From positions 186,001-250,000 of the forward strand of contig JAENYP010000001.1 in assembly GCA_016841725.1 (NCBI GenBank): 64,000 bases of DNA, in the 5' to 3' direction. Positions 1 through 64,000 of the stretch are shown one piece after another. The DNA comes from Thermincola carboxydiphila. GTDB lineage: Bacteria > Bacillota > Thermincolia > Thermincolales > UBA2595. Position 1 is the stretch's first letter. Every line of letters starts with the position of its first letter. The notes under the pieces were generated by a model. It did not search any database, was not told the DNA's origin, and saw only the letters and a program-made list of their open reading frames with translations. A program made the translations under genes and the position numbers.

Positions 1-300
1 GGAGTGCTGGCATCACCAATGACCTTCTATGCGCTCAGGCTGGCAGACACAATTATTCTGGTTGTCGAGCGGCCCTCAGACATCGCCTGGACACTGTTAA
101 ATAAGAAACGGCTCACTGAAGGTTACAATATTGCTGCCAATGCCTTTGTTGCCTCTGCCATGGATGACAGGTATCTGGGGGAAATCAGCGAGGTTCTGGA
201 ATGTCCCGTGCTTCCTGTTGCCAAATTAGCCAATCTTGTTGTATCGGAAAAGGCGGGCACCTCCACTGTCCTGCCTAGGAAGGAGGTGGCCGCGACATGA
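1..300 (+). CDS. cpaE: CpaE/TadZ-like pilus ATPase, C-terminal fragment
   Basis: The frame is open from the first base of the window, so this is the last ~99 residues of a longer gene. The fragment has the C-terminal part of a MinD/ParA-like fold (hydrophobic strand ending IILVVERP, then NAFVAS), which is where the family places the guanine-specifying strand. The Walker A region lies outside the window. CpaE/TadZ proteins place the Tad pilus machine at the membrane. The stop overlaps the start of the CpaF gene by four bases (ATGA), which supports translational coupling and the assignment. The fragment alone is not diagnostic; the call rests mainly on context. Confidence 0.55.
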   Translation, partial: GVLASPMTFYALRLADTIILVVERPSDIAWTLLNKKRLTEGYNIAANAFVASAMDDRYLGEISEVLECPVLPVAKLANLVVSEKAGTSTVLPRKEVAAT

Positions 301-1673
301 CCCTTGTCCCTTTTAAGCCTTATGAACACCGGCCGGCCGCTCCGGAACCCTCCGGTGAGCATGATATCCCCTATGCAGAGGCTTTTTTCAAGACTGCAGA
401 CCAGGTCAGGCATTACCTCCGGGATAGCCATTCACATCTTTTCGCCAAATCCCTGATGTCCCGGGAGAGCCGCCAGGAGTTAATGCTCATTATAGCAGAC
501 TATATCAGGGAAAATAACGATCTCCACATACCGGGCATTCCCCTGGAAAAAACGGTCCAGGCCCTGCAAAATGAGATTGTTTACATCGGACCGGTACAGG
601 CAGCCCTTGATGATCCCTCTGTGTCTAATATTGAAATCAATGGGCCCTATGATATTTATTTGGAGACAAACGGTGAGGAAGTGTACCGGCCCGACCTTGC
701 CTTCAGGGATGAAGACCACCTATACCGGGTAATTGACAAAATGCTGCTGCCAATGGGCAAAAGCCTGACTGCTAATGAACCTCACATTGATTCACAGTTT
801 GAGGGTTTCCGAATCTGTGCCATATTGGGCAGGGACAAGGGAGGTATTTCCAGCAACGGGCCTGCGGTTTCAATACGCAAATTCTCCCCGGACATCCTTA
901 CAGATGAGCATTTGATTGAAAGCGGTTCCCTAAGTCCGGAAATAATCGACTTTTTACGTGATGCCGTTCCCGGGGGAAGTAACATTATTATCGGCGGCTC
1001 CACCAATTCCGGCAAGACAACTACCCTGATCAGGCTGCCTCTTTACCTGGACCAGCACGAACGGATAATTACCATTGAAGACTCACCTGAGATGATGCTC
1101 CGCAGCAAACGGGCTTACAGGGAATACCGGAATATAGTAGCCCTGGAAACCAAGTATCATGAAAAACCCGCCAGGAGGTATGACATTGCCAAACTGACAG
1201 GTGTAAGCCTGCGCATGCGCCCTTTTAAAATAATCATCGGGGAAGTCCGCTTCAGTGAAGCCGCCAGACAGGCCCATGAAGCCATGAACACCGGGCACGC
1301 CCTTTATATGACCATCCACTGCAGTTCAGCCCGTCATGCCGCTATCAGGATTGTCCAGCTGGCAGGTGACGGGTACAATGACGACGTTATCGCCGCTCAA
1401 CTGGCAGACAATGTGGATCTGATTATGTTCCAGCAGAAAATCAGGACACAGAGAATAATTACCGAGATTTGTGAACTGGTCGGGTATGACGGCGCAAAAA
1501 AACCATTGGTCAACTCGCTCTTCCGGTGGCAGAAAACCGGTGAAAAAGACGGCAGGGTAACCGGAGTCCACCAAAGGACAGGAGTAATCTCGGCAACCCT
1601 GGCAGAGAAATGGCGGAACAACCTGATTCCTGAAAGTAATATCAGCAAATGGCTGACCTTTCCGGAGACCTGA
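297..1673 (+). CDS. cpaF: CpaF/TadA-type pilus assembly ATPase
   Basis: This is a 458-residue secretion ATPase of the type II/IV superfamily, which would power assembly of a Tad (Flp) pilus from the cytoplasmic face of the membrane. Walker A is at residues 233-242 (GGSTNSGKTT). The Walker B-type segment IIIGEVR is near residue 316, and a histidine-box-like stretch (TGHALYMTIHC) follows, as in CpaF proteins. The N-terminal ~200 residues correspond to the family's CpaF N-terminal region. The start codon overlaps the CpaE-like stop, and TadB and TadC homologues follow. Length is normal for the family. Confidence 0.93.
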   Translation: MTLVPFKPYEHRPAAPEPSGEHDIPYAEAFFKTADQVRHYLRDSHSHLFAKSLMSRESRQELMLIIADYIRENNDLHIPGIPLEKTVQALQNEIVYIGPVQAALDDPSVSNIEINGPYDIYLETNGEEVYRPDLAFRDEDHLYRVIDKMLLPMGKSLTANEPHIDSQFEGFRICAILGRDKGGISSNGPAVSIRKFSPDILTDEHLIESGSLSPEIIDFLRDAVPGGSNIIIGGSTNSGKTTTLIRLPLYLDQHERIITIEDSPEMMLRSKRAYREYRNIVALETKYHEKPARRYDIAKLTGVSLRMRPFKIIIGEVRFSEAARQAHEAMNTGHALYMTIHCSSARHAAIRIVQLAGDGYNDDVIAAQLADNVDLIMFQQKIRTQRIITEICELVGYDGAKKPLVNSLFRWQKTGEKDGRVTGVHQRTGVISATLAEKWRNNLIPESNISKWLTFPET

Positions 1674-1733
1674 CCGGAATATGCATTTGGCAAAGCAAAT
1701 CTTTACCGCGAAAATCTTTTCGGAGGTGATTAC

Positions 1734-2606
1734 ATGCTGCTACTGCCGCCTGTTTTGGTACTAAGCTGGTTAGGCCTGGTTTACTGGCTTTTTATAAAGA
1801 AAAATAATGACGACAAATTAAATATCAGGCACAGGCTAAACCGCCTGATGGGATACCACAACATCAGCGCTTATGCCGGCACAGCAGGCTGGAATATAAC
1901 ATCACGGGAATTCTGGGGAATAGTGATATTTGCTGTTACCACCGGATTATTGCTCTCCGCAGCTTTTAGAAATCCCCTGATAATCCTGGCCGGAATTCTG
2001 GCCGGATATTACCTGCCGCGTTTTATGATCCGCAGGTATCGCAAGCGCCAGCAGACTGCGCTGCTGACAGCCATCCCGGACTTTGGCCGTATCCTCACGG
2101 CAAGGCTTGTCGATCACCATAGTATTGTCAGAGCCTTTGAGATAATCCAAAATGATGTTTCCGAACCTGTGAAAACTTTGGCAGCCGATTTCCTCAAAGA
2201 TACCGGGGTAGGAATGGGAATAGAACAGGCGCTGGAAAATCTGAAGGCACGGGTTGCCTTCAGAAAATTTGACATCCTGGTGGAAACCCTTCTGATTGCC
2301 CATCATGAGGGCTATTCCTCTGAAGCCCTCAGGGCCATGGAAAAGGCTGTGGAAGCCATTGAAAATGATATCAAGGCAGTGGAAATCCTGGAAATCACCA
2401 GCGCCAAAAAGAAAAAAGAACTCATTTATATTGTCCTGGCATCCTGGGCCTTTCCGGTAATCCTCTCTTTTATGAACACCGGAAACGCAAATGTCTACCT
2501 GGATACTGTTCCCGGTAAAATACTGATGTTTTCCTATCTGGTTTCTACCCTGTTTGTCCTTATCAAAGGGGAGGAATATCTCAGCCTGAGACTGGACGAA
2601 CTGTAG
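1734..2606 (+). CDS. tadB: TadB-like pilus assembly membrane protein
   Basis: This 290-residue protein has an N-terminal membrane segment, a hydrophobic pair near residues 62-100, a cytoplasmic T2SSF-type helical domain (DFGRILTARL onward), and two C-terminal hydrophobic segments. That is the TadB layout of the GspF-like inner-membrane platform that contacts the CpaF ATPase. A ribosome binding site (GGAGGTGATT) lies just before the ATG. Sequence similarity of this family is low, so the role follows from topology and from position between cpaF and tadC. Confidence 0.85.
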   Translation: MLLLPPVLVLSWLGLVYWLFIKKNNDDKLNIRHRLNRLMGYHNISAYAGTAGWNITSREFWGIVIFAVTTGLLLSAAFRNPLIILAGILAGYYLPRFMIRRYRKRQQTALLTAIPDFGRILTARLVDHHSIVRAFEIIQNDVSEPVKTLAADFLKDTGVGMGIEQALENLKARVAFRKFDILVETLLIAHHEGYSSEALRAMEKAVEAIENDIKAVEILEITSAKKKKELIYIVLASWAFPVILSFMNTGNANVYLDTVPGKILMFSYLVSTLFVLIKGEEYLSLRLDEL

Positions 2607-2608
2607 AC

Positions 2609-2750
2609 TCTCGGAAATGACCGGGAATGGCAGATGGTGAGGCATTGTACCAATTTTCCGCACTGCCGCCTATGAGTCTAAGCTGCCAACCCCCGGCAAC
2701 AAGGAAAATCTTGTACAACACCTCACCATCTGCTCCGGTCATTTCCAGAG
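2609..2750. repeat. long palindromic intergenic element, copy 1
   Basis: This element fills most of the tadB-tadC gap. The left arm (CTCTCGGAAATGACCGG, then CAGATGGTGAGG) is matched in inverted orientation by the right arm (CCTCACCATCTG, then CCGGTCATTTCCAGAG), so ~50-base arms can fold around a ~40-base centre. A related copy lies at 23197-23311 and a minimal one at 4879-4926. No reading frame is seen inside it. Confidence 0.85.
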
Positions 2751-2806
2751 CCGACACGCAGGCTTTAATATAAAGGATATTCTATCTTAAAAAAAATAAA
2801 AAGAAG

Positions 2807-3718
2807 GTGAGAACCATAGCAATCATCTGGTCATATCTGCTGCCGGTTCTGGTGTTCATTTTTACGGCAGGCTTTCTCACGCGGGTCTCCGCCGGAGACC
2901 GGACGGTCAGGCGTGCTATTCTGAAGGCCGGTGAGATTGTACTCAGTGAACGCGACCTGCAGAGAAAGAAGGACGGCAGGATCATTACCTGGCTTACCGA
3001 TTTTTTATCAGGGTTGGAAAGATTCACAGATATCGAGAAACTCCTCGGCTATGACCTGAAAAAAATGCTCATCCTTATGGGAGAGAAAAAGAGGCCTGAG
3101 AGAATCTATGCCGACCACATACTGACAGCTCTTCTGGCTGCTTCGGTACTTTTGGTCATCCCCCTGCTGACAGGATTTACCGGATATATACTGCTCTATC
3201 CTGTTGGGACAGTCCTCATCATAATCGGTCAGGCCCAAATGGTAAAACGGCGTTTCCGGCAGTGGCAAAATGATATCGTCAGGGATATCCCCGAGCTTAT
3301 TGATAAGATGCGCATCAGCCTGGCCAGCGGAAAAGACTATATCTCCGCCCTAAGGACGGTACGGGAAAATTCAGGCTCCCGCCTGAGTGCAATCCTGGAC
3401 AAGCTCATTAATGACATGCAGATAATGAAGCCTTCACTGGCCCTTGATGAGTTTGCAGCCGCCTTTGGGATGCCGGTAATGATTAAGTTCGTGGCTGCAG
3501 TAAAGGTTGGCATTGAAACCGGATACGAACAGTCTGAAAATTACTTTATCCATATAGAGCAGGACATCAGGGATTTAAGGAAACTGGCCCTGGAGGAACT
3601 TACCAGAAGCAAACCTGAAAAAACAGTCCTGCTTAAGGCGATTATGGTTTTTCACGCGATAGCCGCCTTCGGTCTGACAACGATGAAACTGTTCAGTGAA
3701 ATTAACCGGATTATCTAG
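2807..3718 (+). CDS. tadC: TadC-like pilus assembly membrane protein
   Basis: This 303-residue protein has an N-terminal membrane segment, a central hydrophobic pair (near residues 105-145), a T2SSF-like helical domain (DIPELIDKMRISLASGKDY) and a C-terminal hydrophobic helix. It matches the second GspF-like platform protein of Tad systems and follows tadB. The start is uncertain: a GTG at 2807 is used here, but the purine-rich AAGGTGAG run overlaps it and would better serve a rarer ATA or ATC start a few codons on. The palindromic element in front may affect expression. Confidence 0.83.
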   Translation: MRTIAIIWSYLLPVLVFIFTAGFLTRVSAGDRTVRRAILKAGEIVLSERDLQRKKDGRIITWLTDFLSGLERFTDIEKLLGYDLKKMLILMGEKKRPERIYADHILTALLAASVLLVIPLLTGFTGYILLYPVGTVLIIIGQAQMVKRRFRQWQNDIVRDIPELIDKMRISLASGKDYISALRTVRENSGSRLSAILDKLINDMQIMKPSLALDEFAAAFGMPVMIKFVAAVKVGIETGYEQSENYFIHIEQDIRDLRKLALEELTRSKPEKTVLLKAIMVFHAIAAFGLTTMKLFSEINRII

Positions 3719-3757
3719 GTGACTCCGGAAATAGGAACTATAAGGAACTGAACATTA

Positions 3758-3772
3758 GCAGGGTTCGCCTGC
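3758..3772 (+). other. small intercistronic hairpin before the pilin-like genes
   Basis: A five-base-pair stem (GCAGG / CCTGC) with loop GTTCG sits between tadC and the small pilin-like gene, about 40 bases before its ATG. There is no U-tract, so it is more likely an mRNA processing or stability element than a terminator. Confidence 0.4.
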
Positions 3773-3810
3773 GAGTAAATAAAAATTTATTTTCAAAGGA
3801 GGAATAGTGT

Positions 3811-3999
3811 ATGTATCGGCAGCTATTTTGTCAATACCTGAAGGGTTTTTTGACAGATGAGAAAGGTGAGGGTATGGTTGGCTGGATACTGGCCACACTG
3901 CTGACTGTGACGATTGTGGTAGTGCTGCATGGGGCTATTACCGGGTGGCTCGGGCCCTTTTGGTTAACAGTGCAGTCCAGGATTGAGTCAATTGTATAA
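3811..3999 (+). CDS. small Flp-pilin-like membrane protein
   Basis: This 62-residue protein carries a short charged N-terminal segment (residues 1-20, ending DEKGEGMVG) followed by one hydrophobic helix of ~25 residues and a short tail. Class IVb (Flp) pilins have this shape, with a Gly-Glu processing site before the helix; here KGEG is a possible site. A strong AAAGGAGG ribosome binding site lies ten bases upstream of the ATG. It may be the major pilin, or a small assembly protein. No prepilin peptidase is seen in the window. Confidence 0.6.
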   Translation: MYRQLFCQYLKGFLTDEKGEGMVGWILATLLTVTIVVVLHGAITGWLGPFWLTVQSRIESIV

Positions 4000-4426
4000 A
4001 GGACTGCGGTCTCTGGTATGCAGCCAAGCGGGCGAATCAGCCTTAACCCTCCCCGTCATGATGCTGATAATCGCCATGGTACTCTATATGGGAGTTGACT
4101 TCCTGGGCATCTATGCCACTTCCCAGAAACTGCGCACCGCTGCCTCAGAGACCATTAACCTGATGAAAATAGAAAACGGCTGGGACAGCGGCACACAGGC
4201 ATTCTTCCATGACCTGCTAGACAAACTGGGCCTGCCCCCCAATCGGGTAAATGTGATTTTTGCCACACCCAAAAGCGAGTCACCGCCAGTCCAGAGAGGG
4301 GACCAGGTATCCCTGGATATCTCCACAACCTATGAAGTGCGCTCATTAAGACCCCTAAACCATGCCTTTGTTGTTCCTGTCAGAATCAGGCTTACCGGCC
4401 TGGCACAGGAATATGTGCGCCAATAG
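3983..4426 (+). CDS. TadE-like pseudopilin (DUF4320-type)
   Basis: This 147-residue protein has an N-terminal hydrophobic helix (residues ~20-43, LTLPVMMLIIAMVLYMGVDF) preceded by a short polar stretch with GES, then a soluble domain predicted outside. TadE-type minor pilins have this design. The start is taken at TTG 3983, inside the end of the preceding gene; a second TTG at 3992 is also possible. The 17-base overlap implies translational coupling with the small pilin-like gene. Confidence 0.6.
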   Translation: MSQLYKGLRSLVCSQAGESALTLPVMMLIIAMVLYMGVDFLGIYATSQKLRTAASETINLMKIENGWDSGTQAFFHDLLDKLGLPPNRVNVIFATPKSESPPVQRGDQVSLDISTTYEVRSLRPLNHAFVVPVRIRLTGLAQEYVRQ

Positions 4427-4437
4427 GAGGTGCCGGA

Positions 4438-4878
4438 ATGAAAACACTATGGGCTATGCTGGGTGCACTCCTTCTAAGCATCATCATCCTGGACCTGGGA
4501 ATGGTATATATCACCTATGATAAGATCAGCAAAGTGACTGAACAGGCCCTGGATGCAGCAATTACCGCCGGAATAAATCCGGAAGATGCTTACCTGGGCA
4601 GAATTAATATCGATTCCGTGTCTGCCCGCGATACCGCTTTGGCCTATTTCCGTGACAATCTTGGCCTTGATACAAATCTTGAAAATGATATTCTGAAAAA
4701 CACCCGGTTCCTGGTCTCTGTCAACCAGGATACCCACCCGCATCATGCCGGGACAAGACCCTACCTGGAGGGACAGGTTTCGACCATGGTCACCGTAATC
4801 TCACCCAAGCTCTTTGATTCAGGGGGAATTCCCATCACGGTAACAAAGACTGTATTCCACCGTTCTACATACAAGTAA
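4438..4878 (+). CDS. pseudopilin-like secreted protein of the Tad locus
   Basis: This 146-residue protein begins with a hydrophobic helix directly after MKTLW (residues ~6-27) and continues as a soluble domain with mixed strands and helices. It resembles TadE/TadG minor pilins in size and architecture, though no specific family motif is visible. It follows the preceding pseudopilin gene by 11 bases with an AGGAGGTG ribosome binding site, so the two are in one operon. A 48-base hairpin begins at the base after its stop codon. Confidence 0.6.
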   Translation: MKTLWAMLGALLLSIIILDLGMVYITYDKISKVTEQALDAAITAGINPEDAYLGRINIDSVSARDTALAYFRDNLGLDTNLENDILKNTRFLVSVNQDTHPHHAGTRPYLEGQVSTMVTVISPKLFDSGGIPITVTKTVFHRSTYK

Positions 4879-4926
4879 TCTCTGGAAATGGCCGGGAATG
4901 GCATATGGTGTGGTCATTTCCAGAGA
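4879..4926. repeat. short palindromic element, copy 2 of the tad repeat family
   Basis: A 15-base arm TCTCTGGAAATGGCC pairs with GGTCATTTCCAGAGA with one mismatch, around an 18-base loop that contains GGGAATGGCATATGGTG. The outer arms and the loop match the outer ends of the element at 2609-2750, so this looks like an internally deleted copy. It lies directly after a stop codon. Confidence 0.8.
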
Positions 4927-4969
4927 CAACCAATGAAGTAAACCACAAAAAATACAGGAGGTCAGAATC

Positions 4970-5803
4970 TTGAAAAAATGGCTGAAGGTATTAATCATTT
5001 TGTTCACCGGGGTAACCGTGGCGGGAATAACCTTCCTGGTAAACAGCGCTTATATAGACAAACACACCCGCCTTGTCAATGTGGTAATTGCCGCCGAAGA
5101 TATCCCTCCATATAATATGGTGAAAAAATACGCCACTGCTGAGGCGGTTATATCTTCGGTTCCCGATGATGCCGTAACAGATCCGGCTTTTTTGGGTGAA
5201 CAGGAGTGGTATGCCGGCAGCCTGGGAATAGGCAAGGGTGATATTATAAAGAAATCCAGAATAAACAATACCGAAACCAACCCTTTTGGAAAAGCCCTGG
5301 CCCTGAAAGACAAAAAAGTCCTGGTGGGAGTTAAGACCGACCAGGTCATGTCTGCAGGAAGTAATATTAAACCGGGTGTGCTCGTCAATGCCCTTGTCTT
5401 CATCCCTTCAGACAACCGCAGCAGGCCTGAGAACACAGTCATCGGCCCGGACCAGGACAGCCTATTGTCCGGCCTGCTGATCAGGGAAATCCAAAATGCC
5501 GACACAAATGCCCCCAATGGTAAGGGAAGAGAGTCCCAGCCGGTTGTTGCCGTTATTGAAACCTCAATACCTGCGGCCCAGAAACTGGTCCTGTATCAGG
5601 AAATCGGGAAAGTATATCTGGTTCCGGCAGGAGTTGACCTTGTTTCCACGGGTGCAGCCGTCTCCACGGATGCACCTGTCTCTACTGACAACGGCAGCCC
5701 GTCATTGATAACATCCGGTAGTCAATATTACCCTGAACAACCGGTATCACCGTCAACTCCCGCACCCCCGGAATCGCCTTCACAGGCAGTCCGAAAACGC
5801 TGA
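4970..5803 (+). CDS. cpaB: CpaB-like (RcpC) pilus assembly protein
   Basis: This 277-residue protein has an N-terminal membrane anchor (residues 5-25) followed by a SAF-like segment (VVIAAEDIPPYNMV, residues ~38-52) and a β-rich domain, the layout of CpaB/RcpC proteins that act outside the membrane in Flp pilus biogenesis. The last ~50 residues are rich in Pro, Ser and Thr and probably unstructured or wall-exposed. The TTG start is supported by an AGGAGGT site eight bases upstream. In many Tad loci cpaB comes first; here it is last. Confidence 0.8.
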   Translation: MKKWLKVLIILFTGVTVAGITFLVNSAYIDKHTRLVNVVIAAEDIPPYNMVKKYATAEAVISSVPDDAVTDPAFLGEQEWYAGSLGIGKGDIIKKSRINNTETNPFGKALALKDKKVLVGVKTDQVMSAGSNIKPGVLVNALVFIPSDNRSRPENTVIGPDQDSLLSGLLIREIQNADTNAPNGKGRESQPVVAVIETSIPAAQKLVLYQEIGKVYLVPAGVDLVSTGAAVSTDAPVSTDNGSPSLITSGSQYYPEQPVSPSTPAPPESPSQAVRKR

Positions 5804-5903
5804 CCATATCATAAGTAAATATTTATTGCAGGAATAAACAAAATAAATGTCGAAATAAGTACCAAATGGTGCTTTTTGCTATGTTATCTGGGGGCGTATA
5901 GGG

Positions 5904-7351
5904 ATGGCTAAAAACAGGTTTTTTGGCAACACAATGGCCAATATGTTCTGGAAAATGGTAGGCATAGGGGTTGTTATGGGAATTATTTTTCCTGTTTACG
6001 CGGGTTTTTTTGTTAACTGGATTCCAGAACGCAAACTGTTTTTTATAATTGGCTGTCTGATAGCCGGTTTAATTGTCGGTGTAGTAAATTACCTGATTGC
6101 CTTTAAGACCCTATTAAAGCCAATTACTGTCATGTCTAAACATGCCAGGAAAATGGCCCATGGAGATTTAACCGAAACAATCGACATAGCTGGTTCGGAT
6201 ATTGTTGGTCAATTGGGAGAAGGGTTAACCGATATGGCTAGGAATACCAAGGACGCTGTTCTTCAAATGGTGAAAGGAAGTCATGAGCTTACGGCCCTTT
6301 GTGAAAACTTTTCTACTTCCACAAAACAGGCGGCTGTCAGCACCCAAGAGGTGTCCGCCACAGGTGAATTATTGGTTCAGGGCAGCTTGGAACAGGTGGT
6401 TAATATCAATAAATCAAAGGAGAGTCTGGAAGATCTGACTGACAAAATAAATAGCTGTAGTGTCAGTACAGCAGTTTCGGCCATTAAAGTTAATGAGCTA
6501 ATGGCAAATATTGATATGGTAATACAAATTACAAAAAACGTTGCGAAACATTTATCAGATGCTGCCCAGGAGACTTTATCCAAAGGTCAGGAAGGTCACA
6601 AAGCTGTATTGGAGACTCAGGGACAGATGTTTGAAATAAAGCAGCTGGTGACTAAGACTTTGGCAGAAATAAACAATCTGCGCAATTACTCCTCAGTAAT
6701 ATCAGAAATGAGCCATACCATTGAAGATATTTCGTCCCAGACCAACCTTCTAACCTTGAACGCAGCCATTGAGGCCGCCCGGGCAGGAAAATATGGTCAG
6801 GGATTTGCGGTAGTCGCTGCCGAAATTAAAAACTTAGCTGATCGCTCTGCAGCGGCCAGTAAAGAAATTAGTCAATTGACAGCAGGGATACAAGGCGGTA
6901 CTGACCAAGCCTTTATTGCTAGGACAAAGGTTATTCTGCTGTGGAATGTGGTGTGAATACCGCTAATAAAGCCTTTTCTGCTTTGGAACAAATCAATGGC
7001 AGCGTGCACCAATCCTTTGATGCGGTAAAAACGATTTTTGATTCCATCACAAAAATAGTTGAAAGCAGTCAGGAACTTAAAGCTGCTGTTGATGAAGTTG
7101 TAGCTGCCTCGGAAAAAAATACTGAGACCGCACAATACATGCTGGAAGAAAGTGATAAGGTAATGGCTGCCTTCAATGATGTGGCGAAGGTTTCCCGGGA
7201 GAACCAACAAATAGCCGGCACTATATCATCCGTTAACGAAAGTATTAATATAACCACTAACGAAATTGCTGCGGGATCAAAGGAGTTACTTGAAGTTGCC
7301 GTAAATTTGAGTCAAATTGCAGGAAAATTTAAAATTGGCGCCCCTGATTAA
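5904..7351 (+). pseudogene. methyl-accepting chemotaxis protein, split by a one-base deletion
   Basis: The first part (5904-6956) has two membrane helices separated by only a short loop (residues ~13-33 and 40-62), a HAMP region, and the MCP signalling hairpin tip ([18 protein letters not shown], then [13 protein letters not shown]). The second part (6941-7351) is in another frame and continues the coiled coil. Reading GCTATGGAC instead of GCTAGGAC at 6918-6925 (one T restored) joins the frames into [13 protein letters not shown], a normal MCP sequence. There is no extracellular sensor domain. As it stands the receptor is truncated; an assembly error is possible. Confidence 0.85.
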
Positions 7352-7378
7352 TTCATTCAATTAACCCCGTAAATGTCA

Positions 7379-8176
7379 TTATAGCACAAAACGCCTAATG
7401 ACCTCTATCACACCGTGGAAGGACTGGTTTTCACAGACATAGTCTGCGTGCTCCCTGAGAGATTCAGGGGCATTGGAAACTGCCGCTCCCAGACCTGCTG
7501 CCTGAAACATTTCCCGGTCATTCCAGCCGTCACCTACAGCGATAACCTCTTCAGGGGCTATGCCCAGCCTGTGGCACAGGTCTTTGAGGGCCGCGCCCTT
7601 GGAAGCCGCAGGGTTATTAATGTCAATAAAAAAGGGTTTGGAGTTGGCCATATATACCCTATCCCCAAAATGCTCAGCCAGGATGCGGGTTAACCTGGAG
7701 ATTTCACTCTCGCTGTCCCTGATGACCACCATAATCGGGTCAGTTGTAATCACATCCTGAAGGGGAACTTTTCTGACAAAATTTATTTTAAGGGCTTCAG
7801 AATATTTACGGGATGCCTTTTCAGCCGCATCGGTATAAAAGGCATCCTGCACATTTACAAATCTCTGTGCCGTGCCATTCTCAGTAAGGTTTAAGGCCTC
7901 AATAGCCAAAGCCCTGTCAAGGGTAACCTGTGATATCAGCTCACCTGTAGCCGGGTCTTTGACCACAGCTCCATTTGACGCAATTATAGGAAGGGTAACC
8001 TTCAGTTCACTGGCAAAGGGCAGTGCGGAAGGATAAAGCCTGCCTGTAGCCACAGCCAGTTCCGTTCCCTGTGACCTGGCAGCATCTACCGCAGCCAACA
8101 GCTCCGGCATTATCCGGTAGGTATCATCAAGCAGGGTCCCATCAAGGTCTGCTGCTATTAATCTGTATTTAGGCAT
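7379..8176 (-). CDS. Cof-type HAD-IIB family phosphatase
   Basis: This 265-residue cytoplasmic hydrolase opens with the HAD motif I (AADLDGTLLDD, residues 8-18). It has a C2-type cap domain and closes with motif IV (AVGDGWNDREMF). Cof-type HADs dephosphorylate small sugar phosphates and cofactors, so the substrate cannot be read from sequence. An AGGTGA site precedes the ATG. It lies 48 bases downstream of cbiC on the same strand and could be the last gene of the cobalamin operon, though the function need not be related. Confidence 0.88.
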   Translation of the reverse strand: MPKYRLIAADLDGTLLDDTYRIMPELLAAVDAARSQGTELAVATGRLYPSALPFASELKVTLPIIASNGAVVKDPATGELISQVTLDRALAIEALNLTENGTAQRFVNVQDAFYTDAAEKASRKYSEALKINFVRKVPLQDVITTDPIMVVIRDSESEISRLTRILAEHFGDRVYMANSKPFFIDINNPAASKGAALKDLCHRLGIAPEEVIAVGDGWNDREMFQAAGLGAAVSNAPESLREHADYVCENQSFHGVIEVIRRFVL

Positions 8177-8224
8177 TTAAATTCACCTGTGTTGTCATGC
8201 AAGCCAGAGCAATGCATTTATTTG

Positions 8225-8845
8225 TCATGCCAGCTTGAGCAGCGCATTCAGCGCGGCTACCGCAATCGTGCTGCCACCCCTGGTCCCGGTAACAGTGATG
8301 TAGGGAACGGGGGTTTCCACAAGGACTTCCTTGGACTCCTTGGCGCCTACGAAGCCCACCGGGGTTCCCACTACAAGGGCCGGTCTCAGTTCACCCCTCT
8401 GGATCATGGCACATAACTCAAAGAGTGCAGTTGGCGCATTCCCAATGGCAATGATTCCGCCCTCAAGCTCTGGAGCAGCCTTTGCCATTGCTATCATGGC
8501 CCTGGTTTTACCGGTCCGTTTGGCTTCAGCCACAACTTCCGAATCCTTAATCAGGCACATGGTGTCAATCCCGAACTGTTCCAGCTTGACCGGACTGATA
8601 CCGGAACGCAGCATCTGGACATCAGTAAAGATCGGCCTTCCGTCCCTCATGGCCCGGAGTCCGGAGGCAACAGCATCAGGATGTATTTTTACCAGTTCGG
8701 CAATGGCCGGGTCCCCGGTAGTGTGGACGATTCTTCTGACTATTTGCCTTTCTCCCTGGGGAAGCTCCCTGATCCAAGGCACAGCTTGTTCGATAATGTC
8801 CATACTGGTGTCTTCAATAGCCTTGGGGTCTTTAATAAATTCCAC
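8225..8845 (-). CDS. cbiC: cobalt-precorrin-8 methylmutase
   Basis: CbiC moves a methyl group from C11 to C12 of cobalt-precorrin-8 to give cobyrinate. The 206-residue protein has the family sequence IVHTTGDPAIA (the histidine that aids methyl migration) and GTPVGFVGAKESKE near the end. The frame stays open upstream for another ~90 residues in register with the antisense of cbiX, but a GTG at 8845 preceded by GAGGAGG gives the expected length. The ribosome binding site sits inside the end of cbiX, with a one-base gap between the genes. Confidence 0.94.
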   Translation of the reverse strand: MEFIKDPKAIEDTSMDIIEQAVPWIRELPQGERQIVRRIVHTTGDPAIAELVKIHPDAVASGLRAMRDGRPIFTDVQMLRSGISPVKLEQFGIDTMCLIKDSEVVAEAKRTGKTRAMIAMAKAAPELEGGIIAIGNAPTALFELCAMIQRGELRPALVVGTPVGFVGAKESKEVLVETPVPYITVTGTRGGSTIAVAALNALLKLA

Positions 8846-8846
8846 G

Positions 8847-9212
8847 CTAAGAAACCTCCTCAATTCTGTCAATAACGATTTCCACCAGCCGGTTGTCTGT
8901 TCCCAGGTGATTGGCCAGAACAATCTCCAGCCCCTCATACTTTTCCTTTTCCCGGCTGAGGACTTTTGGTATGTCTTCCTGCATATGAATCCCCTTATAA
9001 AGGAAAAACGGTACCACAATGATTTTATCTGCCCCGGCGCCTGCGGCCTGATTAATTGCCTCAGGGAGGTCAGGCTGATTAAACTGCAGTGAGGCAATTT
9101 CCACAATGTCATAGCTGGATTGGGACTTAACCATTTCCCCGTACTTTCTCAGCAGCTCCAATGCCTGGGGCGCCTTACTTCCATGTCCCAATATAATAAC
9201 ACCTGTTTTCAT
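8847..9212 (-). CDS. cbiX: sirohydrochlorin cobaltochelatase, short CbiX
   Basis: At 121 residues this is the short, homodimeric CbiX form that inserts cobalt into sirohydrochlorin at the start of the anaerobic pathway. The N-terminal ILGHGS motif (residues 7-12) holds a metal-binding histidine, and VVPFFLYKGIHMQEDIP holds the second. It lacks the histidine-rich tail found in some CbiX proteins. It sits between cbiJ and cbiC in the operon. Confidence 0.93.
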   Translation of the reverse strand: MKTGVIILGHGSKAPQALELLRKYGEMVKSQSSYDIVEIASLQFNQPDLPEAINQAAGAGADKIIVVPFFLYKGIHMQEDIPKVLSREKEKYEGLEIVLANHLGTDNRLVEIVIDRIEEVS

Positions 9213-9233
9213 CTTCTATCCTCCAAAAAAGTT

Positions 9234-10007
9234 TTAGTATCCGCAATTTTTCCGAGCATTCTCCAGGATTATTTCCATCCTGCCGGTTACCGGAATTTCC
9301 CCGTAATCGGGACGGGCCACTATGATAACCGGGATTTTGAGGCCCAGAGCGGCTGCAATTTTTGTATCAGTCCCCCCGGTGCGGCCGCTGTCCTTGGTTA
9401 CCAGGATATCTGCTTCATACTCCCGGAGCATTGCCTGGTTCATTTCCAGGCTGAAGGGGCCCTGTACGGCGACAATGTCCTTCGGGGGGATCTGCAATGC
9501 TGCACACTGCTGCAGGACCCCGGCATCAGGAAGGACCCTGGCTACAATCCGCTTCCGGCTTTCCCTGCCGGCTCGGATAAATGGCTCCAGGTTACGGCTG
9601 CCTATGGTCAGGAAAACGGTATTCCCTTTGCTGACTGCAAGCTCCGCAGCCTCTTCATAGCCGGATGCCCGAAAAACAGCGTCACCCCTGATCTCTTCTG
9701 TAACAGGCGGCCTTTCAAACCTTATATAAGGAACGCTTCTTTTTCGGGATACTTCCCATGCAGTATCAGTAATTACACGGGCATATGGATGGGTCGCATC
9801 AACAATTAGTTTGATCCCTTTTTCAGAAACCAGCCGTTCCAGTTCCACTGAATCAAGCTGCCTGACCAGGACCTCAACAGGCAGGTCCCGTGGGATTACC
9901 TCAGCGCCATATCCCGAAACAACGGTAGCCAGCACCTTAAATCCTTCAGCGGCAAGGACTCCGGCTATTTCACGGCCTTCCAGGGTTCCAGCCAGGACTA
10001 GAATCAT
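9234..10007 (-). CDS. cbiJ: cobalt-precorrin-6A reductase
   Basis: CbiJ reduces cobalt-precorrin-6A to 6B with a nicotinamide cofactor. The 257-residue protein begins with the Rossmann start ILVLAGTLEGREIA and has the typical DATHPYA segment near residue 70 and VTKDSG near residue 206. The ATG overlaps the stop of cbiH by four bases. Length is normal for the family. Confidence 0.92.
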   Translation of the reverse strand: MILVLAGTLEGREIAGVLAAEGFKVLATVVSGYGAEVIPRDLPVEVLVRQLDSVELERLVSEKGIKLIVDATHPYARVITDTAWEVSRKRSVPYIRFERPPVTEEIRGDAVFRASGYEEAAELAVSKGNTVFLTIGSRNLEPFIRAGRESRKRIVARVLPDAGVLQQCAALQIPPKDIVAVQGPFSLEMNQAMLREYEADILVTKDSGRTGGTDTKIAAALGLKIPVIIVARPDYGEIPVTGRMEIILENARKNCGY

Positions 10008-10732
10008 ACTTCATATCCCCTCGGAGTTATCATAAAATTATCGGTATGATATGTTTGGCTGTTTCCTATCAAAACAACAGTAAACATATCGATGGGGTAT
10101 TCCAGGAAGTGCTCCAGGTCCGTCCTGGTCACCACTTCACCGGAGCGCTTGGCATTACGTACAATGCCTACAGATGTGTCCGGTGACCTGAACCTGAGGA
10201 ATATTTCCCGGGCACGCTTAATCTGTTCGGTTCTTTTTTTACTCATGGGGTTATACAGAATGGTTACAAAATCACCAACAGCCGCTGCTTCCAACCTTTT
10301 TTCAATCAATTCCCACGGGGTCAGCAGGTCACTTAAGCTGATTACCGTGAAGTCATGCATCAGGGCAGCCCCCAGGGATGCAGCTGCAGCATTGGCGCTG
10401 GTTATGCCGGGAACAATTTCGACATCAATCCTGTCAGCCATTTCCCGTTTTTCCACCAGTTCCAGGGTTATGCCGGCCATCCCGTAAATACCGGGGTCAC
10501 CGCTGCTTACCATAACAACATACCTTCCGGCAGCAGCCATTTCTATAGCCTGGAGGCACCTTTCAACTTCACGGGTCATCCCTGAAGAAATGACTTCCTT
10601 TCCTTCTGTAAGGTCACCAATTAGCTCAATATATGTCTTATACCCTATGATTACCTCTGCCTCTTTAATCACATTATAAGCCCTGAGGCTCATCTGCTCC
10701 CTGTCTCCCGGTCCTATTCCGACAACGGCCAA
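10004..10732 (-). CDS. cbiH: cobalt-precorrin-3B C17-methyltransferase
   Basis: This SAM-dependent tetrapyrrole methyltransferase contracts the ring and methylates C17. VVGIGPGDREQMS lies at the N-terminus, SSGDPGIYGMAG forms the SAM-binding loop, and PGITSANAAAASLGA follows, as in CbiH. The open frame runs further upstream into cbiG, but the family start falls at a TTG (10732) with GAGGG just before it, giving 242 residues. The start overlaps the end of cbiG by 19 bases. Confidence 0.92.
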   Translation of the reverse strand: MAVVGIGPGDREQMSLRAYNVIKEAEVIIGYKTYIELIGDLTEGKEVISSGMTREVERCLQAIEMAAAGRYVVMVSSGDPGIYGMAGITLELVEKREMADRIDVEIVPGITSANAAAASLGAALMHDFTVISLSDLLTPWELIEKRLEAAAVGDFVTILYNPMSKKRTEQIKRAREIFLRFRSPDTSVGIVRNAKRSGEVVTRTDLEHFLEYPIDMFTVVLIGNSQTYHTDNFMITPRGYEV

Positions 10733-11805
10733 TCTCCCTCTGCTATTGCAATTGTCACTTTCCCGAATTTCTTTTTTGGCATCAGTATCACCGAAGCTTT
10801 CCCCGCGCCCAGTATTGCCGCCGGTTCGCACACTCCACCAACTCCTATCTTTTGGTCTACAAATTCTGAAAAACTCAGTTCACTGGCACGAGCCCGGTGA
10901 ACCTCCTGAAGCTCTGGCCTCCCGAAAAATTCTGTTGGCAGGTCCATTTCACCGGCTGCCTCCAGGAGTCCCTGTTCCTCACTTTTAATATCTATACTGG
11001 CAAGGAATTTTACCGCTGTCAGAGCCCGCCCGGTCTCCTCAAGGGCCTGCAGAATGGCCTCCTTAACCTCAGCAGAGCTGACACCCTTCCGGCAGCCAAT
11101 TCCTATGCAGACATTCTGTGGTCTCAGGAAGAGAGTCCCCTCAGGGAAGCTTGCTGCTGCCCGGTTAGTCACCAGTACTACCCGGTTGTCTTCCCTGCGT
11201 GATGGTGAATATTCTGCGAAATCCCTTACACTAATATTTTCCGAGGGTTCTATTTCTATAGGAAACTCTGTATATATCATAATCTGCTGTTTATTGACAA
11301 TTGCTGCATTGATTGTTTTTACAAGCTCCAGTGGTTCGGCGACAAGACCGTTTTCCGCCGCCACCATCTCAATAGCCGGCAGTCCCTGAACATCTGTGGC
11401 TGTTGTAATTACAGGATTGGCGTCAAGCAGCTCTGCTATCCGCTGTGTCAGTGCATTAGCCCCTCCCAGGTGGCCGGAAAGGACACTGATAATGTTTTTA
11501 CCCAGTTCATCCATCACCACTACTGCAGGGTCTGATCTCTTATCCCTGATGTGTGGCGCCGACAGGCGGACAACAATTCCCAGAGCCATGATACAGATAA
11601 TACCGTCATAACTGCCAAACAACTCGCCAAAAAGCTCCCTGAGGGGTTTACGGTAAGGCTGTCTTTTACCCGCTATTCTCAGCAATGAGAACCTGCCGGG
11701 GATGTAAAGAACTGTCTCATACCCGCCTGCCTCATCAAGCAGCCCGGCTGTTTTCCGGGCCAGCTCGGCGCCGTCTCTGGTTACCGCAACAACAGCAAGC
11801 TTCAA
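10714..11805 (-). CDS. cbiG: cobalt-precorrin-5A hydrolase
   Basis: CbiG opens the δ-lactone of cobalt-precorrin-5A and releases the extruded two-carbon unit as acetaldehyde. The 363-residue protein has the N-terminal CbiG domain, the middle segment with VVVMDELGKNIISVLSGHLGGAN, and the C-terminal CbiG/CobE domain beginning at CIGIGCRKGVS. A TTG start with GGGAAAG upstream is used. It overlaps cbiF by four bases and cbiH by 19, so translation is tightly coupled. Confidence 0.93.
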   Translation of the reverse strand: MKLAVVAVTRDGAELARKTAGLLDEAGGYETVLYIPGRFSLLRIAGKRQPYRKPLRELFGELFGSYDGIICIMALGIVVRLSAPHIRDKRSDPAVVVMDELGKNIISVLSGHLGGANALTQRIAELLDANPVITTATDVQGLPAIEMVAAENGLVAEPLELVKTINAAIVNKQQIMIYTEFPIEIEPSENISVRDFAEYSPSRREDNRVVLVTNRAAASFPEGTLFLRPQNVCIGIGCRKGVSSAEVKEAILQALEETGRALTAVKFLASIDIKSEEQGLLEAAGEMDLPTEFFGRPELQEVHRARASELSFSEFVDQKIGVGGVCEPAAILGAGKASVILMPKKKFGKVTIAIAEGDWPLSE

Positions 11806-12572
11806 CTCTTTCCCTCCCGGTATCCATGGGAAAATCCCGGGTCATAAAGCTTGGATTTTTCGTACTGACCGCGAAAAACATTACTGACAACTATCATCGC
11901 GGTCTTGGAAATCGCCGCTTCCCTGACTTTTTCCGCGATATCGGCAAGAGTCCCCCGGACAATTTTCTCATCCGGCCATGAAGCTTTCTGGACTACGGCA
12001 ATGGGGGTATCCTCCGCATAGCCCTCCCGAAGCTGGGCCACAACATCATCAATAGCATGAACACTGAGGAATATACACATTGTAGCGCCATGCCGGGCCA
12101 GTTGGGCCAGTTTTTCTTTTTCCGGCACCGGGGTGCGCCCCTCCATACGGGTTAAAATCACGGTCTGGGTCACATCAGGCAGGGTGTACTCCTGCCTGAG
12201 CGCAGCCGCAGCAGCCAGAAAAGAACTGACACCCGGGATAACTTCAAAGGATATACCCATCCCAGTCAGGGCATCCATCTGTTCCTGAATAGCGCCGTAA
12301 ATGGCCGGGTCACCGGTATGCACCCGGGCAATCAGTTTGCCCTGGGAAGCCCCTTTCTGCATCACCTCAAGTACCTCTTCCAGATCCATAGAGGCGCTGT
12401 TGTGTACTTCAGCTCCGTCCCTGGCATACTTGAGTATCTCCGGATTTACCAGGGAACCGGCATATATTACGATATCAGCTCTTTCGATGGCCTTAATTCC
12501 TTTTAAGGTAATCAGCTCTGGGTCCCCCGCCCCGGCTCCGATAAAATATACTTGTGTCACAGGCCCTTCCAC
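11802..12572 (-). CDS. cbiF: cobalt-precorrin-4 C11-methyltransferase
   Basis: CbiF methylates C11 of cobalt-precorrin-4 using SAM. The 256-residue sequence has VYFIGAGAGDPELITLKG at the N-terminus, HTGDPAIYGA in the SAM loop and EVIPGVSSFLAAAAAL after it, all typical of the CbiF/CobM branch of the tetrapyrrole methylases. The GTG start lies inside the end of cbiL (16-base overlap). Confidence 0.94.
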   Translation of the reverse strand: MEGPVTQVYFIGAGAGDPELITLKGIKAIERADIVIYAGSLVNPEILKYARDGAEVHNSASMDLEEVLEVMQKGASQGKLIARVHTGDPAIYGAIQEQMDALTGMGISFEVIPGVSSFLAAAAALRQEYTLPDVTQTVILTRMEGRTPVPEKEKLAQLARHGATMCIFLSVHAIDDVVAQLREGYAEDTPIAVVQKASWPDEKIVRGTLADIAEKVREAAISKTAMIVVSNVFRGQYEKSKLYDPGFSHGYREGKS

Positions 12573-13276
12573 CCCGCCTTCCTGATAATCATTATTGACA
12601 TGTAATCTTTTTCTTTACCCATCATACTTTCGATATCTGTGGTATAAAACTGGTCTGCATAACCCGCCCGGCTGATATATACCGCCTTGCCCAACAGGCC
12701 CATCTCTTTCAGCAAACCGGTAACCTCATCATACAGGCGGTTAATTTTCATCAGAACAACATTATCATAGTCTTCCAGGGCTTTTCTGATGGGCTCAATA
12801 CCATAAGCAGCCGGAATAACTGCCAGCTTTTCGTGGGCCTCTGTGAGGGGTTCATTGATTATTGATGAACATGCGGCAAAAGCCGTAATCCCCGGTATCG
12901 TCTCTATTTCGATATCCTGATAGTTCCGCTTAAATCGTTCCAGAAGATAGGCATAGGTACTGTAAAACATCGGGTCACCGATAGTTATAAAGGCTGCCTT
13001 TTTGCCTTCCCGTGCCTTCTCAGCCATCTGGGAAGCAGCCAGGTCCCAATGCTGCCTAAGGACTTCCTTGTCATGGGTCATCGGAAACAGGAGTTCAACA
13101 ACTTCAAAATCCTTCTCAACTATGCTTTTGACAATTGACAAAGCCAAGCTGTCTTTTTCGGTCCTGGACTTGGGAATACAGAGGGTATCAACCTCCCTGA
13201 GGACCCGGTAGGCTTTTAAAGTGAGCAGTTCCGGGTCGCCGGGGCCAACTCCGATGCCATAGATTTTGCCACTCAT
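12557..13276 (-). CDS. cbiL: cobalt-precorrin-2 C20-methyltransferase
   Basis: CbiL adds the C20 methyl that is later lost during ring contraction. The 239-residue protein starts IYGIGVGPGDPELLTLKA, has ITIGDPMFYSTYAYL in the SAM loop and IPGITAFAAC afterwards, matching CbiL/CobI. An AAAGGAG site precedes the ATG. It follows cbiT after a 57-base gap, the largest inside the corrin-ring part of the operon. Confidence 0.94.
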   Translation of the reverse strand: MSGKIYGIGVGPGDPELLTLKAYRVLREVDTLCIPKSRTEKDSLALSIVKSIVEKDFEVVELLFPMTHDKEVLRQHWDLAASQMAEKAREGKKAAFITIGDPMFYSTYAYLLERFKRNYQDIEIETIPGITAFAACSSIINEPLTEAHEKLAVIPAAYGIEPIRKALEDYDNVVLMKINRLYDEVTGLLKEMGLLGKAVYISRAGYADQFYTTDIESMMGKEKDYMSIMIIRKAGWKGL

Positions 13277-13333
13277 ATAATGACTCCTTTACACTTGATT
13301 TTGAACCAAATTTAAACTCTTCCCAAATTCCGG

Positions 13334-13933
13334 TTAAGGTTTTTCACCACTGATTATAAATACCGGATTATGGCTCTTAAACATATGTACCCTGCCGAGG
13401 TCAACAGCTTTGGCCACACTGACCTGGGTGATATCAACACCGGTAAAGCCATATTCCTGCATTATCTCAACCGCTTCCATAAAAGTTTCCAGGACTACTG
13501 CATTTATGACCACACGCCCGCCCCGGGACAGCTTCTCAAAAACCGGTTTCATTATTTCCCGCAAGTTCCCCCCGCTCCCACCTATGAAAACACGGTCAGG
13601 CGCAGGCAGTCCGCTGAGGGCTTCCGGGGCCATTCCCTGGATTACGGCAACATTGCCCGCCCCAAACAGTTCGCTGTTTTTCCTGATAAGTGACACTGCT
13701 TCGGCTTCTTTTTCAACTGCATATACTTTTCCTTTAAGCGAGGCCAGGGCTGCCTCTATAGAAATTGAGCCGGTACCTGCCCCGATATCCCAAATCAGGT
13801 GGCTGTCATTGAGCCTGGCCTTGGTCAGGGTGACACACCTTACTTCAGCTTTGGTCATCGGAACCTTCCCCCTGAGAAACAGTTCATCAGGGATACCGCC
13901 GGTATTGTAATTCCATCTCCTGTCATTCATCAC
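13334..13933 (-). CDS. cbiT: cobalt-precorrin-6B C15-methyltransferase (decarboxylating)
   Basis: CbiT methylates C15 and decarboxylates the C12 acetate side chain; with CbiE it does the work of aerobic CobL. The 199-residue Rossmann methyltransferase shows the SAM motif IWDIGAGTGSISIEAA (residues ~48-63) and FIGGSGGNLREIM, characteristic of CbiT. The start overlaps the end of cbiE by 11 bases. CbiE and CbiT are separate proteins here, not fused. Confidence 0.93.
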   Translation of the reverse strand: MMNDRRWNYNTGGIPDELFLRGKVPMTKAEVRCVTLTKARLNDSHLIWDIGAGTGSISIEAALASLKGKVYAVEKEAEAVSLIRKNSELFGAGNVAVIQGMAPEALSGLPAPDRVFIGGSGGNLREIMKPVFEKLSRGGRVVINAVVLETFMEAVEIMQEYGFTGVDITQVSVAKAVDLGRVHMFKSHNPVFIISGEKP

Positions 13934-14549
13934 AGATCACCACCACACAACCGGAGTTTCCCACATCTCCGGGGACATTTTCGATGTCATATGCTCCGAT
14001 ATGCTCATCGGTATAGGAAAGATTCTCACACACATATATCTTTTTCCCCCTGATGCCATTCTCTGAAAGCATCCCGGCAATAACTCCGGGAGTCCGGGCG
14101 GGATCAGTCAGGATAATCACCTTGGAATGTGTCCGGACCAGTTCCGGAAGCCCACCTGACTCCCGCCCATGGACACTGTAAAATACGGCGTCATGCCAGG
14201 AGAGGCCCAGTCTGGCACAGGCAAGCTGGGCTGAACTGATACCCGGTGAAACCCTCAACTCAGATAGCTCAAAGTTTCGTTTCAGGTGTTCCAAAATACC
14301 GTAAAAGGCCGGGTCACCCGATGCCAGGACAGCTATGCTGCTGTGCCGGTAACGGTCCCTGATATACCCGGTCATTTCCCTCAAATTATTTTTCACCGGG
14401 AAAAGCTCCTTACCGGTATCTTTATATAATTCCAGCAGGCGCTCGCCACCTACCAGAATATCAGCTTCATTTATCAGCCGGGAGGCTTCGGGAGTTATGT
14501 AGTCCGGGTGGCCGGGGCCAATGCCGATAACCTGTATTAAATTGGCCAC
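13923..14549 (-). CDS. cbiE: cobalt-precorrin-7 C5-methyltransferase
   Basis: CbiE methylates C5 of the corrin ring. The 208-residue protein has IGIGPGHPDYITPEA at the N-terminus, LASGDPAFYGI in the SAM loop and VSPGISSAQLACARLGL afterwards, matching CbiE. A GTG start preceded by a G-rich site is used; it overlaps the end of cbiD by 13 bases. Confidence 0.93.
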   Translation of the reverse strand: MANLIQVIGIGPGHPDYITPEASRLINEADILVGGERLLELYKDTGKELFPVKNNLREMTGYIRDRYRHSSIAVLASGDPAFYGILEHLKRNFELSELRVSPGISSAQLACARLGLSWHDAVFYSVHGRESGGLPELVRTHSKVIILTDPARTPGVIAGMLSENGIRGKKIYVCENLSYTDEHIGAYDIENVPGDVGNSGCVVVICDE

Positions 14550-15649
14550 TTCATTTCCCCCCCAATCTCCAAAGCATTTGCGTCAGCCGCCACGACTTCA
14601 CCTGCCATGGTGAAAAGAACCACACCAACCCGGAGTTCCCCGAATACATGCTCCATAGCCCGGGCAGCCGCTCTGGCTGCAACCATATCCATTACCTGCA
14701 TTAAGCCATTGTCCCTGAGTATCTCTAAGGCCTCTTCCGAGGTATTGGCTTCCAGCAGACTTCCGATAATCCGGGGGCCTGCCCCCTGTAAGCCCGCATA
14801 TGCGGCCAGAGTTTCCAGTCTGGCATCAGAAACCTTATTATGGGTATGGAAACACCCTGCTGCCACCTTGGCAAGCTTGCTGTGGTGCCCGATCAGGATG
14901 ACATTTTTGATTCCCAGCCTGACAGACTCTTTTAACATATATCCCACAAAGTTACTCATCTGGACAACTGCCTCTGCCGGGATACCCAGTTTTCCGGCAG
15001 CCCACTTTTCGCCAAGCCTGCCTGGGGTCAGACAGATGGTATTATAGCCGTAAGCGATGGCCTGGCTTATCTGGGGCACTAGTGATTTTTTGAAGGCATC
15101 TTCAGACATCGGCTCAACAATTCCTGTTGTGCCCAGTATCGAGATTCCGCCTTCTATCCCCAGCTTGGAATTGAGGGTTTTCCTGGCTGCCGCAGCGCCC
15201 CCGGGAACACTGACTTCAATAATTACCCCTGCACCCTCGGGGATGAATTTACTTACCGCTTCTGTAATCATTTGCCGCGGTACAGGATTAATGGCCGCCT
15301 CTCCTACAGGTATCTGGAGGCCAGGCTTGGTAACCGTCCCCACTCCGGGGCCTCCGGTTATGGTTACTCCCGCTTCCGCATTCTTACCGGCCTTAACCAG
15401 TATTTTGAGCCCATTGGTCACATCAGGATCATCACCGGCATCTTTAATTACTTCAGCAACTATATCTCCGTTGTCCGGAAAAACATTTTCAATGGGTACG
15501 GTAATTACCCTGCCCTGTGGATTAATGATTTGGGCGGTCTCGATTACCTCGTGCCGGTACAGCATGATCACTGCAGCCTGGGCTGCTGCAGCCGCACTCG
15601 CTCCGGTCGTAATCCCCGGGCGGAGTTCCCTGTCAGCTCCCATAGGCAT
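14537..15649 (-). CDS. cbiD: cobalt-precorrin-5B C1-methyltransferase
   Basis: CbiD methylates C1 of cobalt-precorrin-5B and is restricted to the anaerobic pathway. The 370-residue protein begins with the family hallmark LRPGITTGASAAAAAQAA and carries GGPGVGTVTKPGL and LIGHHSKLAKVAAGCFHTH. It overlaps cbiO (17 bases) and cbiE (13 bases), so it is translated as part of the same unit. Confidence 0.95.
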   Translation of the reverse strand: MPMGADRELRPGITTGASAAAAAQAAVIMLYRHEVIETAQIINPQGRVITVPIENVFPDNGDIVAEVIKDAGDDPDVTNGLKILVKAGKNAEAGVTITGGPGVGTVTKPGLQIPVGEAAINPVPRQMITEAVSKFIPEGAGVIIEVSVPGGAAAARKTLNSKLGIEGGISILGTTGIVEPMSEDAFKKSLVPQISQAIAYGYNTICLTPGRLGEKWAAGKLGIPAEAVVQMSNFVGYMLKESVRLGIKNVILIGHHSKLAKVAAGCFHTHNKVSDARLETLAAYAGLQGAGPRIIGSLLEANTSEEALEILRDNGLMQVMDMVAARAAARAMEHVFGELRVGVVLFTMAGEVVAADANALEIGGEMKWPI

Positions 15650-16484
15650 TCACATCCCCGTTTACATTAGCAAGAATCATCTTCCTGGCCTCCCCGATAG
15701 TAAGTGGCAGTTCAGCAACAGCCATATGGTCCCGCTTAGCCAGAATCTCTGCCAGGTGAGCAACCCTGGGAAGCCGCAGCTGGGCGCCCCTGACAGTTTC
15801 CTTCTGGCTGAATACCTCTGCGGGTGTCCCGGCCAGGAGAATATGCCCCATGTGTAGGATAAAAATTCTGTCAGCATACAGGGGTACCAAATCAACATCA
15901 TGTGTTGCCATTAAAATTGTAATTTTTTCTTTTTTATTGAGCTTCACCAGTAACTCCATTATTTCCCTGACCCCTGCCGGGTCAAGTCCTGCAGTAGGTT
16001 CATCAAGAATAATAATATCGGGCTTCATAGCCAGGACTCCCGCAATGGCTGCCCTTTTTTTCTGACCGTAACTCAGGTAGTGTACAGGTTTATTGATGAG
16101 ATGCGGTATTCCTACCATCTCCAGAGATTCCCTGACTCTATTGCTTACTTCATCGGGAGAAAGTTTCAGGTTAATCGGGCCAAAAGCTACATCATCCCCG
16201 ACTGTTGGTGCAAATAGCTGGTCATTGGGGTCCTGAAACACGAAACCTATCCGTTTGTATAATTCTTCTCTGGAAAATTCCCGGAAAGGCCTGCCTTCTA
16301 TTTTTATATCACCTTGTTCGGGGTTCAGCAAGCCGGTGATAACCTTAAAAAAGGTAGTTTTTCCGGAACCGTTGGGTCCCAGGAGTATGGTAAACTGCCC
16401 CCCTGGAATTTCAAAGTCCACCCCTTCCAGGGCCTTAGTGCCATCACTATATGTGTACTGCACCTGGTGTACTTCAATAATCAT
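15633..16484 (-). CDS. cbiO: cobalt ECF transporter ATPase
   Basis: CbiO is the ATPase that drives the CbiMNQO cobalt importer. The 283-residue protein has Walker A GPNGSGKTT (residues ~36-44), the Q-loop in VFQDPNDQLFAPTV, the signature LSYGQKKRAAIAG and Walker B IIILDEPTAGLDP, followed by the H-loop ATHDVD. Only one ATPase is encoded, which fits a homodimer as in group I ECF systems. Confidence 0.95.
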   Translation of the reverse strand: MIIEVHQVQYTYSDGTKALEGVDFEIPGGQFTILLGPNGSGKTTFFKVITGLLNPEQGDIKIEGRPFREFSREELYKRIGFVFQDPNDQLFAPTVGDDVAFGPINLKLSPDEVSNRVRESLEMVGIPHLINKPVHYLSYGQKKRAAIAGVLAMKPDIIILDEPTAGLDPAGVREIMELLVKLNKKEKITILMATHDVDLVPLYADRIFILHMGHILLAGTPAEVFSQKETVRGAQLRLPRVAHLAEILAKRDHMAVAELPLTIGEARKMILANVNGDVNAYGS

Positions 16485-16508
16485 TAATGCTTCCCCCTAA
16501 ATTGACAG

Positions 16509-17234
16509 TCAGGCAGTCTTTTTGTATCTCTGGCCGGCGATATCTCCGTTATATCCCCGTATCTGCATGGCTGAAAAGGTATTTTCTGCCCGGTCATAGG
16601 CCCGGATAAATACCATCGCCATAAGTGTGCTGGTTGAATTCACAGCCTTTTTCCACCCTGCCGGGTTCCTCCAGTCAGGATAGCCCAGCCTCATGGCCTG
16701 TGCCTGCCTGATTCGCATACCTTCATCCCATAAGACAAAGAGATACCGGTAGGTAAGCAGCAGAATCTCAACGATCACCCGGGGAATATGGAACCATATC
16801 AGGGCATATCCCAATTCATGTACAGGGGTGGTCAGGCTCAAACATAACAGGATGGAAACACTGCTGATAATTCTCAGCAAAACTGTTGTCCCCAAAATCA
16901 GGCCTTCTCCGTAAATTTTCAACTCCAGGCCCAGCATCTCCAGACTGAAGACCTGACTACCCTGATGAAATAGCGCCATGAAAAGGAAAACCACAATTCC
17001 CAGGAAAACAGGTGGCAGCATCCTGCCGGCGACAATTTTAAACGGTACCCTGATAGCCAATATCAATGCTGATGTCAATGCAAATATGAAGAGCGGCAGT
17101 TTAAAGCCCGGCAGACCGACAACTGCGGCAAGGGCTAAAACTGACAGCAATACCTTTACCCTGGCATCCATTCTGGTAAAGGTGTTATCCCTCTGGGCCA
17201 AAGCATCAACCATCAAGTAAGATTCCTTAACCAT
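16509..17234 (-). CDS. cbiQ: cobalt ECF transporter transmembrane subunit
   Basis: This 241-residue membrane protein is the T component that couples CbiO to the CbiM/CbiN substrate unit. It has about five hydrophobic segments and the coupling-helix sequence with ARG-type motifs replaced by LTYRYLFVLWDEGMRIRQAQ, as found in CbiQ. The start overlaps the cbiN stop by eight bases, and cbiO follows after 24 bases. Confidence 0.92.
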   Translation of the reverse strand: MVKESYLMVDALAQRDNTFTRMDARVKVLLSVLALAAVVGLPGFKLPLFIFALTSALILAIRVPFKIVAGRMLPPVFLGIVVFLFMALFHQGSQVFSLEMLGLELKIYGEGLILGTTVLLRIISSVSILLCLSLTTPVHELGYALIWFHIPRVIVEILLLTYRYLFVLWDEGMRIRQAQAMRLGYPDWRNPAGWKKAVNSTSTLMAMVFIRAYDRAENTFSAMQIRGYNGDIAGQRYKKTA

Positions 17235-17520
17235 TGTCCTTCCCCGCCTTTACAACAAATATTTTGTGCCACTGGTATCCCACCACTGCTCCGGCTGCAA
17301 AGCCCCCGGCCGCAAATAAAAACAGCCCCAGATTGCCTTCTATGTTTACCAGTGGTTCCTTTGCAGAAACACCGGTTACCTCTTCCATTTTACTGTCAAC
17401 AAGGTCATCTGTCCCCTGCCACTTTTCACCGGCTGATACTGTTAGCGGCAATAATAAAAGCAACATAATTGTCAGGACAGGAATCAAATTCTGCCGTATT
17501 TTATTTCTGATTCTCTGCAT
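17227..17520 (-). CDS. cbiN: CbiN-like small cobalt transporter subunit
   Basis: This small protein (97 residues from the ATG at 17520) has two hydrophobic helices, residues ~13-30 and ~62-82, joined by a polar external loop. That is the CbiN topology. Position between cbiM and cbiQ supports the role, although the loop sequence is diverged and classic CbiN motifs are weak. The frame stays open for 12 more codons upstream, but GAGGGGG before 17520 favours the shorter form. CbiN helps load cobalt onto CbiM. Confidence 0.75.
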   Translation of the reverse strand: MQRIRNKIRQNLIPVLTIMLLLLLPLTVSAGEKWQGTDDLVDSKMEEVTGVSAKEPLVNIEGNLGLFLFAAGGFAAGAVVGYQWHKIFVVKAGKDNG

Positions 17521-18208
17521 TTTGGCTTTCCCCCTCATCTGTTTCCCGGAGCACACCCAGCTTTATGAGAATGTCAGGCCTGACTTTGGCTATATACTTA
17601 ACCATACCTCCGGTAACCAATCCTTCAAGCAGCGCTAAGGGAAGCTGAGTCGGCATAAACAGGGCCAGAAAAGTCAGGAAGGCCTTAAGCACGGACTGGT
17701 CATGAATTCCTGGCATTCCCAGAGCTAATTGGAATGAAGTGGATAAATAAACTGCCAGGTCTCCCAAAACACCGGCCAAAAATGCTGCGATCCCCAGGGA
17801 CAGCCCGGCTTTCCGCCCCAGCCAGAATACTCCAAAACCGGTCAGGGAACCGACAACCCCCATAGAAAAGACATTGGCCCCAAGTGTTGATAAGCCGCCA
17901 TGGGCAAAAAACAACGCCTGCAGGAGAAGGGCGACCACTGCGAGTACCATGCTGACAAAAGGGCCGACCAGAATTGCAGCCACCGGCGTCCCGGCAGGAT
18001 GGGATGAAGTGCCTGTGACAGGCACCGGAATTGGCAGCAGCGATATAAAAAACACGGCTGCACTGACCAGTCCCAGCAATGGCTTATATGCCATTACCTT
18101 TTGGGTGCGCCAGGTTATGTCATAAACTCCTTTAGCAATAAAGACAGATGCTGCCCCGTACCAGGCGACTGCCCACTTCCCAACCAGAAATCCATCCTGT
18201 ATATGCAT
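17501..18208 (-). CDS. cbiM: cobalt ECF transporter substrate-binding subunit
   Basis: CbiM binds cobalt in the membrane. The 235-residue protein starts MHIQDGFL, supplying the N-terminal His that becomes part of the metal site, and has five to six membrane helices with the conserved PVTGTSSHPAGT and FFAHGGLSTLGANVFSMGV stretches. It is the first gene of the operon, behind a cobalamin riboswitch, so cobalt uptake and corrin synthesis would be shut off together when cobalamin is plentiful. Confidence 0.95.
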   Translation of the reverse strand: MHIQDGFLVGKWAVAWYGAASVFIAKGVYDITWRTQKVMAYKPLLGLVSAAVFFISLLPIPVPVTGTSSHPAGTPVAAILVGPFVSMVLAVVALLLQALFFAHGGLSTLGANVFSMGVVGSLTGFGVFWLGRKAGLSLGIAAFLAGVLGDLAVYLSTSFQLALGMPGIHDQSVLKAFLTFLALFMPTQLPLALLEGLVTGGMVKYIAKVRPDILIKLGVLRETDEGESQNAENQK

Positions 18209-18233
18209 TGTTTCATCTCCATTTTTTAGATCA

Positions 18234-18273
18234 ATTGTTGAACCGGCTTAAAGTTACATTGTTGAACCGGCTT
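18234..18273. repeat. pair of 16-base direct repeats in the cbiM leader
   Basis: ATTGTTGAACCGGCTT occurs exactly at 18234-18249 and again at 18258-18273, a 24-base period. It lies between the riboswitch terminator and the cbiM ribosome binding site. It may be a leftover tandem duplication or a regulator site; nothing else identifies it. Confidence 0.7.
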
Positions 18274-18311
18274 TTCTTAACTTAATATACACCAACACAA
18301 CCGGAAAAATT

Positions 18312-18339
18312 AAAAAATCCCAGTCCGGGTAGACTGGGA
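18312..18339 (-). terminator. riboswitch-controlled intrinsic terminator
   Basis: On the minus strand the stem TCCCAGTC / GACTGGGA (18318-18339) is followed by a run of six T. It lies between the cobalamin aptamer and cbiM, the usual expression platform for transcription attenuation. Confidence 0.85.
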
Positions 18340-18407
18340 AAGGTACTATAAACTAACGTACTCTCTCGGTGTCCACCTCCCTTTCAATCGAAGGTATAGC
18401 GGTGTAC

Positions 18408-18573
18408 CTTAGATAGGCAGGTCTCCTGACTCCAGTTCATCGTCCCCCGCGCCTTCCCGGGCATGAGCCCAGTGGCATATAGTGCGGGTTTCTCCCTGTT
18501 ACAGTGGCGGGACCGTGCTGGATTTGCACCAGCTTCCCTTTTCAACCCTGTTACGGGTCACCTATCTGCTAAA
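18408..18573 (-). ncRNA. cobalamin riboswitch (AdoCbl type)
   Basis: The minus strand shows the B12 box GTCAGGAGACCTGCC near the 3' end, the GCTGGTGCAAATCCAGC hairpin, CGGTCCCGCCACTGTAA, and outer arms CAGATAGG / CCTATCTA that close the aptamer. These are the conserved elements of the cobalamin riboswitch. It precedes cbiM, with a promoter upstream and a terminator downstream, so ligand binding should cause termination. Confidence 0.95.
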
Positions 18574-18597
18574 TTCTATTCGTATTTAATTTATCTT

Positions 18598-18626
18598 ATT
18601 ATAACACCTTGAAATTATTCCTTCAA
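18598..18626 (-). promoter_or_regulatory. sigma-A-type promoter of the cobalamin operon
   Basis: On the minus strand TTGAAG (18621-18626) and TATAAT (18598-18603) are separated by exactly 17 bases, and the riboswitch begins about 25 bases downstream of the -10 box. The -35 box lies in a small inverted repeat (CTTGAA...TTCAAG). Confidence 0.75.
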
Positions 18627-18650
18627 GGGTTGTTCAAAATATTTCAAATA

Positions 18651-19400
18651 TTATTTTGTATTTCCTTCCTTCTCTTGTCTCCTGACAATGCGTATATCTG
18701 TCTCTACCAACAACCGATAAACTTTGCACATTTGAATTATCCTTGATGTAGTCCTCTCACCAAGATGTTCTTCCAGCTCAGCCAAATCCAGGTTTGTGGT
18801 AATTATGGTGGGAAGTCTGTTATTCATCCGGTAATTAAGAATTGAGTAAATCTTGTTGGCAGTCCAGTCAGTATAATTATGTGCCCCCATATCATCCAGT
18901 ACCAGGACCTCAACTTTTCTGGCAGTATCCATCAGGTCCTGCTCAGTATATTCATTGGAGCGATCATAGGTAGCCCTGATCTGGTCCAGGAGGTCAGGAA
19001 CAACAACAAACAGCACCTCTTTACCACAGTCCAGAAGGGCATTGGCTATGGCACAGGCAAGAAATGTTTTGCCACCACCCACCGGTCCGGTCAGCAGAAT
19101 ACCGTCAGGGACAATGTTGTCCTTAATGTCCCGGGTGAACTTCTGAGCAGCCGCAAAGGCAGCGGCAGCATTATCATAATATGTTCTCCCATTTATGGAA
19201 TCCCGGTGGTTTTTGGAATAATACCTTGAACTAAACTGGCTGAAATTATAGTCCTGCATTTCCTTGCTCATCCTGGAATTCCTGAACTTCAGTCTAATGC
19301 TCCGGTGCAGCATACACTTACAAGGTCTGGCCGTTTGACTGTCTATAATAACAATCCCCCTGCCTTGACAGAGGGAACAATTATCCTGGTCTTTTTTCAA
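18651..19400 (-). CDS. dnaI: DnaI/DnaC-type helicase loader
   Basis: This 249-residue AAA+ ATPase has an N-terminal zinc-binding segment (C8-x2-C11, then CKC at 28-30), Walker A GPVGGGKT (105-112) and Walker B VLVLDDMG near residue 160. This is the architecture of DnaI, which loads the replicative helicase DnaB/DnaC onto DNA. A TTG start with GGGGGAAG upstream is used. It follows the DnaD-like gene by 15 bases, so the two act in the same initiation or restart primosome. Confidence 0.87.
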   Translation of the reverse strand: MKKDQDNCSLCQGRGIVIIDSQTARPCKCMLHRSIRLKFRNSRMSKEMQDYNFSQFSSRYYSKNHRDSINGRTYYDNAAAAFAAAQKFTRDIKDNIVPDGILLTGPVGGGKTFLACAIANALLDCGKEVLFVVVPDLLDQIRATYDRSNEYTEQDLMDTARKVEVLVLDDMGAHNYTDWTANKIYSILNYRMNNRLPTIITTNLDLAELEEHLGERTTSRIIQMCKVYRLLVETDIRIVRRQEKEGNTK

Positions 19401-19415
19401 TGATCTTCCCCCTAA

Positions 19416-20210
19416 TTAGCTGAGGTACAAAAGTCTGAACTTATCTTTTCTCTTATCAGGACCTTCTATTTTCTTTCGGATTGGCTTCCTGGACTGCCGC
19501 TGACGGAAATTAGACTCATAGCTGAGGACATCATCAATTGTCTTTAAATTATTTTTCTGCCATTCCAGCAGAATACTGTCTATGTATTTGAAATTATGCT
19601 TGCCCAGCAAAATAGCTCTCCTCAGGGCTTCAAAAATCAATTGAGTATGTTCATTGTAATCATTAAGCCAAAGGTCTACCTGTTCAATTTCCATTGGTGA
19701 AAGCATGCGGCCAAATTCCTTTTCAAAACTCTTGCAGACCTTTGCAAATGAACCCGATCTCTCTCTCCTGACTGCCCCGGTCTTCTGCTTTTGTTCGGCC
19801 AGGTTCTTTTTCATTTGCTGGTATGTCTGGACCTTTTCACAGGCCCAAAACTCAGATATTTTTTCAAACAACGGTTCATAACAGTAAAATGGTACTATCT
19901 CGTCAGTTTCGTCATCATAAAAGTTTTTAATGCTTATAATACCTTTATCTTTTAAACTTGCCAGGTCAGCCTGAATTTGAGTCCTATCTCCAGACATGTA
20001 GGATTCCAGTACATCTGCTGAGGGAAAATGCTGGTTTGATGCTGTCTGAAGATGCATCAGCTGGATTATGAGCATCATTTCACTGTCGGTAATACCAATT
20101 TTCTGATAGTATTTTAACAAAAGGTTAGGGACTCCTGTCATTCCTTCCAGTGTCAAATCAGAACCAAATGCTGCAGTTATATTGCCTTTTCTGTCCCCGG
20201 TCTTGCTCAT
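19416..20210 (-). CDS. dnaD: DnaD-domain replication initiation protein
   Basis: This 264-residue protein has an N-terminal winged-helix-like region (residues ~25-100, containing SDSEMMLIIQLMHL-like helices) and a C-terminal DnaD domain (SFEKEFGRMLSPMEIEQVDLWLNDY through HNFKYIDSILLEWQKNNL). DnaD-family proteins in Firmicutes recruit the helicase loader at oriC and at restart sites. GGAGGAG precedes the ATG. The C-terminal tail is basic. Pairing with DnaI supports the role. Confidence 0.85.
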   Translation of the reverse strand: MSKTGDRKGNITAAFGSDLTLEGMTGVPNLLLKYYQKIGITDSEMMLIIQLMHLQTASNQHFPSADVLESYMSGDRTQIQADLASLKDKGIISIKNFYDDETDEIVPFYCYEPLFEKISEFWACEKVQTYQQMKKNLAEQKQKTGAVRRERSGSFAKVCKSFEKEFGRMLSPMEIEQVDLWLNDYNEHTQLIFEALRRAILLGKHNFKYIDSILLEWQKNNLKTIDDVLSYESNFRQRQSRKPIRKKIEGPDKRKDKFRLLYLS

Positions 20211-20246
20211 TTGCTTACTCCTCCGTTCGGTCAGTTGACCAAAATC

Positions 20247-21305
20247 CTAAAGTATTTTTGTTATAAATAAGGTTTTCTGTTCACTGAGATCCACCTGTCT
20301 GGGATAGTCCAGGCGGTTATTGGCCTTGTCATAGAATACTTTTACAATTGGCCTTGGCGCCATTGTTTTTTGAACATTTATTACAATACCGATTTCCCCT
20401 GTACTTAGCTTGACTATACTCCCCAGGGGATAGGCAAAAATACTTCCCGTGAAAGCCTTAACCACTCTGGCATCAAAATAGATGTTGCCCGCTCCGTAGA
20501 GGAATTCCATGGCTTCATGGGGCAGGTACTTCTGTTTATATGAAATACCCCTGGTAACATCATCATACACATCTGCCACAGTAACAATGCGTGAGAACAA
20601 GTCAATATTCTCACCGGCAACTTTGTTAATATACCCGCTGCCATCCCATCTCTCATGGTGGTAAAGGGCTACCTTGGCGATACCGACATCAAACTCACTT
20701 TCCCGCAGGATTTGATAGCCGTGTTTGGTATGGTCCTCAAATTTCTTAGCTTCTTCAGGAGTACGGTCTTCCTTTTTGGCCATTATATCCTGGGGAACAG
20801 CCTTTTTGCCTATATCATGGACCATAGCCGCCTTGCCCAGCTGAAGCAGCTTTGCCCTGTCCATTTTGAAAACATCACCCATGATCATTGACAGGACACA
20901 GACATTAATGGAATGATTCAGGGTATCATCATCAATTGTTCTCAGGTCAAGGTAAAGATTAGCCACCTTTTCATCTGTAACAACCTCGTCAAGAATGTCT
21001 GATAGCGAATCATAACGGTCCTTAACACTTCCCAGCCGCTCACCAAAAATATCTGCCGGCAAAAAATGCCCTAATACCTGAAGGGCTTCTGAATGGACAC
21101 GGTTTATCAGAACATCATCCGGGTCAACACTTATTGTGTTTTCATCATTTATAAAAACTGTCAAGATGTGCATTTCCTTCAAGCGTTCGATTAAGTCCCG
21201 GGTCAGTTTTGTCCCTTCAGCAAGAAGTACTCTGCCGTTTGCAGCAAACACCGTGTCTGCGAGTACCATTCCAGGTTCCAGATTATCAGGAATGAGTTGT
21301 TTCAT
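20247..21305 (-). CDS. HD-GYP-type c-di-GMP phosphodiesterase, variant GYI
   Basis: The start is placed at the ATG behind AAGGGGGG, giving 352 residues. An N-terminal ~60-residue domain is shared with the paralogue at 61942-63075. The HD pair is at H163-D164 (MVHDIGKKA), and HHERWDGSGYI follows at 216-226. The signature ends GYI where the family has GYP, so activity is likely but not certain. HD-GYP proteins hydrolyse c-di-GMP. No riboswitch is seen upstream. The gene follows the PHP gene after 124 bases. Confidence 0.85.
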   Translation of the reverse strand: MKQLIPDNLEPGMVLADTVFAANGRVLLAEGTKLTRDLIERLKEMHILTVFINDENTISVDPDDVLINRVHSEALQVLGHFLPADIFGERLGSVKDRYDSLSDILDEVVTDEKVANLYLDLRTIDDDTLNHSINVCVLSMIMGDVFKMDRAKLLQLGKAAMVHDIGKKAVPQDIMAKKEDRTPEEAKKFEDHTKHGYQILRESEFDVGIAKVALYHHERWDGSGYINKVAGENIDLFSRIVTVADVYDDVTRGISYKQKYLPHEAMEFLYGAGNIYFDARVVKAFTGSIFAYPLGSIVKLSTGEIGIVINVQKTMAPRPIVKVFYDKANNRLDYPRQVDLSEQKTLFITKIL

Positions 21306-21429
21306 GCTGGCCCCCCTTTTGAGTAACAACTTCGCAAAAACAAGTTATTTCTGAGGTAGTTCTACAAAAAATACCAAAAATCCTCCTGCATATTAAAGAT
21401 TCAATTTTGCGAATCTTTGTGGAAAAACC

Positions 21430-22281
21430 TTATATTTCTCCAGCAGGCTTAGGTTTTCGCCTTTCATAGACAGAAAACTTAATTCCTATTTTTTTTGCCG
21501 ACTCCAAGGCAGGATAAAAATTTCTGCCCAGTTCACTTATCCGGTGACAATCAGAACCAATTGTAAAGTTCTTGACCCCCTTCTCCACCGCCTTTATTAG
21601 AAGCTGCTCCGAAGGATAAAATAATCCCTGGTTGTGCCGTGATGCAGAAGTGTTTATTTCAAGACCTGCGCCCTTTTTTACCATCAGCTCCAAAATTCCG
21701 TCGATATGGCCTTGGAATACCGCTGCCGTGCCTTCACCATAAATTGATGTGCCATGCCTCCGGTAGATATCCAGGTGACCTATTACATCAAACAGGCCTG
21801 AGGCAATCGCCCCGGCAAGTGTCCCAAAGTAAGCATCGGCAGCCTCCTGAAGGCTCTTGCCCCTGAAGTAGCCGGGACTCTCTGCTGCTGAGGAAATAGC
21901 AATATGGTCCAGGCAGTGTACCGAGCCGATAATGAAATCAAAGGGATACCGCGAGAGAACATCTTCAATATCTCTTTCCAAACCATGGTCAAAACCTGCC
22001 TCAAGCCCGGCTTTGACAATAAGCCCTTCTTTCAGAAACTTCCCCGAACACCTGGCAATATCCTCAAAATACCGGTCCAGCCAGGTCACCGGATGCATGG
22101 GCACTATTGTGCCACAACACCTGACAAACCAGTCAAGGTTTTTCCTTAAAGGGTCAAACTCACAGTGAGTGGTGAAACAGATTTCGCTTAGTCCCAGTTC
22201 CAGCGCTTTGATACAGTATTCCTCCATGGAATATGGGTCCGCATCAATGGAATAATCAGGGTGGATATGGTAGTCAATCAT
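21430..22281 (-). CDS. PHP-domain phosphatase, histidinol-phosphatase (HisJ) family
   Basis: This 283-residue protein has the PHP metal motifs: YHIHPDYS at the N-terminus, TTHCEFDP, IIGSVHCLD, and IGSDCHRISELG at the end. HisJ enzymes dephosphorylate histidinol phosphate, the penultimate step of histidine synthesis, but no his genes are adjacent, so another phosphoester substrate is possible. AAGGAGG precedes the ATG. It is two bases downstream of the amidase gene. Confidence 0.83.
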   Translation of the reverse strand: MIDYHIHPDYSIDADPYSMEEYCIKALELGLSEICFTTHCEFDPLRKNLDWFVRCCGTIVPMHPVTWLDRYFEDIARCSGKFLKEGLIVKAGLEAGFDHGLERDIEDVLSRYPFDFIIGSVHCLDHIAISSAAESPGYFRGKSLQEAADAYFGTLAGAIASGLFDVIGHLDIYRRHGTSIYGEGTAAVFQGHIDGILELMVKKGAGLEINTSASRHNQGLFYPSEQLLIKAVEKGVKNFTIGSDCHRISELGRNFYPALESAKKIGIKFSVYERRKPKPAGEI

Positions 22282-22283
22282 TG

Positions 22284-23021
22284 TCAGCCTCCTTTTGCAG
22301 CTGTTTCCGTTTGGGGTGCCGTTTGTTCCCGGTAATACCTGTCCAGGGCTTCATAAATAAGTTGGGCCACAGTACCCTTCGATTTAATGAGCATTTCCCT
22401 GTCATGCTCATTTGTAATAAACCCGGTTTCAATCAGGACAGCTGGCATAGGATTATCTTTGATAACCGTAAAGTTCTTCTTTTCTGCCAATCTTTTTTTG
22501 AGTCCAAGAGTATTCATCCGGGCCTGAATTTCTGCGGCCAGATCTGCTGAAATTTCATCAGAATAAAATACGATAGCTCCTGAAACATGTGGATCCTGAT
22601 GACTATTGGTATGAATGCTTAGTAATAAGTGCCCCCTTTGTTCTGCGGCAAATTCTTTTCTCTTCCGGAGGTTCGCCCACTGTTCAGAATAAGTCATATT
22701 TTCTTTAGGTACAATCCCCTCACTGCCATTGCGGGTCAGCTTGACTTTGACCCCGTTATCCTCTAACTGGCTTTTCAGGGCCAGAGCCAGTTCCATGTTC
22801 AGGTCTGATTCCTGATACCTTCCGGAAACCGCTCCCGGGTCGGCCCCCCCGTGGCCTGGGTCAATAATAACAGTTTTCCCCTGCAGCCCCGGTAAAAATA
22901 TTTCCTTTTTCCACCGGAACTGGGCATAGGAATCTGATACCTGCATTAGCCCGGCAATCAGCATAAAAATCACTGCAAGTATAATTATTCTTCTGGATAA
23001 TACGATTAACCTGAGTTTCAT
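22284..23021 (-). CDS. cwlD: N-acetylmuramoyl-L-alanine amidase, CwlD-like
   Basis: This 245-residue amidase_3 protein has an N-terminal membrane anchor or signal (residues ~8-28), the first zinc motif VIIDPGHGGADPGAVSG, the glutamate in QESDLNME, SIHTNSHQDP with the second histidine, and VLIETGFITNEHD. CwlD makes the muramic δ-lactam of spore cortex peptidoglycan; the size and single catalytic domain fit. The ATG behind GGGGAGAG is preferred to a GTG two codons earlier. Confidence 0.88.
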   Translation of the reverse strand: MKLRLIVLSRRIIILAVIFMLIAGLMQVSDSYAQFRWKKEIFLPGLQGKTVIIDPGHGGADPGAVSGRYQESDLNMELALALKSQLEDNGVKVKLTRNGSEGIVPKENMTYSEQWANLRKRKEFAAEQRGHLLLSIHTNSHQDPHVSGAIVFYSDEISADLAAEIQARMNTLGLKKRLAEKKNFTVIKDNPMPAVLIETGFITNEHDREMLIKSKGTVAQLIYEALDRYYREQTAPQTETAAKGG

Positions 23022-23196
23022 CTGCACTCTCCCCTATCAGTCAAATCATTTCGTTATGACTTCAGATAATTCCTTCAGAGAAATCTGTAATTAAATCTCA
23101 CAATCCCTACAAATACAAGGTGTGATAACCATTCCGGCAGGTGAAATGCGACAAGGCTTTTCACCTTCGACTTTTTGTTTTTTTCTCCACAGTTTG

Positions 23197-23311
23197 CTCC
23201 GGAAATGACGGTGAAATATGGTGAGGTGTTGTACAAGATTTTCCTTGCAGTGCCGCCGTTATGAGTCCTGCTGCAATAGCTCACCATATTTCATCCCAGG
23301 CATTTCGGGAG
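23197..23311. repeat. long palindromic intergenic element, copy 3
   Basis: Its outer arms CTCCGGAAATG and CATTTCGGGAG, and inner arms AAATATGGTGAG / CTCACCATATTT, form an imperfect palindrome. Its interior (GGTGAGG, TTGTAC, ATTTTCC, TGCCGCC, TATGAGTC in order) matches the element at 2609-2750, which lies 20 kb away. It occupies an intergenic stretch with no gene. Confidence 0.82.
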
Positions 23312-23331
23312 CCTACTGGAGAAAAAAACAA

Positions 23332-23364
23332 AAGGCAGTCCACTGACCTGGTCTAATGGACTGC
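23332..23364 (-). terminator. intrinsic terminator overlapping a stop codon
   Basis: On the minus strand AGGCAGTCCA and TGGACTGCCT pair, followed by TTTTGTTTTTTT. The upstream arm includes the last codons and stop of the small gene ending at 23353. Confidence 0.85.
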
Positions 23365-23721
23365 CTGCATAATATGATTTCGGATTATCTCGACATCTTC
23401 CCGGCATTTCCCTGCTATCATGGGCTCATTGATGCTGTTCAAAACAGCTGTGGATTCTGAGAGATAATGCTCCAGAACCTTTCTTACCAGCAAGAACTCC
23501 TGCCCGTCTCGACACCTGACCGCAAAATTGCTGCCCGGAACCGGATTATCAACTGCTGCCTTAACCACCTTATCAATCAGCTTCCGTTCCTCCAAAAAGC
23601 CGTCAATATTATTCCAGCGCTCTGAATTAATGACTTCATCCGCATGCCGGCAGTAATGCCAGAAGGCGCTTGTAAGAATGTCCAGCAGGCGCTCCGAATC
23701 GGGGCTGCAGAATACCTTCAT
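23353..23721 (-). CDS. conserved-looking hypothetical protein
   Basis: This 122-residue soluble protein starts at an ATG with GAGAGGTG upstream; the frame is open for 23 more codons before it. No membrane segment or recognised motif is visible. It is mostly helical in appearance, with three cysteines spread along it. Its stop codon lies in the arm of an intrinsic terminator, so it is the last gene of a short unit. I do not recognise the family. Confidence 0.6.
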   Translation of the reverse strand: MKVFCSPDSERLLDILTSAFWHYCRHADEVINSERWNNIDGFLEERKLIDKVVKAAVDNPVPGSNFAVRCRDGQEFLLVRKVLEHYLSESTAVLNSINEPMIAGKCREDVEIIRNHIMQAVH

Positions 23722-23812
23722 ATGAACACCTCTCCATATCTGGCTGTTTGCATACTTACTTCGACAAAGAGCGTTTCTTATCCTTCTCATATTGACAGAT
23801 TGTTTCTAATCA

Positions 23813-24520
23813 TTATAATCCTTTAAAGATAATTTCTGCCACATCCCTGATAGAATTTACTGAGAAATACTCCCCTTCAGGCTCTTCTTCCTCAAAATCC
23901 CAGGTATTGTGGTGGAATACATGAATACAGTTAAAACCGCTTTTAATGCCGGGATTGATATCTCCCTTCATGCTGTTTCCTATTATCCATGACTGCCCAG
24001 GGTCAATTCTGTTTTTATTGGCAATCCCCAAGTACTCCTGGTGGGTTTTATCAGGCACTATATATACAGCCCTGAAATAATCCTTTAGCCCGCTTTCTTG
24101 CAACCGTTTGGTCTGTATCTCCTCATCCCCCTTTGTTGCCAGGAACAAGGGGATTTCAAGGCTCAGCCTTTCCAGGGTTTCCCGGGCTCCGTCAATTAAT
24201 TCGACAGGCTGCTCAAATACCCACCAGCCAAGGTCCTCCATCCATTTTCGGGTGTGTCGGCAGAATTCCACATTAAACAACTCAGTATAATACTCATAGG
24301 TTTCCACAAGGGCATTGGGAAAGCATTGTTTTTGAAAACCGCCGCACTTAAGAACATTATTAATGTCAAACCGGTTCAGGACCTCCAGGCACTCCCCGGC
24401 AGGAAAGCCAAGCTCCGACATTTTGGCGGCAAACTGCTCTTTAGCCTTATCATAATATATAGTTGTCTCCACCAGGGTATCATCAAAATCGATAATAGCT
24501 CCCCAAGCTTTTCGTTTCAT
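23813..24520 (-). CDS. HAD-superfamily hydrolase
   Basis: This ~235-residue cytoplasmic phosphatase-like protein has motif I IIDFDDTLVET near the N-terminus, motif II at FLATKGDEE, and motif IV WIIGNSMKGDINPG. The cap is of the helical C1 type. The substrate cannot be told from sequence. The ATG at 24520 is preferred over a GTG two codons before it. It ends 92 bases before the small hypothetical gene. Confidence 0.83.
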   Translation of the reverse strand: MKRKAWGAIIDFDDTLVETTIYYDKAKEQFAAKMSELGFPAGECLEVLNRFDINNVLKCGGFQKQCFPNALVETYEYYTELFNVEFCRHTRKWMEDLGWWVFEQPVELIDGARETLERLSLEIPLFLATKGDEEIQTKRLQESGLKDYFRAVYIVPDKTHQEYLGIANKNRIDPGQSWIIGNSMKGDINPGIKSGFNCIHVFHHNTWDFEEEEPEGEYFSVNSIRDVAEIIFKGL

Positions 24521-24545
24521 TGTCACGCCGCCCCTGCTAAAAAAT

Positions 24546-24983
24546 TCAATTTCTCTTTGCTGCCCTGTGTCTTTTCAACATCTTCAGGAACTGTCTTCCG
24601 TCAGATTCCTCCGGAACCAGATTCATAACCAGAAGATAGCAGTTTACACCCAGCCCTGCAAACCAAAAAGTTTTCAGGACCATACCCTGGGAGTATATCA
24701 GGCCGGCAGCTGCCACCACAATAAATATCAGGTGAGAGATCAGCCCTGACAGGTGCATCAGCCCTCTTTTCAGAACATACCGGCTGGTCCCCCCGGGAAT
24801 CACTACATCGACAAAACCCCTTACCCCCCAGGGCAGCGACCATAAACGGTATTCCTTTATTTTAAACCCCATAACCCGTGAAGTTACCAGATGGGACAGT
24901 TCATGAACAAATGCAGAAAAATAGACCCACCCGGGAATTGACAACAACAGGGTCAGTGGCATTGTAATCAACACTGGCGGCAT
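24546..24983 (-). CDS. M50 (site-2 protease)-like membrane peptidase
   Basis: This 145-residue protein has three or four hydrophobic segments. The first contains FVHELSHL, an HExxH zinc motif. NLVPEESDG near the C-terminus resembles the S2P second motif (NxxPxxxxDG, one residue short). SpoIVFB is a relative that cleaves pro-sigma-K, but this protein is shorter and lacks a CBS domain, so the target is unknown. AGGAGAG precedes the ATG. Confidence 0.7.
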   Translation of the reverse strand: MPPVLITMPLTLLLSIPGWVYFSAFVHELSHLVTSRVMGFKIKEYRLWSLPWGVRGFVDVVIPGGTSRYVLKRGLMHLSGLISHLIFIVVAAAGLIYSQGMVLKTFWFAGLGVNCYLLVMNLVPEESDGRQFLKMLKRHRAAKRN

Positions 24984-25109
24984 CTGCAATCTCTCCTGTC
25001 ATTTCACTAATTAATAAAATCAAGTTATTGTTATCAAAAGGCACAGGGACAGTATGCTTCTGATTGCCATAAAATAAATTAAAGCATAAAATCTATTAGG
25101 AGGATAAAT

Positions 25110-25304
25110 ATGAGAAAAAAGAGGCCGTCTATACAACAGGAGTGTCCGGGCCAAGTCTACTGGATAATAGAACCGGGAGATACCTTATGGAAAATTTCCC
25201 GAACAATGAATATCCCTCTTGAGGCAATTCTGAAAGCCAATCCAAGTGTTGATCCCAACAACCTGCAAATAGGAGGTAAAATCTGTGTACCCCTAAAAAA
25301 ATAA
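25110..25304 (+). CDS. single LysM-domain small protein
   Basis: Nearly the whole 64-residue protein is one LysM repeat (IEPGDTLWKISRTMNI through GGKICVP). LysM domains bind peptidoglycan or chitin. There is no signal peptide, so it may act in the spore or forespore, or leave by another route. TAGGAGGAT lies seven bases before the ATG. It stands alone, convergent with the Wood-Ljungdahl operon. Confidence 0.85.
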   Translation: MRKKRPSIQQECPGQVYWIIEPGDTLWKISRTMNIPLEAILKANPSVDPNNLQIGGKICVPLKK

Positions 25305-25352
25305 ACCAGTGCTTAACACTGATTTATTGGTTACGATGACCAACCACGAATT

Positions 25353-25386
25353 ACGCGGATTAACGCATCCGGTGTTTAATCCGCGT
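25353..25386. repeat. short inverted repeat between convergent genes
   Basis: ACGCGGATTAA (25353-25363) and TTAATCCGCGT (25376-25386) are perfect inverted arms around a 12-base loop. CGCGGATTAACGC with CCACGAATTACG next to it resembles a short repeat found in many unrelated bacterial genomes. It lacks a U-tract. Confidence 0.6.
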
Positions 25387-25407
25387 CTATCCGCGGGTGA
25401 TCACTTA

Positions 25408-26469
25408 TTATTCGGCAAGAAACTTGACTGCGGCTCCGGCAGCAGCCTTGGCCTGTTCCATACTCTGGGGAATATCCTTAGGTGACTGGCAGGTACCGGC
25501 AATAAATACACCGGCCTGTTTGGTTTCCACAGGGTTGAGAACAGTGTTCTTAAAGAAGCCATGTTCATCTGTTTCCACATCCAGCAAAGATGCCAACGCC
25601 TGAGTATCATCACCCGGAGTGATAGCAGCTGACAGCACAATCAGGTCAAATTTATCCTCTATGGCCTCACCGGTCATAGAATTGGCATACCTGACCGTCA
25701 GCCTGTCATAGGGAAAACCAAATATCTTTGCAGGAATGCCCCTGACAAACTGAATCTTATCATCATCTTTTGCAGAACGGAAAAATTCGTCAAAGCCCAG
25801 GCCAAAGGTCTGGAAGTCCATATAGAAAATAGTCAGCTCGGCATCAGGCAGTTCGGAACGGATCAACCTGGCCAGCTTTGAGGCATACATGCAGCAAACC
25901 TTTGAACAATAATTATTGCCCAAAGCCAGATCCCTGCTGCCAACACACTGTATAAAGCCAATACGTTTGGCCTTGCCATATGCTGAAACCAGGGAACCCT
26001 TTTCACGCATTGCCTGTTCCAGTTCCAGGGCTGTTATCACATTCTTTTCCCTATCATAAGCAAATTCACCTTTGCGGGCTGCATCAAAGGGTTTAAAGCC
26101 AGTAGCTATGATAATTGCCCCTGCCTCCAGGTCAGTTGCCTTATCCAGACCTGTTTTAACCTTTACGCTGTAATCACCGGACTTACCTGAAATCCCAATA
26201 ACTTCACTACCACAGAAAACGGTAATCAGGGGATTTTTCTCAACATGCATTTTGGCCTGAGGTACGAGACATGCGGAACACTTGGCACAATTTTCGGTTG
26301 CCTTACAGCAGTATGTGTATGCCCACCCTCCGATATCGGCAGCTTTCTCGACCAAATATACTTCAATTCCTTTGGCCGCCGCTTCCAGGGCGCTGGTCAT
26401 TCCAGCAACCCCGCCACCTATCACGAGAACTTTCTGTTTTTGCAATTTGTTCCCCTCCACTAAAGGCAT
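25408..26469 (-). CDS. short HdrA-like FAD/iron-sulfur oxidoreductase
   Basis: This 353-residue protein has an FAD-binding Rossmann start (VLVIGGGVAGMTSALEAA), a cysteine cluster NCAKCSACLVP and further cysteines in GNNYCSKVCCMYASK, as in HdrA (heterodisulfide reductase A). It lacks the C-terminal ferredoxin domain of the larger HdrA at 28479-30161. It is the last gene of the operon, seven bases after metF, and probably passes electrons with MvhD and MetVF. An ATG at 26469 is used; a TTG at 26445 with GGAGGGG is an equal candidate. Confidence 0.82.
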   Translation of the reverse strand: MPLVEGNKLQKQKVLVIGGGVAGMTSALEAAAKGIEVYLVEKAADIGGWAYTYCCKATENCAKCSACLVPQAKMHVEKNPLITVFCGSEVIGISGKSGDYSVKVKTGLDKATDLEAGAIIIATGFKPFDAARKGEFAYDREKNVITALELEQAMREKGSLVSAYGKAKRIGFIQCVGSRDLALGNNYCSKVCCMYASKLARLIRSELPDAELTIFYMDFQTFGLGFDEFFRSAKDDDKIQFVRGIPAKIFGFPYDRLTVRYANSMTGEAIEDKFDLIVLSAAITPGDDTQALASLLDVETDEHGFFKNTVLNPVETKQAGVFIAGTCQSPKDIPQSMEQAKAAAGAAVKFLAE

Positions 26470-26475
26470 GTCGGT

Positions 26476-27393
26476 TTATACCTCCGGTCTCGGATCCAAA
26501 CCGGTCCGTTTACAAATCTCAGGAACAATTTCTTCCCAAGCAATTGCCATAATATGAACACCGGCAATACCTTCCATTTTCTTGAGGTGCTCAATTTGTT
26601 CACAAGCAATATTAACACCTTCGGCTTTAACATCTTCAGCTTTATCCAGCCTGTCGATATATTCCTGGGATACCATCATTCCGGCAACATACTTGTTCAT
26701 ATACTTTGCAGCCTTAACAGATTTCATTGGTGTAATACCTGCCAGAATCTTGATCCTCTTATGAAGTCCCCGGGCCCTGACAAGTTCCATCCAGCGATCA
26801 AAGCGCTCCATGTCAAGAACACACTGGGTTTGAGTGAAGTCAGCTCCGGCATCGGCTTTTTTCTCCAGCCTGGTAACCCGAAATTCAAAAGGATCAGCAA
26901 ATGGGTTGGCAGCACATCCGATAAAAATCTTCGGCGGCTCATCCTTCATTTGTTCTCCATTGGCAAAATAGCCATTGCGCATACCATCAAGAATTTTAAT
27001 CAGCTGGATCGAGTCAACATCATAGACGTTCTTTGAGGTCGGGTGGTTACCAAATTTCTGGTGGTCACCGGACAGGCAGAGAATGTTCTTCATACCCAAA
27101 GCGGCAGCGCCCAGCACGTCACTCTGGATAGCAATCCTGTTCCGGTCCCGGCAGACAATCTGAATGTTTGGTTCACAGTCTTCTTCAAGAAGAATCTTAC
27201 CTGCTCCAATACTGGAAAGACGTACAATAGCAGTCTGGTTGTCAGTCAGGTTGTATGACTCACAGTATCCTTTGAGCATTTTTGCATGATGACGCACTAT
27301 CTCGCCATTACAGCTTTTAGGCGGTCCAATTTCACCGGTAACGGTAAAATTCCCACTTTCTAACATTCGTTCAAGTTTACTTCCCGCTTTCAA
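26476..27393 (-). CDS. metF: methylenetetrahydrofolate reductase, catalytic subunit
   Basis: MetF reduces methylene-tetrahydrofolate to methyl-tetrahydrofolate, the last folate step of the methyl branch. The 305-residue protein has the TIM-barrel features TGEIGPPKS at the start, LCLSGDHQKFG and DFTQTQCVLDMERF. The start overlaps the metV stop by 17 bases. In this operon type MetF works with MetV and with HdrA/MvhD proteins. Confidence 0.94.
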   Translation of the reverse strand: MKAGSKLERMLESGNFTVTGEIGPPKSCNGEIVRHHAKMLKGYCESYNLTDNQTAIVRLSSIGAGKILLEEDCEPNIQIVCRDRNRIAIQSDVLGAAALGMKNILCLSGDHQKFGNHPTSKNVYDVDSIQLIKILDGMRNGYFANGEQMKDEPPKIFIGCAANPFADPFEFRVTRLEKKADAGADFTQTQCVLDMERFDRWMELVRARGLHKRIKILAGITPMKSVKAAKYMNKYVAGMMVSQEYIDRLDKAEDVKAEGVNIACEQIEHLKKMEGIAGVHIMAIAWEEIVPEICKRTGLDPRPEV

Positions 27394-28057
27394 GTTCCAA
27401 GTCCTCCCTTACCAGTTTTCTAGGACCGCCATCCCTGCTGTATGACCAGTCTTTTACAGGCATAATCTCACGCAGGGAATCGACCTCACCCAAACGGGTT
27501 AAGCGGTCATGGATAAGGGCCCATGCACAATCGGTGTCCGGGGAAACCTCACACTTGCCGTCCTGGGAACCGCCGCAGGGACCGTTGAAAATACTCTTTG
27601 AACACCTGGCAACCGGACAAATGCCGCCTGTCTTATCCAGAACACACTGTCCACAGGCTTGGCACCTTTCAGCCCATTCACCGACATTCAGATTAACCCC
27701 AAGGAACTTGGTGTTAACACCGGGCCAAACAATCTTATCGGGAAATGCTTCGGCACAGGTCTGGATACCAATACCACAAGCAAGTGACAGTATTGCATCC
27801 ACATCCTTGACAATGTGGCGAATCCCTTCAAGATATTCGAAGTCACACTGGCGCTCAACAGTCTGCTGAACTACCTCAAGAGGGCGCTCTTCTTTACTGC
27901 GAGCCATAGCTAACTGGGAACTCAGGATCCCTACCTCTTTTTCTCCCCCGGCAAGGCATACGGTAACACAACCGCCACATCCGAGGACAAGCACTTTCTG
28001 ATGCCTGCTAAGGAGTCCTAAAATTTCTTCAATGGGTTTTCTCTCCGCAATAATCAT
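27377..28057 (-). CDS. metV: MetV, iron-sulfur partner of methylenetetrahydrofolate reductase
   Basis: MetV (226 residues) belongs to the MTHFR C-terminal family. It has CGGCVTVCLAGG early and the cysteine-rich block RCQACGQCVLDKTGGICPVARCSKSIFNGPCGG, which would bind iron-sulfur clusters. It forms a complex with MetF and feeds electrons to it. It overlaps both neighbours (MvhD-like and metF), so the subunits are made together. Confidence 0.93.
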   Translation of the reverse strand: MIIAERKPIEEILGLLSRHQKVLVLGCGGCVTVCLAGGEKEVGILSSQLAMARSKEERPLEVVQQTVERQCDFEYLEGIRHIVKDVDAILSLACGIGIQTCAEAFPDKIVWPGVNTKFLGVNLNVGEWAERCQACGQCVLDKTGGICPVARCSKSIFNGPCGGSQDGKCEVSPDTDCAWALIHDRLTRLGEVDSLREIMPVKDWSYSRDGGPRKLVREDLELESGK

Positions 28058-28476
28058 TTTATCACCTTCCCAGGATTTGGTCCTAACTCTCTGATTTTAT
28101 CGTAAAAGTTCTGAACGATTTCAACGAACTTCTGACCCATGTTTGCCGCCAAATAATGAATACCGACTCGCTCTGGCTCAACACCGATTTCTTTTAAAAG
28201 GTTTTCTGTCTGCTTTACCCTCTGAGCTGCCCTGATGTTGCCTTTTATAAACTTACAATTCTCCTTCTGGCAGGCCATTACAATTGTTCCGTCAGCCTTT
28301 TCCAGAGCCTTCATAAAAAACAGGACATCGATTTTCCCGGAACAGGGGATTTTGATCAGCTCAACTTTTTCGGGATAGCTTAAAGCCAGTTCTGCCGCAT
28401 GTTCAGAAGCCAGCCAGCCTGAATTTTCACAGGCAAATACGATAATCTTGGGTTGAAAGTTTGTATTGGCACTCAC
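28054..28476 (-). CDS. mvhD: MvhD/FlpD-like iron-sulfur electron-transfer subunit
   Basis: This 140-residue protein matches the MvhD/FlpD family, which links hydrogenases or dehydrogenases to HdrA through a [2Fe-2S] cluster. It has FACENSGWLASEHAAE at the start, PCSGKIDVLFFMKALEKADG, and CQKENCKFIKGNIRA. It lies between the large HdrA gene and metV, with a four-base overlap with metV, suggesting it carries electrons between them. Confidence 0.9.
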   Translation of the reverse strand: MSANTNFQPKIIVFACENSGWLASEHAAELALSYPEKVELIKIPCSGKIDVLFFMKALEKADGTIVMACQKENCKFIKGNIRAAQRVKQTENLLKEIGVEPERVGIHYLAANMGQKFVEIVQNFYDKIRELGPNPGKVIK

Positions 28477-28478
28477 GG

Positions 28479-30161
28479 CTACACCTCCATCGCTTCGAGC
28501 TGGGCAAGAACCTGGTCATCCGTGTAATCAGGCAGCTGGATGGCTTTGCCGGGACACTCAGCGGCACAGATACCGCATCTCCTGCAAACCATTGGATTCA
28601 TTTGAGCTGCTGATTTATACAGGTTATCAAACTGCTCGCCATGCTCAATGGTGATCGCCCCATGTGGACAACAGCGGTAACAGGTGAGGCAGACAACACA
28701 TTTAGAAGCATCAACATACGGTTGGGTAAGTTCAACTGAAACCTGGTCAGCATAAAGTTTACGGAAGATTTCCTCGGCTACTGCCCTGGCTGATATTTGA
28801 ATATCCATGACAAAACCGGGGGACTGGCAGCTGCCTACCAGATATATACCGTCTCTGGATGTCATCTCAGGAAGAATATGTGCATTATCAATACTGAAAA
28901 ATGATTTGGGTCCTAAATCAATGCGAAGGACTTTGGCGAGGTCTTCTGTTCCGTCAGCAGGTACCAGTTCTTCGGGGAGTACGATGTAATCTGAGGTGAT
29001 AGTAAACGGTCCGGGTATCTTGCCCCTAATGAAGGGATCCTCATAATCAATTAATATTTCACCATTATTTGCGGTTATCTCAATACCTTCATCAAACTTG
29101 AAGAAATTTACCCCGGCGTCTCTGGCTTCGGTGTACATCTTCTCCCAGTTGTCTCCGCCAACCTTGATGTTTGTATAGAATACGTTTACTGTGGCATTAA
29201 ACTTCTTGCGCAGAAGCAGCGCATTTTTGACTGCTATTACAAAGGAAAGATTGAATTCCTCTGTGGTCTTACCGATAACCAGGGAAATGTTTTTCCCGGT
29301 AAAATCTTTTCCATCTGCAAGAAGCCGTTCCAGTTTCATCTGTCCGATAACATTGTCAGCAATGCTAAGACCGTATTTTACAGGACAGTAAATTGTCTGG
29401 ACCCCAGTGGCAGCCACGATTGCTCCGACGTCAACCGGGGTTTCCGAATCCCCTTTAACCAGCCAGGCCGTATAGCCACCGATGTTTCCATCAAGGTCGC
29501 CGAGCCTGGTGCCTGTTCTTACTTCAATGGATGGATTGGTAGTTACTGCCTTCACTTTTTCATCCAGAAGTTCGGCCGGGTTGCGGTCAACACCAATGAT
29601 TGAATTAACTCTGGCCAATCTGCCACCTAACTTGTCTTCTTTTTCAGCAAGGATTACTTTATGTCCCCTTGCTGCTGCCTGCAGCGCCGTTTCCATTCCG
29701 GCCAGCCCTCCACCCAGTACCAGTACAGTCCGGTTAACTGAGTACTCTCCGCAGGATATCTCTTCGAGTTTGCCTGCCCTGGCAACACCCATTTTAGCTA
29801 ATTCCAGGGCTTTAGCCGCTGACTGGGCGGATTTGCCATGAACACTGGAGCACTCTTCGAGGATATTGACCATAGACAATAGGTGTGGGTTAACCCCTGC
29901 TTTTTGCAGGACTTCTTTAAAAAACCCTTCTTCCCTTGCCCTGGCACAACCAATTACCACTATCCGGTTGAGCTGGTTCTTGGTAATTTCCTTGCAGATT
30001 AGCTCTCCTTCAAGATGAGCACATAGGTTCTGGCTGTCTCTGACATACTCTACCTGTGGAAGTTTCTTGATTTCGGAGGTGATCTGTCCGTAGTCTACCT
30101 TCTCTGTAATTTTACCATTACAACTACAGAAAAAGACGCCAATTCGAGTATTATTTTCCAT
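28479..30161 (-). CDS. hdrA: large HdrA-like FAD/iron-sulfur subunit with ferredoxin domain
   Basis: This 560-residue protein has an N-terminal region with FFCSCNGKI and CAHLEGELIC, an FAD fold (VLVLGGGLAGMETALQAAARG, near residue 150), and a C-terminal two-cluster ferredoxin domain (CVVCLTCYRCCPHGAI and CRRCGICAAECPGKAI). HdrA proteins carry the flavin that can bifurcate electrons. With MvhD, MetV and MetF next to it, it probably belongs to a MetVF-HdrA-MvhD methylene-THF reductase complex, as known from Moorella. Confidence 0.92.
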   Translation of the reverse strand: MENNTRIGVFFCSCNGKITEKVDYGQITSEIKKLPQVEYVRDSQNLCAHLEGELICKEITKNQLNRIVVIGCARAREEGFFKEVLQKAGVNPHLLSMVNILEECSSVHGKSAQSAAKALELAKMGVARAGKLEEISCGEYSVNRTVLVLGGGLAGMETALQAAARGHKVILAEKEDKLGGRLARVNSIIGVDRNPAELLDEKVKAVTTNPSIEVRTGTRLGDLDGNIGGYTAWLVKGDSETPVDVGAIVAATGVQTIYCPVKYGLSIADNVIGQMKLERLLADGKDFTGKNISLVIGKTTEEFNLSFVIAVKNALLLRKKFNATVNVFYTNIKVGGDNWEKMYTEARDAGVNFFKFDEGIEITANNGEILIDYEDPFIRGKIPGPFTITSDYIVLPEELVPADGTEDLAKVLRIDLGPKSFFSIDNAHILPEMTSRDGIYLVGSCQSPGFVMDIQISARAVAEEIFRKLYADQVSVELTQPYVDASKCVVCLTCYRCCPHGAITIEHGEQFDNLYKSAAQMNPMVCRRCGICAAECPGKAIQLPDYTDDQVLAQLEAMEV

Positions 30162-30192
30162 GAGTCTCCTCCTATATAGAGAAGTTAATTGG

Positions 30193-30217
30193 GGAGAGCC
30201 TCCAAAAGAAGCTCTCC
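30193..30217 (-). other. intercistronic hairpin between acsE and hdrA
   Basis: GGAGAGC and GCTCTCC form a seven-base-pair stem with an 11-base loop in the 107-base gap. There is no U-tract, so it more likely marks mRNA processing or stability than termination. Confidence 0.5.
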
Positions 30218-30268
30218 ACCAGAATACACCAAGAATTGTTTTGTGTAAAGACCTTTTTGTGAATACTG

Positions 30269-31066
30269 TTACTTTTGCCTGAAAATCTTCAGGTAGGAGT
30301 CACAGTAGATGGACTGGTTCAGGATGATGGTTGCTGTAGCAGCAGTATCTACGAGATCCTCATCACATGCATCCATAACAGCTGAATCCAGGCCGCATAC
30401 CATAGCCATAGCCAGGAATGTCTTGTTAATCAGCGGCCGGTTGGGGGCCTTCTGGGAGATATTACTTAACCCCACAGTTGTCTTGGGAGCCGGATTGGAC
30501 AGAAGCTTAACCTGGCGAAGAGCTTCCAGGCACTCCGGGCCGTGCTCCTGGGCAACATTGACCGGAAGAACCAATGGGTCTATATAGAGGTCCACCGGAG
30601 AAATACCGTAAGCATCAGCATTAGCAACAAGTTCCATTGCCAGTGCGGTACGGTCTTCGGCGCTCTTGGGAACTCCCTTTTCATTCATTGCCAAACCGAC
30701 AATGGCGGCATTATAGTTGGCAGCCATCGGGAAAAGGGCATCCATTTTAGCCTGTTCAGCAGTTGTCGAGTTAATCAGGGCCTTGCCTTTATGAACCTTA
30801 AGGCCTTCCTCAATTGCATCCCAGTTGGTGGTATCAATACAGCAGGGAAGGTCAACAGCTTCCTGAGCTGTTTTTACCAGCCATGCCATAATTTCTGCCT
30901 GTTCGGATTTCTTGGCAACAGGTCCGGTATTTATATCCAGCCAAAATGCACCGGCTTCGGCCTGCTTAACAGCCCAGTCACGGATAGGCTTGGGGTCCTT
31001 GTTAGCAATCGCGTCACGGATATCGTAGAATAATCCGTTAATTCTTTCACCTATAATCTCAAACAT
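30269..31066 (-). CDS. acsE: methyltetrahydrofolate:corrinoid iron-sulfur protein methyltransferase
   Basis: AcsE moves the methyl group from methyl-THF to Co(I) of the corrinoid protein. The 265-residue pterin-binding TIM barrel has IIGERINGLF at the start, DINTGP, CIDTTNWDAI and VGLSNISQKAPNR, typical of AcsE/MeTr. AAAGGAGG precedes the ATG. It follows acsD after 40 bases. Confidence 0.95.
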   Translation of the reverse strand: MFEIIGERINGLFYDIRDAIANKDPKPIRDWAVKQAEAGAFWLDINTGPVAKKSEQAEIMAWLVKTAQEAVDLPCCIDTTNWDAIEEGLKVHKGKALINSTTAEQAKMDALFPMAANYNAAIVGLAMNEKGVPKSAEDRTALAMELVANADAYGISPVDLYIDPLVLPVNVAQEHGPECLEALRQVKLLSNPAPKTTVGLSNISQKAPNRPLINKTFLAMAMVCGLDSAVMDACDEDLVDTAATATIILNQSIYCDSYLKIFRQK

Positions 31067-31106
31067 TACTAACTAACCTCCTTTATTTTGGTTTTTGACT
31101 TACTAA

Positions 31107-32045
31107 TTAGTAAGCATTGGATTTCATGGCTTCATCCACGAACGCGTTAAATTTCTTAATAGATTCTGGATGACGCATGATAAAGATGTTGGCTCCGGCT
31201 ATTGCAAATGTGGTAGCTGTGGTAACTTCCCACAGAATAGCCCTGTCACCCTGCGGACCCCATTCGGGTGCGTCTGCATCTTTGGCTTCTTTTGCCTTCC
31301 AAGCTTCCTGACCGATGAAAGCAACTATCGGAGTAGCCAGTGTCTTGTCACCGGTAAGTGCTCCCATACGGGCACGTTCCATAATGGAATATGCGTATTC
31401 AATACCATAACCGAGTGCGCCAACCAATGGGTCAAAGGCGATCCGGTCAAGAGGAAGACCCATTTCGTTAATCAAGATGTTCAACTGCTTGCAAAGGTTG
31501 ATATCCAGCGGTGAAGATGCAATTACATAGTGTCCGTAACCATTGGCAGCAGCAGTAATTGATTTATAGTTATTGGCAGTAACACAGCCAATAAGGGCTT
31601 TTTGACCTTCCAGAGCTTCAGCGACTACAGGCAGGATTTCTCCATCTTTATCCTCCACACCGCAGCCGATTACAATAAGAGGTACATTTATTGCCTCAGC
31701 CACTGCCTTAGCAGTTTTGGCAACATCCTGAGCGCTGGCATTATTCCAGTCCGGATGAGCGCTCATCAGCCTTAGGGCAACCATATCGGCTCCCAATTCA
31801 ACAACCTTCCTGGCCCATGCCACCGGGTCGCTAATTACATCGGCAAAAGGCTCCCTTAAAAAATCCGGGTAATCCTTCGGCTCTGTATCGAAAACTTCCA
31901 AAGCAGTAACAGGGCGATTTGGAATCTCACCTTCGAACTGCAGGAAGGGCAGTGTAGTTTCTCCACCAACTTTTATACCTTGAGAACCATATGCCTCTTC
32001 GGCAACTTTACTGGTCCATCTTTCTTTTGCTATAGTAACAGCCAT
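31107..32045 (-). CDS. acsD: corrinoid iron-sulfur protein small subunit
   Basis: AcsD (delta subunit, 312 residues) pairs with AcsC to hold the cobamide that carries the methyl group. It has the TIM-barrel sequence GGETTLPFLQFEGEIPNRP near the N-terminus, ADMVALRLMSAHPDW, and FDPLVGALGYGIEYAYS. It is placed between acsC and acsE, as in acetogens. AAAGGAGCG precedes the ATG. Confidence 0.95.
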   Translation of the reverse strand: MAVTIAKERWTSKVAEEAYGSQGIKVGGETTLPFLQFEGEIPNRPVTALEVFDTEPKDYPDFLREPFADVISDPVAWARKVVELGADMVALRLMSAHPDWNNASAQDVAKTAKAVAEAINVPLIVIGCGVEDKDGEILPVVAEALEGQKALIGCVTANNYKSITAAANGYGHYVIASSPLDINLCKQLNILINEMGLPLDRIAFDPLVGALGYGIEYAYSIMERARMGALTGDKTLATPIVAFIGQEAWKAKEAKDADAPEWGPQGDRAILWEVTTATTFAIAGANIFIMRHPESIKKFNAFVDEAMKSNAY

Positions 32046-32124
32046 TTCTTACGCTCCTTTCATGATCTCGTAATTTCCTTTTTCCAGCAGTGATATCGAT
32101 CAGTATTAGGCTGCAAATGCTAAA

Positions 32125-33462
32125 TTACTGATTCCATTGCTGCTTGAAAAAGCTATTAATACCGGCAGACTCACGAGGTCCTACGAGAACCTCACAACCG
32201 GTAAGCTCTGCTGTTTGTCCGCTCAGTACAGCTACACCACCAGGGATAATAACCTTGTTGTGGTTTACTTTGTCCATGATACCAAGGTTCTTCAGGGTAT
32301 CGGCTATTGATTCCGGAGAGAATTTACCTGCAGCCCATGCTGTAAGTACGGAAATACCGTCAGTATCGACCGGAATAATGTAAGCAGGCATACGTGCTGC
32401 TTCAGTATCACCGGCAATACAGAAGTAACTGAGTGAGAAGTTTGTGGTAATAAGTACAGGTGCATCCGGACCCGGATCAAGAATTTCGTAAACCTTGGAC
32501 TCAACTGCAATCGGTTTCTGCGGGTCGGTGTAGATGTTCAGACGCAGAGTAATAACCGGAAGAATATGCTCGGGTTCAGCGCTGTTGACAACAACGATAC
32601 CGGCGTACTTAGCCACATATGTACTGGCATACAGTGATTCCATAACCGCGTCATCATTGTTGGCAAAAGCTATTGTAGGATACCCAAACGGACGGAACAG
32701 TTTAAGAGCCTGCCTCCTGATTTGAGTCTGGTCTGCAATAACCTTGGAAAGCTCGCGAGCCCCGGAATCAAGAATAAGATTCTTGTAACCAAGTGCAGCT
32801 ACTTTTTCCGCAGTTTCAGCAAGACTATTCAAATCAGAACCTTTAACTACGAGAGGAGCTTCATATTTTTTGGCCAAGGCCACCATAGCCTCATAATTTC
32901 CGGCATCAGCGGCATTAACTACCGGCTTGTTGGCACCGGCTACTTCAAGAGCTTTTTCCATAGCTGCAGCATCACCGGAGGTAAGTAACAGCGGGTAAGC
33001 TGTATTATCCTGTACAAGTTTAACTGTATCGGCAAACTTGGCAGCATCACCGGAATCATTGGCCACAGCAACCATGTTTACCTCATGAACCTGACCTACA
33101 CGGTCAAATACCAGTTTGTTGACCTTATCAACTTTAGCTTTCACCTCATCAGCGCTCATGTTGTCACTAACCTGGATGGCGATACCTGTTGGGTGCTCAA
33201 ATCTCTTGTCATGGCGGAACATAACGGTTTCATTACCAAGCTCGAAAGCCTTTTCGCCCGCGCCAATTTTAATCAACGCTACCGGAGGTGCAGAAGCTGA
33301 ATCAAGTGCCTCACGAGCAGCATCACTTACATAAGGACAAGCATCCAGACTCGCCTTACCGGCAGCCAGCTGCATGGCAAACGCCAGACAGGTCGGCTGA
33401 CCACATTCTTTACAGTTCTTCTTGGGCAGTTGTTTGAAAATCTCTAATCCTGTTAAACCCAT
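32125..33462 (-). CDS. acsC: corrinoid iron-sulfur protein large subunit
   Basis: AcsC (gamma subunit) carries a [4Fe-4S] cluster that reactivates the corrinoid and a C-terminal cobalamin-binding domain. The cluster ligands are visible near the start: C17, C20, C25 and C42 (KKNCKECGQPTCLAF...DACP). The ATG at 33462 with AAAGGAGA gives 445 residues, the family size; the frame stays open upstream without homology. An exact 15-base-pair hairpin separates it from acsB. Confidence 0.95.
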   Translation of the reverse strand: MGLTGLEIFKQLPKKNCKECGQPTCLAFAMQLAAGKASLDACPYVSDAAREALDSASAPPVALIKIGAGEKAFELGNETVMFRHDKRFEHPTGIAIQVSDNMSADEVKAKVDKVNKLVFDRVGQVHEVNMVAVANDSGDAAKFADTVKLVQDNTAYPLLLTSGDAAAMEKALEVAGANKPVVNAADAGNYEAMVALAKKYEAPLVVKGSDLNSLAETAEKVAALGYKNLILDSGARELSKVIADQTQIRRQALKLFRPFGYPTIAFANNDDAVMESLYASTYVAKYAGIVVVNSAEPEHILPVITLRLNIYTDPQKPIAVESKVYEILDPGPDAPVLITTNFSLSYFCIAGDTEAARMPAYIIPVDTDGISVLTAWAAGKFSPESIADTLKNLGIMDKVNHNKVIIPGGVAVLSGQTAELTGCEVLVGPRESAGINSFFKQQWNQ

Positions 33463-33507
33463 TCTCCAATCTCCTTTCCCTACTGTATTGGTTGTATTTT
33501 TATATAT

Positions 33508-33547
33508 TTGGTTGATACAGCCTCTTTTATGCGGCTGTATCAACCAA
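33508..33547 (-). other. perfect 15-bp hairpin between acsB and acsC
   Basis: TTGGTTGATACAGCC and its exact complement GGCTGTATCAACCAA are separated by a 10-base loop. It lies in the 113-base gap inside the operon. An A/T-rich tract but no clean U-run follows on the minus strand, so it may be a processing site, a stability element or a partial attenuator. Confidence 0.8.
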
Positions 33548-33575
33548 TCTTAAGCTGCAAATAAGCTGCAACCAA

Positions 33576-35780
33576 TTACATCAACGGATCCATTGTCAGT
33601 GCGGGGTGTCCCTTTTCCTCCAGGAATGGAAGAATCTCTTCACCGGATACACCGACACTCTCATCAGCAATCTTGTCTACGAAGTCACGACCGAGTCCGT
33701 CCTCTTCTGCTCTCTCTTCGAGAATTTGGCGGAGCGATTCCTTGAGGGCTTTCGGCATCCATACAAGACGGCCCAAACCACCGTCTGCCTTGATAAATTT
33801 CCGGGAACCAAAGTATGCTTTACCAATTCCCATGAATCCGGGCATCTGGGCGCCACCGCCGCAGGTACCGGCCAGGGTTGAGAAGTTCATCCCACAGGGA
33901 GTCATCCCGGAGTGTTCGCGGTTAACTACCATGAAGCCATTGGCTTCGGGAACCATTGTCATGATAACCTCAAAACATCCGCAGGAAGTCATCGGGTTAT
34001 CCATAATGGTATAGAAGTTAACTGCCTCAACAGTTCTCTGGGAGTTCTGATAAATAAACTCATTGAAGGATTTCCACTGACCATTAACCTCGTCAAGACA
34101 TTCGCCCTTGAGTATGGGTACGTTGGCACCGTGGGGATTGATCTCATATGCTGCCTTGGCATCAAGCCAGGATACGGCACCACAGAGACCCACCCGCTCA
34201 GGAGCAACAACACAGACGTGGGTCGGGGCAAATGACTGGCACAGGGTGCAGGAATAGAATTCTTCAACACCTTCATCAGTCAGTTCGCGGAGACGGGCAT
34301 CACGCGCATTGTACTTCTCACGGGCAAACTCACGGCGCTTGATAACTTCTTCCTCATCTGTGATCAGGTCTATCTGCACCCGGTCAACAATGGCCGGGAA
34401 CTCAGCCTTAAACTTGGCATAAAGCAATCTTCCCAGGTGTTCCATGCGGAAACCCTTGCCCACTGCATCCTTGGTAAAGCGCAGCCAGTTCAGGTCACGC
34501 TGGGCAACGTGCCAGATACCCTCACCATAGTTGGTGAAATAGTGAATCCGGCGCTCCAGAACAGGCTCGAAGTCTGACTGCATCTTGCGTCCGTAAATCC
34601 TGACATGGATTCCGAGGGGCAGCCTGCCGCCATCTTCACCCAGTGTGTCAATATCAGGACCAATAACTGTAATCTTACCGTCTTCGATATCGTCTCCAAC
34701 CATTTCAACCAATTCGAAACCAGGGGTACGACCACCGCCAAACTCGCAATACATGTCGCCCTTACGGACAGTCTCACCTTCGAAGGCAGGACCGTGGTTG
34801 ATGGGGATATCGATATCAATGTTGGTAAGCTTGATACCACGCACTTCGAGAGCAACCTGAACAATCTTATCATAATCAGGCTCAGAAATGAACCAGTCAG
34901 GAATCTGCTCATCTTCAGCCATAGGCTGGTCAGTAATAACCGGGAAGCCGGTCCAGATGGCGCCTGCACAGGCGGCATCCTTAACAAAGTCATGCTCACC
35001 CAGGTAGAGAACGAAGGCGAGAACACGACGGCGCTGGTAATCTCTCTGGGCATCCCTGAGTCCGGCCTTGATACCACCGAACATCATCCCAGCCCGCAGA
35101 GCGTAGTTAGCAGCGTGGACAACCTGGGTAAAGTTACCCAGCGGGAATGCGATATAATCAACACCAAGCTTAACGTTTTCTTCCAGCAGCTGCTCAATTA
35201 TCTCATCACAGAGGAAGAGCATCAAGCCTTTACCCATCATATCGGCAACAATTTTGGCTGCTGCCTTGCTGTCCTTGGCACGGCCCACGATAACGGCCTC
35301 ACCGGGGATAGTCCAGTCAACCATCTTAATACCATAGGAACGAACTATCGGGTCACCGAGGAATCCAGTCCAGGGGGCAACATGAAGCGGCTGTTCAGGA
35401 CTGTAGTCGATATACCTGATAACCTCGATAATATCAGCGGCATACCATGTTGATTCACCGTTTAATGTGTACTGGGTAAAGGTAAGGTCCTCGGTAATCT
35501 GGTTGCGCATCCTGTTCAGAACAGGAACCATGTCCCCGAGTGTCCTTACTTCTTCACCGCTCATGCAGCGGATAACGGGAACGAAGTAAGCGGTATCGGG
35601 ATACCCTACGGCTTTATTTTTACCATGTTTCTGGATAGCCCGGGTTAATAGAATTTCTGCGTAGCTGACTGCGGTAATAGCGCCTTTGTAAGCTCTCCTG
35701 AACATTTTAATAGGGGCTTTGCCTTCCATCGCTTTTTCCGCATCTGCATATATCTGCTCAAAGTTGAGTTCTTCTGACAT
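33576..35780 (-). CDS. acsB: acetyl-CoA synthase (CODH/ACS beta subunit)
   Basis: AcsB joins the methyl group, CO and CoA to make acetyl-CoA at the Ni-Ni-[4Fe-4S] A-cluster. The 734-residue length is that of the bacterial enzyme. Cysteines for the A-cluster are seen in CTLCQSFAPTHVC and in the CGC motif (MTSCGCFEV) that binds the distal nickel. GAAAGGAGG precedes the ATG, and acsA lies 33 bases upstream. Confidence 0.97.
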   Translation of the reverse strand: MSEELNFEQIYADAEKAMEGKAPIKMFRRAYKGAITAVSYAEILLTRAIQKHGKNKAVGYPDTAYFVPVIRCMSGEEVRTLGDMVPVLNRMRNQITEDLTFTQYTLNGESTWYAADIIEVIRYIDYSPEQPLHVAPWTGFLGDPIVRSYGIKMVDWTIPGEAVIVGRAKDSKAAAKIVADMMGKGLMLFLCDEIIEQLLEENVKLGVDYIAFPLGNFTQVVHAANYALRAGMMFGGIKAGLRDAQRDYQRRRVLAFVLYLGEHDFVKDAACAGAIWTGFPVITDQPMAEDEQIPDWFISEPDYDKIVQVALEVRGIKLTNIDIDIPINHGPAFEGETVRKGDMYCEFGGGRTPGFELVEMVGDDIEDGKITVIGPDIDTLGEDGGRLPLGIHVRIYGRKMQSDFEPVLERRIHYFTNYGEGIWHVAQRDLNWLRFTKDAVGKGFRMEHLGRLLYAKFKAEFPAIVDRVQIDLITDEEEVIKRREFAREKYNARDARLRELTDEGVEEFYSCTLCQSFAPTHVCVVAPERVGLCGAVSWLDAKAAYEINPHGANVPILKGECLDEVNGQWKSFNEFIYQNSQRTVEAVNFYTIMDNPMTSCGCFEVIMTMVPEANGFMVVNREHSGMTPCGMNFSTLAGTCGGGAQMPGFMGIGKAYFGSRKFIKADGGLGRLVWMPKALKESLRQILEERAEEDGLGRDFVDKIADESVGVSGEEILPFLEEKGHPALTMDPLM

Positions 35781-35813
35781 TCTTGTTCCTCCTTTCGAAT
35801 TTCGGAATACGAA

Positions 35814-37826
35814 TTAGTAGTTCTGGCATAAATCGGTTTCGAATTTCTCGGCAGTCTTGTTGTGAACACCGAGCTTCCATGTGCGGTATTCAAGCGCACT
35901 CAGCAGCTTCTCTGCAGCAACCTTGTGGTCAACTTCAAATATGAAGTAACCGCCATATACGTCACTGGCAATCTGGGTAGCAATGCTGTAGAAGAGGTCA
36001 CTGCCCTCAACCGGAGGCAGAACACCGACATGAACCGGCATCCCAAGGGTTACACACCAGCAGCCAATAGCAACGGCTTTACCGGACATAGCTTCCGGAG
36101 CTGAAGCGACCCAGGGTACCTTCGGAGTATCTACTCCCAATTCATTTGCCATATCCATCAACAGGTCGGAGGCACGGGTATTGTCAACACAGGATCCCAT
36201 ATGGAATACTGATGGCAGATTTTCTTTGGTTTTACCGTCAAACTGTGACAGGAATGCCTTCAGACCATCACCACAGAGAGAATCCCTGTTGGCAGGATCA
36301 AGAATGCCCAACTTAGCATAAGCCTGAGCGGCACAACCGGTAGCAACTACAAACACATCATTTTTCAGCATTTCTTTAACTATACCGATATGATTTTCAT
36401 CCTGAACACCCTTGAGGTTATTGCAGCCTGCAAACAGGGCAACACCTTTGATCTGGCCGGACTGAATGGCATCGGTAAGGACCTTTACAGGATTATCAGC
36501 ATTAGCTGTTCCAAATATTTCATAAAGAGCTTCCAAGCTGAATCCGGCAACAACCTTGTTCTTCAGTTCAGGCACATAAACTCTGGAAGCATCACGTTCT
36601 TTATATGATGCAATAGCTACCCTGACAATCTCCTTGGCATCTTCCATGGCTGATTCCACACTGAACGGCACATGCATGGTACCTGGAAGCTTGGCGATTG
36701 GCTGGGTAGTAACGATCTTGGTATGGAAACACTTGGCTGCTGTAGTCAGTCCTGGCATGATGCACTGGACATCAACTACCATAAGGTCAATAGCGCCTGT
36801 GGTAATAGCAAGTTCCTGAGAACTAAAGGAGGTTGCTATGGGAACACCCTGACGCATGAGTACTTCGTTACCTGTACAGCAGATACCGGACAACTGGATT
36901 CCGGCAGCTCCGGCTTCTTTAGCTTCACCTTCGAGTTCACGGGCAGCGGCAACAATCATTTCACTCAGCAGCGGGTTATGACCGTGCAGAATGATATTGA
37001 TTTTGTCCTTGTTAATTACACCGAGGTTGGCCTCAGAAACAACCGGTTCCGGAGTACCAAAGAGAATATCTGAGAAGTCGGTACCGATATGCATTCCTGT
37101 ATAGTCAGCCATAGCAGCTCTTAAGGCGCTAAAGGTGATATTAACGGGGTCATTGTCCTGACCGACATGCGCCTGTGCAAGCAGGTCTGCCAGCGCTGAC
37201 TGGATGCCGTTAGGAGTAATGTTGCAGTCATCAAGCTTTTGCTTACGGCCTTCAGTAATAGTAGAAGTGCACCAGACACACTCACCCATATCAGTGAGAA
37301 TTTGGAAATCATTAAGAGCCGCCTTGGCAACATCTTTGGCAATATCATTATCAGATTTGCCTTCGGTGGCTACACCGACTCTCTGAGCAACCTTATAAAG
37401 CTTCTTGGAATCTGTAATCTTATAATCAGGAGCTTTGCCTTCAGCCATTTCAAGCACTGTATGGGCCATATGACGGGCATGCTCACAGTGAGCAGCAGCG
37501 CCGGTCAGAAGCATGGTACCGGTACTCCTGGCAGCGATTGTCCAGGCATCGGCACCACAAATACCCTTGCTCTTAGGTCCGGTATCAGCAGTTACACGGC
37601 AAGGTCCCATCATACAGAACCTGCAGCAGGTCCCTTTATATCCGAACTGGCACTGAGGCTGTTGCGCAACGGCACGGTCAAAGGCAGTAATGATACCTTG
37701 TTCCTGTGCCCTGTCAATCATCTCGAGAGCAGCCGGGTCAGAAGTACGCTTAACGTTCTTGGGTTCAAATACCCTGGGTGCATCTGACGGTTTGCAGGTA
37801 TGGTTTGCGTCTTTAAATCTTGGCAT
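35814..37826 (-). CDS. acsA: carbon monoxide dehydrogenase catalytic subunit
   Basis: AcsA/CooS (670 residues) reduces CO2 to CO for AcsB at the Ni-Fe-S C-cluster. The N-terminal cysteines for the D- and B-clusters are visible in CQFGYKGTCCRFCMMGPCRV, and later cysteines/histidines (HCEHARH, GICCTGNEVL, FAGCNN, ATGCAAQ, MGSCVDN) match C-cluster positions. AAGGAGG precedes the ATG. It is in the same operon as acsBCDE and cooC. Confidence 0.97.
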   Translation of the reverse strand: MPRFKDANHTCKPSDAPRVFEPKNVKRTSDPAALEMIDRAQEQGIITAFDRAVAQQPQCQFGYKGTCCRFCMMGPCRVTADTGPKSKGICGADAWTIAARSTGTMLLTGAAAHCEHARHMAHTVLEMAEGKAPDYKITDSKKLYKVAQRVGVATEGKSDNDIAKDVAKAALNDFQILTDMGECVWCTSTITEGRKQKLDDCNITPNGIQSALADLLAQAHVGQDNDPVNITFSALRAAMADYTGMHIGTDFSDILFGTPEPVVSEANLGVINKDKINIILHGHNPLLSEMIVAAARELEGEAKEAGAAGIQLSGICCTGNEVLMRQGVPIATSFSSQELAITTGAIDLMVVDVQCIMPGLTTAAKCFHTKIVTTQPIAKLPGTMHVPFSVESAMEDAKEIVRVAIASYKERDASRVYVPELKNKVVAGFSLEALYEIFGTANADNPVKVLTDAIQSGQIKGVALFAGCNNLKGVQDENHIGIVKEMLKNDVFVVATGCAAQAYAKLGILDPANRDSLCGDGLKAFLSQFDGKTKENLPSVFHMGSCVDNTRASDLLMDMANELGVDTPKVPWVASAPEAMSGKAVAIGCWCVTLGMPVHVGVLPPVEGSDLFYSIATQIASDVYGGYFIFEVDHKVAAEKLLSALEYRTWKLGVHNKTAEKFETDLCQNY

Positions 37827-37956
37827 TAACTTTAACCTCCTTAAAATGATTTTGTGCCCCTCTTTCTTCCCTCTGCCGGATTATATCTAGTCTGGCCCGG
37901 TCTATAAGGAAAGGAAAGAAACAATTAATAACACATGCTGCTAAAACTTCCCCCTA

Positions 37957-38724
37957 TCAATCCACCTCCCGTAGTAATTTTTCATGAATTTCTTTCATGC
38001 TCCCGAGCAGGACTCCTCCCAACTCTGCGGCCGGGCCGCTTTCCATGGAGCTTTCCCATATATAATCATCAAAAGGAATAAATCCAAGAATCTTATCATC
38101 TCCCAGATGTTTCCGGATGAATTCCTTTTCTTTTTCATTCCTGACCTTGTTGCCGATAAATTTAACATTCCGGATTCCCAGCTCATCAGCCAGTTTTTCA
38201 ACTAACAGGGCTGTATTAACACTGTTTCTGCTGGGTTCAACCACCACCAGCATAATGTCCACACTTCTTGCCGTACCTCTGGTAAGGTGTTCTATCCCGG
38301 CACCCATATCAAGGATAACGGCACATTCTTTGTCAAATAAAAGTCCGGACATCAAGGCATGCAGAAAAGAGTTCTCGCGGCAGTAGCAGGCAGTTCCCCC
38401 CTGCTTGATGCCACCCATCCGGAGAAAATTAATATTACCCATGGGGATGCTGTATTCGTTCAAAATATCGTCAACATCCGGATTTAATGTAAAAAAGGCC
38501 CCTCCTCCACTGCTCTTCTTATCGATTAATTCCTTCATCTCCACAAGAGGCTTAAGGGTACGGACCTGCTCATCCGGTATGCCTACAGCGGCAGCCAGAC
38601 ATGCATCGGGATCCGCATCAACGGCATAAACCTTTCTATGGGACTCGGCGAGAAGCTTTGCCAGTGTAGATGCGACTGTTGTTTTACCTACTCCGCCTTT
38701 TCCTGATACTGCGATTTTTATCAA
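37957..38724 (-). CDS. cooC: CooC/AcsF-type nickel-insertion ATPase
   Basis: CooC is a MinD-like ATPase that loads nickel into carbon monoxide dehydrogenase. The deviant Walker A motif (SGKGGVGKTT) is at residues 7-16, and the CxC motif in TACYCRENS matches the metal-binding cysteines of CooC. A TTG start at 38724 with GGGGTGAAG upstream gives 255 residues; the frame stays open for 19 codons before it. It is the first gene of the operon. Confidence 0.9.
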   Translation of the reverse strand: MIKIAVSGKGGVGKTTVASTLAKLLAESHRKVYAVDADPDACLAAAVGIPDEQVRTLKPLVEMKELIDKKSSGGGAFFTLNPDVDDILNEYSIPMGNINFLRMGGIKQGGTACYCRENSFLHALMSGLLFDKECAVILDMGAGIEHLTRGTARSVDIMLVVVEPSRNSVNTALLVEKLADELGIRNVKFIGNKVRNEKEKEFIRKHLGDDKILGFIPFDDYIWESSMESGPAAELGGVLLGSMKEIHEKLLREVD

Positions 38725-39069
38725 TAACTTCACCCCATCCTTAAACAAATTTACTGTGAATAAAGTACATCTGCTGCACAAACACCTATTGTTTGGGTAT
38801 TCAAAAGATTCTCACTTTTTAAAACTTTCTACATAAATTATGCAAATCCTTCTGGGACATTTAATTTTAAATACTGACAATTCTTTTCGATTCGTGAATA
38901 TAAAAGGGTTTCGACAGAAAATTCTAAATTCCTTCTGGGTTTAAAAAAATTATTGAAGTGAATATAATCACAAATCAAGTATATATTTTCATACCTCATT
39001 TAATCAAAAATAAAGACCCCACTGGGGTTATTTGGAACTATCCGGAGCTTAACATCTACAAATCAATCA
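38725..39069. other. gene-free AT-rich stretch upstream of cooC
   Basis: I see no convincing gene here. It should hold the promoter of the cooC-acs operon, but no clear -35/-10 pair stands out. CCTTCTGGG occurs twice, about 80 bases apart (near 38848 and 38931), and TTCGACA (a Spo0A-box-like heptamer) is at 38910-38916. The terminator of the next gene is at 39015-39029. Confidence 0.5.
39015..39029 (-). terminator. intrinsic terminator after the phosphatase-fold gene
   Basis: On the minus strand AACCCC and GGGGTC pair around AGT, followed by TTTATTTTT. It lies 40 bases after the stop of the gene ending at 39070. Confidence 0.75.
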
Positions 39070-40275
39070 TCAAAACATAAGAAACCGTTTCTTAAGATAA
39101 TAATATTCAACCAAGTAGCCTGAGCCCATGACCAGAACTGTTACTCCTTCCACTAACCGAAGCAGCCTGTTCTTCCATTTAAGTGATTTGATTTCTCTGT
39201 CCCTTGCTCCAATCGTTTCCTGTATTTGGGCTTTTTCTCTGTTGACCTTTTCTTTTTCAGTTTTAACAAGCCTTTTTTCTTCCGACAGTCTGTAGATCAT
39301 CCCTGTTATTTCGAGATTTTCGTCACTCAGGTCACGAATTCTCTTTAACATCAGATTCTGCTCACTAAAGCTGCCTCCAGGTGCAATAGCATTCCAGATC
39401 ACATTCCCGTCACTCTCCGGAGAAACCTGTATTCCTGTCAGCAGGGCCACAGTCGGTACAATATCGGTAATCTTCACCGGAGGCAGTTCCATCCCTGCCC
39501 GCAGCCCGGGACCCGCCATGACCAGCGGAACAGTCAGATCTTTTGTGGTCAGGCTGTTTTCGGTGCGGTCACTCTCTCCGTAATCTCCGGTAAATATTAT
39601 CAGGCTGCTCTCAAATTCTCCCATTGACCGCAGACTTGCCAGCAGGCACCCCAATTGTGCATCAACATCGTTAACCATGGCTGCGGTTTTTTTAGTGTCA
39701 CCCTGAACTTCCAGGTCAGGGTCAATACCGGGAAGTTCAATACCGATAAAATACGGTTTTTCCTTTTGGAATACAGAAACCGCCCGGGTAATTACATCTT
39801 TATTGCCACCGCCCTCAACAGTATATGTCTTAACACCCCCACCGCCGGTGAACAGGCCCCGGAAAACTGATTCCCCGGGGCAGATATATACTGAACTCCT
39901 GCCATACCTGACTACTGTTTCCGGAAATAAACCGGTTTTTAGCTGCCGGTTATTTTCGTTGAATCCATGAATATCAGGATTGGCGCCAGTCAACAGTGAT
40001 GCTCTGAGAACTGCCTGATTTGTGGGCAAAACTCCTACTGCCGCAGCCTTCAAGCCTCCGGCTGCCATTCCATTCAGGCTGGGTGTGTAAGCAGACTTAA
40101 TCCTCTGGTCACTGAGCCCGCCAGCAGTAATAAATATCACATGTTCAACTGTTTTCTCCCTTGGCTGCCCCTCATCCTCCCTGTCTAATTCAGCCTCTGT
40201 TTCAGCCTGAGCAGCAGGGCAGAAAACCAGACCGATAAAGACCACCAGCAAAAAAACACGTTTAAGCAGCTTCAT
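39070..40275 (-). CDS. alkaline-phosphatase-fold membrane-anchored protein, degenerate active site
   Basis: This 401-residue protein has a signal peptide (residues 1-24), an alkaline phosphatase/sulfatase-type domain and a C-terminal coiled coil followed by a membrane helix (~residues 372-392). PTNQAVLRASLLTGANPDIHG carries the usual nucleophile region. However, the first metal motif reads AGGLSD where the family has DG, and the late motif reads TGDYGES where the family has DHG. Two metal ligands are therefore changed, so it may be a binding or structural protein, not an enzyme. Confidence 0.7.
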   Translation of the reverse strand: MKLLKRVFLLVVFIGLVFCPAAQAETEAELDREDEGQPREKTVEHVIFITAGGLSDQRIKSAYTPSLNGMAAGGLKAAAVGVLPTNQAVLRASLLTGANPDIHGFNENNRQLKTGLFPETVVRYGRSSVYICPGESVFRGLFTGGGGVKTYTVEGGGNKDVITRAVSVFQKEKPYFIGIELPGIDPDLEVQGDTKKTAAMVNDVDAQLGCLLASLRSMGEFESSLIIFTGDYGESDRTENSLTTKDLTVPLVMAGPGLRAGMELPPVKITDIVPTVALLTGIQVSPESDGNVIWNAIAPGGSFSEQNLMLKRIRDLSDENLEITGMIYRLSEEKRLVKTEKEKVNREKAQIQETIGARDREIKSLKWKNRLLRLVEGVTVLVMGSGYLVEYYYLKKRFLMF

Positions 40276-40402
40276 TATAAAGTGTTGCCCCCTCTCCAGA
40301 GCATGTCAATATAATATATTTAGGACAACACCTGTTTAGACCATTTCCCGGAAAAAAAATTACGATAGCGGTCCTTCTTGAATATCCCTTCAGAACATCC
40401 CT

Positions 40403-42082
40403 TCAAATTCTCCCCGACCTGATTATGGAGACCAACAGCCACATCCCCATAAAGAGAGCCAGAACAAAACCGGCCTCGGCAATAGGAATCTGCCATAACA
40501 AGGTTTTGGGGCTTCTCTGGGCAATCAGGGAGGAACCGATAATAATGGCGGCCACCACCAGACTGAAGGAAATCCGGTTACCAACCAGGACCAGTCTCTT
40601 AATGAAATTTTTAAAATCCCGGTGTTCCAGGGTGATTTTGAGGTCACCCTGCCCCGCTGTCTCTACAAGTTCACTAACCTGCCGGGGGAGACTCAGGGAA
40701 ATTCCGGAAATCTCCAGGAGGTATTCCATGGCCGCCCTGGATAAGTGTTCAGGTGAGAATTTCTCCCTGACCAGCTTTCTTCCAAAGGGTTCTGCAAGGT
40801 TGATAACACTGACCTCCGGGTCCAGCCGCTCAACAACTCCTTCCAAAAGCACCAGTGACCTGACCATTAACACAAGTTCCACGGGAACCCTGATCCGGTA
40901 AATAAATGACATGCCCAGTAATTCGCGAAGGGCGTCCCCTATTCTTACCTCACCCAAAGGCCTGTTGTAATACTTTTCAAAAAGGCGGTAAATATCGCGT
41001 CTCAATTTCTTTTTGTCAATTTTGCCCTGTGCATATCCTATTTCCAATAGAACCCTGACAATGCCGCCGACATCTTTTCTTACAATGTTTAACAGCATTA
41101 TCCCCAGGCGGTCCTTCAGCCACTCGTCAAGCCTTCCCACCATGCCAAAGTCCAGAAAAATCACCCTGCCATCGGTCCCCACAACCAGGTTCCCGGGATG
41201 TGGGTCAGCATGGAAAAACCCATCTACAAGCAGCTGCTTAAATATCGCATTGGCAACACTAAGGGCCAGTGCCTGCCTGTCAATTCCCGCTGCCGCAAGT
41301 TTTTCTTCACAGCTTATTTTAATCCCCTCAATATACTCCAGTACCAAAACCCGCTGAGAAGAATAGTTCCAGTAAACCCCGGGCACATAAATTGCAGGCT
41401 CATCCTTGAAATTAGCAGCCAGTCTTTCTGCATTCCTGGCCTCAATAGTATAATCGAGTTCCTCTTTAATTGTGTCGGCAAACTCATCAACCAAATCCAC
41501 AACCTTATAAAAATCGCCCCATTTGGTACGTGCTTCCAAAACCCGGGCCATGTCAAACAATATCTCCAGATCTGTTTCTATTACCCGGCATATTCCGGAT
41601 TTCTGCACCTTGACAACAACATGCTCACCAGTATGGAGATAGGCCTCGTGCACCTGCCCTATTGAAGCCGTAGCCAGGGGTTCCTTACTAAGAGAAGCAA
41701 AAGCCTTTGCTGCCGGAGATCCCGTTTCTGCCTCAACAGTATTTCTGATTTCGGCAAAACTTACGGCCGGAACCCTGTCCTGAAGCATTTCCAATTCTGC
41801 TATGTAATCCGGCGGCAGCAGGTCCGGTCTGGTACTCAGAATCTGACCGAGCTTGATGAAAGTTGGTCCTAACTCTTCCAATACCACCCTAAGGCGCTGG
41901 GCGGTATTCAGATGTATTTCGTCAACACCCTGATTCTTGCTGAAAAAGTTTAACCCCTTGCTGAGACCGACTGCTTCCACCAGATGGCCGAGACCGTGCT
42001 TACTGAGGATATTCACTATCTCCCGGTAACGGGCGATGTGCCTATACCTGTTGGTGAATATCGATTTCAAATCCCACACCAC
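40403..42082 (-). CDS. UbiB/AarF (ABC1) family atypical kinase
   Basis: This 559-residue protein has the family KxGQ motif (FIKLGQILSTRPDLLP), the ATP-site lysine in VVVKVQKSG, catalytic HADPHPGNLVV and DFGMVG, and two C-terminal membrane helices. UbiB proteins act in isoprenoid-lipid metabolism (ubiquinone in aerobes); in an anaerobe menaquinone or another prenyl lipid is more likely. It lies 58 bases downstream of a phasin-like gene in the same direction. Confidence 0.9.
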   Translation of the reverse strand: MVWDLKSIFTNRYRHIARYREIVNILSKHGLGHLVEAVGLSKGLNFFSKNQGVDEIHLNTAQRLRVVLEELGPTFIKLGQILSTRPDLLPPDYIAELEMLQDRVPAVSFAEIRNTVEAETGSPAAKAFASLSKEPLATASIGQVHEAYLHTGEHVVVKVQKSGICRVIETDLEILFDMARVLEARTKWGDFYKVVDLVDEFADTIKEELDYTIEARNAERLAANFKDEPAIYVPGVYWNYSSQRVLVLEYIEGIKISCEEKLAAAGIDRQALALSVANAIFKQLLVDGFFHADPHPGNLVVGTDGRVIFLDFGMVGRLDEWLKDRLGIMLLNIVRKDVGGIVRVLLEIGYAQGKIDKKKLRRDIYRLFEKYYNRPLGEVRIGDALRELLGMSFIYRIRVPVELVLMVRSLVLLEGVVERLDPEVSVINLAEPFGRKLVREKFSPEHLSRAAMEYLLEISGISLSLPRQVSELVETAGQGDLKITLEHRDFKNFIKRLVLVGNRISFSLVVAAIIIGSSLIAQRSPKTLLWQIPIAEAGFVLALFMGMWLLVSIIRSGRI

Positions 42083-42140
42083 CCATTTAAATCCGGTAAA
42101 TGTTCTATACCCGGATTCTAATTAGCACCTCAAAGGCCCA

Positions 42141-42503
42141 TTAGCTGCCCTCCCCCCCTGCCGGCTGCAAATTGTCCACCCGGCCGGCAACTCCATTTTC
42201 ATTTTCCCCTTGAAATACCTGCAGTTCCAATTGTCTAACCCGGCTCTCCAATTGATCAAATTCCTTTTTAGTAACCATTCCTGCTGTATGGAGGAGGCTG
42301 TCTACTTCTCTTTTAACTGTATCTTTAAAGCTGATCCGTTCCTGTTCTCCCTTTTGTACCAGCTCATCCGCAAACTGCCTGGCCTCCTCGGATGTGACTT
42401 CACCCTTTTCCTCAAGTTCCCGGGCAAATTTTTCGGCCTTCTCCCTGGTAATTGAAATAGCGCCCATACCTATTAGAATGGATTTTTTTATTATGTTTTT
42501 CAC
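42141..42503 (-). CDS. phasin-like coiled-coil protein
   Basis: This 120-residue protein has a short hydrophobic N-terminal segment (ILIGMGAISI) and long charged amphipathic helices (EKAEKFARELEEKGE onward, then a heptad region ending near residue 100). This matches the phasin-like family of polyhydroxyalkanoate granule proteins. No PHA synthesis genes are in the window. A GTG start has GAAGGAGG upstream. It forms an operon with the UbiB-type kinase. Confidence 0.75.
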   Translation of the reverse strand: MKNIIKKSILIGMGAISITREKAEKFARELEEKGEVTSEEARQFADELVQKGEQERISFKDTVKREVDSLLHTAGMVTKKEFDQLESRVRQLELQVFQGENENGVAGRVDNLQPAGGEGS

Positions 42504-42624
42504 GATATACCTCCTTCAGTATTATTAATATAGTATGGGCAGCTGAGAGAGAATATATTTGTCCATCCCGTCCCAATGACAGATTTCCAGCGTCAGGTAT
42601 TAGCCGGGCACAGGATAAATAAAA

Positions 42625-42646
42625 AGGCCTCACATCTGTGAAGCCT
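42625..42646 (-). terminator. intrinsic terminator after the membrane protein gene
   Basis: On the minus strand AGGCTTCACA pairs with TGTGAGGCCT (one G-T), followed by TTTTT. It lies 15 bases after the stop of the gene ending at 42661. Confidence 0.8.
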
Positions 42647-42660
42647 CACGCGCCAACCGA

Positions 42661-43320
42661 TTATTTAAGCTTTTTCAAGGTGAGTTTAAGTAAGATATAA
42701 TCTGCTGCCAGCAACCCAAGGAACATAGGCAGAACAAAGTACCAGGTAAATGAAATTTCAAAAATCCCAAATAGCAGGAAAAGACCGGAAAACATAAAAA
42801 TGAACGCCCCCAGCAGCCAGGCCTGTTTTGGACCGGCAGCCCACCAAGTGAAAAGATATCCGCTTCCGAGACCAAACAACACTGCGGCGGCTCCACAGAA
42901 GAAAAAAGCAAACAAGGCCGGAGGTGAATATATATATATTCCATGCCATTCGGCATTCATGTAAAGCACATAGTTTAAGGTCAGCAGGCCGGTATAGCAG
43001 ATAAGAATATAAGGAAGATAGCACACCAAAAACCCGGCAAAAACTCTGCCAAAAAACTTAGAGGGACTCTCACTTCCCAAAGAGCAGTTCGCCCTGTAAG
43101 GGCCGGAAAATATATACAAATAGGAAATTATCAGAGGCATCAGAATCAGGTGAAAAGTAATCAGTGGACTCTCTTTAAGCCAATAAGGAGCCTGGCTCAT
43201 GGGAATAAATACCCCAAAGACAACGATGACAATGGTCCATAGTAATATTGATCTCTTGTCAGCCTTTTCTGAAAGGATTCCTGCCATTTCCCTGCTGTAA
43301 GCGTCCAGTAGATAATGCAC
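42661..43320 (-). CDS. polytopic membrane protein of unknown function
   Basis: The start is placed at a GTG (43320) with GGAGGTGAG upstream, giving 219 residues; the frame is open for 24 codons before it. There are about six hydrophobic helices joined by short loops, with no transporter or enzyme motif I can name. A 20-base palindrome that matches the BlaI operator half-sites lies 23 bases before the start. The gene is therefore probably a target of the adjacent BlaI repressor. Confidence 0.7.
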   Translation of the reverse strand: MHYLLDAYSREMAGILSEKADKRSILLWTIVIVVFGVFIPMSQAPYWLKESPLITFHLILMPLIISYLYIFSGPYRANCSLGSESPSKFFGRVFAGFLVCYLPYILICYTGLLTLNYVLYMNAEWHGIYIYSPPALFAFFFCGAAAVLFGLGSGYLFTWWAAGPKQAWLLGAFIFMFSGLFLLFGIFEISFTWYFVLPMFLGLLAADYILLKLTLKKLK

Positions 43321-43342
43321 CCTGCTCACCTCCGGAAATATA

Positions 43343-43362
43343 ATTACTACCTTTGTAGTAAT
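43343..43362. promoter_or_regulatory. BlaI-type operator upstream of the membrane protein gene
   Basis: ATTACTAC and GTAGTAAT form a perfect 8-base dyad around CTTT. The half-site TACTAC/GTAGTA is shared with the palindrome upstream of the BlaI gene. It lies where the promoter should be and would block it when BlaI binds. Confidence 0.7.
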
Positions 43363-43412
43363 TGTCTTCAAAAAAATTTGGCTTCCCGCCAAATTTAGGC
43401 CAAATATAGTTT

Positions 43413-44354
43413 TCAGCCAAATATATTAACACTGAAAAGGGCAACCGTCACACAAAATACAATGGCAATTTTAATATAATATATCAGTTGGCGTCCCCGA
43501 GATACCTCAAAATAGTCTTGGGGAAGCTGGACAATTCGTTCGACACGTTCACTGAAAAGAGACTTGGAACCAACCAGGCTCTGCATAATGGTATTTGTCA
43601 ATATGGTTTGGGTGGCCGTCCGTTCTTTCATCAGGTTATGGACCTTAAGCAGCATTTCGGCAAACTGAACAGGTTTTCCGGTAATACTGATAGCCATATC
43701 ATCACAGTTCTTTTCTTTTTCTTTTAAAAGGTAAGTATAAACCAGCTGGACTACGGGATTAAAAAACATGATATCCCTGAACAGAACAGCCTGCCAGATA
43801 TAAAGGTTATCCCAGCGGGCCATATGGGCAATCTCATGTGCCAGTAATGCTTCCATCTCGTTATCATTCAGGTTGTCAGCAAGGTGTTGGGGCAGGACAA
43901 GCATTGGATTAAGAAAACCAAGGACAAATGGTGACGGGTAATAATTTGTTACCAGGACAAGTTTCGGAGGTTTGGTATCGACTTTTGCAGCAATATTTTG
44001 AATCATGTACTCAATTTTTCTGGTTCTCCCGTCATTTAACTTTTCGCTGTGAAAAACCTCTGTCTTAAACTTTTCATAGGTAATCCACCGGTAAACAAAA
44101 CAGGCCACTCCCCAGCCATAAACAAAAGCCACTGTATACCAGGAAACACGCAATCCCGCAAGATTCAATCCCAACAAAACCAGAAAAGCCTTTATCAATG
44201 GAAGCTCAAGGAGCTTAAATCTGAGGTTGGTACTGAGGGAACTGCCCCTGATATCAATAACAAACATTACCAGGATGACCACAACCAGAGCTGCTGCCCC
44301 GGAGAGGATACTGGGCAATATATTATTGTAGATCAGTGATGCTGCCACATCCAT
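43413..44354 (-). CDS. M56-family (BlaR1/MecR1-like) membrane metallopeptidase
   Basis: This 313-residue protein has about four membrane helices, with the zinc motif LLAHEIAHMARWD (HExxH) in the cytoplasmic domain between helices 3 and 4. It ends just after the last helix and lacks the extracellular penicillin-sensing domain of BlaR1. It would cleave or inactivate the BlaI repressor next to it when some signal arrives. The start lies six bases after the BlaI gene's stop. Confidence 0.88.
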   Translation of the reverse strand: MDVAASLIYNNILPSILSGAAALVVVILVMFVIDIRGSSLSTNLRFKLLELPLIKAFLVLLGLNLAGLRVSWYTVAFVYGWGVACFVYRWITYEKFKTEVFHSEKLNDGRTRKIEYMIQNIAAKVDTKPPKLVLVTNYYPSPFVLGFLNPMLVLPQHLADNLNDNEMEALLAHEIAHMARWDNLYIWQAVLFRDIMFFNPVVQLVYTYLLKEKEKNCDDMAISITGKPVQFAEMLLKVHNLMKERTATQTILTNTIMQSLVGSKSLFSERVERIVQLPQDYFEVSRGRQLIYYIKIAIVFCVTVALFSVNIFG

Positions 44355-44360
44355 GGGATT

Positions 44361-44741
44361 TTAATCCTCCCTCTTTTTATCCTCCACAATAGATTTCAGG
44401 TAAGCCAGTTCATCGTCACTGAGGCTCTTCTCTTCCAGCAAGTGAGAAAAGACCGGTGCCCGGGAGCCTCCAAATATTTTATCAACAACGTACTGAAGCA
44501 TGCTTTTGGCAACTTCAGCCTTGGTGGTGGTAGGTGAATATACATAAGCTCGTCCCTGTTTCTGCCTATAGAGAATCCCTTTCTGGGCAAGCCTTGACAT
44601 AACAGTCATTACAGTGTTATAAGCAATTGACCTTTCCGCCGAAAGCGTTTCAAAAACATCCTGCACGGTTGCCATCTGACGATTCCAGATAACCTGCATA
44701 ATATCGGCTTCTAAAGGACCTAATGTGTTTTCCGGCGACAT
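44361..44741 (-). CDS. blaI: BlaI/MecI/CopY-family repressor
   Basis: This 126-residue winged-helix repressor has LGPLEADIMQVIWNRQMATVQDVFETL at the N-terminus and TVMTVMSRLAQKGILYRQKQGRAYVYSP as the recognition helix and wing, both typical of BlaI. A TTG five codons upstream is also open, but the ATG behind the G-rich site is preferred. Its own upstream region has a matching operator, so autoregulation is likely. Confidence 0.92.
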   Translation of the reverse strand: MSPENTLGPLEADIMQVIWNRQMATVQDVFETLSAERSIAYNTVMTVMSRLAQKGILYRQKQGRAYVYSPTTTKAEVAKSMLQYVVDKIFGGSRAPVFSHLLEEKSLSDDELAYLKSIVEDKKRED

Positions 44742-44781
44742 CCCAATCCCCCCCAATTCTGTTTTATTTAATTTTATTATA

Positions 44782-44797
44782 TACTACTATCGTAGTG
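44782..44797. promoter_or_regulatory. BlaI-type operator upstream of blaI
   Basis: TACTAC (44782-44787) and GTAGTG (44792-44797) form a dyad around TATC, with a core ACTAC/GTAGT. It lies 41 bases before the blaI start and shares half-sites with the palindrome at 43343-43362. Confidence 0.7.
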
Positions 44798-44916
44798 ACA
44801 TCAATAAGTTAGTGAAAAACTTAACGATGTGCAAAAATTTTTGAAACACGCGTATATTTTTTGTATGGCCTGCTCATAATACTAATACTCCGCTTTGGTG
44901 AGTTCTATCTCTCCCC

Positions 44917-44950
44917 GTCCAGTGGAAACACTGGACTCTTTTTTTTTTAA
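44917..44950 (+). terminator. strong intrinsic terminator with no known gene upstream
   Basis: GTCCAGTG and CACTGGAC form a perfect 8-bp stem with a GAAA tetraloop, followed by TC and a run of about ten T. It points in the + direction, but the nearest upstream gene (blaI) runs the other way. It may end an unannotated short transcript. Confidence 0.8.
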
Positions 44951-44972
44951 ATTATTTCCTTGGATTTTGCTC

Positions 44973-45001
44973 TTGACGGCTATAATATAATTAGCTATAA
45001 T
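44973..45001 (+). promoter_or_regulatory. sigma-A promoter of the tRNA cluster
   Basis: TTGACG (44973-44978) and a perfect TATAAT (44996-45001) are 17 bases apart, and tRNA-Asp begins 41 bases downstream. A second TATAAT lies between them (44981-44986). Confidence 0.85.
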
Positions 45002-45042
45002 ATGGTCTATGACTTCGCCAACAGCGGTGTCACCAAAAGTCA

Positions 45043-45120
45043 GGAGCAGTGGTCTAGCTGGTCTAGGATGCCGGCCTGTCACGCCGGAGGTCGCGGGTTC
45101 GATTCCCGTCTGCTCCGCCA
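45043..45120 (+). tRNA. tRNA-Asp (GTC)
   Basis: A cloverleaf is visible with acceptor GGAGCAG / CTGCTCC, anticodon arm CCGGC-CTGTCAC-GCCGG with GTC at 45078-45080, T-arm GGGTTCGATTCCC, and an encoded CCA. It is first in a three-tRNA cluster. Confidence 0.95.
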
Positions 45121-45124
45121 TATT

Positions 45125-45209
45125 GGAGGGGTTCCCGAGCGGTCAAAGGGAGCAGACTGTAAATCTGCCGGCTCAGCCTTCGCAGGTTCAAATCCTGCCC
45201 CCTCCACCA
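45125..45209 (+). tRNA. tRNA-Tyr (GTA)
   Basis: The acceptor is GGAGGGG / CCCCTCC, with anticodon GTA at 45059+100 (45159-45161) in CAGA-CTGTAAA-TCTG, a long variable arm as expected for bacterial tRNA-Tyr, and an encoded CCA. It lies four bases after tRNA-Asp. Confidence 0.94.
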
Positions 45210-45232
45210 TTTCAATTGACAATTGAATTATT

Positions 45233-45307
45233 GGGGCGTAGCCAAGTTGGTAAGGCAGCGGACTTTGACTCCGCCATTCGTAGGTTCGAGTCCTGCCGCC
45301 CCAGCCA
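45233..45307 (+). tRNA. tRNA-Gln (TTG)
   Basis: The acceptor is TGGGGCG / CGCCCCA, with anticodon TTG at 45265-45267 in GCGGA-CTTTGAC-TCCGC, T-arm AGGTTCGAGTCCT, and an encoded CCA. A terminator follows 13 bases later. Confidence 0.95.
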
Positions 45308-45320
45308 TAAAAGTGAATGT

Positions 45321-45340
45321 AACGGCATAGGCCGTTTTTT
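45321..45340 (+). terminator. terminator of the tRNA cluster
   Basis: AACGGC and GCCGTT pair around ATAG, followed by TTTTG. It lies directly after tRNA-Gln. Confidence 0.8.
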
Positions 45341-45451
45341 GTTGCATTTGCATCTAACAGCCCTGAAATTTATTTTATTTTTACCCGGGTAAAAGTGACA
45401 GGTATTGTTTGGTAAATTCTGAGTAATACTGTTACTGAGGTGAGAAACTGT

Positions 45452-45535
45452 ATGCTAAGACTCAATTACAGTTTAATTGGGGCAGTGCTGTTTTGTTTTG
45501 TTTTCTGGGGAATTTTGATTTATCTTATATTATAA
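45452..45535 (+). CDS. 27-residue single-helix membrane protein
   Basis: An ATG with GAGGTGAG nine bases upstream opens a 27-residue frame. After MLRLNYS the rest is one hydrophobic helix (LIGAVLFCFVFWGILIYLIL). A hairpin with a T-run follows 18 bases after the stop, so the gene has its own terminator. The size and shape resemble known small membrane subunits, but I cannot assign a partner. Confidence 0.55.
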   Translation: MLRLNYSLIGAVLFCFVFWGILIYLIL

Positions 45536-45552
45536 TACATTTACAAGTGTGA

Positions 45553-45604
45553 GGGGCAGGTGTTTTCCGGTTAATGACCGGATAATACTGACTGCCCCTT
45601 TTCC
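45553..45604 (+). terminator. terminator after the 27-residue gene
   Basis: GGGGCAG (45553-45559) pairs with CTGCCCC (45592-45598), with an inner CCGG/CCGG hairpin, followed by TTTTCC. Confidence 0.65.
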
Positions 45605-45647
45605 TGTATACCGGCGAAAACCCTTCATACAGAATCAATGATTACCC

Positions 45648-45815
45648 TTAAATATCCTCATCATCACGGTACACAGTGCCCAGCCCTTCATATTTTGGGG
45701 CAGACACCCTTCCCGACTTGCGGCGTTTGGCACCAGCAGCGGTTTTGGGACCACTGTAGTTAACCATTTCACGGTTCATTTCACGGCTGATTCTTCCGAC
45801 TACCTTCCGGACCAT
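45648..45815 (-). CDS. small basic protein of unknown function
   Basis: This 55-residue frame starts at an ATG with GGGGGGA upstream. The protein is rich in Arg and Lys in its first 40 residues (MVRKVVGRISREMNREM, then GAKRRKSGR) and ends with an acidic tail (YRDDEDI). It could bind nucleic acid or the ribosome. I do not recognise the family. It lies between two tRNA loci on the opposite strand. Confidence 0.55.
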   Translation of the reverse strand: MVRKVVGRISREMNREMVNYSGPKTAAGAKRRKSGRVSAPKYEGLGTVYRDDEDI

Positions 45816-45945
45816 ACAATCCCCCCTTTATTTGAATAAAACTGGATTTGTCGCGGTTTAGTTTTCCACATCCCAGTGAAAAAATACGTTCCAATATTAC
45901 CACAAATTGCAGTTGAATGCTGCGGTCCGTAAGTAAGGTTTTCAG

Positions 45946-45974
45946 TTGACTTTTGCTATCGTTTATGCTATTAT
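45946..45974 (+). promoter_or_regulatory. promoter of tRNA-Leu
   Basis: TTGACT (45946-45951) and TATTAT (45969-45974) are 17 bases apart; the tRNA begins 23 bases downstream. Confidence 0.75.
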
Positions 45975-45997
45975 CGTTAATGTACTCAATACGAGAT

Positions 45998-46084
45998 GCG
46001 GTCGTGGCGGAATTGGCAGACGCGCTAGATTCAGGTTCTAGTGCCCATTGGGGTGTGGAGGTTCAAGTCCTCTCGACCGCACCA
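45998..46084 (+). tRNA. tRNA-Leu (CAG)
   Basis: The acceptor is GCGGTCG / CGACCGC, with anticodon CAG at 46032-46034 in CTAGA-TTCAGGT-TCTAG, a long class II variable arm, T-arm GAGGTTCAAGTCCTC, and an encoded CCA. It lies at the left border of the accessory region. Confidence 0.95.
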
Positions 46085-46098
46085 AATAAAGATAAATC

Positions 46099-46143
46099 AA
46101 GGGTTTGCGAAACTGACAAAAATCAGACGCAAACCCTTTTTAG
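46099..46143 (+). terminator. terminator after tRNA-Leu
   Basis: AAGGGTTTGCG and CGCAAACCCTT form an 11-bp stem, followed by TTTTT. Confidence 0.85.
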
Positions 46144-46218
46144 TATGCCTCTAGTGCGGTTGACTAACTTTACTAGATTCCGCAGCAATATCAGATTCAA
46201 CCTCTTTACTATACATTC

Positions 46219-47799
46219 TTACTGGACTTTTTTGTTGTTTTCTATGTTTGCAATCATTAAGTTTGGATTCCACCTAACAGTTGCACCGAGAGACTCACTA
46301 ATGAATCGTAGAGGAACCAGCGTGGAACCGTCAACTATCTGTGGGGCAACATCCAATGTAACGGTTTTTCCGTTTACTTGTGCAGTCGTGCTGCCAATTT
46401 GAAGAGTTACATCTGCATAATAGGTGTGCGCTGTAACTGTTTGGGTAGCCTCTTCCCAATTAACAGTGGCTCCCAATTTATTGAAGATGGCACGCATAGG
46501 GACCAGTGTTCGGCCATTTTTGACAATAGGTTGTACAGAAAACTCCATCTGTTCACCGTCAATTTTTACCCTGGGAACGATTAAATTACCTTTTAACATG
46601 TCGTCATCACCGATTAGAATCGTATCAGGATGATAGATGTTACTAAAATCTACGGCTAATAATTTTGAAGAACTTATTCTGTTGTCTGAAGCTTTTGCAT
46701 ATACAACAAAATATCCTATACCCTCAGGTACGGGCTGCCAATAATACCATTTACTATTTGCCGCCGAACCGTAAACAGCACGCTGCTTCTCTTTTGCTCT
46801 TGTGGTCTTAACAGGAAATACATTGACAACACTGTCTTGCTCTATTTCAAATTTAACCAAGGTGTATTCGTACTTACTTGATGTGTTATCATAACTCCAT
46901 GTAAAAATATACTGCAATGGTTTCAGCCCTTTTGTCTGATTTACTTCCGAAATTTTAAGATCAACAAACTCAAGAGGGAACTTAAGTTTTGGGACGTTGT
47001 TGGTATTTACCACATTTGATGCCTCTACCCAATAATCATAAATTTCTTTATTGTTACCGGCAAGTGGTAAAATGAAATTTTCCTGAGGCTGTACATTGTA
47101 AGTTTTATAATAAGAACTTTCATCAAAATAGTAATCCAGAACATAGGCGTTCTTTTCCAGATTCTCAGCAATGTCATTATAATAATTACTTTGTTTAACA
47201 TTCGGCGATCCAAATAATTGCACATAATCTTCAGCGGCAATTTCCTGGACCAGCCACATATGTTGTGCACTCTGGTCACTTATTAAAGGATGATCTTTTA
47301 ATCCACGTGCTTCCGCAAATTTACTGGAACGCCAATCTTCCCAAAGTTTGTTTTCATTCTTAAGATAATAATAATACGTAAAATGGTGCCCATACTCATG
47401 AGCCAAACTAAAAGCAAAGCTCTCAATCGTGGTATTGGTTTCTCCATTAAAAAGTTCTATAGTACAGCCGCTTTTTAAGTAAACTTTGCCGTTCACTGTG
47501 TCAGTTTCACCATGCCAAGTTCCGACAAAATCACCGTTATCAGGATTTTCCTCAGGGTAGATGGCTATTCTGCTAAGTAAATTTATTTCTTCACCGTGAC
47601 CGTTAAGAAGAAGTTCATTATACAAATTCTTTAATTTTTCAACATCACTCCAAGACGGGCTGTAACTGATAATTTGCATACCGTCGGGAGCAGTATAACT
47701 GCCGGCAATCTTCTGGGCAAATGCCATCTCCACAGAGATAAACATTAAAGTACATATTGCCAATAAAATTGCAATGTTTAGGCGAACCCTTTTTTTCAC
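46219..47799 (-). CDS. secreted zinc-metallopeptidase-like protein with copper-amine-oxidase-N domains
   Basis: This 526-residue protein has a signal peptide (residues ~8-28), a metallopeptidase-like region with SLAHEYGHHF (HExxH) and a downstream glutamate pair in LVQEIAAEDYVQLFG, a central β-domain, and a C-terminal copper-amine-oxidase-N (stalk) region with two repeats (RTLVPMRAIFNKLGATV and STLVPLRFISESLGATV). Such repeats are common in secreted clostridial proteins and probably bind the wall. A GTG start has AAAGGAGG upstream. The peptidase substrate is unknown. Confidence 0.75.
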   Translation of the reverse strand: MKKRVRLNIAILLAICTLMFISVEMAFAQKIAGSYTAPDGMQIISYSPSWSDVEKLKNLYNELLLNGHGEEINLLSRIAIYPEENPDNGDFVGTWHGETDTVNGKVYLKSGCTIELFNGETNTTIESFAFSLAHEYGHHFTYYYYLKNENKLWEDWRSSKFAEARGLKDHPLISDQSAQHMWLVQEIAAEDYVQLFGSPNVKQSNYYNDIAENLEKNAYVLDYYFDESSYYKTYNVQPQENFILPLAGNNKEIYDYWVEASNVVNTNNVPKLKFPLEFVDLKISEVNQTKGLKPLQYIFTWSYDNTSSKYEYTLVKFEIEQDSVVNVFPVKTTRAKEKQRAVYGSAANSKWYYWQPVPEGIGYFVVYAKASDNRISSSKLLAVDFSNIYHPDTILIGDDDMLKGNLIVPRVKIDGEQMEFSVQPIVKNGRTLVPMRAIFNKLGATVNWEEATQTVTAHTYYADVTLQIGSTTAQVNGKTVTLDVAPQIVDGSTLVPLRFISESLGATVRWNPNLMIANIENNKKVQ

Positions 47800-48066
47800 T
47801 ATTAACCCTCCTTTTTTTGTAACAAAAACTATTTTATGTAATTCAACACATATTGGTACACTCCTCCCAAATAATGCATATTTTTCCGATAATAAAGCTT
47901 CGATTCTTTTTACCTCCTAAACCTAAACTCCCCTTCACTGTATTAAGGAAAATTTTCGGATATCTTTAGTGAATGTTTATACGAACTTGATAGTTATCTG
48001 TTAGTATAAAACAAACGAAATCTTAAAGGACATAATTTAAAACTTAGTGAAGCGGAGGATTATCTG

Positions 48067-48747
48067 ATGCCCGTAGAACAAAATATAAAGCGCTGGGCGC
48101 TATATAAAGGAGCCGATTTAGCAGGAATCACATCCACAGACAGGCTTGCAGGGGCGCCGGAAGGATTTCGCCCGGAGGATTCCCTTCCAGGAGCAAAATC
48201 CGTTATTTCTCTTGGCAGACAATATCCCAAGGGTCTTATAGATGTAAAAAGTTCTGCCGCTTATTTCCATTTCATGAAGCAGGAATACATCCGTCTGGAA
48301 GCAATAGCTGTCAATCTGGCGCTGTATATTGAGGCCCAGACAGGAGGCAAGGCAGTCCCCATTCCCGCCGACATCCCTTATGAGAACTGGAACTCTGATG
48401 AAATGTTTGGACGCCCCGACGTCTCTCACAAACATGTGGCTGAAGCCGCCGGGTTGGGGACCATCGGCCGGAATACCCTATTAATAACTCCCCAGTATGG
48501 CAATCGTGTGCACCTTATTTCTATCATTACAGATATTGCTTTAGAACCCGATATTGCGATAAAGGACATTGTGCCGCAATGTCCTTCTTCTTGTAACGCC
48601 TGCATTAAAGCGTGTCCTGTTAGTGCCATTAAGGATGGCCGGGTAGACCAAAAAACCTGCCGTAGTCATGCTATATATTACCATTCACGCGGTTGGCACT
48701 ACTATACCTGCTGGGAATGCCGCAAGGCCTGTGTTAACAATCTTTAA
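48067..48747 (+). CDS. QueG-like iron-sulfur protein
   Basis: This 226-residue protein has a ferredoxin-like C-terminal domain (CPSSCNACIKACPVSAI and a second set, YYTCWECRKACV) behind an N-terminal region like the cobalamin-binding part of epoxyqueuosine reductase (ADLAGITSTDRL, then ASVIS-like AKSVISLGRQYP). It is much shorter than QueG (about 350-380 residues) and lacks its C-terminal HEAT-like repeat, so it may be a different reductase. GCGGAGGAT precedes the ATG. Confidence 0.75.
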   Translation: MPVEQNIKRWALYKGADLAGITSTDRLAGAPEGFRPEDSLPGAKSVISLGRQYPKGLIDVKSSAAYFHFMKQEYIRLEAIAVNLALYIEAQTGGKAVPIPADIPYENWNSDEMFGRPDVSHKHVAEAAGLGTIGRNTLLITPQYGNRVHLISIITDIALEPDIAIKDIVPQCPSSCNACIKACPVSAIKDGRVDQKTCRSHAIYYHSRGWHYYTCWECRKACVNNL

Positions 48748-48757
48748 GAGGACAGTA

Positions 48758-48787
48758 AGCCCGTGGAGCAAGTCCACGGGCTTTTTT
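48758..48787. terminator. bidirectional-looking terminator between convergent genes
   Basis: AGCCCGTGG and CCACGGGCT form a 9-bp stem with T-run TTTTTT on the + side. It lies between the convergent QueG-like and CARDB genes. Confidence 0.85.
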
Positions 48788-48802
48788 GTGATTTCACAAA
48801 GC

Positions 48803-51340
48803 TTAATCAGGGGTAGAATAGATATCGTCATACATGTCTCCGTGAATAGTTACATAATCCTCCTTACAGATTTTCAGCCCTGTTTTGCCAACACTGTCTA
48901 TGTGTACTACCACAGCGTACCTCCCGTCAGTTGTGCTGATATCAACATAGTGTTTCCTCTCCCAGGCCTGTGTCCCATCGGAAAAGGTGTGTTTAGTCTC
49001 CGGCAGGGCCCAGGTAACCTTCTTTCCGCCTGAAGTGCCGGTAACAGGTTCCAGTTCCACTATTTCCACCGAATTATTCCCGGTATCCCAGAACTCTGCC
49101 CTGACAGACCGCGGCCCGTATAAAATCCCGCCTTTGGGTGTGGCTGTGTTATGCAGGCCGTCAGGTATCTTGGTCTCATAATCCGTCCAGTAGGTTGTCG
49201 CAACTTGAAGCTCAAAGCCATAACCGGCCCTGGTTACCTTATTGGGGTCCAGCCCGTTTACCTGTGCCCAGGGGATAATTTCCCAGCTGCCGCGGCTTTC
49301 CCTGTCTTCCAGCCTGGGGTTTGCCGGATTGGTTGGAATACCCTGTTTTGTATTTAGCTTTATATCCACCGCAAGATTCTCATTATAGGTTACTGTCCTG
49401 GTGGCCCACTTGTGGGTGTCGTCCTCCCTGTGACCGGTGATCACCCGGTAGCTTTCAGTCCAGTTCCCTGAGGTTTTGCTGAACAGGGTCTCACACTCAG
49501 TGGGGGGGAGACCACGTTCCCTGATGTAAACAGTTTTAACTGCTGTGTTATTATTTCTGTTGACATCTTCAAGCTGCTTCTCAGGATCTGCAATAACCTT
49601 CAGTTCTACACTCCCTGCCTGCTGTGATGCGGTCCAGTTAAACGACCGATCAGCCGAACCGCCTTCTTCCAGAGTGACGGTTTCGGTCCGCAGCCTGGTG
49701 CCTCCCGCATAATAGCTGACCCGGAAGGTTTCCGCCCTGCTGCCCATATTGTTTAGGGTTACTGTAGCCATCTGGTCAGACCCTGCAGTTACCGGGCACT
49801 GCTGCCGGATTTCTCCAACAGCTATATCTGTTCTCCTGGCCTTGACGGCGACAATTTTTTTGTTATTGCTCCAGTTGATATCCTTTGCGGTGGGTTCCAG
49901 GGGCCAAATCTTTGCTTCCAGCGTGCTGTCTCCGGCCTGACCGTGAATGGTGAATGGGAATGATTTTATTTCTCCCGGATTGAAGGTAATTTCGATACCA
50001 TCCACTGTGGATACCGGCCAGCCGTTATGGGTCAACCCAAGTTTAGCTTTTACCGGCCTGTCAAAGGTGCCATACAGGCCATAGGAAACTGTGCCCGTAT
50101 ATTCCCGGCCAGTTTCAGTTTCAGCAGTGCCGGGATTGAGTTCCTGAACAAAGTTGTCAGGAAGCTTCTTTACGGTAATCGGAACAATGGCCACATTGTC
50201 TCCGAACAGGCTGCCTTCTGTGCCCTCATAGTAGAGCCAGAGTGCGGGTGGGTAGTTTATAGCTGCTGCCAGTTCCCTGGTATCAGCCACAGCAGTCCAG
50301 TTAAACGCCGCCGTCACTTCTGAGTCCTGTTGGGTGAAAATCACCGCCTGGCCTTTTGGCCCTGACGGTACATAAGGCCATAAGCTGAGAGGCTCAGTTA
50401 TGCTGCCGGAACCCGACCGGTACTGCAGGACAGCATCCCAGTCACCCCGGTGCAGCCGGTGCTGCCCAGCCACAAACACCCTGGTCCGGTCCACCGGTAC
50501 GGTTGACTGCAGAATATCAATACCAAAAGTTATCGTTGCCGTATATGTCTCACCCGGTTCTGCAGTATATACCTCTGTGACAGCATCACCATCTGTTACT
50601 GTTTCCCTGGGGCATCCGGGGTCAAAGTCCCTGACATAGAAATTTGGCATCCACAAATTGAATTTGGATGGTGCCAGGGGAATTGTCCGGTATAATAGCT
50701 GACCGTTCTTGATGTGCCAGGCCCGGCCTACCCCCCACCCATAGTAAGTGGGGGGCTGCAGGATGTGTACATAGTCGGTCCAGGTTAATTCGGGATCACC
50801 CCTGAATTCAGCCGTGTGTTTATCCTGAAGACCTTTGACAATGTTGGGAAGGAATCTGGTGTCACCATCCCAGGGGCTTCTCACGATAGGAGGTTCATTT
50901 CTTTGTTTCAGTTTATTGGCCACCATGCTACTTGACCAGGGATTTGCTATCCAGTTGTTGTCATCCAGCATTGCCCCTTGACTTATGGGTACATCATACG
51001 GCCAGTTTATATTTGTGATATATTCTTTAAATCTGTTCATTCCCAAATACCGGTAGACTCCGTTAATACAGTCCCCGTGTTCGTTCCCCCAGACCAGCAT
51101 ATGTTCATCTTGAGGGTATCTTATTAACCTGATTCTAGAGAATTCTGGCTTAACATCCGGAAGAATGGTCACAAAATGTTCCCATCCCAAGAAATCATTA
51201 TCATCTGTAATACAGCCCTCAATCTGACCCGGAGGCGCCGGGAGAGGAATGTACCTGATGTACTCTTCGGCAAGGGACGGCCCGGCAAAAAGCATACTCA
51301 TAAATAAAAAGACTATCAGACAGGTTTTCGGGTTTAACAT
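48803..51340 (-). CDS. large secreted CARDB-domain protein
   Basis: The ATG at 51340 with GGGGGTG upstream gives 845 residues with a signal peptide (residues 1-23, ending SLAEE). Two or more CARDB-like β-domains are visible in the middle and second half (for example RTDIAVGEIRQQ, then NNMGSRAETFRVSYYAGG, and EDVNRNNNTAVKTVY). CARDB domains mediate adhesion outside the cell. The N-terminal ~300 residues are not recognised. The start lies one base after the stop of the next upstream gene, so the two are coupled. Confidence 0.78.
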   Translation of the reverse strand: MLNPKTCLIVFLFMSMLFAGPSLAEEYIRYIPLPAPPGQIEGCITDDNDFLGWEHFVTILPDVKPEFSRIRLIRYPQDEHMLVWGNEHGDCINGVYRYLGMNRFKEYITNINWPYDVPISQGAMLDDNNWIANPWSSSMVANKLKQRNEPPIVRSPWDGDTRFLPNIVKGLQDKHTAEFRGDPELTWTDYVHILQPPTYYGWGVGRAWHIKNGQLLYRTIPLAPSKFNLWMPNFYVRDFDPGCPRETVTDGDAVTEVYTAEPGETYTATITFGIDILQSTVPVDRTRVFVAGQHRLHRGDWDAVLQYRSGSGSITEPLSLWPYVPSGPKGQAVIFTQQDSEVTAAFNWTAVADTRELAAAINYPPALWLYYEGTEGSLFGDNVAIVPITVKKLPDNFVQELNPGTAETETGREYTGTVSYGLYGTFDRPVKAKLGLTHNGWPVSTVDGIEITFNPGEIKSFPFTIHGQAGDSTLEAKIWPLEPTAKDINWSNNKKIVAVKARRTDIAVGEIRQQCPVTAGSDQMATVTLNNMGSRAETFRVSYYAGGTRLRTETVTLEEGGSADRSFNWTASQQAGSVELKVIADPEKQLEDVNRNNNTAVKTVYIRERGLPPTECETLFSKTSGNWTESYRVITGHREDDTHKWATRTVTYNENLAVDIKLNTKQGIPTNPANPRLEDRESRGSWEIIPWAQVNGLDPNKVTRAGYGFELQVATTYWTDYETKIPDGLHNTATPKGGILYGPRSVRAEFWDTGNNSVEIVELEPVTGTSGGKKVTWALPETKHTFSDGTQAWERKHYVDISTTDGRYAVVVHIDSVGKTGLKICKEDYVTIHGDMYDDIYSTPD

Positions 51341-51341
51341 A

Positions 51342-52091
51342 TTACACCCCCGGAAGATAAATAAGTATATATATCCATGCTTGGCCTGATAAAGAACATA
51401 CCCTAATTTTTTGATTGTTAATCTGCCAGAATTTCTCCGGCAAGTCATCAAAACTATCTTTTTTGCTGAAAACATAGTCGGTTATTTCCCGACCTGACGT
51501 TGCACCGAATTTACTTGCCAATAAGGCATATAAATCATTCTCTTGTGAATTCATGTCTTTATACATCAGGACCAGGATATCGATATCAACATCATTGAAG
51601 TTTTTCCCCACTGCAGGTATCTCAATCTGCATATCCGTCTCCTCAGGCAGCACATAGCCATTGTCCAGCACAATAATTACAGTCCTGGCCGCACTGTCCC
51701 AGTTCACCGTACACCCCAGGGCTTCAGCTACAAACCTTACAGGTACCATGGTCCGGCCCGGTGGAAGGATCACCGGGACTGTATCCATTGTTTTGCTTTT
51801 CCCGTTGACGGTGTAATACTGTTTTCCTGCCCAGAGGCAAACCGCATTTTCTCTCCGTTTCACAGTCACTTCCCTTGTTTCCTGGTCCCAGCCCACTTCG
51901 GAACCCAGGGCTTCAGCGATAAACCGAATGGGGACCATTGTCCTGTCATTGGAATCAATATATGGCTTGACATCACTTGCTATCCTGCTGCCATTCACCG
52001 TGACCGTTATCTCGGGATAGGCTGCCTGTGCCGCTGGGGGTGTTGTAAATAACCATAACAGTGCGGCAAATAAAAATACAGATTTCTTCAC
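51342..52091 (-). CDS. secreted protein with two copper-amine-oxidase-N repeats
   Basis: From the GTG at 52091 this is 249 residues with a signal peptide (KKSVFLFAALLWLF then AQA). Two stalk repeats follow (RTMVPIRFIAEALGSEVGWD and RTMVPVRFVAEALGCTVNWD), then a ~100-residue C-terminal region of unknown fold. An ATG at 52112 is also possible. One base separates the stop from the CARDB gene, so both products are probably displayed together on the surface. Confidence 0.78.
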   Translation of the reverse strand: MKKSVFLFAALLWLFTTPPAAQAAYPEITVTVNGSRIASDVKPYIDSNDRTMVPIRFIAEALGSEVGWDQETREVTVKRRENAVCLWAGKQYYTVNGKSKTMDTVPVILPPGRTMVPVRFVAEALGCTVNWDSAARTVIIVLDNGYVLPEETDMQIEIPAVGKNFNDVDIDILVLMYKDMNSQENDLYALLASKFGATSGREITDYVFSKKDSFDDLPEKFWQINNQKIRVCSLSGQAWIYILIYLPGV

Positions 52092-52292
52092 AGTTCTCCA
52101 CTCTCCCATCATTTTTGACCCATCTGCTCCCAACAGATATCTTACATTATACCATTTATTACATTTTATGCCAATATTTCTTTTTCCATTAGAAGCACGC
52201 AAAAATTAAAGCAGCCGCCCTCTGCAGTTATTTTGGAAAATTACTGTACACAGGACTGCTGCTTATTCAAATTAGCATTGTTTTTCAGGTAG

Positions 52293-52942
52293 TCAACGTA
52301 TCCGTTTATGATTCCCGCCGGAGCCCGCATACCCTGAATTTTGTTTTGCGGCCCCTCGTGCTGTATAGGCATCCTCTGCCACTGCAAAGGACATCATCGC
52401 CGGCTTATTTTCGCCAAAGAACAGCAGTTCACCATCAACCATTACAGCCAGTGCATAGCTGCCGCCCTCTTTTAGAGAAGATAGGTCACTGGCCTTCAAT
52501 TTATACTTATAATAAGATTTTGATATGTTTTCGCCACAGGTTAACGAGCGGCCTCCGCCGCGGCCTTTGCCTGTTTTAGCGGTAGATATCCGGGCAACAG
52601 CGTCTTCCACGGTAAGGGTTTCTTTATCCATATCCCCGGATTCGATGACACAAAGCACAGGCTCCTCTGCCGGGGGTGACTCCAGCCAAAAACTGATAGC
52701 TACAGCGCGTCGTCCCAGTTCAAAACTGTCTCCGCCGGGACGGAGAGCCGGACTTGCTGCAGCCTGTCTACATCCAGGTTCAGGAGATCAACTGTGACCA
52801 CAAGGCTGATTAGTGTGGTTCCGTCATTGGTCTGCTGGGTAACATGCTTACCCGGCCCAACATAACTGTCAGCAGACATCAGGTCGCTGCTTAAGGCCTG
52901 ATTGGGTCTCCAAACACAGGAAACTACTAACAGAAAGACCAT
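52293..52942 (-). pseudogene. secreted protein gene broken by a frameshift
   Basis: Two open frames (52700-52942 and 52293-52658) make sense as one protein if one G is restored near 52731-52737, giving SVPAGDSFELGRRAVAISFW across the join. The upstream part has a hydrophobic signal-like start but no basic N-terminus; in the same frame just upstream, AAACGA then TGA precede it, as if a codon was changed to stop. The product would be ~215 residues. The family is not recognised. Sequencing error is possible. Confidence 0.6.
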
Positions 52943-53157
52943 TACCAGGACTAAAGACGGTCATCGTTTACTGGCATATGCCCAAAATTATTTTTTGATT
53001 TCATGTCCTTCGCATTAAAAAACAGCCCCTGAAAAATGAGGCTGAGAAAAAGGCTTTTCAAAGCAAATTAAGGGCAATTATTCGTAAACCAGTTATGTAA
53101 CCAATCCAGTTCAGCTTACATAAAATGTACCATGAACCAGAAAGGAGTGAAGCAGCA

Positions 53158-53451
53158 ATGACAAGTGCACAGAACTGCTATCCCTATGATGGAATGTACG
53201 GAATGACACCTTCACCTCCCGGTACAGTTTTGAAGGTGCATATTCCTGCAGGTGCTGTGATAAACTTATTAAACCTTCTTGAGGTAACATCTCCACAGGG
53301 TATAAGTCTTATCGTAAGAGTTCCTCTATTAGGAGGGTCAATGGGATTACAAAACCTGATGACATCCATAATGAGCGCAGGTGGTACAGTACAACCGGTA
53401 AGTGGTGGTAATTACGACTACTTAAACTATTACCAGCCGTATTATTATTAG
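53158..53451 (+). CDS. small hypothetical protein with Tyr-rich tail
   Basis: An ATG with AAAGGAG ten bases upstream opens a 97-residue frame; an earlier in-frame ATG lies before that ribosome binding site. The middle (GTVLKVHIPAGAVINLLNLL... through IVRVPLL) is hydrophobic and β-like; the last 12 residues are rich in Tyr (YDYLNYYQPYYY). Tyr-rich tails occur in spore coat and surface proteins, but no family is recognised. A strong terminator follows. Confidence 0.65.
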   Translation: MTSAQNCYPYDGMYGMTPSPPGTVLKVHIPAGAVINLLNLLEVTSPQGISLIVRVPLLGGSMGLQNLMTSIMSAGGTVQPVSGGNYDYLNYYQPYYY

Positions 53452-53464
53452 TTTTTGAACCGCA

Positions 53465-53496
53465 AAAAACGAGGGATACAAAATTCCCTCGTTTTT
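53465..53496 (+). terminator. intrinsic terminator after the Tyr-rich gene
   Basis: AAAAACGAGGGA and TCCCTCGTTTTT form a 12-bp stem ending in a T-run; it would work in both directions. Confidence 0.85.
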
Positions 53497-53664
53497 CCAA
53501 ACACCACTAATGTTGATTTATTAAATCTTTTCATCTCTGCCCAATCTCAATGCCCGTATCTTATTTTCAATTCGACAACATTCTCAAAACAGAAGGGAAT
53601 TTCTATTCTTTATAGAATACTTCACATATATTGTCAAATTTATCCTGTGCGGCGAGAAGACTCC

Positions 53665-53678
53665 CACCTCTTTAGGTG
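53665..53678 (+). repeat. left-end hairpin of the IS element
   Basis: CACCT and AGGTG pair around CTTT. It lies ~95 bases before the tnpB start, in the place where the left-end hairpin of IS200/IS605 elements is recognised by TnpA. The assignment is by position only. Confidence 0.45.
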
Positions 53679-53772
53679 TTGATATGAATCGCCGGTTTCT
53701 AAATATTTCCCGAACACCAGTTCTCTTCGACTTCTATTTGTGGTAAAATAAGGTTAGAAATGATGAGAGGGG

Positions 53773-54972
53773 GTGCTCAGTATCATTAGAGCCTTAAAAA
53801 CAAAGTTCCACACATCCAAAGGAAATCTCGACCGTCTTTTTGCCTGCAACCGTGTATCAGCACAGGTTTGGAATGATTGCCTGCGCCTGGCTAAAGAGCA
53901 CTTTCAAAAAACAGGCAAATGGATTGACCGAAGGTCTTTACACTATGCCACCAAGGGTCAATATCCAATCCACAGTCAGTCTATCCAGGCAGTATTTGAG
54001 AAATATCTCGATGCCAGGAACAATGTCCGGCAAGCCCGGGTATCGGGGCATACCCAAATCCGCTATCCATACAAGGAGAAGCAGCACTTCAATACCAAGT
54101 GGAAAAAGGATGGGTTCCGAATACTTGAAAATGGAAAGCTTGAGTTAAGCCTTGGTCTTTTTGGCGGAAAACGCCAAAAGCCAATCATGGTGCGGATTAA
54201 GAAGCTGCCACCCGGTAAGGTCAAGGAGATCGAACTCATCTATGACCGGGGTCTACAATTAGCCGTTACCTACGATGACGGACAAGATCCTAAAGAAAAC
54301 AATAATATGGGCATTGCTGCCATTGACTTGGGTGAAATCCACACAATCGTCTCCGTAACCGATCATGGGCAAGGCGTAACCATTACCGGTCGCAAGCTGC
54401 GAAGCATCAAACGATTGCGCAACAAGAAATTGAAGGAACTGCAAAAGAAACTGGCTAAATGCGAAAAAGGCTCCCGTCAGTGGAAAAAATATCGCCGGGC
54501 TTTTAACTACATCTTAGGAAAGAGTAATGCCCAGTTGACTGATATCCTCCATAAAACCACCCGCGAATTTGTTAACTGGTGCTTGGAAAATCAAGTCAGG
54601 GAAGTCGTGGTGGGGGACGTAGCGGGAGTTGAACGTCACACCTCTCCCAAAAAGAAGGGAAACACGCATAAACGTTCACCCAAGCATAACCAGAAAATGT
54701 CCCAATGGCAATTTGGGCGAATCACCAGCTACCTCCAATATAAACTGGCAGCCGAAGGGATAAGCCTGCAAAAAGTAGATGAAGCCTATACAACACAAAC
54801 GTGTCCCGTTTGTGGAAGGAGGAAAAGAACCTCCTCCAGAAATTACAGCTGTCTGTGCGGATATCAGGAACACAGGGATATTCATGGAGCAAAAAACATC
54901 TTAACCAAATACAAATATGGGGAGTTTCGGAAAATATCTCTGACGGAACATAAGTATCTACGGATTGCATAA
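53773..54972 (+). CDS. tnpB: TnpB RNA-guided nuclease (IS1341/IS605 OrfB type)
   Basis: This 399-residue protein has an N-terminal helix-turn-helix-like region, a RuvC-like nuclease core and a zinc finger (C344, C347, C360, C362). RuvC-I is AAIDLGE with D185, and RuvC-III is HRDIHGAKN with D369. At RuvC-II the sequence is VVVGDV (282) where most TnpB proteins have an ED pair, so the catalytic Glu is not in its usual place. TnpB cuts DNA guided by omega RNA from the right end. A GTG start with GAGAGGG is used. Confidence 0.9.
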   Translation: MLSIIRALKTKFHTSKGNLDRLFACNRVSAQVWNDCLRLAKEHFQKTGKWIDRRSLHYATKGQYPIHSQSIQAVFEKYLDARNNVRQARVSGHTQIRYPYKEKQHFNTKWKKDGFRILENGKLELSLGLFGGKRQKPIMVRIKKLPPGKVKEIELIYDRGLQLAVTYDDGQDPKENNNMGIAAIDLGEIHTIVSVTDHGQGVTITGRKLRSIKRLRNKKLKELQKKLAKCEKGSRQWKKYRRAFNYILGKSNAQLTDILHKTTREFVNWCLENQVREVVVGDVAGVERHTSPKKKGNTHKRSPKHNQKMSQWQFGRITSYLQYKLAAEGISLQKVDEAYTTQTCPVCGRRKRTSSRNYSCLCGYQEHRDIHGAKNILTKYKYGEFRKISLTEHKYLRIA

Positions 54973-55160
54973 GCGAAAAGTAGTAGATGCCATGAACCTG
55001 GCCCGTATGCTAATTGGCATATAGTTGCCGGCTCTACCGGAATGATGTACTCACACCTGTCAGGTGAGGCGCCTTGAAACCGAGATGCCAATGAGACATG
55101 CATTCTGAGCTGGCCGGAAGCCCCCATCCTCTACACGAAGTATAGGTGGGGGAGGTTCAC
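54973..55160 (+). ncRNA. probable omega RNA / right end of the IS element
   Basis: The ~190 bases after tnpB have no gene but fold into several hairpins, ending with CCCCCA / TGGGGG followed by AGGTTCAC. This is the shape of IS605 right ends that encode omega RNA overlapping the tnpB 3' end. The guide would be the bases just past 55160. Confidence 0.65.
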
Positions 55161-55206
55161 CAATTTAATATAGTCGATTGTATCAATTCAAAACGGAGGA
55201 TTCCAA

Positions 55207-55425
55207 ATGCTAAAACAATATAACTGCATTATCTGTGGCCATGTTTCTAACCAGCCTTTCTGTCATGGATGTATGAGCAAGGCAAAACAATACTATGAGA
55301 CAATTTTGGAGTTTATCAAGGTCAATCCTGATGCTACGGTCATGGAAATTTATAACAGTACCTCTGTACCGCTTGGTGTAATCAGGGGTATTATTCAGAT
55401 GGGCTGGATGGAACAAAGCAACTGA
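55207..55425 (+). CDS. zinc-ribbon protein resembling YvyF (flagellar operon type)
   Basis: This 72-residue protein has C8-x2-C11 and FCHGC, forming a zinc ribbon, and then a small helical domain (VNPDATVMEIYNSTSVPLGVIRGIIQMGWM). This is the layout of the YvyF/TIGR03826 family found in flagellar operons. No flagellar genes are near. CGGAGGA precedes the ATG. Its end overlaps the end of the convergent threonine aldolase gene by 35 bases. Confidence 0.65.
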   Translation: MLKQYNCIICGHVSNQPFCHGCMSKAKQYYETILEFIKVNPDATVMEIYNSTSVPLGVIRGIIQMGWMEQSN

Positions 55426-56449
55426 TTGTCTCCCGCGCCATTCCGGCAAAGTGGTGCACTTCCTCTTCTCTTGTATCAAAAGAAGTCATCAGCCTGACTT
55501 CACTCTTTCCCTCATCCCACACATAAAAGTAGTACATTTCCTGAAGCCGGGGAATGGCTTCCATAGGAATGACCGCAAAAACAGCATTTACTTCAACCTT
55601 CTGAGTCAGCTTTACCCCTGGGATTTTTCCCAGTTCCGCAGCGAGAGTCTGTGCCATTTCATTTGCATGCCGGGCATTACTTAACCACAGTTCGTCTGTC
55701 AGCAGGGCTTCAAACTGCGCGGCAATAAAGCGCATCTTTGATGCCAGCTGCATTCCCTGTTTCCTGATAAATATGAAATTTCGCGCCAGTTCCCGGTTAA
55801 AGAAAACAACCGCTTCCCCAAACATCAGCCCGTTTTTGGTTCCTCCAAATGACAATACGTCAACTCCTGCATCCCCGGTTAACTCCTTCAGCCCAGTCCG
55901 GAGACCCGCCGCCGCATTTGCCAGCCTGGCCCCGTCCATGTGCAGGACCATCCCGTTTTGGTGAGCATAATCGGCAATCCGGTGTAGCTCTTCCGGAGTA
56001 TAAACAGTGCCATACTCAGTGGCCTGGGTAACAGATATAACCCGCGGCTGGGTGTGGTGTTGATTGCCAAAACCGTGCATATGTGCCTTTATCCCCGCAA
56101 CTGTTAACTTCCCGTCATTTGTGGGTACAGGCAGCAGCTTACAGCCTGTGAACTTCTCAGGAGCTCCGCACTCATCAACATTTATGTGGGCAACATCAGA
56201 ACAGATAACCGAATTGTAGGACTCTGCAGCTGCTCGAATTCCCAGGACATTGGCAGCTGTACCGTTATATACGAAATAAACCTCTGCCTCTTGGCCGAAG
56301 ACAGCGGCAAATCTCTTTCGGGCACGTGCAGTGTATTCATCATCACCGTAAGATAACACATGGCCCTTGTTGGCTGCCGTAATTGCCTCCATGACCCGCA
56401 GGTGGACCCCTGCATTATTATCACTGGCAAAGCCTTTAGTAATTGTCAT
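55391..56449 (-). CDS. ltaE: low-specificity L-threonine aldolase
   Basis: This 352-residue PLP enzyme cleaves threonine to glycine and acetaldehyde. It has SDNNAGVHLRVMEAI at the start, the HMDGARLANAAAGL motif and SFGGTKNGLMFGEAVVFF, where the lysine forms the Schiff base. AAAGGAG precedes the ATG. It is last in a unit with the HAD gene and the ABC transporter. Confidence 0.92.
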   Translation of the reverse strand: MTITKGFASDNNAGVHLRVMEAITAANKGHVLSYGDDEYTARARKRFAAVFGQEAEVYFVYNGTAANVLGIRAAAESYNSVICSDVAHINVDECGAPEKFTGCKLLPVPTNDGKLTVAGIKAHMHGFGNQHHTQPRVISVTQATEYGTVYTPEELHRIADYAHQNGMVLHMDGARLANAAAGLRTGLKELTGDAGVDVLSFGGTKNGLMFGEAVVFFNRELARNFIFIRKQGMQLASKMRFIAAQFEALLTDELWLSNARHANEMAQTLAAELGKIPGVKLTQKVEVNAVFAVIPMEAIPRLQEMYYFYVWDEGKSEVRLMTSFDTREEEVHHFAGMARETISCFVPSSPSE

Positions 56450-56469
56450 AGCCTCTTCTCCTTTGAACT

Positions 56470-56940
56470 CTATTTTCGCAGAGTGGCAGCCAGTCTGACA
56501 GGATTCAGGAGCAGTCCCAGTCCTTCATTGATGTCCCTTACCACCACATCCGCTTTTGCCAGGGCCTGTCCCGCACAGCCCTCCGGCCCCATAACGACAA
56601 CACCCAGAGCTGCCTTGGCCAGCATCAGCACATCATTAACCCCATTTCCGAATGCAGCCGTATTCGCCGCTCCGATTCTTTCAATAAAAGCCTCTTTATC
56701 AGGTCCGCCATTATCCTTGTCAACCATCACCAATTCAGCTTTCAGGCCGGCACACTCCCGCCCGGCCGAACCAAAGGTATCTGCTGTCAAAACGTATACT
56801 TTAAGTAACCCGGCTGCTTCATTTAACAATTCCCTGGTCTTACCGGACACCTTGCCATCAAATGCAAGAGTGCCGTTAAAATCCAGAACCAGATTCTCCA
56901 AATTGATGTCATGGTAACCAGGTACAGATAGCAAAATCAC
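56470..56940 (-). CDS. HAD-fold protein related to P-type ATPase phosphatase domains
   Basis: This 156-residue protein has LDFNGTLAFDG (motif I; Asp then Asn) and the C-terminal AFGNGVNDVLMLAKA (motif IV), like the stand-alone soluble P-type-ATPase-like HADs (COG4087). The substrate is unknown. The GTG start has GGGGTGA upstream and lies four bases from the ABC ATPase gene. Confidence 0.78.
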   Translation of the reverse strand: MILLSVPGYHDINLENLVLDFNGTLAFDGKVSGKTRELLNEAAGLLKVYVLTADTFGSAGRECAGLKAELVMVDKDNGGPDKEAFIERIGAANTAAFGNGVNDVLMLAKAALGVVVMGPEGCAGQALAKADVVVRDINEGLGLLLNPVRLAATLRK

Positions 56941-56944
56941 AATA

Positions 56945-57655
56945 TCACCCCTTAATAAAATGATAAATCTCGTTTTTGACGGTTTCTCTCAAGTTGTCCT
57001 CCGGGAAATATTCCCCATCACTTAGTGTAACTGCTATCTTTTTTATTATGCGAACCGGGGGTTCGCTAAAAATATAAATTTCATCACACAGCCAAAGGGC
57101 TTCATCCACATCATGGGTAACAAACACAACTGTCCTCCGGTCAGTGTCCCATAGCTGCCGGAAGGAGTTAATCAGGGCCCTTTTGAGCTTCAGATCGAGA
57201 GCCCGAAAGGGTTCGTCCATAACCAATATGTCTGAAGGGTAGGCAAATGCCCGGGCCGCAGCAACCCTTTGTTTCATCCCGCTGCTGATCTCCCGTGGGT
57301 AGTGACCGGCAAATTCCCCGAGGCTGACCATTTTCAGCAGACCCGAAACAATTTTGCTCCTCTCACTTTGTGAGTACAGATCTTTTAAGACAAACTCCAC
57401 ATTTTCACTGACCGTCTGCCACGGAAGCAGCCTTGGTTCCTGAAAAATACAGGAAACCCTTTTTCCTGCAAGCCCGAGGAATTCTCCCGAATCAGGAACG
57501 ACTGTTCCAGTAATCATATTCAACAGAGTGGTCTTGCCACACCCGGAAGGACCCAGGATACCGGTTATCCTTCCTTCCCCAAATTCAATTCGAAAATCCC
57601 GGTAAAGGTCAACACCGGGAAAACTCTTATTAAGACCACTGATAATTAAATTCAT
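56945..57655 (-). CDS. ABC transporter ATPase, NitT/TauT type
   Basis: From the ATG at 57655 this is a 236-residue ATPase with Walker A GPSGCGKTT, the signature ISSGMKQRVAAARAFA, Walker B ILVMDEPFRALD and H-loop VTHDVDEA. SsuB/TauB-type ATPases power nitrate, sulfonate, taurine or thiamine-precursor uptake. The start overlaps the end of the permease gene by four bases. Confidence 0.9.
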   Translation of the reverse strand: MNLIISGLNKSFPGVDLYRDFRIEFGEGRITGILGPSGCGKTTLLNMITGTVVPDSGEFLGLAGKRVSCIFQEPRLLPWQTVSENVEFVLKDLYSQSERSKIVSGLLKMVSLGEFAGHYPREISSGMKQRVAAARAFAYPSDILVMDEPFRALDLKLKRALINSFRQLWDTDRRTVVFVTHDVDEALWLCDEIYIFSEPPVRIIKKIAVTLSDGEYFPEDNLRETVKNEIYHFIKG

Positions 57656-58437
57656 ACTATCTCCCGTCTCCACCTGGCAGCCCTTTTTTCGAGCAACCTG
57701 ATCAGGGCTTCAAATATGTAACTGAGAATAACGGCAATAACCGTCCAGGCAACCAATTCAGCCACCATCAGGTATGACTGGGCAGTATGCATCTGTGTCC
57801 CGATGGCAAATCTGGGCTGGCTCAAAACCTCACTGGCAATTATTGCTTTCCACCCAATACCGGCAGCATTGGAAATACCTCCTGTTATAAAGGGCGAAAT
57901 TGCCGGAATGTATACTTCCAGGATAAGCCTTGAAGTCTTAACCCGGTACGTTTTGGCCATCGCCACAAGTTCCCCGTCCACACTCTTTATCCCTTCCGTA
58001 ACATTTGTCGCTATTATCGGATACATTATCAGGAAACCGATAAAGACCGGTACCAGATCAGTTGCTAACCATATCAGGGCCAGGAGAATAATAGAAATAA
58101 CCGGTGTTGCCCTTACGGCAACTATAACCGGTCTTATCATCACATCAAATGTTCTGTTTAAACCGGCCATAATGCCGGTTATTATCCCAACAGCCAGTGA
58201 AATCAAAAACCCCAGGAGACCCCGCAGCACTGTATACCCTGCGGAGAAAATAAAATCATCAGAGGCAACCAGTTTCACCAGAACCCGGAATATCTTTTCA
58301 GGCGCAGGTAACAGCATCTCCGAAGCGGTGGTGACAGAGATTATTTTCCATAGAAAAATTAAGAGCAAAATAGAAAATAACCCCATTGCCCTGTCTTTTG
58401 TAATAATTGCCTTACTTTTTGTAATAAAACCCTTCAT
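57652..58437 (-). CDS. ABC transporter permease, NitT/TauT type
   Basis: This ~261-residue permease has about six membrane helices and the EAA-loop-like KSVDGELVAMAKTYRVKTSRLILEVYIP, as in SsuC/TauC. The ATG at 58437 lies inside the end of the substrate-binding protein gene, so the genes are coupled; the frame stays open for 20 codons upstream without homology. Confidence 0.9.
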   Translation of the reverse strand: MKGFITKSKAIITKDRAMGLFSILLLIFLWKIISVTTASEMLLPAPEKIFRVLVKLVASDDFIFSAGYTVLRGLLGFLISLAVGIITGIMAGLNRTFDVMIRPVIVAVRATPVISIILLALIWLATDLVPVFIGFLIMYPIIATNVTEGIKSVDGELVAMAKTYRVKTSRLILEVYIPAISPFITGGISNAAGIGWKAIIASEVLSQPRFAIGTQMHTAQSYLMVAELVAWTVIAVILSYIFEALIRLLEKRAARWRREIV

Positions 58438-59440
58438 CAGGCAGCGTGCCTCCGACAATATTGGGATCGAAATCATAGAAAACCTTAAGATATGCATTAA
58501 TGCCGTCTTTTACACTCGAGGCATCCATATATCTCATATTACATCTTGGGATAGTATCTGCCGCCACGTCTGCTGCCGGCATTATTCCGTGCTTCACTGC
58601 CAGTTGCCCGGCCTCTTCAGTGTTGGCATTAACCCACTGTATAGATTTCTCGTATTCCTTTAAAAACCCTGCAACAATTCCGGGATACTTCAGGGCAAAC
58701 TCCTTTTTTACAAAGACACAGGTCTGGGCAAGAGGTGTTTTGTTTTCCGTAGTCTCATCCCATTCCCGGGTCAGGTCCATAATAATTCCCAGGCTGCTGT
58801 TTTTGGCAAGCAAAGTGCTTACCATAGGCTCTGACAATACAGCGAGGTCAGCCCTGCCCGCTCCCACAGCGCCGGCCAGGTCCTGGGGCATAGGATACCT
58901 GTAGTCAAGGATAACATCCTGCTCAGGGTCAATGCCTTTTTTCTCAAGCATATACCGAAAGGAAATATCAGGTGTCATCCCTTTGGCCATAAGGTAAATC
59001 CTTTTGTTTTTGAGGTCATCCCATTCTTGGATATCTGTATTATTTTTTCCGACCAGGTACAGTGTCCCCCAAAGGCTGATGGCTGCGGTCTGGTAATCTA
59101 CACCTTTATTGTATAATATTGAAGCAAGGTTTGTGGGAATTGTGGCAATATCAGCCTCTGATTGAATCAGCATTGCCCTTACTGTCTCCGGGCTGTCTTT
59201 TATGATATACTCTGCCTTTGCTTCTTTACCCAGGGACGGGTTGTTTTCAATCATATGAATCATACTTAGTGCAGACGGCCCCTGGATTGCTGCCACCTTT
59301 AAGATTACCCCGGTATCCGGGGCATTGCCTGGAGCCGTACCGCCATTACCGCCTTTGTCCGATATATTGCTCCCCGAACATCCCGCTGTCGCCGCCAGCA
59401 GTATTATTGAAAGAAAAATGAATCCAAATCTTTTTATCAT
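58412..59440 (-). CDS. ABC transporter substrate-binding lipoprotein
   Basis: The ATG at 59440 with AAAGGAGG gives 342 residues. A lipoprotein signal is seen (LLAATAGC, the Cys being lipid-modified), then a linker rich in Gly, and a NMT1/SsuA-like periplasmic-binding domain (VAAIQGPSALSMIHMIENN, SEADIATIPTNLASILYNKG, KNKRIYLMAKGMTP). The ligand is not evident; the family binds sulfonates, nitrate, pyrimidine or other small anions. Confidence 0.88.
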   Translation of the reverse strand: MIKRFGFIFLSIILLAATAGCSGSNISDKGGNGGTAPGNAPDTGVILKVAAIQGPSALSMIHMIENNPSLGKEAKAEYIIKDSPETVRAMLIQSEADIATIPTNLASILYNKGVDYQTAAISLWGTLYLVGKNNTDIQEWDDLKNKRIYLMAKGMTPDISFRYMLEKKGIDPEQDVILDYRYPMPQDLAGAVGAGRADLAVLSEPMVSTLLAKNSSLGIIMDLTREWDETTENKTPLAQTCVFVKKEFALKYPGIVAGFLKEYEKSIQWVNANTEEAGQLAVKHGIMPAADVAADTIPRCNMRYMDASSVKDGINAYLKVFYDFDPNIVGGTLPDEGFYYKK

Positions 59441-59565
59441 ATTTGTGCCTCCTTTGTGCAAACATAACCGGACTATGTGCTATATATATGCCGCCGGCCC
59501 CGTCCAATGACTATATTTTACCATTATTCTGCAAATACTGTCCAGTCTCGGGCAAAAATAACGGC

Positions 59566-59597
59566 AAAAACCCGACTAAATGGTTAGCCGGGTTTTT
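59566..59597. terminator. bidirectional-looking terminator
   Basis: AAAAACCCG and CGGGTTTTT pair, with inner CTAA/TTAG, giving a long stem with a T-run on both strands. No gene ends here on the + strand, and the ABC transporter starts on the other side. Confidence 0.7.
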
Positions 59598-60077
59598 GTC
59601 AGGTTTATATATTTTGGAAGTGAAAGGCAGTTTACTACTGCACATAATACTTATTCTTCACAAAGTTATGATTTCCTGCTATACTAAGATGTGTCCAAAA
59701 ACTTTTTATTGCACATTCAATTAATGCTGTGATAGTATTTCCTGAGTATTCAATGCCTTTATAAAACCCTATTAATTACGCCGCTCCTAAACCTACTATG
59801 GATAGTACTAATATGAGTTTTTTTATTTTTTAGAAAATTTAAACTTCCTTAGTCTAGCAGGAATTACCACAATAAAGAAGAATATTATGTTTATACTTAT
59901 CGAATATTTCTTTATTTGTCGTTTTGAGCTTTAAATCACAAACACGAATCTATGAAAGGAGGGCGAGGAGACCGGTTAACCAGCCATCATTTTATCCCGG
60001 ACCGACCAAATGGATATTATCGTATTCAGGAGAATCCGGGGCAGCAAAATATAACAAAATCTAAGGAGGCAGAAAAA
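59598..60077 (+). other. AT-rich leader region of the rhodanese lipoprotein gene
   Basis: No gene is seen. 59600-59945 is AT-rich and mostly featureless. From 59955, AAAGGAGGGCGAGGAG is a strong Shine-Dalgarno-like stretch not followed by a good frame. CCCGGA / TCCGGG (59996-60040) can pair around a 33-base loop. The true ribosome binding site is at 60063-60068. It may hold a structured leader. Confidence 0.45.
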
Positions 60078-61127
60078 ATGTTAAAAAGAAAAGGGCTTTA
60101 TTCTGTAATGGCACTGCTTATCGCCCTCAGCCTGATGGTAACACTGGCAGGGTGCGGTGGCAGCGAGAAACCGGAAAGTGAGCCTGCAAAAGATCCGGTT
60201 GAAAACACTCAACCCACTGAAGAACAAGTAGTTGAATCTTCCGCAATTATTGAGGCAGTCGCTGCTTACTTGGGCTCAGACCCAGCTCCAGCTCCAACCA
60301 TCAGCGCTGAAGAGGTTGACGAGAAAGTTGTTAAGGGCGGCGATACGGGTTATTTCCTCCTCAGCATCCAAAAGCCTGAAGATTTTGCCAAAGGCCATGT
60401 TCCGGGCGCAATTAATATTCCCTATGCTCAAATTGCCAAAGCTGAAAGCCTGGCCCAGCTTCCCAAGGATAAAAAGATTGTTGTTATCTGCTACACCGGC
60501 CATACCGCCAGCTATACCTCAATGTTCCTTAACGAACTTGGTTATGAGGCATATGCAATGAAGATGGGTATGAACGGCTGGAACGAAGAGTCTGCCGGAT
60601 TAGGTGCGGTTGTACCTTACGCCGGATCAGCCGGTCTTGATGTGAGCACCGAAGCAGTTGAAGCTCAGGCTGTTAATGAAATCCCTGAAGTTAACACAGG
60701 CGCTCAGACTCCTGAAGAAATCATTATCGCAGCTACCGATGCCTACCTGTCCGCAGGCAGAGGTCCTACCGTAAGTCCTCAGGAAATTGATGAAAAAGTT
60801 ATCAAGGGTGGAGATGACAGCTACTTCCTCCTCAGCATTCAGAAGCCTGAAGACTACGCCAAAGGCCATGTTCCGGGAGCAATTAATATCCCTTATGGCG
60901 CTATCGCCAAGGAAGAAAACCTGAAGAAACTTCCTACCGATAAGAAGATTGTTGTTATCTGCTACACCGGTCATACCGCCAGCTATACTTCAATGTTCCT
61001 CAACCAGCTTGGTTATGAATCTTATGTCCTCAAGTTCGGTACTATGGGCTGGAATGACAAAACTGAAGGAATGGGCGCTGTTAAAGCCTTTACCAAGTCC
61101 CCCGGATTTGAAACAGTCGCCAACTAG
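60078..61127 (+). CDS. lipoprotein with two nearly identical rhodanese domains
   Basis: The ATG follows AAGGAGG by ten bases. The 349-residue protein has a lipobox (LAGC) near residue 27, an acidic linker, and two rhodanese domains ending in CYTGHTASYTSMF, so both carry the catalytic cysteine loop CYTGHT. Rhodaneses move sulfane sulfur. The duplicated halves are 471 bases (157 codons) apart and nearly identical at DNA level, which points to a recent tandem duplication. It is outside the membrane, which is unusual. Confidence 0.85.
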   Translation: MLKRKGLYSVMALLIALSLMVTLAGCGGSEKPESEPAKDPVENTQPTEEQVVESSAIIEAVAAYLGSDPAPAPTISAEEVDEKVVKGGDTGYFLLSIQKPEDFAKGHVPGAINIPYAQIAKAESLAQLPKDKKIVVICYTGHTASYTSMFLNELGYEAYAMKMGMNGWNEESAGLGAVVPYAGSAGLDVSTEAVEAQAVNEIPEVNTGAQTPEEIIIAATDAYLSAGRGPTVSPQEIDEKVIKGGDDSYFLLSIQKPEDYAKGHVPGAINIPYGAIAKEENLKKLPTDKKIVVICYTGHTASYTSMFLNQLGYESYVLKFGTMGWNDKTEGMGAVKAFTKSPGFETVAN

Positions 61128-61152
61128 TAGCATAACTTACCAAAATACAAGA

Positions 61153-61340
61153 GGGTGTCCCATAATGGGGCACCCTTTCTATTTAGCCTATGAAATTGAA
61201 GGGAGGGGCAGATATAATTCCTTCACGATGGCAACGATTCCGCTTGTTTGCGGCTCCCGCTTACGCGGATTGCCGACAAGCGGACATCAGTCTCATCGTT
61301 CCGGAACCATATCTGCCCCTCCCTAATTTATAGGCCTAAT
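61153..61340. repeat. palindromic unit, copy 1 of a tandem pair
   Basis: It begins with a terminator-like hairpin (GGGTGTCCC / GGGGCACCC) and continues as a long imperfect palindrome with arms GGGAGGGGCAGATAT (61201-61215) and ATATCTGCCCCTCCC (61309-61323) plus TAGCCTATGAAATT / AATTTATAGGCCTA at the outside. The hairpin may also end the rhodanese gene. A second, diverged unit follows. Confidence 0.8.
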
Positions 61341-61345
61341 CCAAA

Positions 61346-61525
61346 ACGGGTGTCCCAAATGGGGCACCCGCTCTATAATTACAAGGCTTTACTATTTTTC
61401 ACCTGTGTTGTTGAATGGGGGTAGATGTGTTCCGCGAAGCGGGAGCTGCTGCCGGCGGAGACGTAGCCCGCCGGAGGAATACATCTACTCCTATCCAGAT
61501 TACAATTGAAAAATAATAAGCCTAA
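61346..61525. repeat. palindromic unit, copy 2 of a tandem pair
   Basis: It repeats the order of copy 1: hairpin CGGGTGTCCC / GGGGCACCCG, then arms GGGGGTAGATGTGTTCC and GGAATACATCTACTCC, with outer AAGGCTTTACTATTTTTCA and its near complement. The arms are homologous to those of copy 1 but differ at several positions. Confidence 0.78.
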
Positions 61526-61528
61526 GTT

Positions 61529-61915
61529 TTAGAGCCCCAGCAACTTCCGCACAACCGGGATGTCTGCCGGGGCAAAATCATATTTTACCATTTCCTCAGG
61601 GGCAGCCCACTTCCAGTCCTGGCAGTCAATACAGTCCGGTATGCCGCCTTTTAAGCTGCAGAGGTAGCAGAGCAGGATGACCTGCCTGTCTTCATAGATA
61701 TGGGACACAACCTTGAAAATTTCTCCCACTTCCACAGTAATATCAAGCTCTTCCTTAAGTTCTCTCACGAGGCAGGCTTCGGGGTCTTCACCCTGTTCTA
61801 CCTTACCTCCGGGAAACTCCCACTTCATCTCCTGGTGCGAGCCTTTTTTCCTTTGGGCAATGAGGAACTTACCGTCACTTTTTATGATTGCTGCTGTGAC
61901 AACCAGAATTTTCAT
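61529..61915 (-). CDS. Nudix hydrolase, MutT-like
   Basis: This 128-residue protein has the Nudix box GGKVEQGEDPEACLVRELKEEL (residues ~36-57) and the MutT-type start VTAAIIKSDGKFLIAQR. It probably hydrolyses oxidised nucleotide triphosphates such as 8-oxo-dGTP, but other substrates fit. The ribosome binding site is weak (GGAGA, far upstream). It follows the HD-GYP gene by 26 bases. Confidence 0.87.
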   Translation of the reverse strand: MKILVVTAAIIKSDGKFLIAQRKKGSHQEMKWEFPGGKVEQGEDPEACLVRELKEELDITVEVGEIFKVVSHIYEDRQVILLCYLCSLKGGIPDCIDCQDWKWAAPEEMVKYDFAPADIPVVRKLLGL

Positions 61916-61941
61916 TGTTTTTACGGGAATCTCCTTCCTGC

Positions 61942-63075
61942 CTATGAATTTACAACCTTTTTCCCCTGGTTATACACCACCCCAAGTTTATCAGCAAATC
62001 CACCATCATCCTGCAGTTCCCTGACTATACTCAGACCGGTTTCTTTAACCAGTTCAATTTCCTGTACATGCTTAGGACCGGCAGGAGATTTATTGCTGTC
62101 GGTGAGTATCTTCACCACCGGCTTATCCGGGTGGATGCGCCTGTTGCATACGACAAGCCCGATCTCACCTGAGCTTAGCTCCACTAACGAACCGGCAGCA
62201 AACAGGGCGATATTTAGCAGGAAAAGTTCCGTTAGTGAGCTGTCTATTTTCAACCCTGCTTCCTCTTTCATCAATTCTATTGCTTCACGCGTACTGTAAG
62301 CCTTCCGGTGTTTCCGCTCGCTGGTAAGGGCATCAAACAGGTCAGCAACGGCTGCAATCCTGGCAAATTCACAGATGTCGGTATTCTTTAAGGCTCTCGG
62401 GTATCCAGTCCCATCTATGCGCTCATGATGCTGGAAAGCAACGTGTGCCGCCAGCAGGTTAACATCTTTCTGATCTCTCAGGAGGTTAAATCCTTTTATG
62501 CTGTGCTGCTGCATTTGATTGAATTCTTCAGGTGACAGCCTGCCCGGTTTTTCCACCACCTTGGGATCAACATACATGGACCCGATATCATGCATAACTG
62601 CCCCCACCCCCAGGTCCCGGAGCTGAACCTCGTTATAGTTTAAGGCCAGACCAATCCGCAGTGACAATATACATACATTCAGGCAGTGGGCATACAGGTA
62701 ACTGTCATAAGAACGAATATCACAAAATTCAAAAAGCAGCTGCCTATTCTGCAGAATCTCGTCAGTCAGCCTGTTTACCAGGTCCTTAACCAGTTTGGTA
62801 TTAATCTTTTGGTATTTTTTAGCCTCTTCGAAAACCCTTCTCAATGTTACAATCCCGTCAATTCTTGTACTGTCTGATACTATATCGGGGAACTCGATGT
62901 CCCGGCAAAAACTGTCAATTATAATGATTGTCGGGAAACCCAGTGCCTGCAGCCTTTTGGCATAGGCGGGGTTAAGTTCACTCCCGGCAGAAAGCAAGAC
63001 ACTCCCATTGGCTGAATAAAGACTTTTCCCCAAAATCATACCGGACTGCAGTTTGCTAACAGGTAACCTGCGCAT
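61942..63075 (-). CDS. HD-GYP c-di-GMP phosphodiesterase under riboswitch control
   Basis: From the ATG at 63075 behind GAGGGGG this is 377 residues. It has the same N-terminal domain as the paralogue at 20247-21305, then the HD pair (AVMHDIGSMYV, near residue 163) and HHERIDGTGYP (~217-227), a complete signature. It should hydrolyse c-di-GMP. A GEMM-I riboswitch and a terminator precede it, giving direct feedback from its substrate. Confidence 0.92.
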   Translation of the reverse strand: MRRLPVSKLQSGMILGKSLYSANGSVLLSAGSELNPAYAKRLQALGFPTIIIIDSFCRDIEFPDIVSDSTRIDGIVTLRRVFEEAKKYQKINTKLVKDLVNRLTDEILQNRQLLFEFCDIRSYDSYLYAHCLNVCILSLRIGLALNYNEVQLRDLGVGAVMHDIGSMYVDPKVVEKPGRLSPEEFNQMQQHSIKGFNLLRDQKDVNLLAAHVAFQHHERIDGTGYPRALKNTDICEFARIAAVADLFDALTSERKHRKAYSTREAIELMKEEAGLKIDSSLTELFLLNIALFAAGSLVELSSGEIGLVVCNRRIHPDKPVVKILTDSNKSPAGPKHVQEIELVKETGLSIVRELQDDGGFADKLGVVYNQGKKVVNS

Positions 63076-63111
63076 AGACCTGCCCCCTCTCATTTCGATT
63101 CTGTTATCTTA

Positions 63112-63153
63112 GAAAACAAAAATTCCGCCTTGCTTGCCGGAAAAGCAGACGGA
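63112..63153 (-). terminator. riboswitch-controlled terminator before the HD-GYP gene
   Basis: On the minus strand TCCGTCTGC pairs with GCAAGGCGGA (one bulge, one G-T), followed by ATTTTTGTTTT. It is the expected expression platform for the riboswitch next to it. Confidence 0.8.
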
Positions 63154-63160
63154 TCAGTTT

Positions 63161-63245
63161 TTCGGCAGCCTGGCTGTCATAGCAAAAGCTTTAGACCCAT
63201 GGCTTTGCGTCCCTAACTTTCGGTAGGTTTGCCTTTACGGTGAAA
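63161..63245 (-). ncRNA. c-di-GMP riboswitch, GEMM-I type
   Basis: The minus strand has AAAGGCAAACC, CGAAAG, GGGACGCAAAGCC, GGTCTAA and ATGACAGCCAGGCTGCC in order. These are the conserved blocks of GEMM-I, including the tetraloop and the base triples around c-di-GMP. It precedes an HD-GYP phosphodiesterase gene. Confidence 0.94.
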
Positions 63246-63349
63246 AAATATACGATTATCTTACTATATTTATACGCAATAAAACAATGTAAATAGGGTG
63301 TCTGGTGAAGAAACATAATATAGTTGACCAATAGTAATTAATACTGTAA

Positions 63350-63547
63350 TTAGTTATAATAATTATTAAACAAGGATGTGGTTATAAAGCAATTATATCT
63401 CTTCATATACTCTACTATCAAATAATCAAGTTCGCAGCTTTTGTCGTACACATCCGGGTCATTTAGACCCTTCTCCTTTACAAGGCTGTACATTTCTCTT
63501 TGTTTGTCCCGGATCTTTTTCCGGAATTGCCGACGGTTTGTCCACAT
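63350..63547 (-). CDS. Spo0E-like aspartyl-phosphate phosphatase
   Basis: This ~65-residue protein matches the small Spo0E family, which dephosphorylates Spo0A-P. It has IRDKQREMYSLVKEKGLNDPDVYDKSCELDYLIVEYMK, with SCELD in place of the usual SQELD. Two helices fill most of the length. The ATG at 63547 behind GGAGAG is used; an ATG two codons earlier is also possible. Confidence 0.82.
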   Translation of the reverse strand: MWTNRRQFRKKIRDKQREMYSLVKEKGLNDPDVYDKSCELDYLIVEYMKRYNCFITTSLFNNYYN

Positions 63548-63696
63548 TTTCATCTCTCCCACACTTTATTGTGGTTGGATTGTTAATCTGTCCTAAAGTA
63601 CGTTTTTTTTTTGTTTTCTTCTAGGAATTATTGCAAATATCCTTCAGAGAAAATGTCGAATACCGTCAGATTGAAATTTTTTTTTCGTAATTTTTA

Positions 63697-64000
63697 TTAT
63701 TTCCATTCTAATAACACATTGTCCCCGTTTTTGAGTGGTGTTGTAAATTCTGCAGGGGTTCCGTTGACTTTTAACTCAAGTCTCATTCCGGTTTCCGGAG
63801 GTCTTAACTGAAGATTGGTCCTTGTGAGTACATCAGTAAGAATGGCATCCTCTCCCGGAATCTCCACCATCTCATCATTAACAGTAACAACAGTACAGCC
63901 GGTGACCTTAGATTCTTCCTCACCTGCCGGATCTGCTGTCTCTTCACGCTCTGCTGCTGCTGTTAGCTCTGCCGCTGCTGTTGGCTCTGCCGCATATGTA
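63697..64000 (-). CDS. C-terminal part of an unidentified protein, possibly FtsA-like
   Basis: The frame is open to the window edge, so only the last ~100 residues are present. An Ala/Glu/Thr-rich linker is followed by a ~75-residue domain (VTVNDEMVEIPGEDAILTDVL, then RLELKVNGTPAEFTTPLKNGDNVLLEW). The end resembles the tail of large FtsA-related proteins of Clostridia, but I am not sure of the family. Confidence 0.45.
   Translation of the reverse strand, partial: TYAAEPTAAAELTAAAEREETADPAGEEESKVTGCTVVTVNDEMVEIPGEDAILTDVLTRTNLQLRPPETGMRLELKVNGTPAEFTTPLKNGDNVLLEWK

Follow-up and report, generated by a model that had tools for sequence, protein, structure and literature searches.

The described insertion sequences that most resemble the elements treated here are those of the IS1182 family. 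IS1272, a member of that family, inserts without sequence specificity into intergenic stem-loops and terminators, sits just downstream of genes and has terminal inverted repeats; the target stem-loop is removed and no target duplication is made (PMC5678879, PMC4923244). A different outcome, duplication of the entire stem-loop after attack at its 5' feet, appears in PMC5678879 as a sketch only ('pathway b'), and in the open-access literature we found hairpin target duplication nowhere outside the IS1272 papers. The Thermincola elements share with IS1272 the targets, the location and the terminal inverted repeats, and one relative has IS1182 transposase remnants inside ends of one of their two kinds (A-type). 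Unlike IS1272, which encodes its transposase, they are gene-less, with a covarying hairpin body, and the copies of the other kind (B-type) duplicate the whole target hairpin instead of removing it.

Bacterial MITEs are likewise short, gene-less and multicopy, with terminal inverted repeats and target duplication, and are found as internal-deletion derivatives beside transposase remnants; the Thermincola element differs in that a single hairpin makes up nearly all of it, its internal loops being conserved and its arms compensated and peculiar to each copy, and in that the target it duplicates is itself an 18-27 bp hairpin. The bcr1 repeats of the Bacillus cereus group (of a different lineage, and likened here by description only) are also dispersed repeats confined to their lineage; they are of comparable size, have a conserved fold and show signs of mobility, and hairpin target duplication is not known for bcr1. 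REP elements are not known to lie between divergent genes, where the Thermincola family is absent as well. They too are numerous intergenic palindromes located behind genes but, according to PMC3733652, they are 20-40 bp long with a GTAG or CGTC tag, whereas the Thermincola elements measure 130-280 bp, have terminal repeats and share a core of 129 positions with other conserved motifs. Integron attC sites stand in cassette arrays beside an integrase; the Thermincola copies are single or paired and are scattered over the whole genome.

The rhodanese-NUDIX gap

The window (the whole stretch of 64,000 nucleotides that was analysed, G000:C25:186001-250000) comes from the 3.88 Mb genome of Thermincola carboxydiphila (G000). 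In it, a rhodanese-domain gene (59952-61127, +; Pfam PF00581, in two stretches) converges on a NUDIX hydrolase gene (61529-61915, -; Pfam PF00293), and the whole gap that follows the 3' end of the former is taken up by an alternation of short hairpins and long palindromes, T1-A-T2-B, with no gene inside A or B. T1 (GGGTGTCCC-ATAAT-GGGGCACCC; 61153-61175) is followed by a T-rich stretch. The long hairpin body of A (61184-61335, -) takes in a copy-specific outer stem around a core match of the family's covariance model (R1) at 61197-61327 on the minus strand. T2 (61347-61370), likewise a GGGTGTCCC/GGGGCACCC hairpin, is a direct repeat of T1, at a spacing of 194 and with 72% identity. B, a B-type member (61385-61522, +; core match 61410-61499), is eroded: it lacks terminal repeats and the 5' internal part is gone. 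Folding is far better than that of shuffled sequence in both halves (T1+A, z -10.9; T2+B, z -8.4), and in neither did any of 200 shuffles do as well; the alternation of hairpin and long palindrome noticed in the initial annotation is real.

That annotation went on to read the alternation as a tandem duplication of a ~185-base composite unit, with A and B as copies in the same order. The order of the parts and the likeness of T1 to T2 would fit such an event. In local alignment, however, A+ against B+ scores 15, which is chance (shuffled mean 14.7), whereas A- against B+ scores 30, a value reached in none of 300 shuffles; the family model agrees, matching A on the minus strand (136.5 bits) and B on the plus strand (51.5 bits). 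A and B are diverged members of one dispersed family in inverse orientation, closer relatives of both are found elsewhere in the genome, and T1 and T2 act as inverted ends of A. On the orientation test and the genome-wide family we have dropped tandem duplication, to which we give practically no credence.

T1 is the outer end of element A, a terminal inverted repeat hairpin: A-type copies at other loci are bounded by the same hairpin, which stands inverted there. It probably doubles as a terminator. T1 and T2 together are the A-type ends in the window. We also considered T1 and T2 as a target duplication made by A, a reading weakened by the likeness of T among A copies across loci and genera, and by its inverted orientation there.

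Regarding the neighbours, the rhodanese-domain gene encodes a putative lipoprotein whose two rhodanese domains resemble each other, and the gene has an internal 140-bp repeat (70% identical). A c-di-GMP-I-GGC riboswitch (63160-63242, -; 72.6 bits) lies directly upstream of an HD-domain gene (61942-63093, -), and a cobalamin riboswitch is found at 18399-18580 of the window (-; 127 bits).

A dispersed family and its fold

A blastn search of G000 with the region gives 69 matches, and the covariance model, built from 26 copies, finds 68 distinct places (raw hits number 98-104, both strands of strong palindromes being counted). Copies are present in all ten genomes of the order, the relatives of Thermincola; the same model, with stricter filters than within the order, finds none in the other 388 genomes of the phylum sample. 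Rfam 15 yields no match at the gathering score and nothing credible at permissive thresholds, and no paper on palindromes of Thermincola was found in the open-access literature. This family of small, gene-less mobile hairpin DNA elements has apparently gone undescribed so far. Complete B-type copies are ~210 bp in length (longer with a nested module), so that in shortness, lack of coding sequence and copy number the family is MITE-like.

In the B orientation, the common plan has an arm (S1) ending in TTCC, an internal loop GGAA/TGGA and a helix S2, followed inward by a loop around AGTCTGAYGTC/GARWYGTWGC, a helix S3 with a GTA bulge, and an apical stem. S2 occurs as GGCGG/CCGCC, CGACG/CGTCG, CGATG/CATCG, GAACG/CGTTC and GGATG/CATCC. 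When the structure, itself drawn from the same sequences, is applied to the aligned copies, 95.2% of cells are paired, and 33 of the 46 pairs have changed on both sides. On each of the five measures the real alignment exceeds all of 500 shuffles, and far lower values come from slid versions of the structure. The initial annotation had proposed that pairing outlives divergence and may be selected, and had named an absence of further copies together with non-compensatory changes as what would speak against it. There are 68 places, most changes preserve pairs, and the selection proposed on pairing finds support in a covariation that exceeds both controls.

The internal loops stay unpaired, and mismatched loops are conserved in nearly all copies. 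In an alignment of 52 G000 copies fitted to the model, pairing extends to 97% of cells, and on one strand there are 124 G-U cells to 19 A-C cells; an unfitted alignment has 60 against 6. The excess of G-U over A-C implies that one strand matters in single-stranded form, as RNA or as DNA. These observations bear on the proposal that there is no selection at all and that recombination in and between palindromes, by template switching and module exchange, merely copies changes from arm to arm. Recombination does also shape the arms, as module swapping and in-place inversion between orthologs demonstrate, and in two copies (L107 and L108) the GGAA/TGGA loop has been converted into perfect pairs. 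As the whole explanation it is nevertheless very improbable: the mismatched loops persist, and the G-U over A-C asymmetry requires discrimination of single strands.

Comparison of orthologous sites in two species shows in-place inversion of a hairpin at L164 versus L202, and at T2 of the window (61347-61370) versus L060. Some elements, B-type or A-type, carry in their inner loop a further palindrome, the third such module (CCCCAATCCGT...ACGGATTGGGG), which also has a GTA-type bulge. This module occurs at L199, L204, L216, L255, L263 and L279 of the relative G002 and at L161 and L171 of G000; it is present in one species and missing from the orthologous copy of the other (L199 versus L148, for example).

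Between orthologous sites, the element cores are 91.7% identical, the flanks 90.6% and coding DNA 92.0%; cores diverge like flanks, and strong purifying selection on element sequence is not seen in this comparison. One-sided changes at paired positions of orthologous copies (mapped by plain blastn) preserve pairing 16 times out of 28, or 15 times out of 20 once a decayed copy (L162) and one case unpaired on both sides are set aside; the expected share is 28% if all pairs start as Watson-Crick and 42% if the start is mixed. The smaller set was picked after seeing the data and is only suggestive of selection on the fold in resident copies.

Placement relative to genes rests on a simple codon-usage gene finder, with which 65 copies can be classified: the neighbouring genes are convergent for 21 and tandem for 44, and no copy lies in a divergent gap or inside a gene. 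The median distance from the preceding stop codon is ~50 bp. Absence from divergent gaps is not chance, because about a fifth (~20%) of sampled intergenic bases are divergent, copies not being fully independent of each other in this statistic. The 3' position, the total absence from divergent gaps and the T-rich stretch after T1 would all suit a REP/BIME-like or terminator role, in which the palindromes persist chiefly because they end transcription or stabilise mRNA. Insertion beside an existing terminator hairpin, with duplication of that hairpin, explains the position without invoking function, and many of the long bodies, as we read their sequences, have T on the 5' side and A on the 3' side, the opposite of a terminator. 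We regard a main role of this kind as quite improbable.

For 46 of the 65 copies the B-orientation strand runs antisense to the gene before it (P 0.001), and this bears on a different proposal, that the family serves the host as a structured RNA or as a hairpin of single-stranded DNA (for instance as a 3'-UTR element or a small RNA), spread by past transposition and with its fold now selected. Strong covariation, conserved unpaired loops, the G-U over A-C asymmetry in both alignments and the 15 of 20 pair-keeping changes would be in keeping with it. The antisense orientation of the favoured strand, cores as diverged as their flanks, S3 modules that are swapped, collapsed or inverted between orthologs, and the lack of an Rfam match tell against it, and we consider it unlikely.

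Ends, duplicated hairpins and transposase remnants

A-type and B-type copies have the hairpin body in common and differ in their ends. B-type copies have MITE-like terminal inverted repeats (CAGRCTGYTGACAAAG ... TTTGTCAATAAGCTG), and two-ended copies run from CAGRCTGYTGACAAAG ... to TTTGTCAATAAGCT. Of the 11 two-ended B-type copies left after filtering, nine have one locus-specific terminator hairpin directly repeated at their two flanks; flank repeats score 26-40 within their own locus, and a mean of 12.0 (maximum 26) between loci. Thirty stretches of G002, taken by gene-end anchors, were compared with their G000 counterparts, and most sites are filled in both. One clean empty site was found: where G002 (L210) has one hairpin, GGAGGACCAATACTGGTCCTCC, G000 (L161) has hairpin-element-hairpin. 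For the B-type, then, there are nine target duplications and one empty site, as expected of a MITE, and a hairpin at both flanks with one at the empty site, as expected of IS1182-like insertion at stem-loops and terminators. The shared transposition mechanism that the initial annotation had offered beside selection gains support from the terminal inverted repeats, the terminator-hairpin duplications and the empty site in a relative.

The A-type copies end in inverted GGGRSTGTCYCATAAGT repeats, and these terminal hairpins are inverted and have a sequence shared across loci and genera. At the site orthologous to that of the window, T1-A-T2 is still present in G002, where T2 is reverse-complemented and B has collapsed further. 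G001, of the same genus, has one T-type palindrome only, which is either the pre-insertion state or a collapsed element.

An 840-bp gene-less element of G009 (L268, G009:C5) has a B-type left end and long inverted repeats of its own, and is flanked on both sides by AAGGGAGCCTGTTRAGGCTCCCTT, a duplicated terminator hairpin; contigs break inside copies related to it (L278 and L281). Plain terminators of the form AGGCTGTTGACAAA-TCAACAGCC (L232, L258, L266 and L272) look like two joined B-type ends, and may be fully collapsed elements or the source of B-type ends.

IS1182 transposase fragments lie just inside an A-type end followed by an A hairpin at three loci of G007 (L097, L099 and L328), matching NF033551 at E values of 4e-8, 2e-11 and 3e-9; a fourth locus, L098, has the same upstream region and runs off the end of its contig. 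A search with the N-terminal fragment finds no such gene in G000, and searches of G000 and its relatives find no intact insertion sequence with A-type ends; coding for the transposase is confined to these fragments in the decayed longer forms of relatives. Pattern searches of the same genomes for an insertion sequence with B-type ends yield nothing beyond miniature copies, chance matches within coding regions, plain terminators and the G009 element. Of a possible autonomous partner, only the remnants inside the A-type ends of G007 were found, and for the B-type none.

Probable terminator-targeting miniature elements

We think it probable that A and B are two insertions of terminator-targeting, IS1182-type, non-autonomous miniature elements with a multi-helix hairpin body. 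The family would insert at intrinsic terminators behind genes, its body being a long hairpin with conserved internal loops. Element A would extend from 61153 to 61370, bounded by T1 and T2 as inverted GGG-TGTCCCATAA hairpins, and B (61385-61522) would be an older, eroded insertion in the opposite orientation. The engine is most likely an IS1182-family transposase that recognises stem-loops; we infer that it moves these copies, with less assurance for the B-type, whose ends differ, that recognition is of the hairpin body, and that there is a cruciform step. If an extruded terminator hairpin were attacked at its 5' feet, a copy of it would end up on either side, and B-type copies do look like this sketched outcome; attack elsewhere would replace the hairpin, the known mode of IS1272 and a plausible one for the A-type. 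A preference for hairpins as targets would further explain why some palindromic modules lie within the loops of others and are polymorphic among orthologs. Against the explanation stand the failure to find an intact transposase with these ends, the difference between A-type and B-type ends despite a common body, the single clean empty site, the absence of target duplication in IS1272 itself, and the ambiguity of the G001 hairpin.

A more far-reaching version, which we hold to be possible though doubtful, is that of hairpin transposons that target hairpins, duplicate whole terminators and nest in one another's loops, with a strand-specific, single-stranded fold that stays under selection once they have inserted; they would then be a partly domesticated mobile structured nucleic acid confined to one bacterial order. 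As terminator-dwelling miniature elements they are of a familiar kind; the covarying multi-helix body and the duplication of a whole terminator are unusual. About nine natural duplications and one empty site allow the stem-loop loss and stem-loop duplication outcomes to be compared. The family adds a strongly covarying structure without an Rfam entry, at ~68 places in one genome, and shows how mobile hairpins can multiply and rebuild the terminators behind genes.
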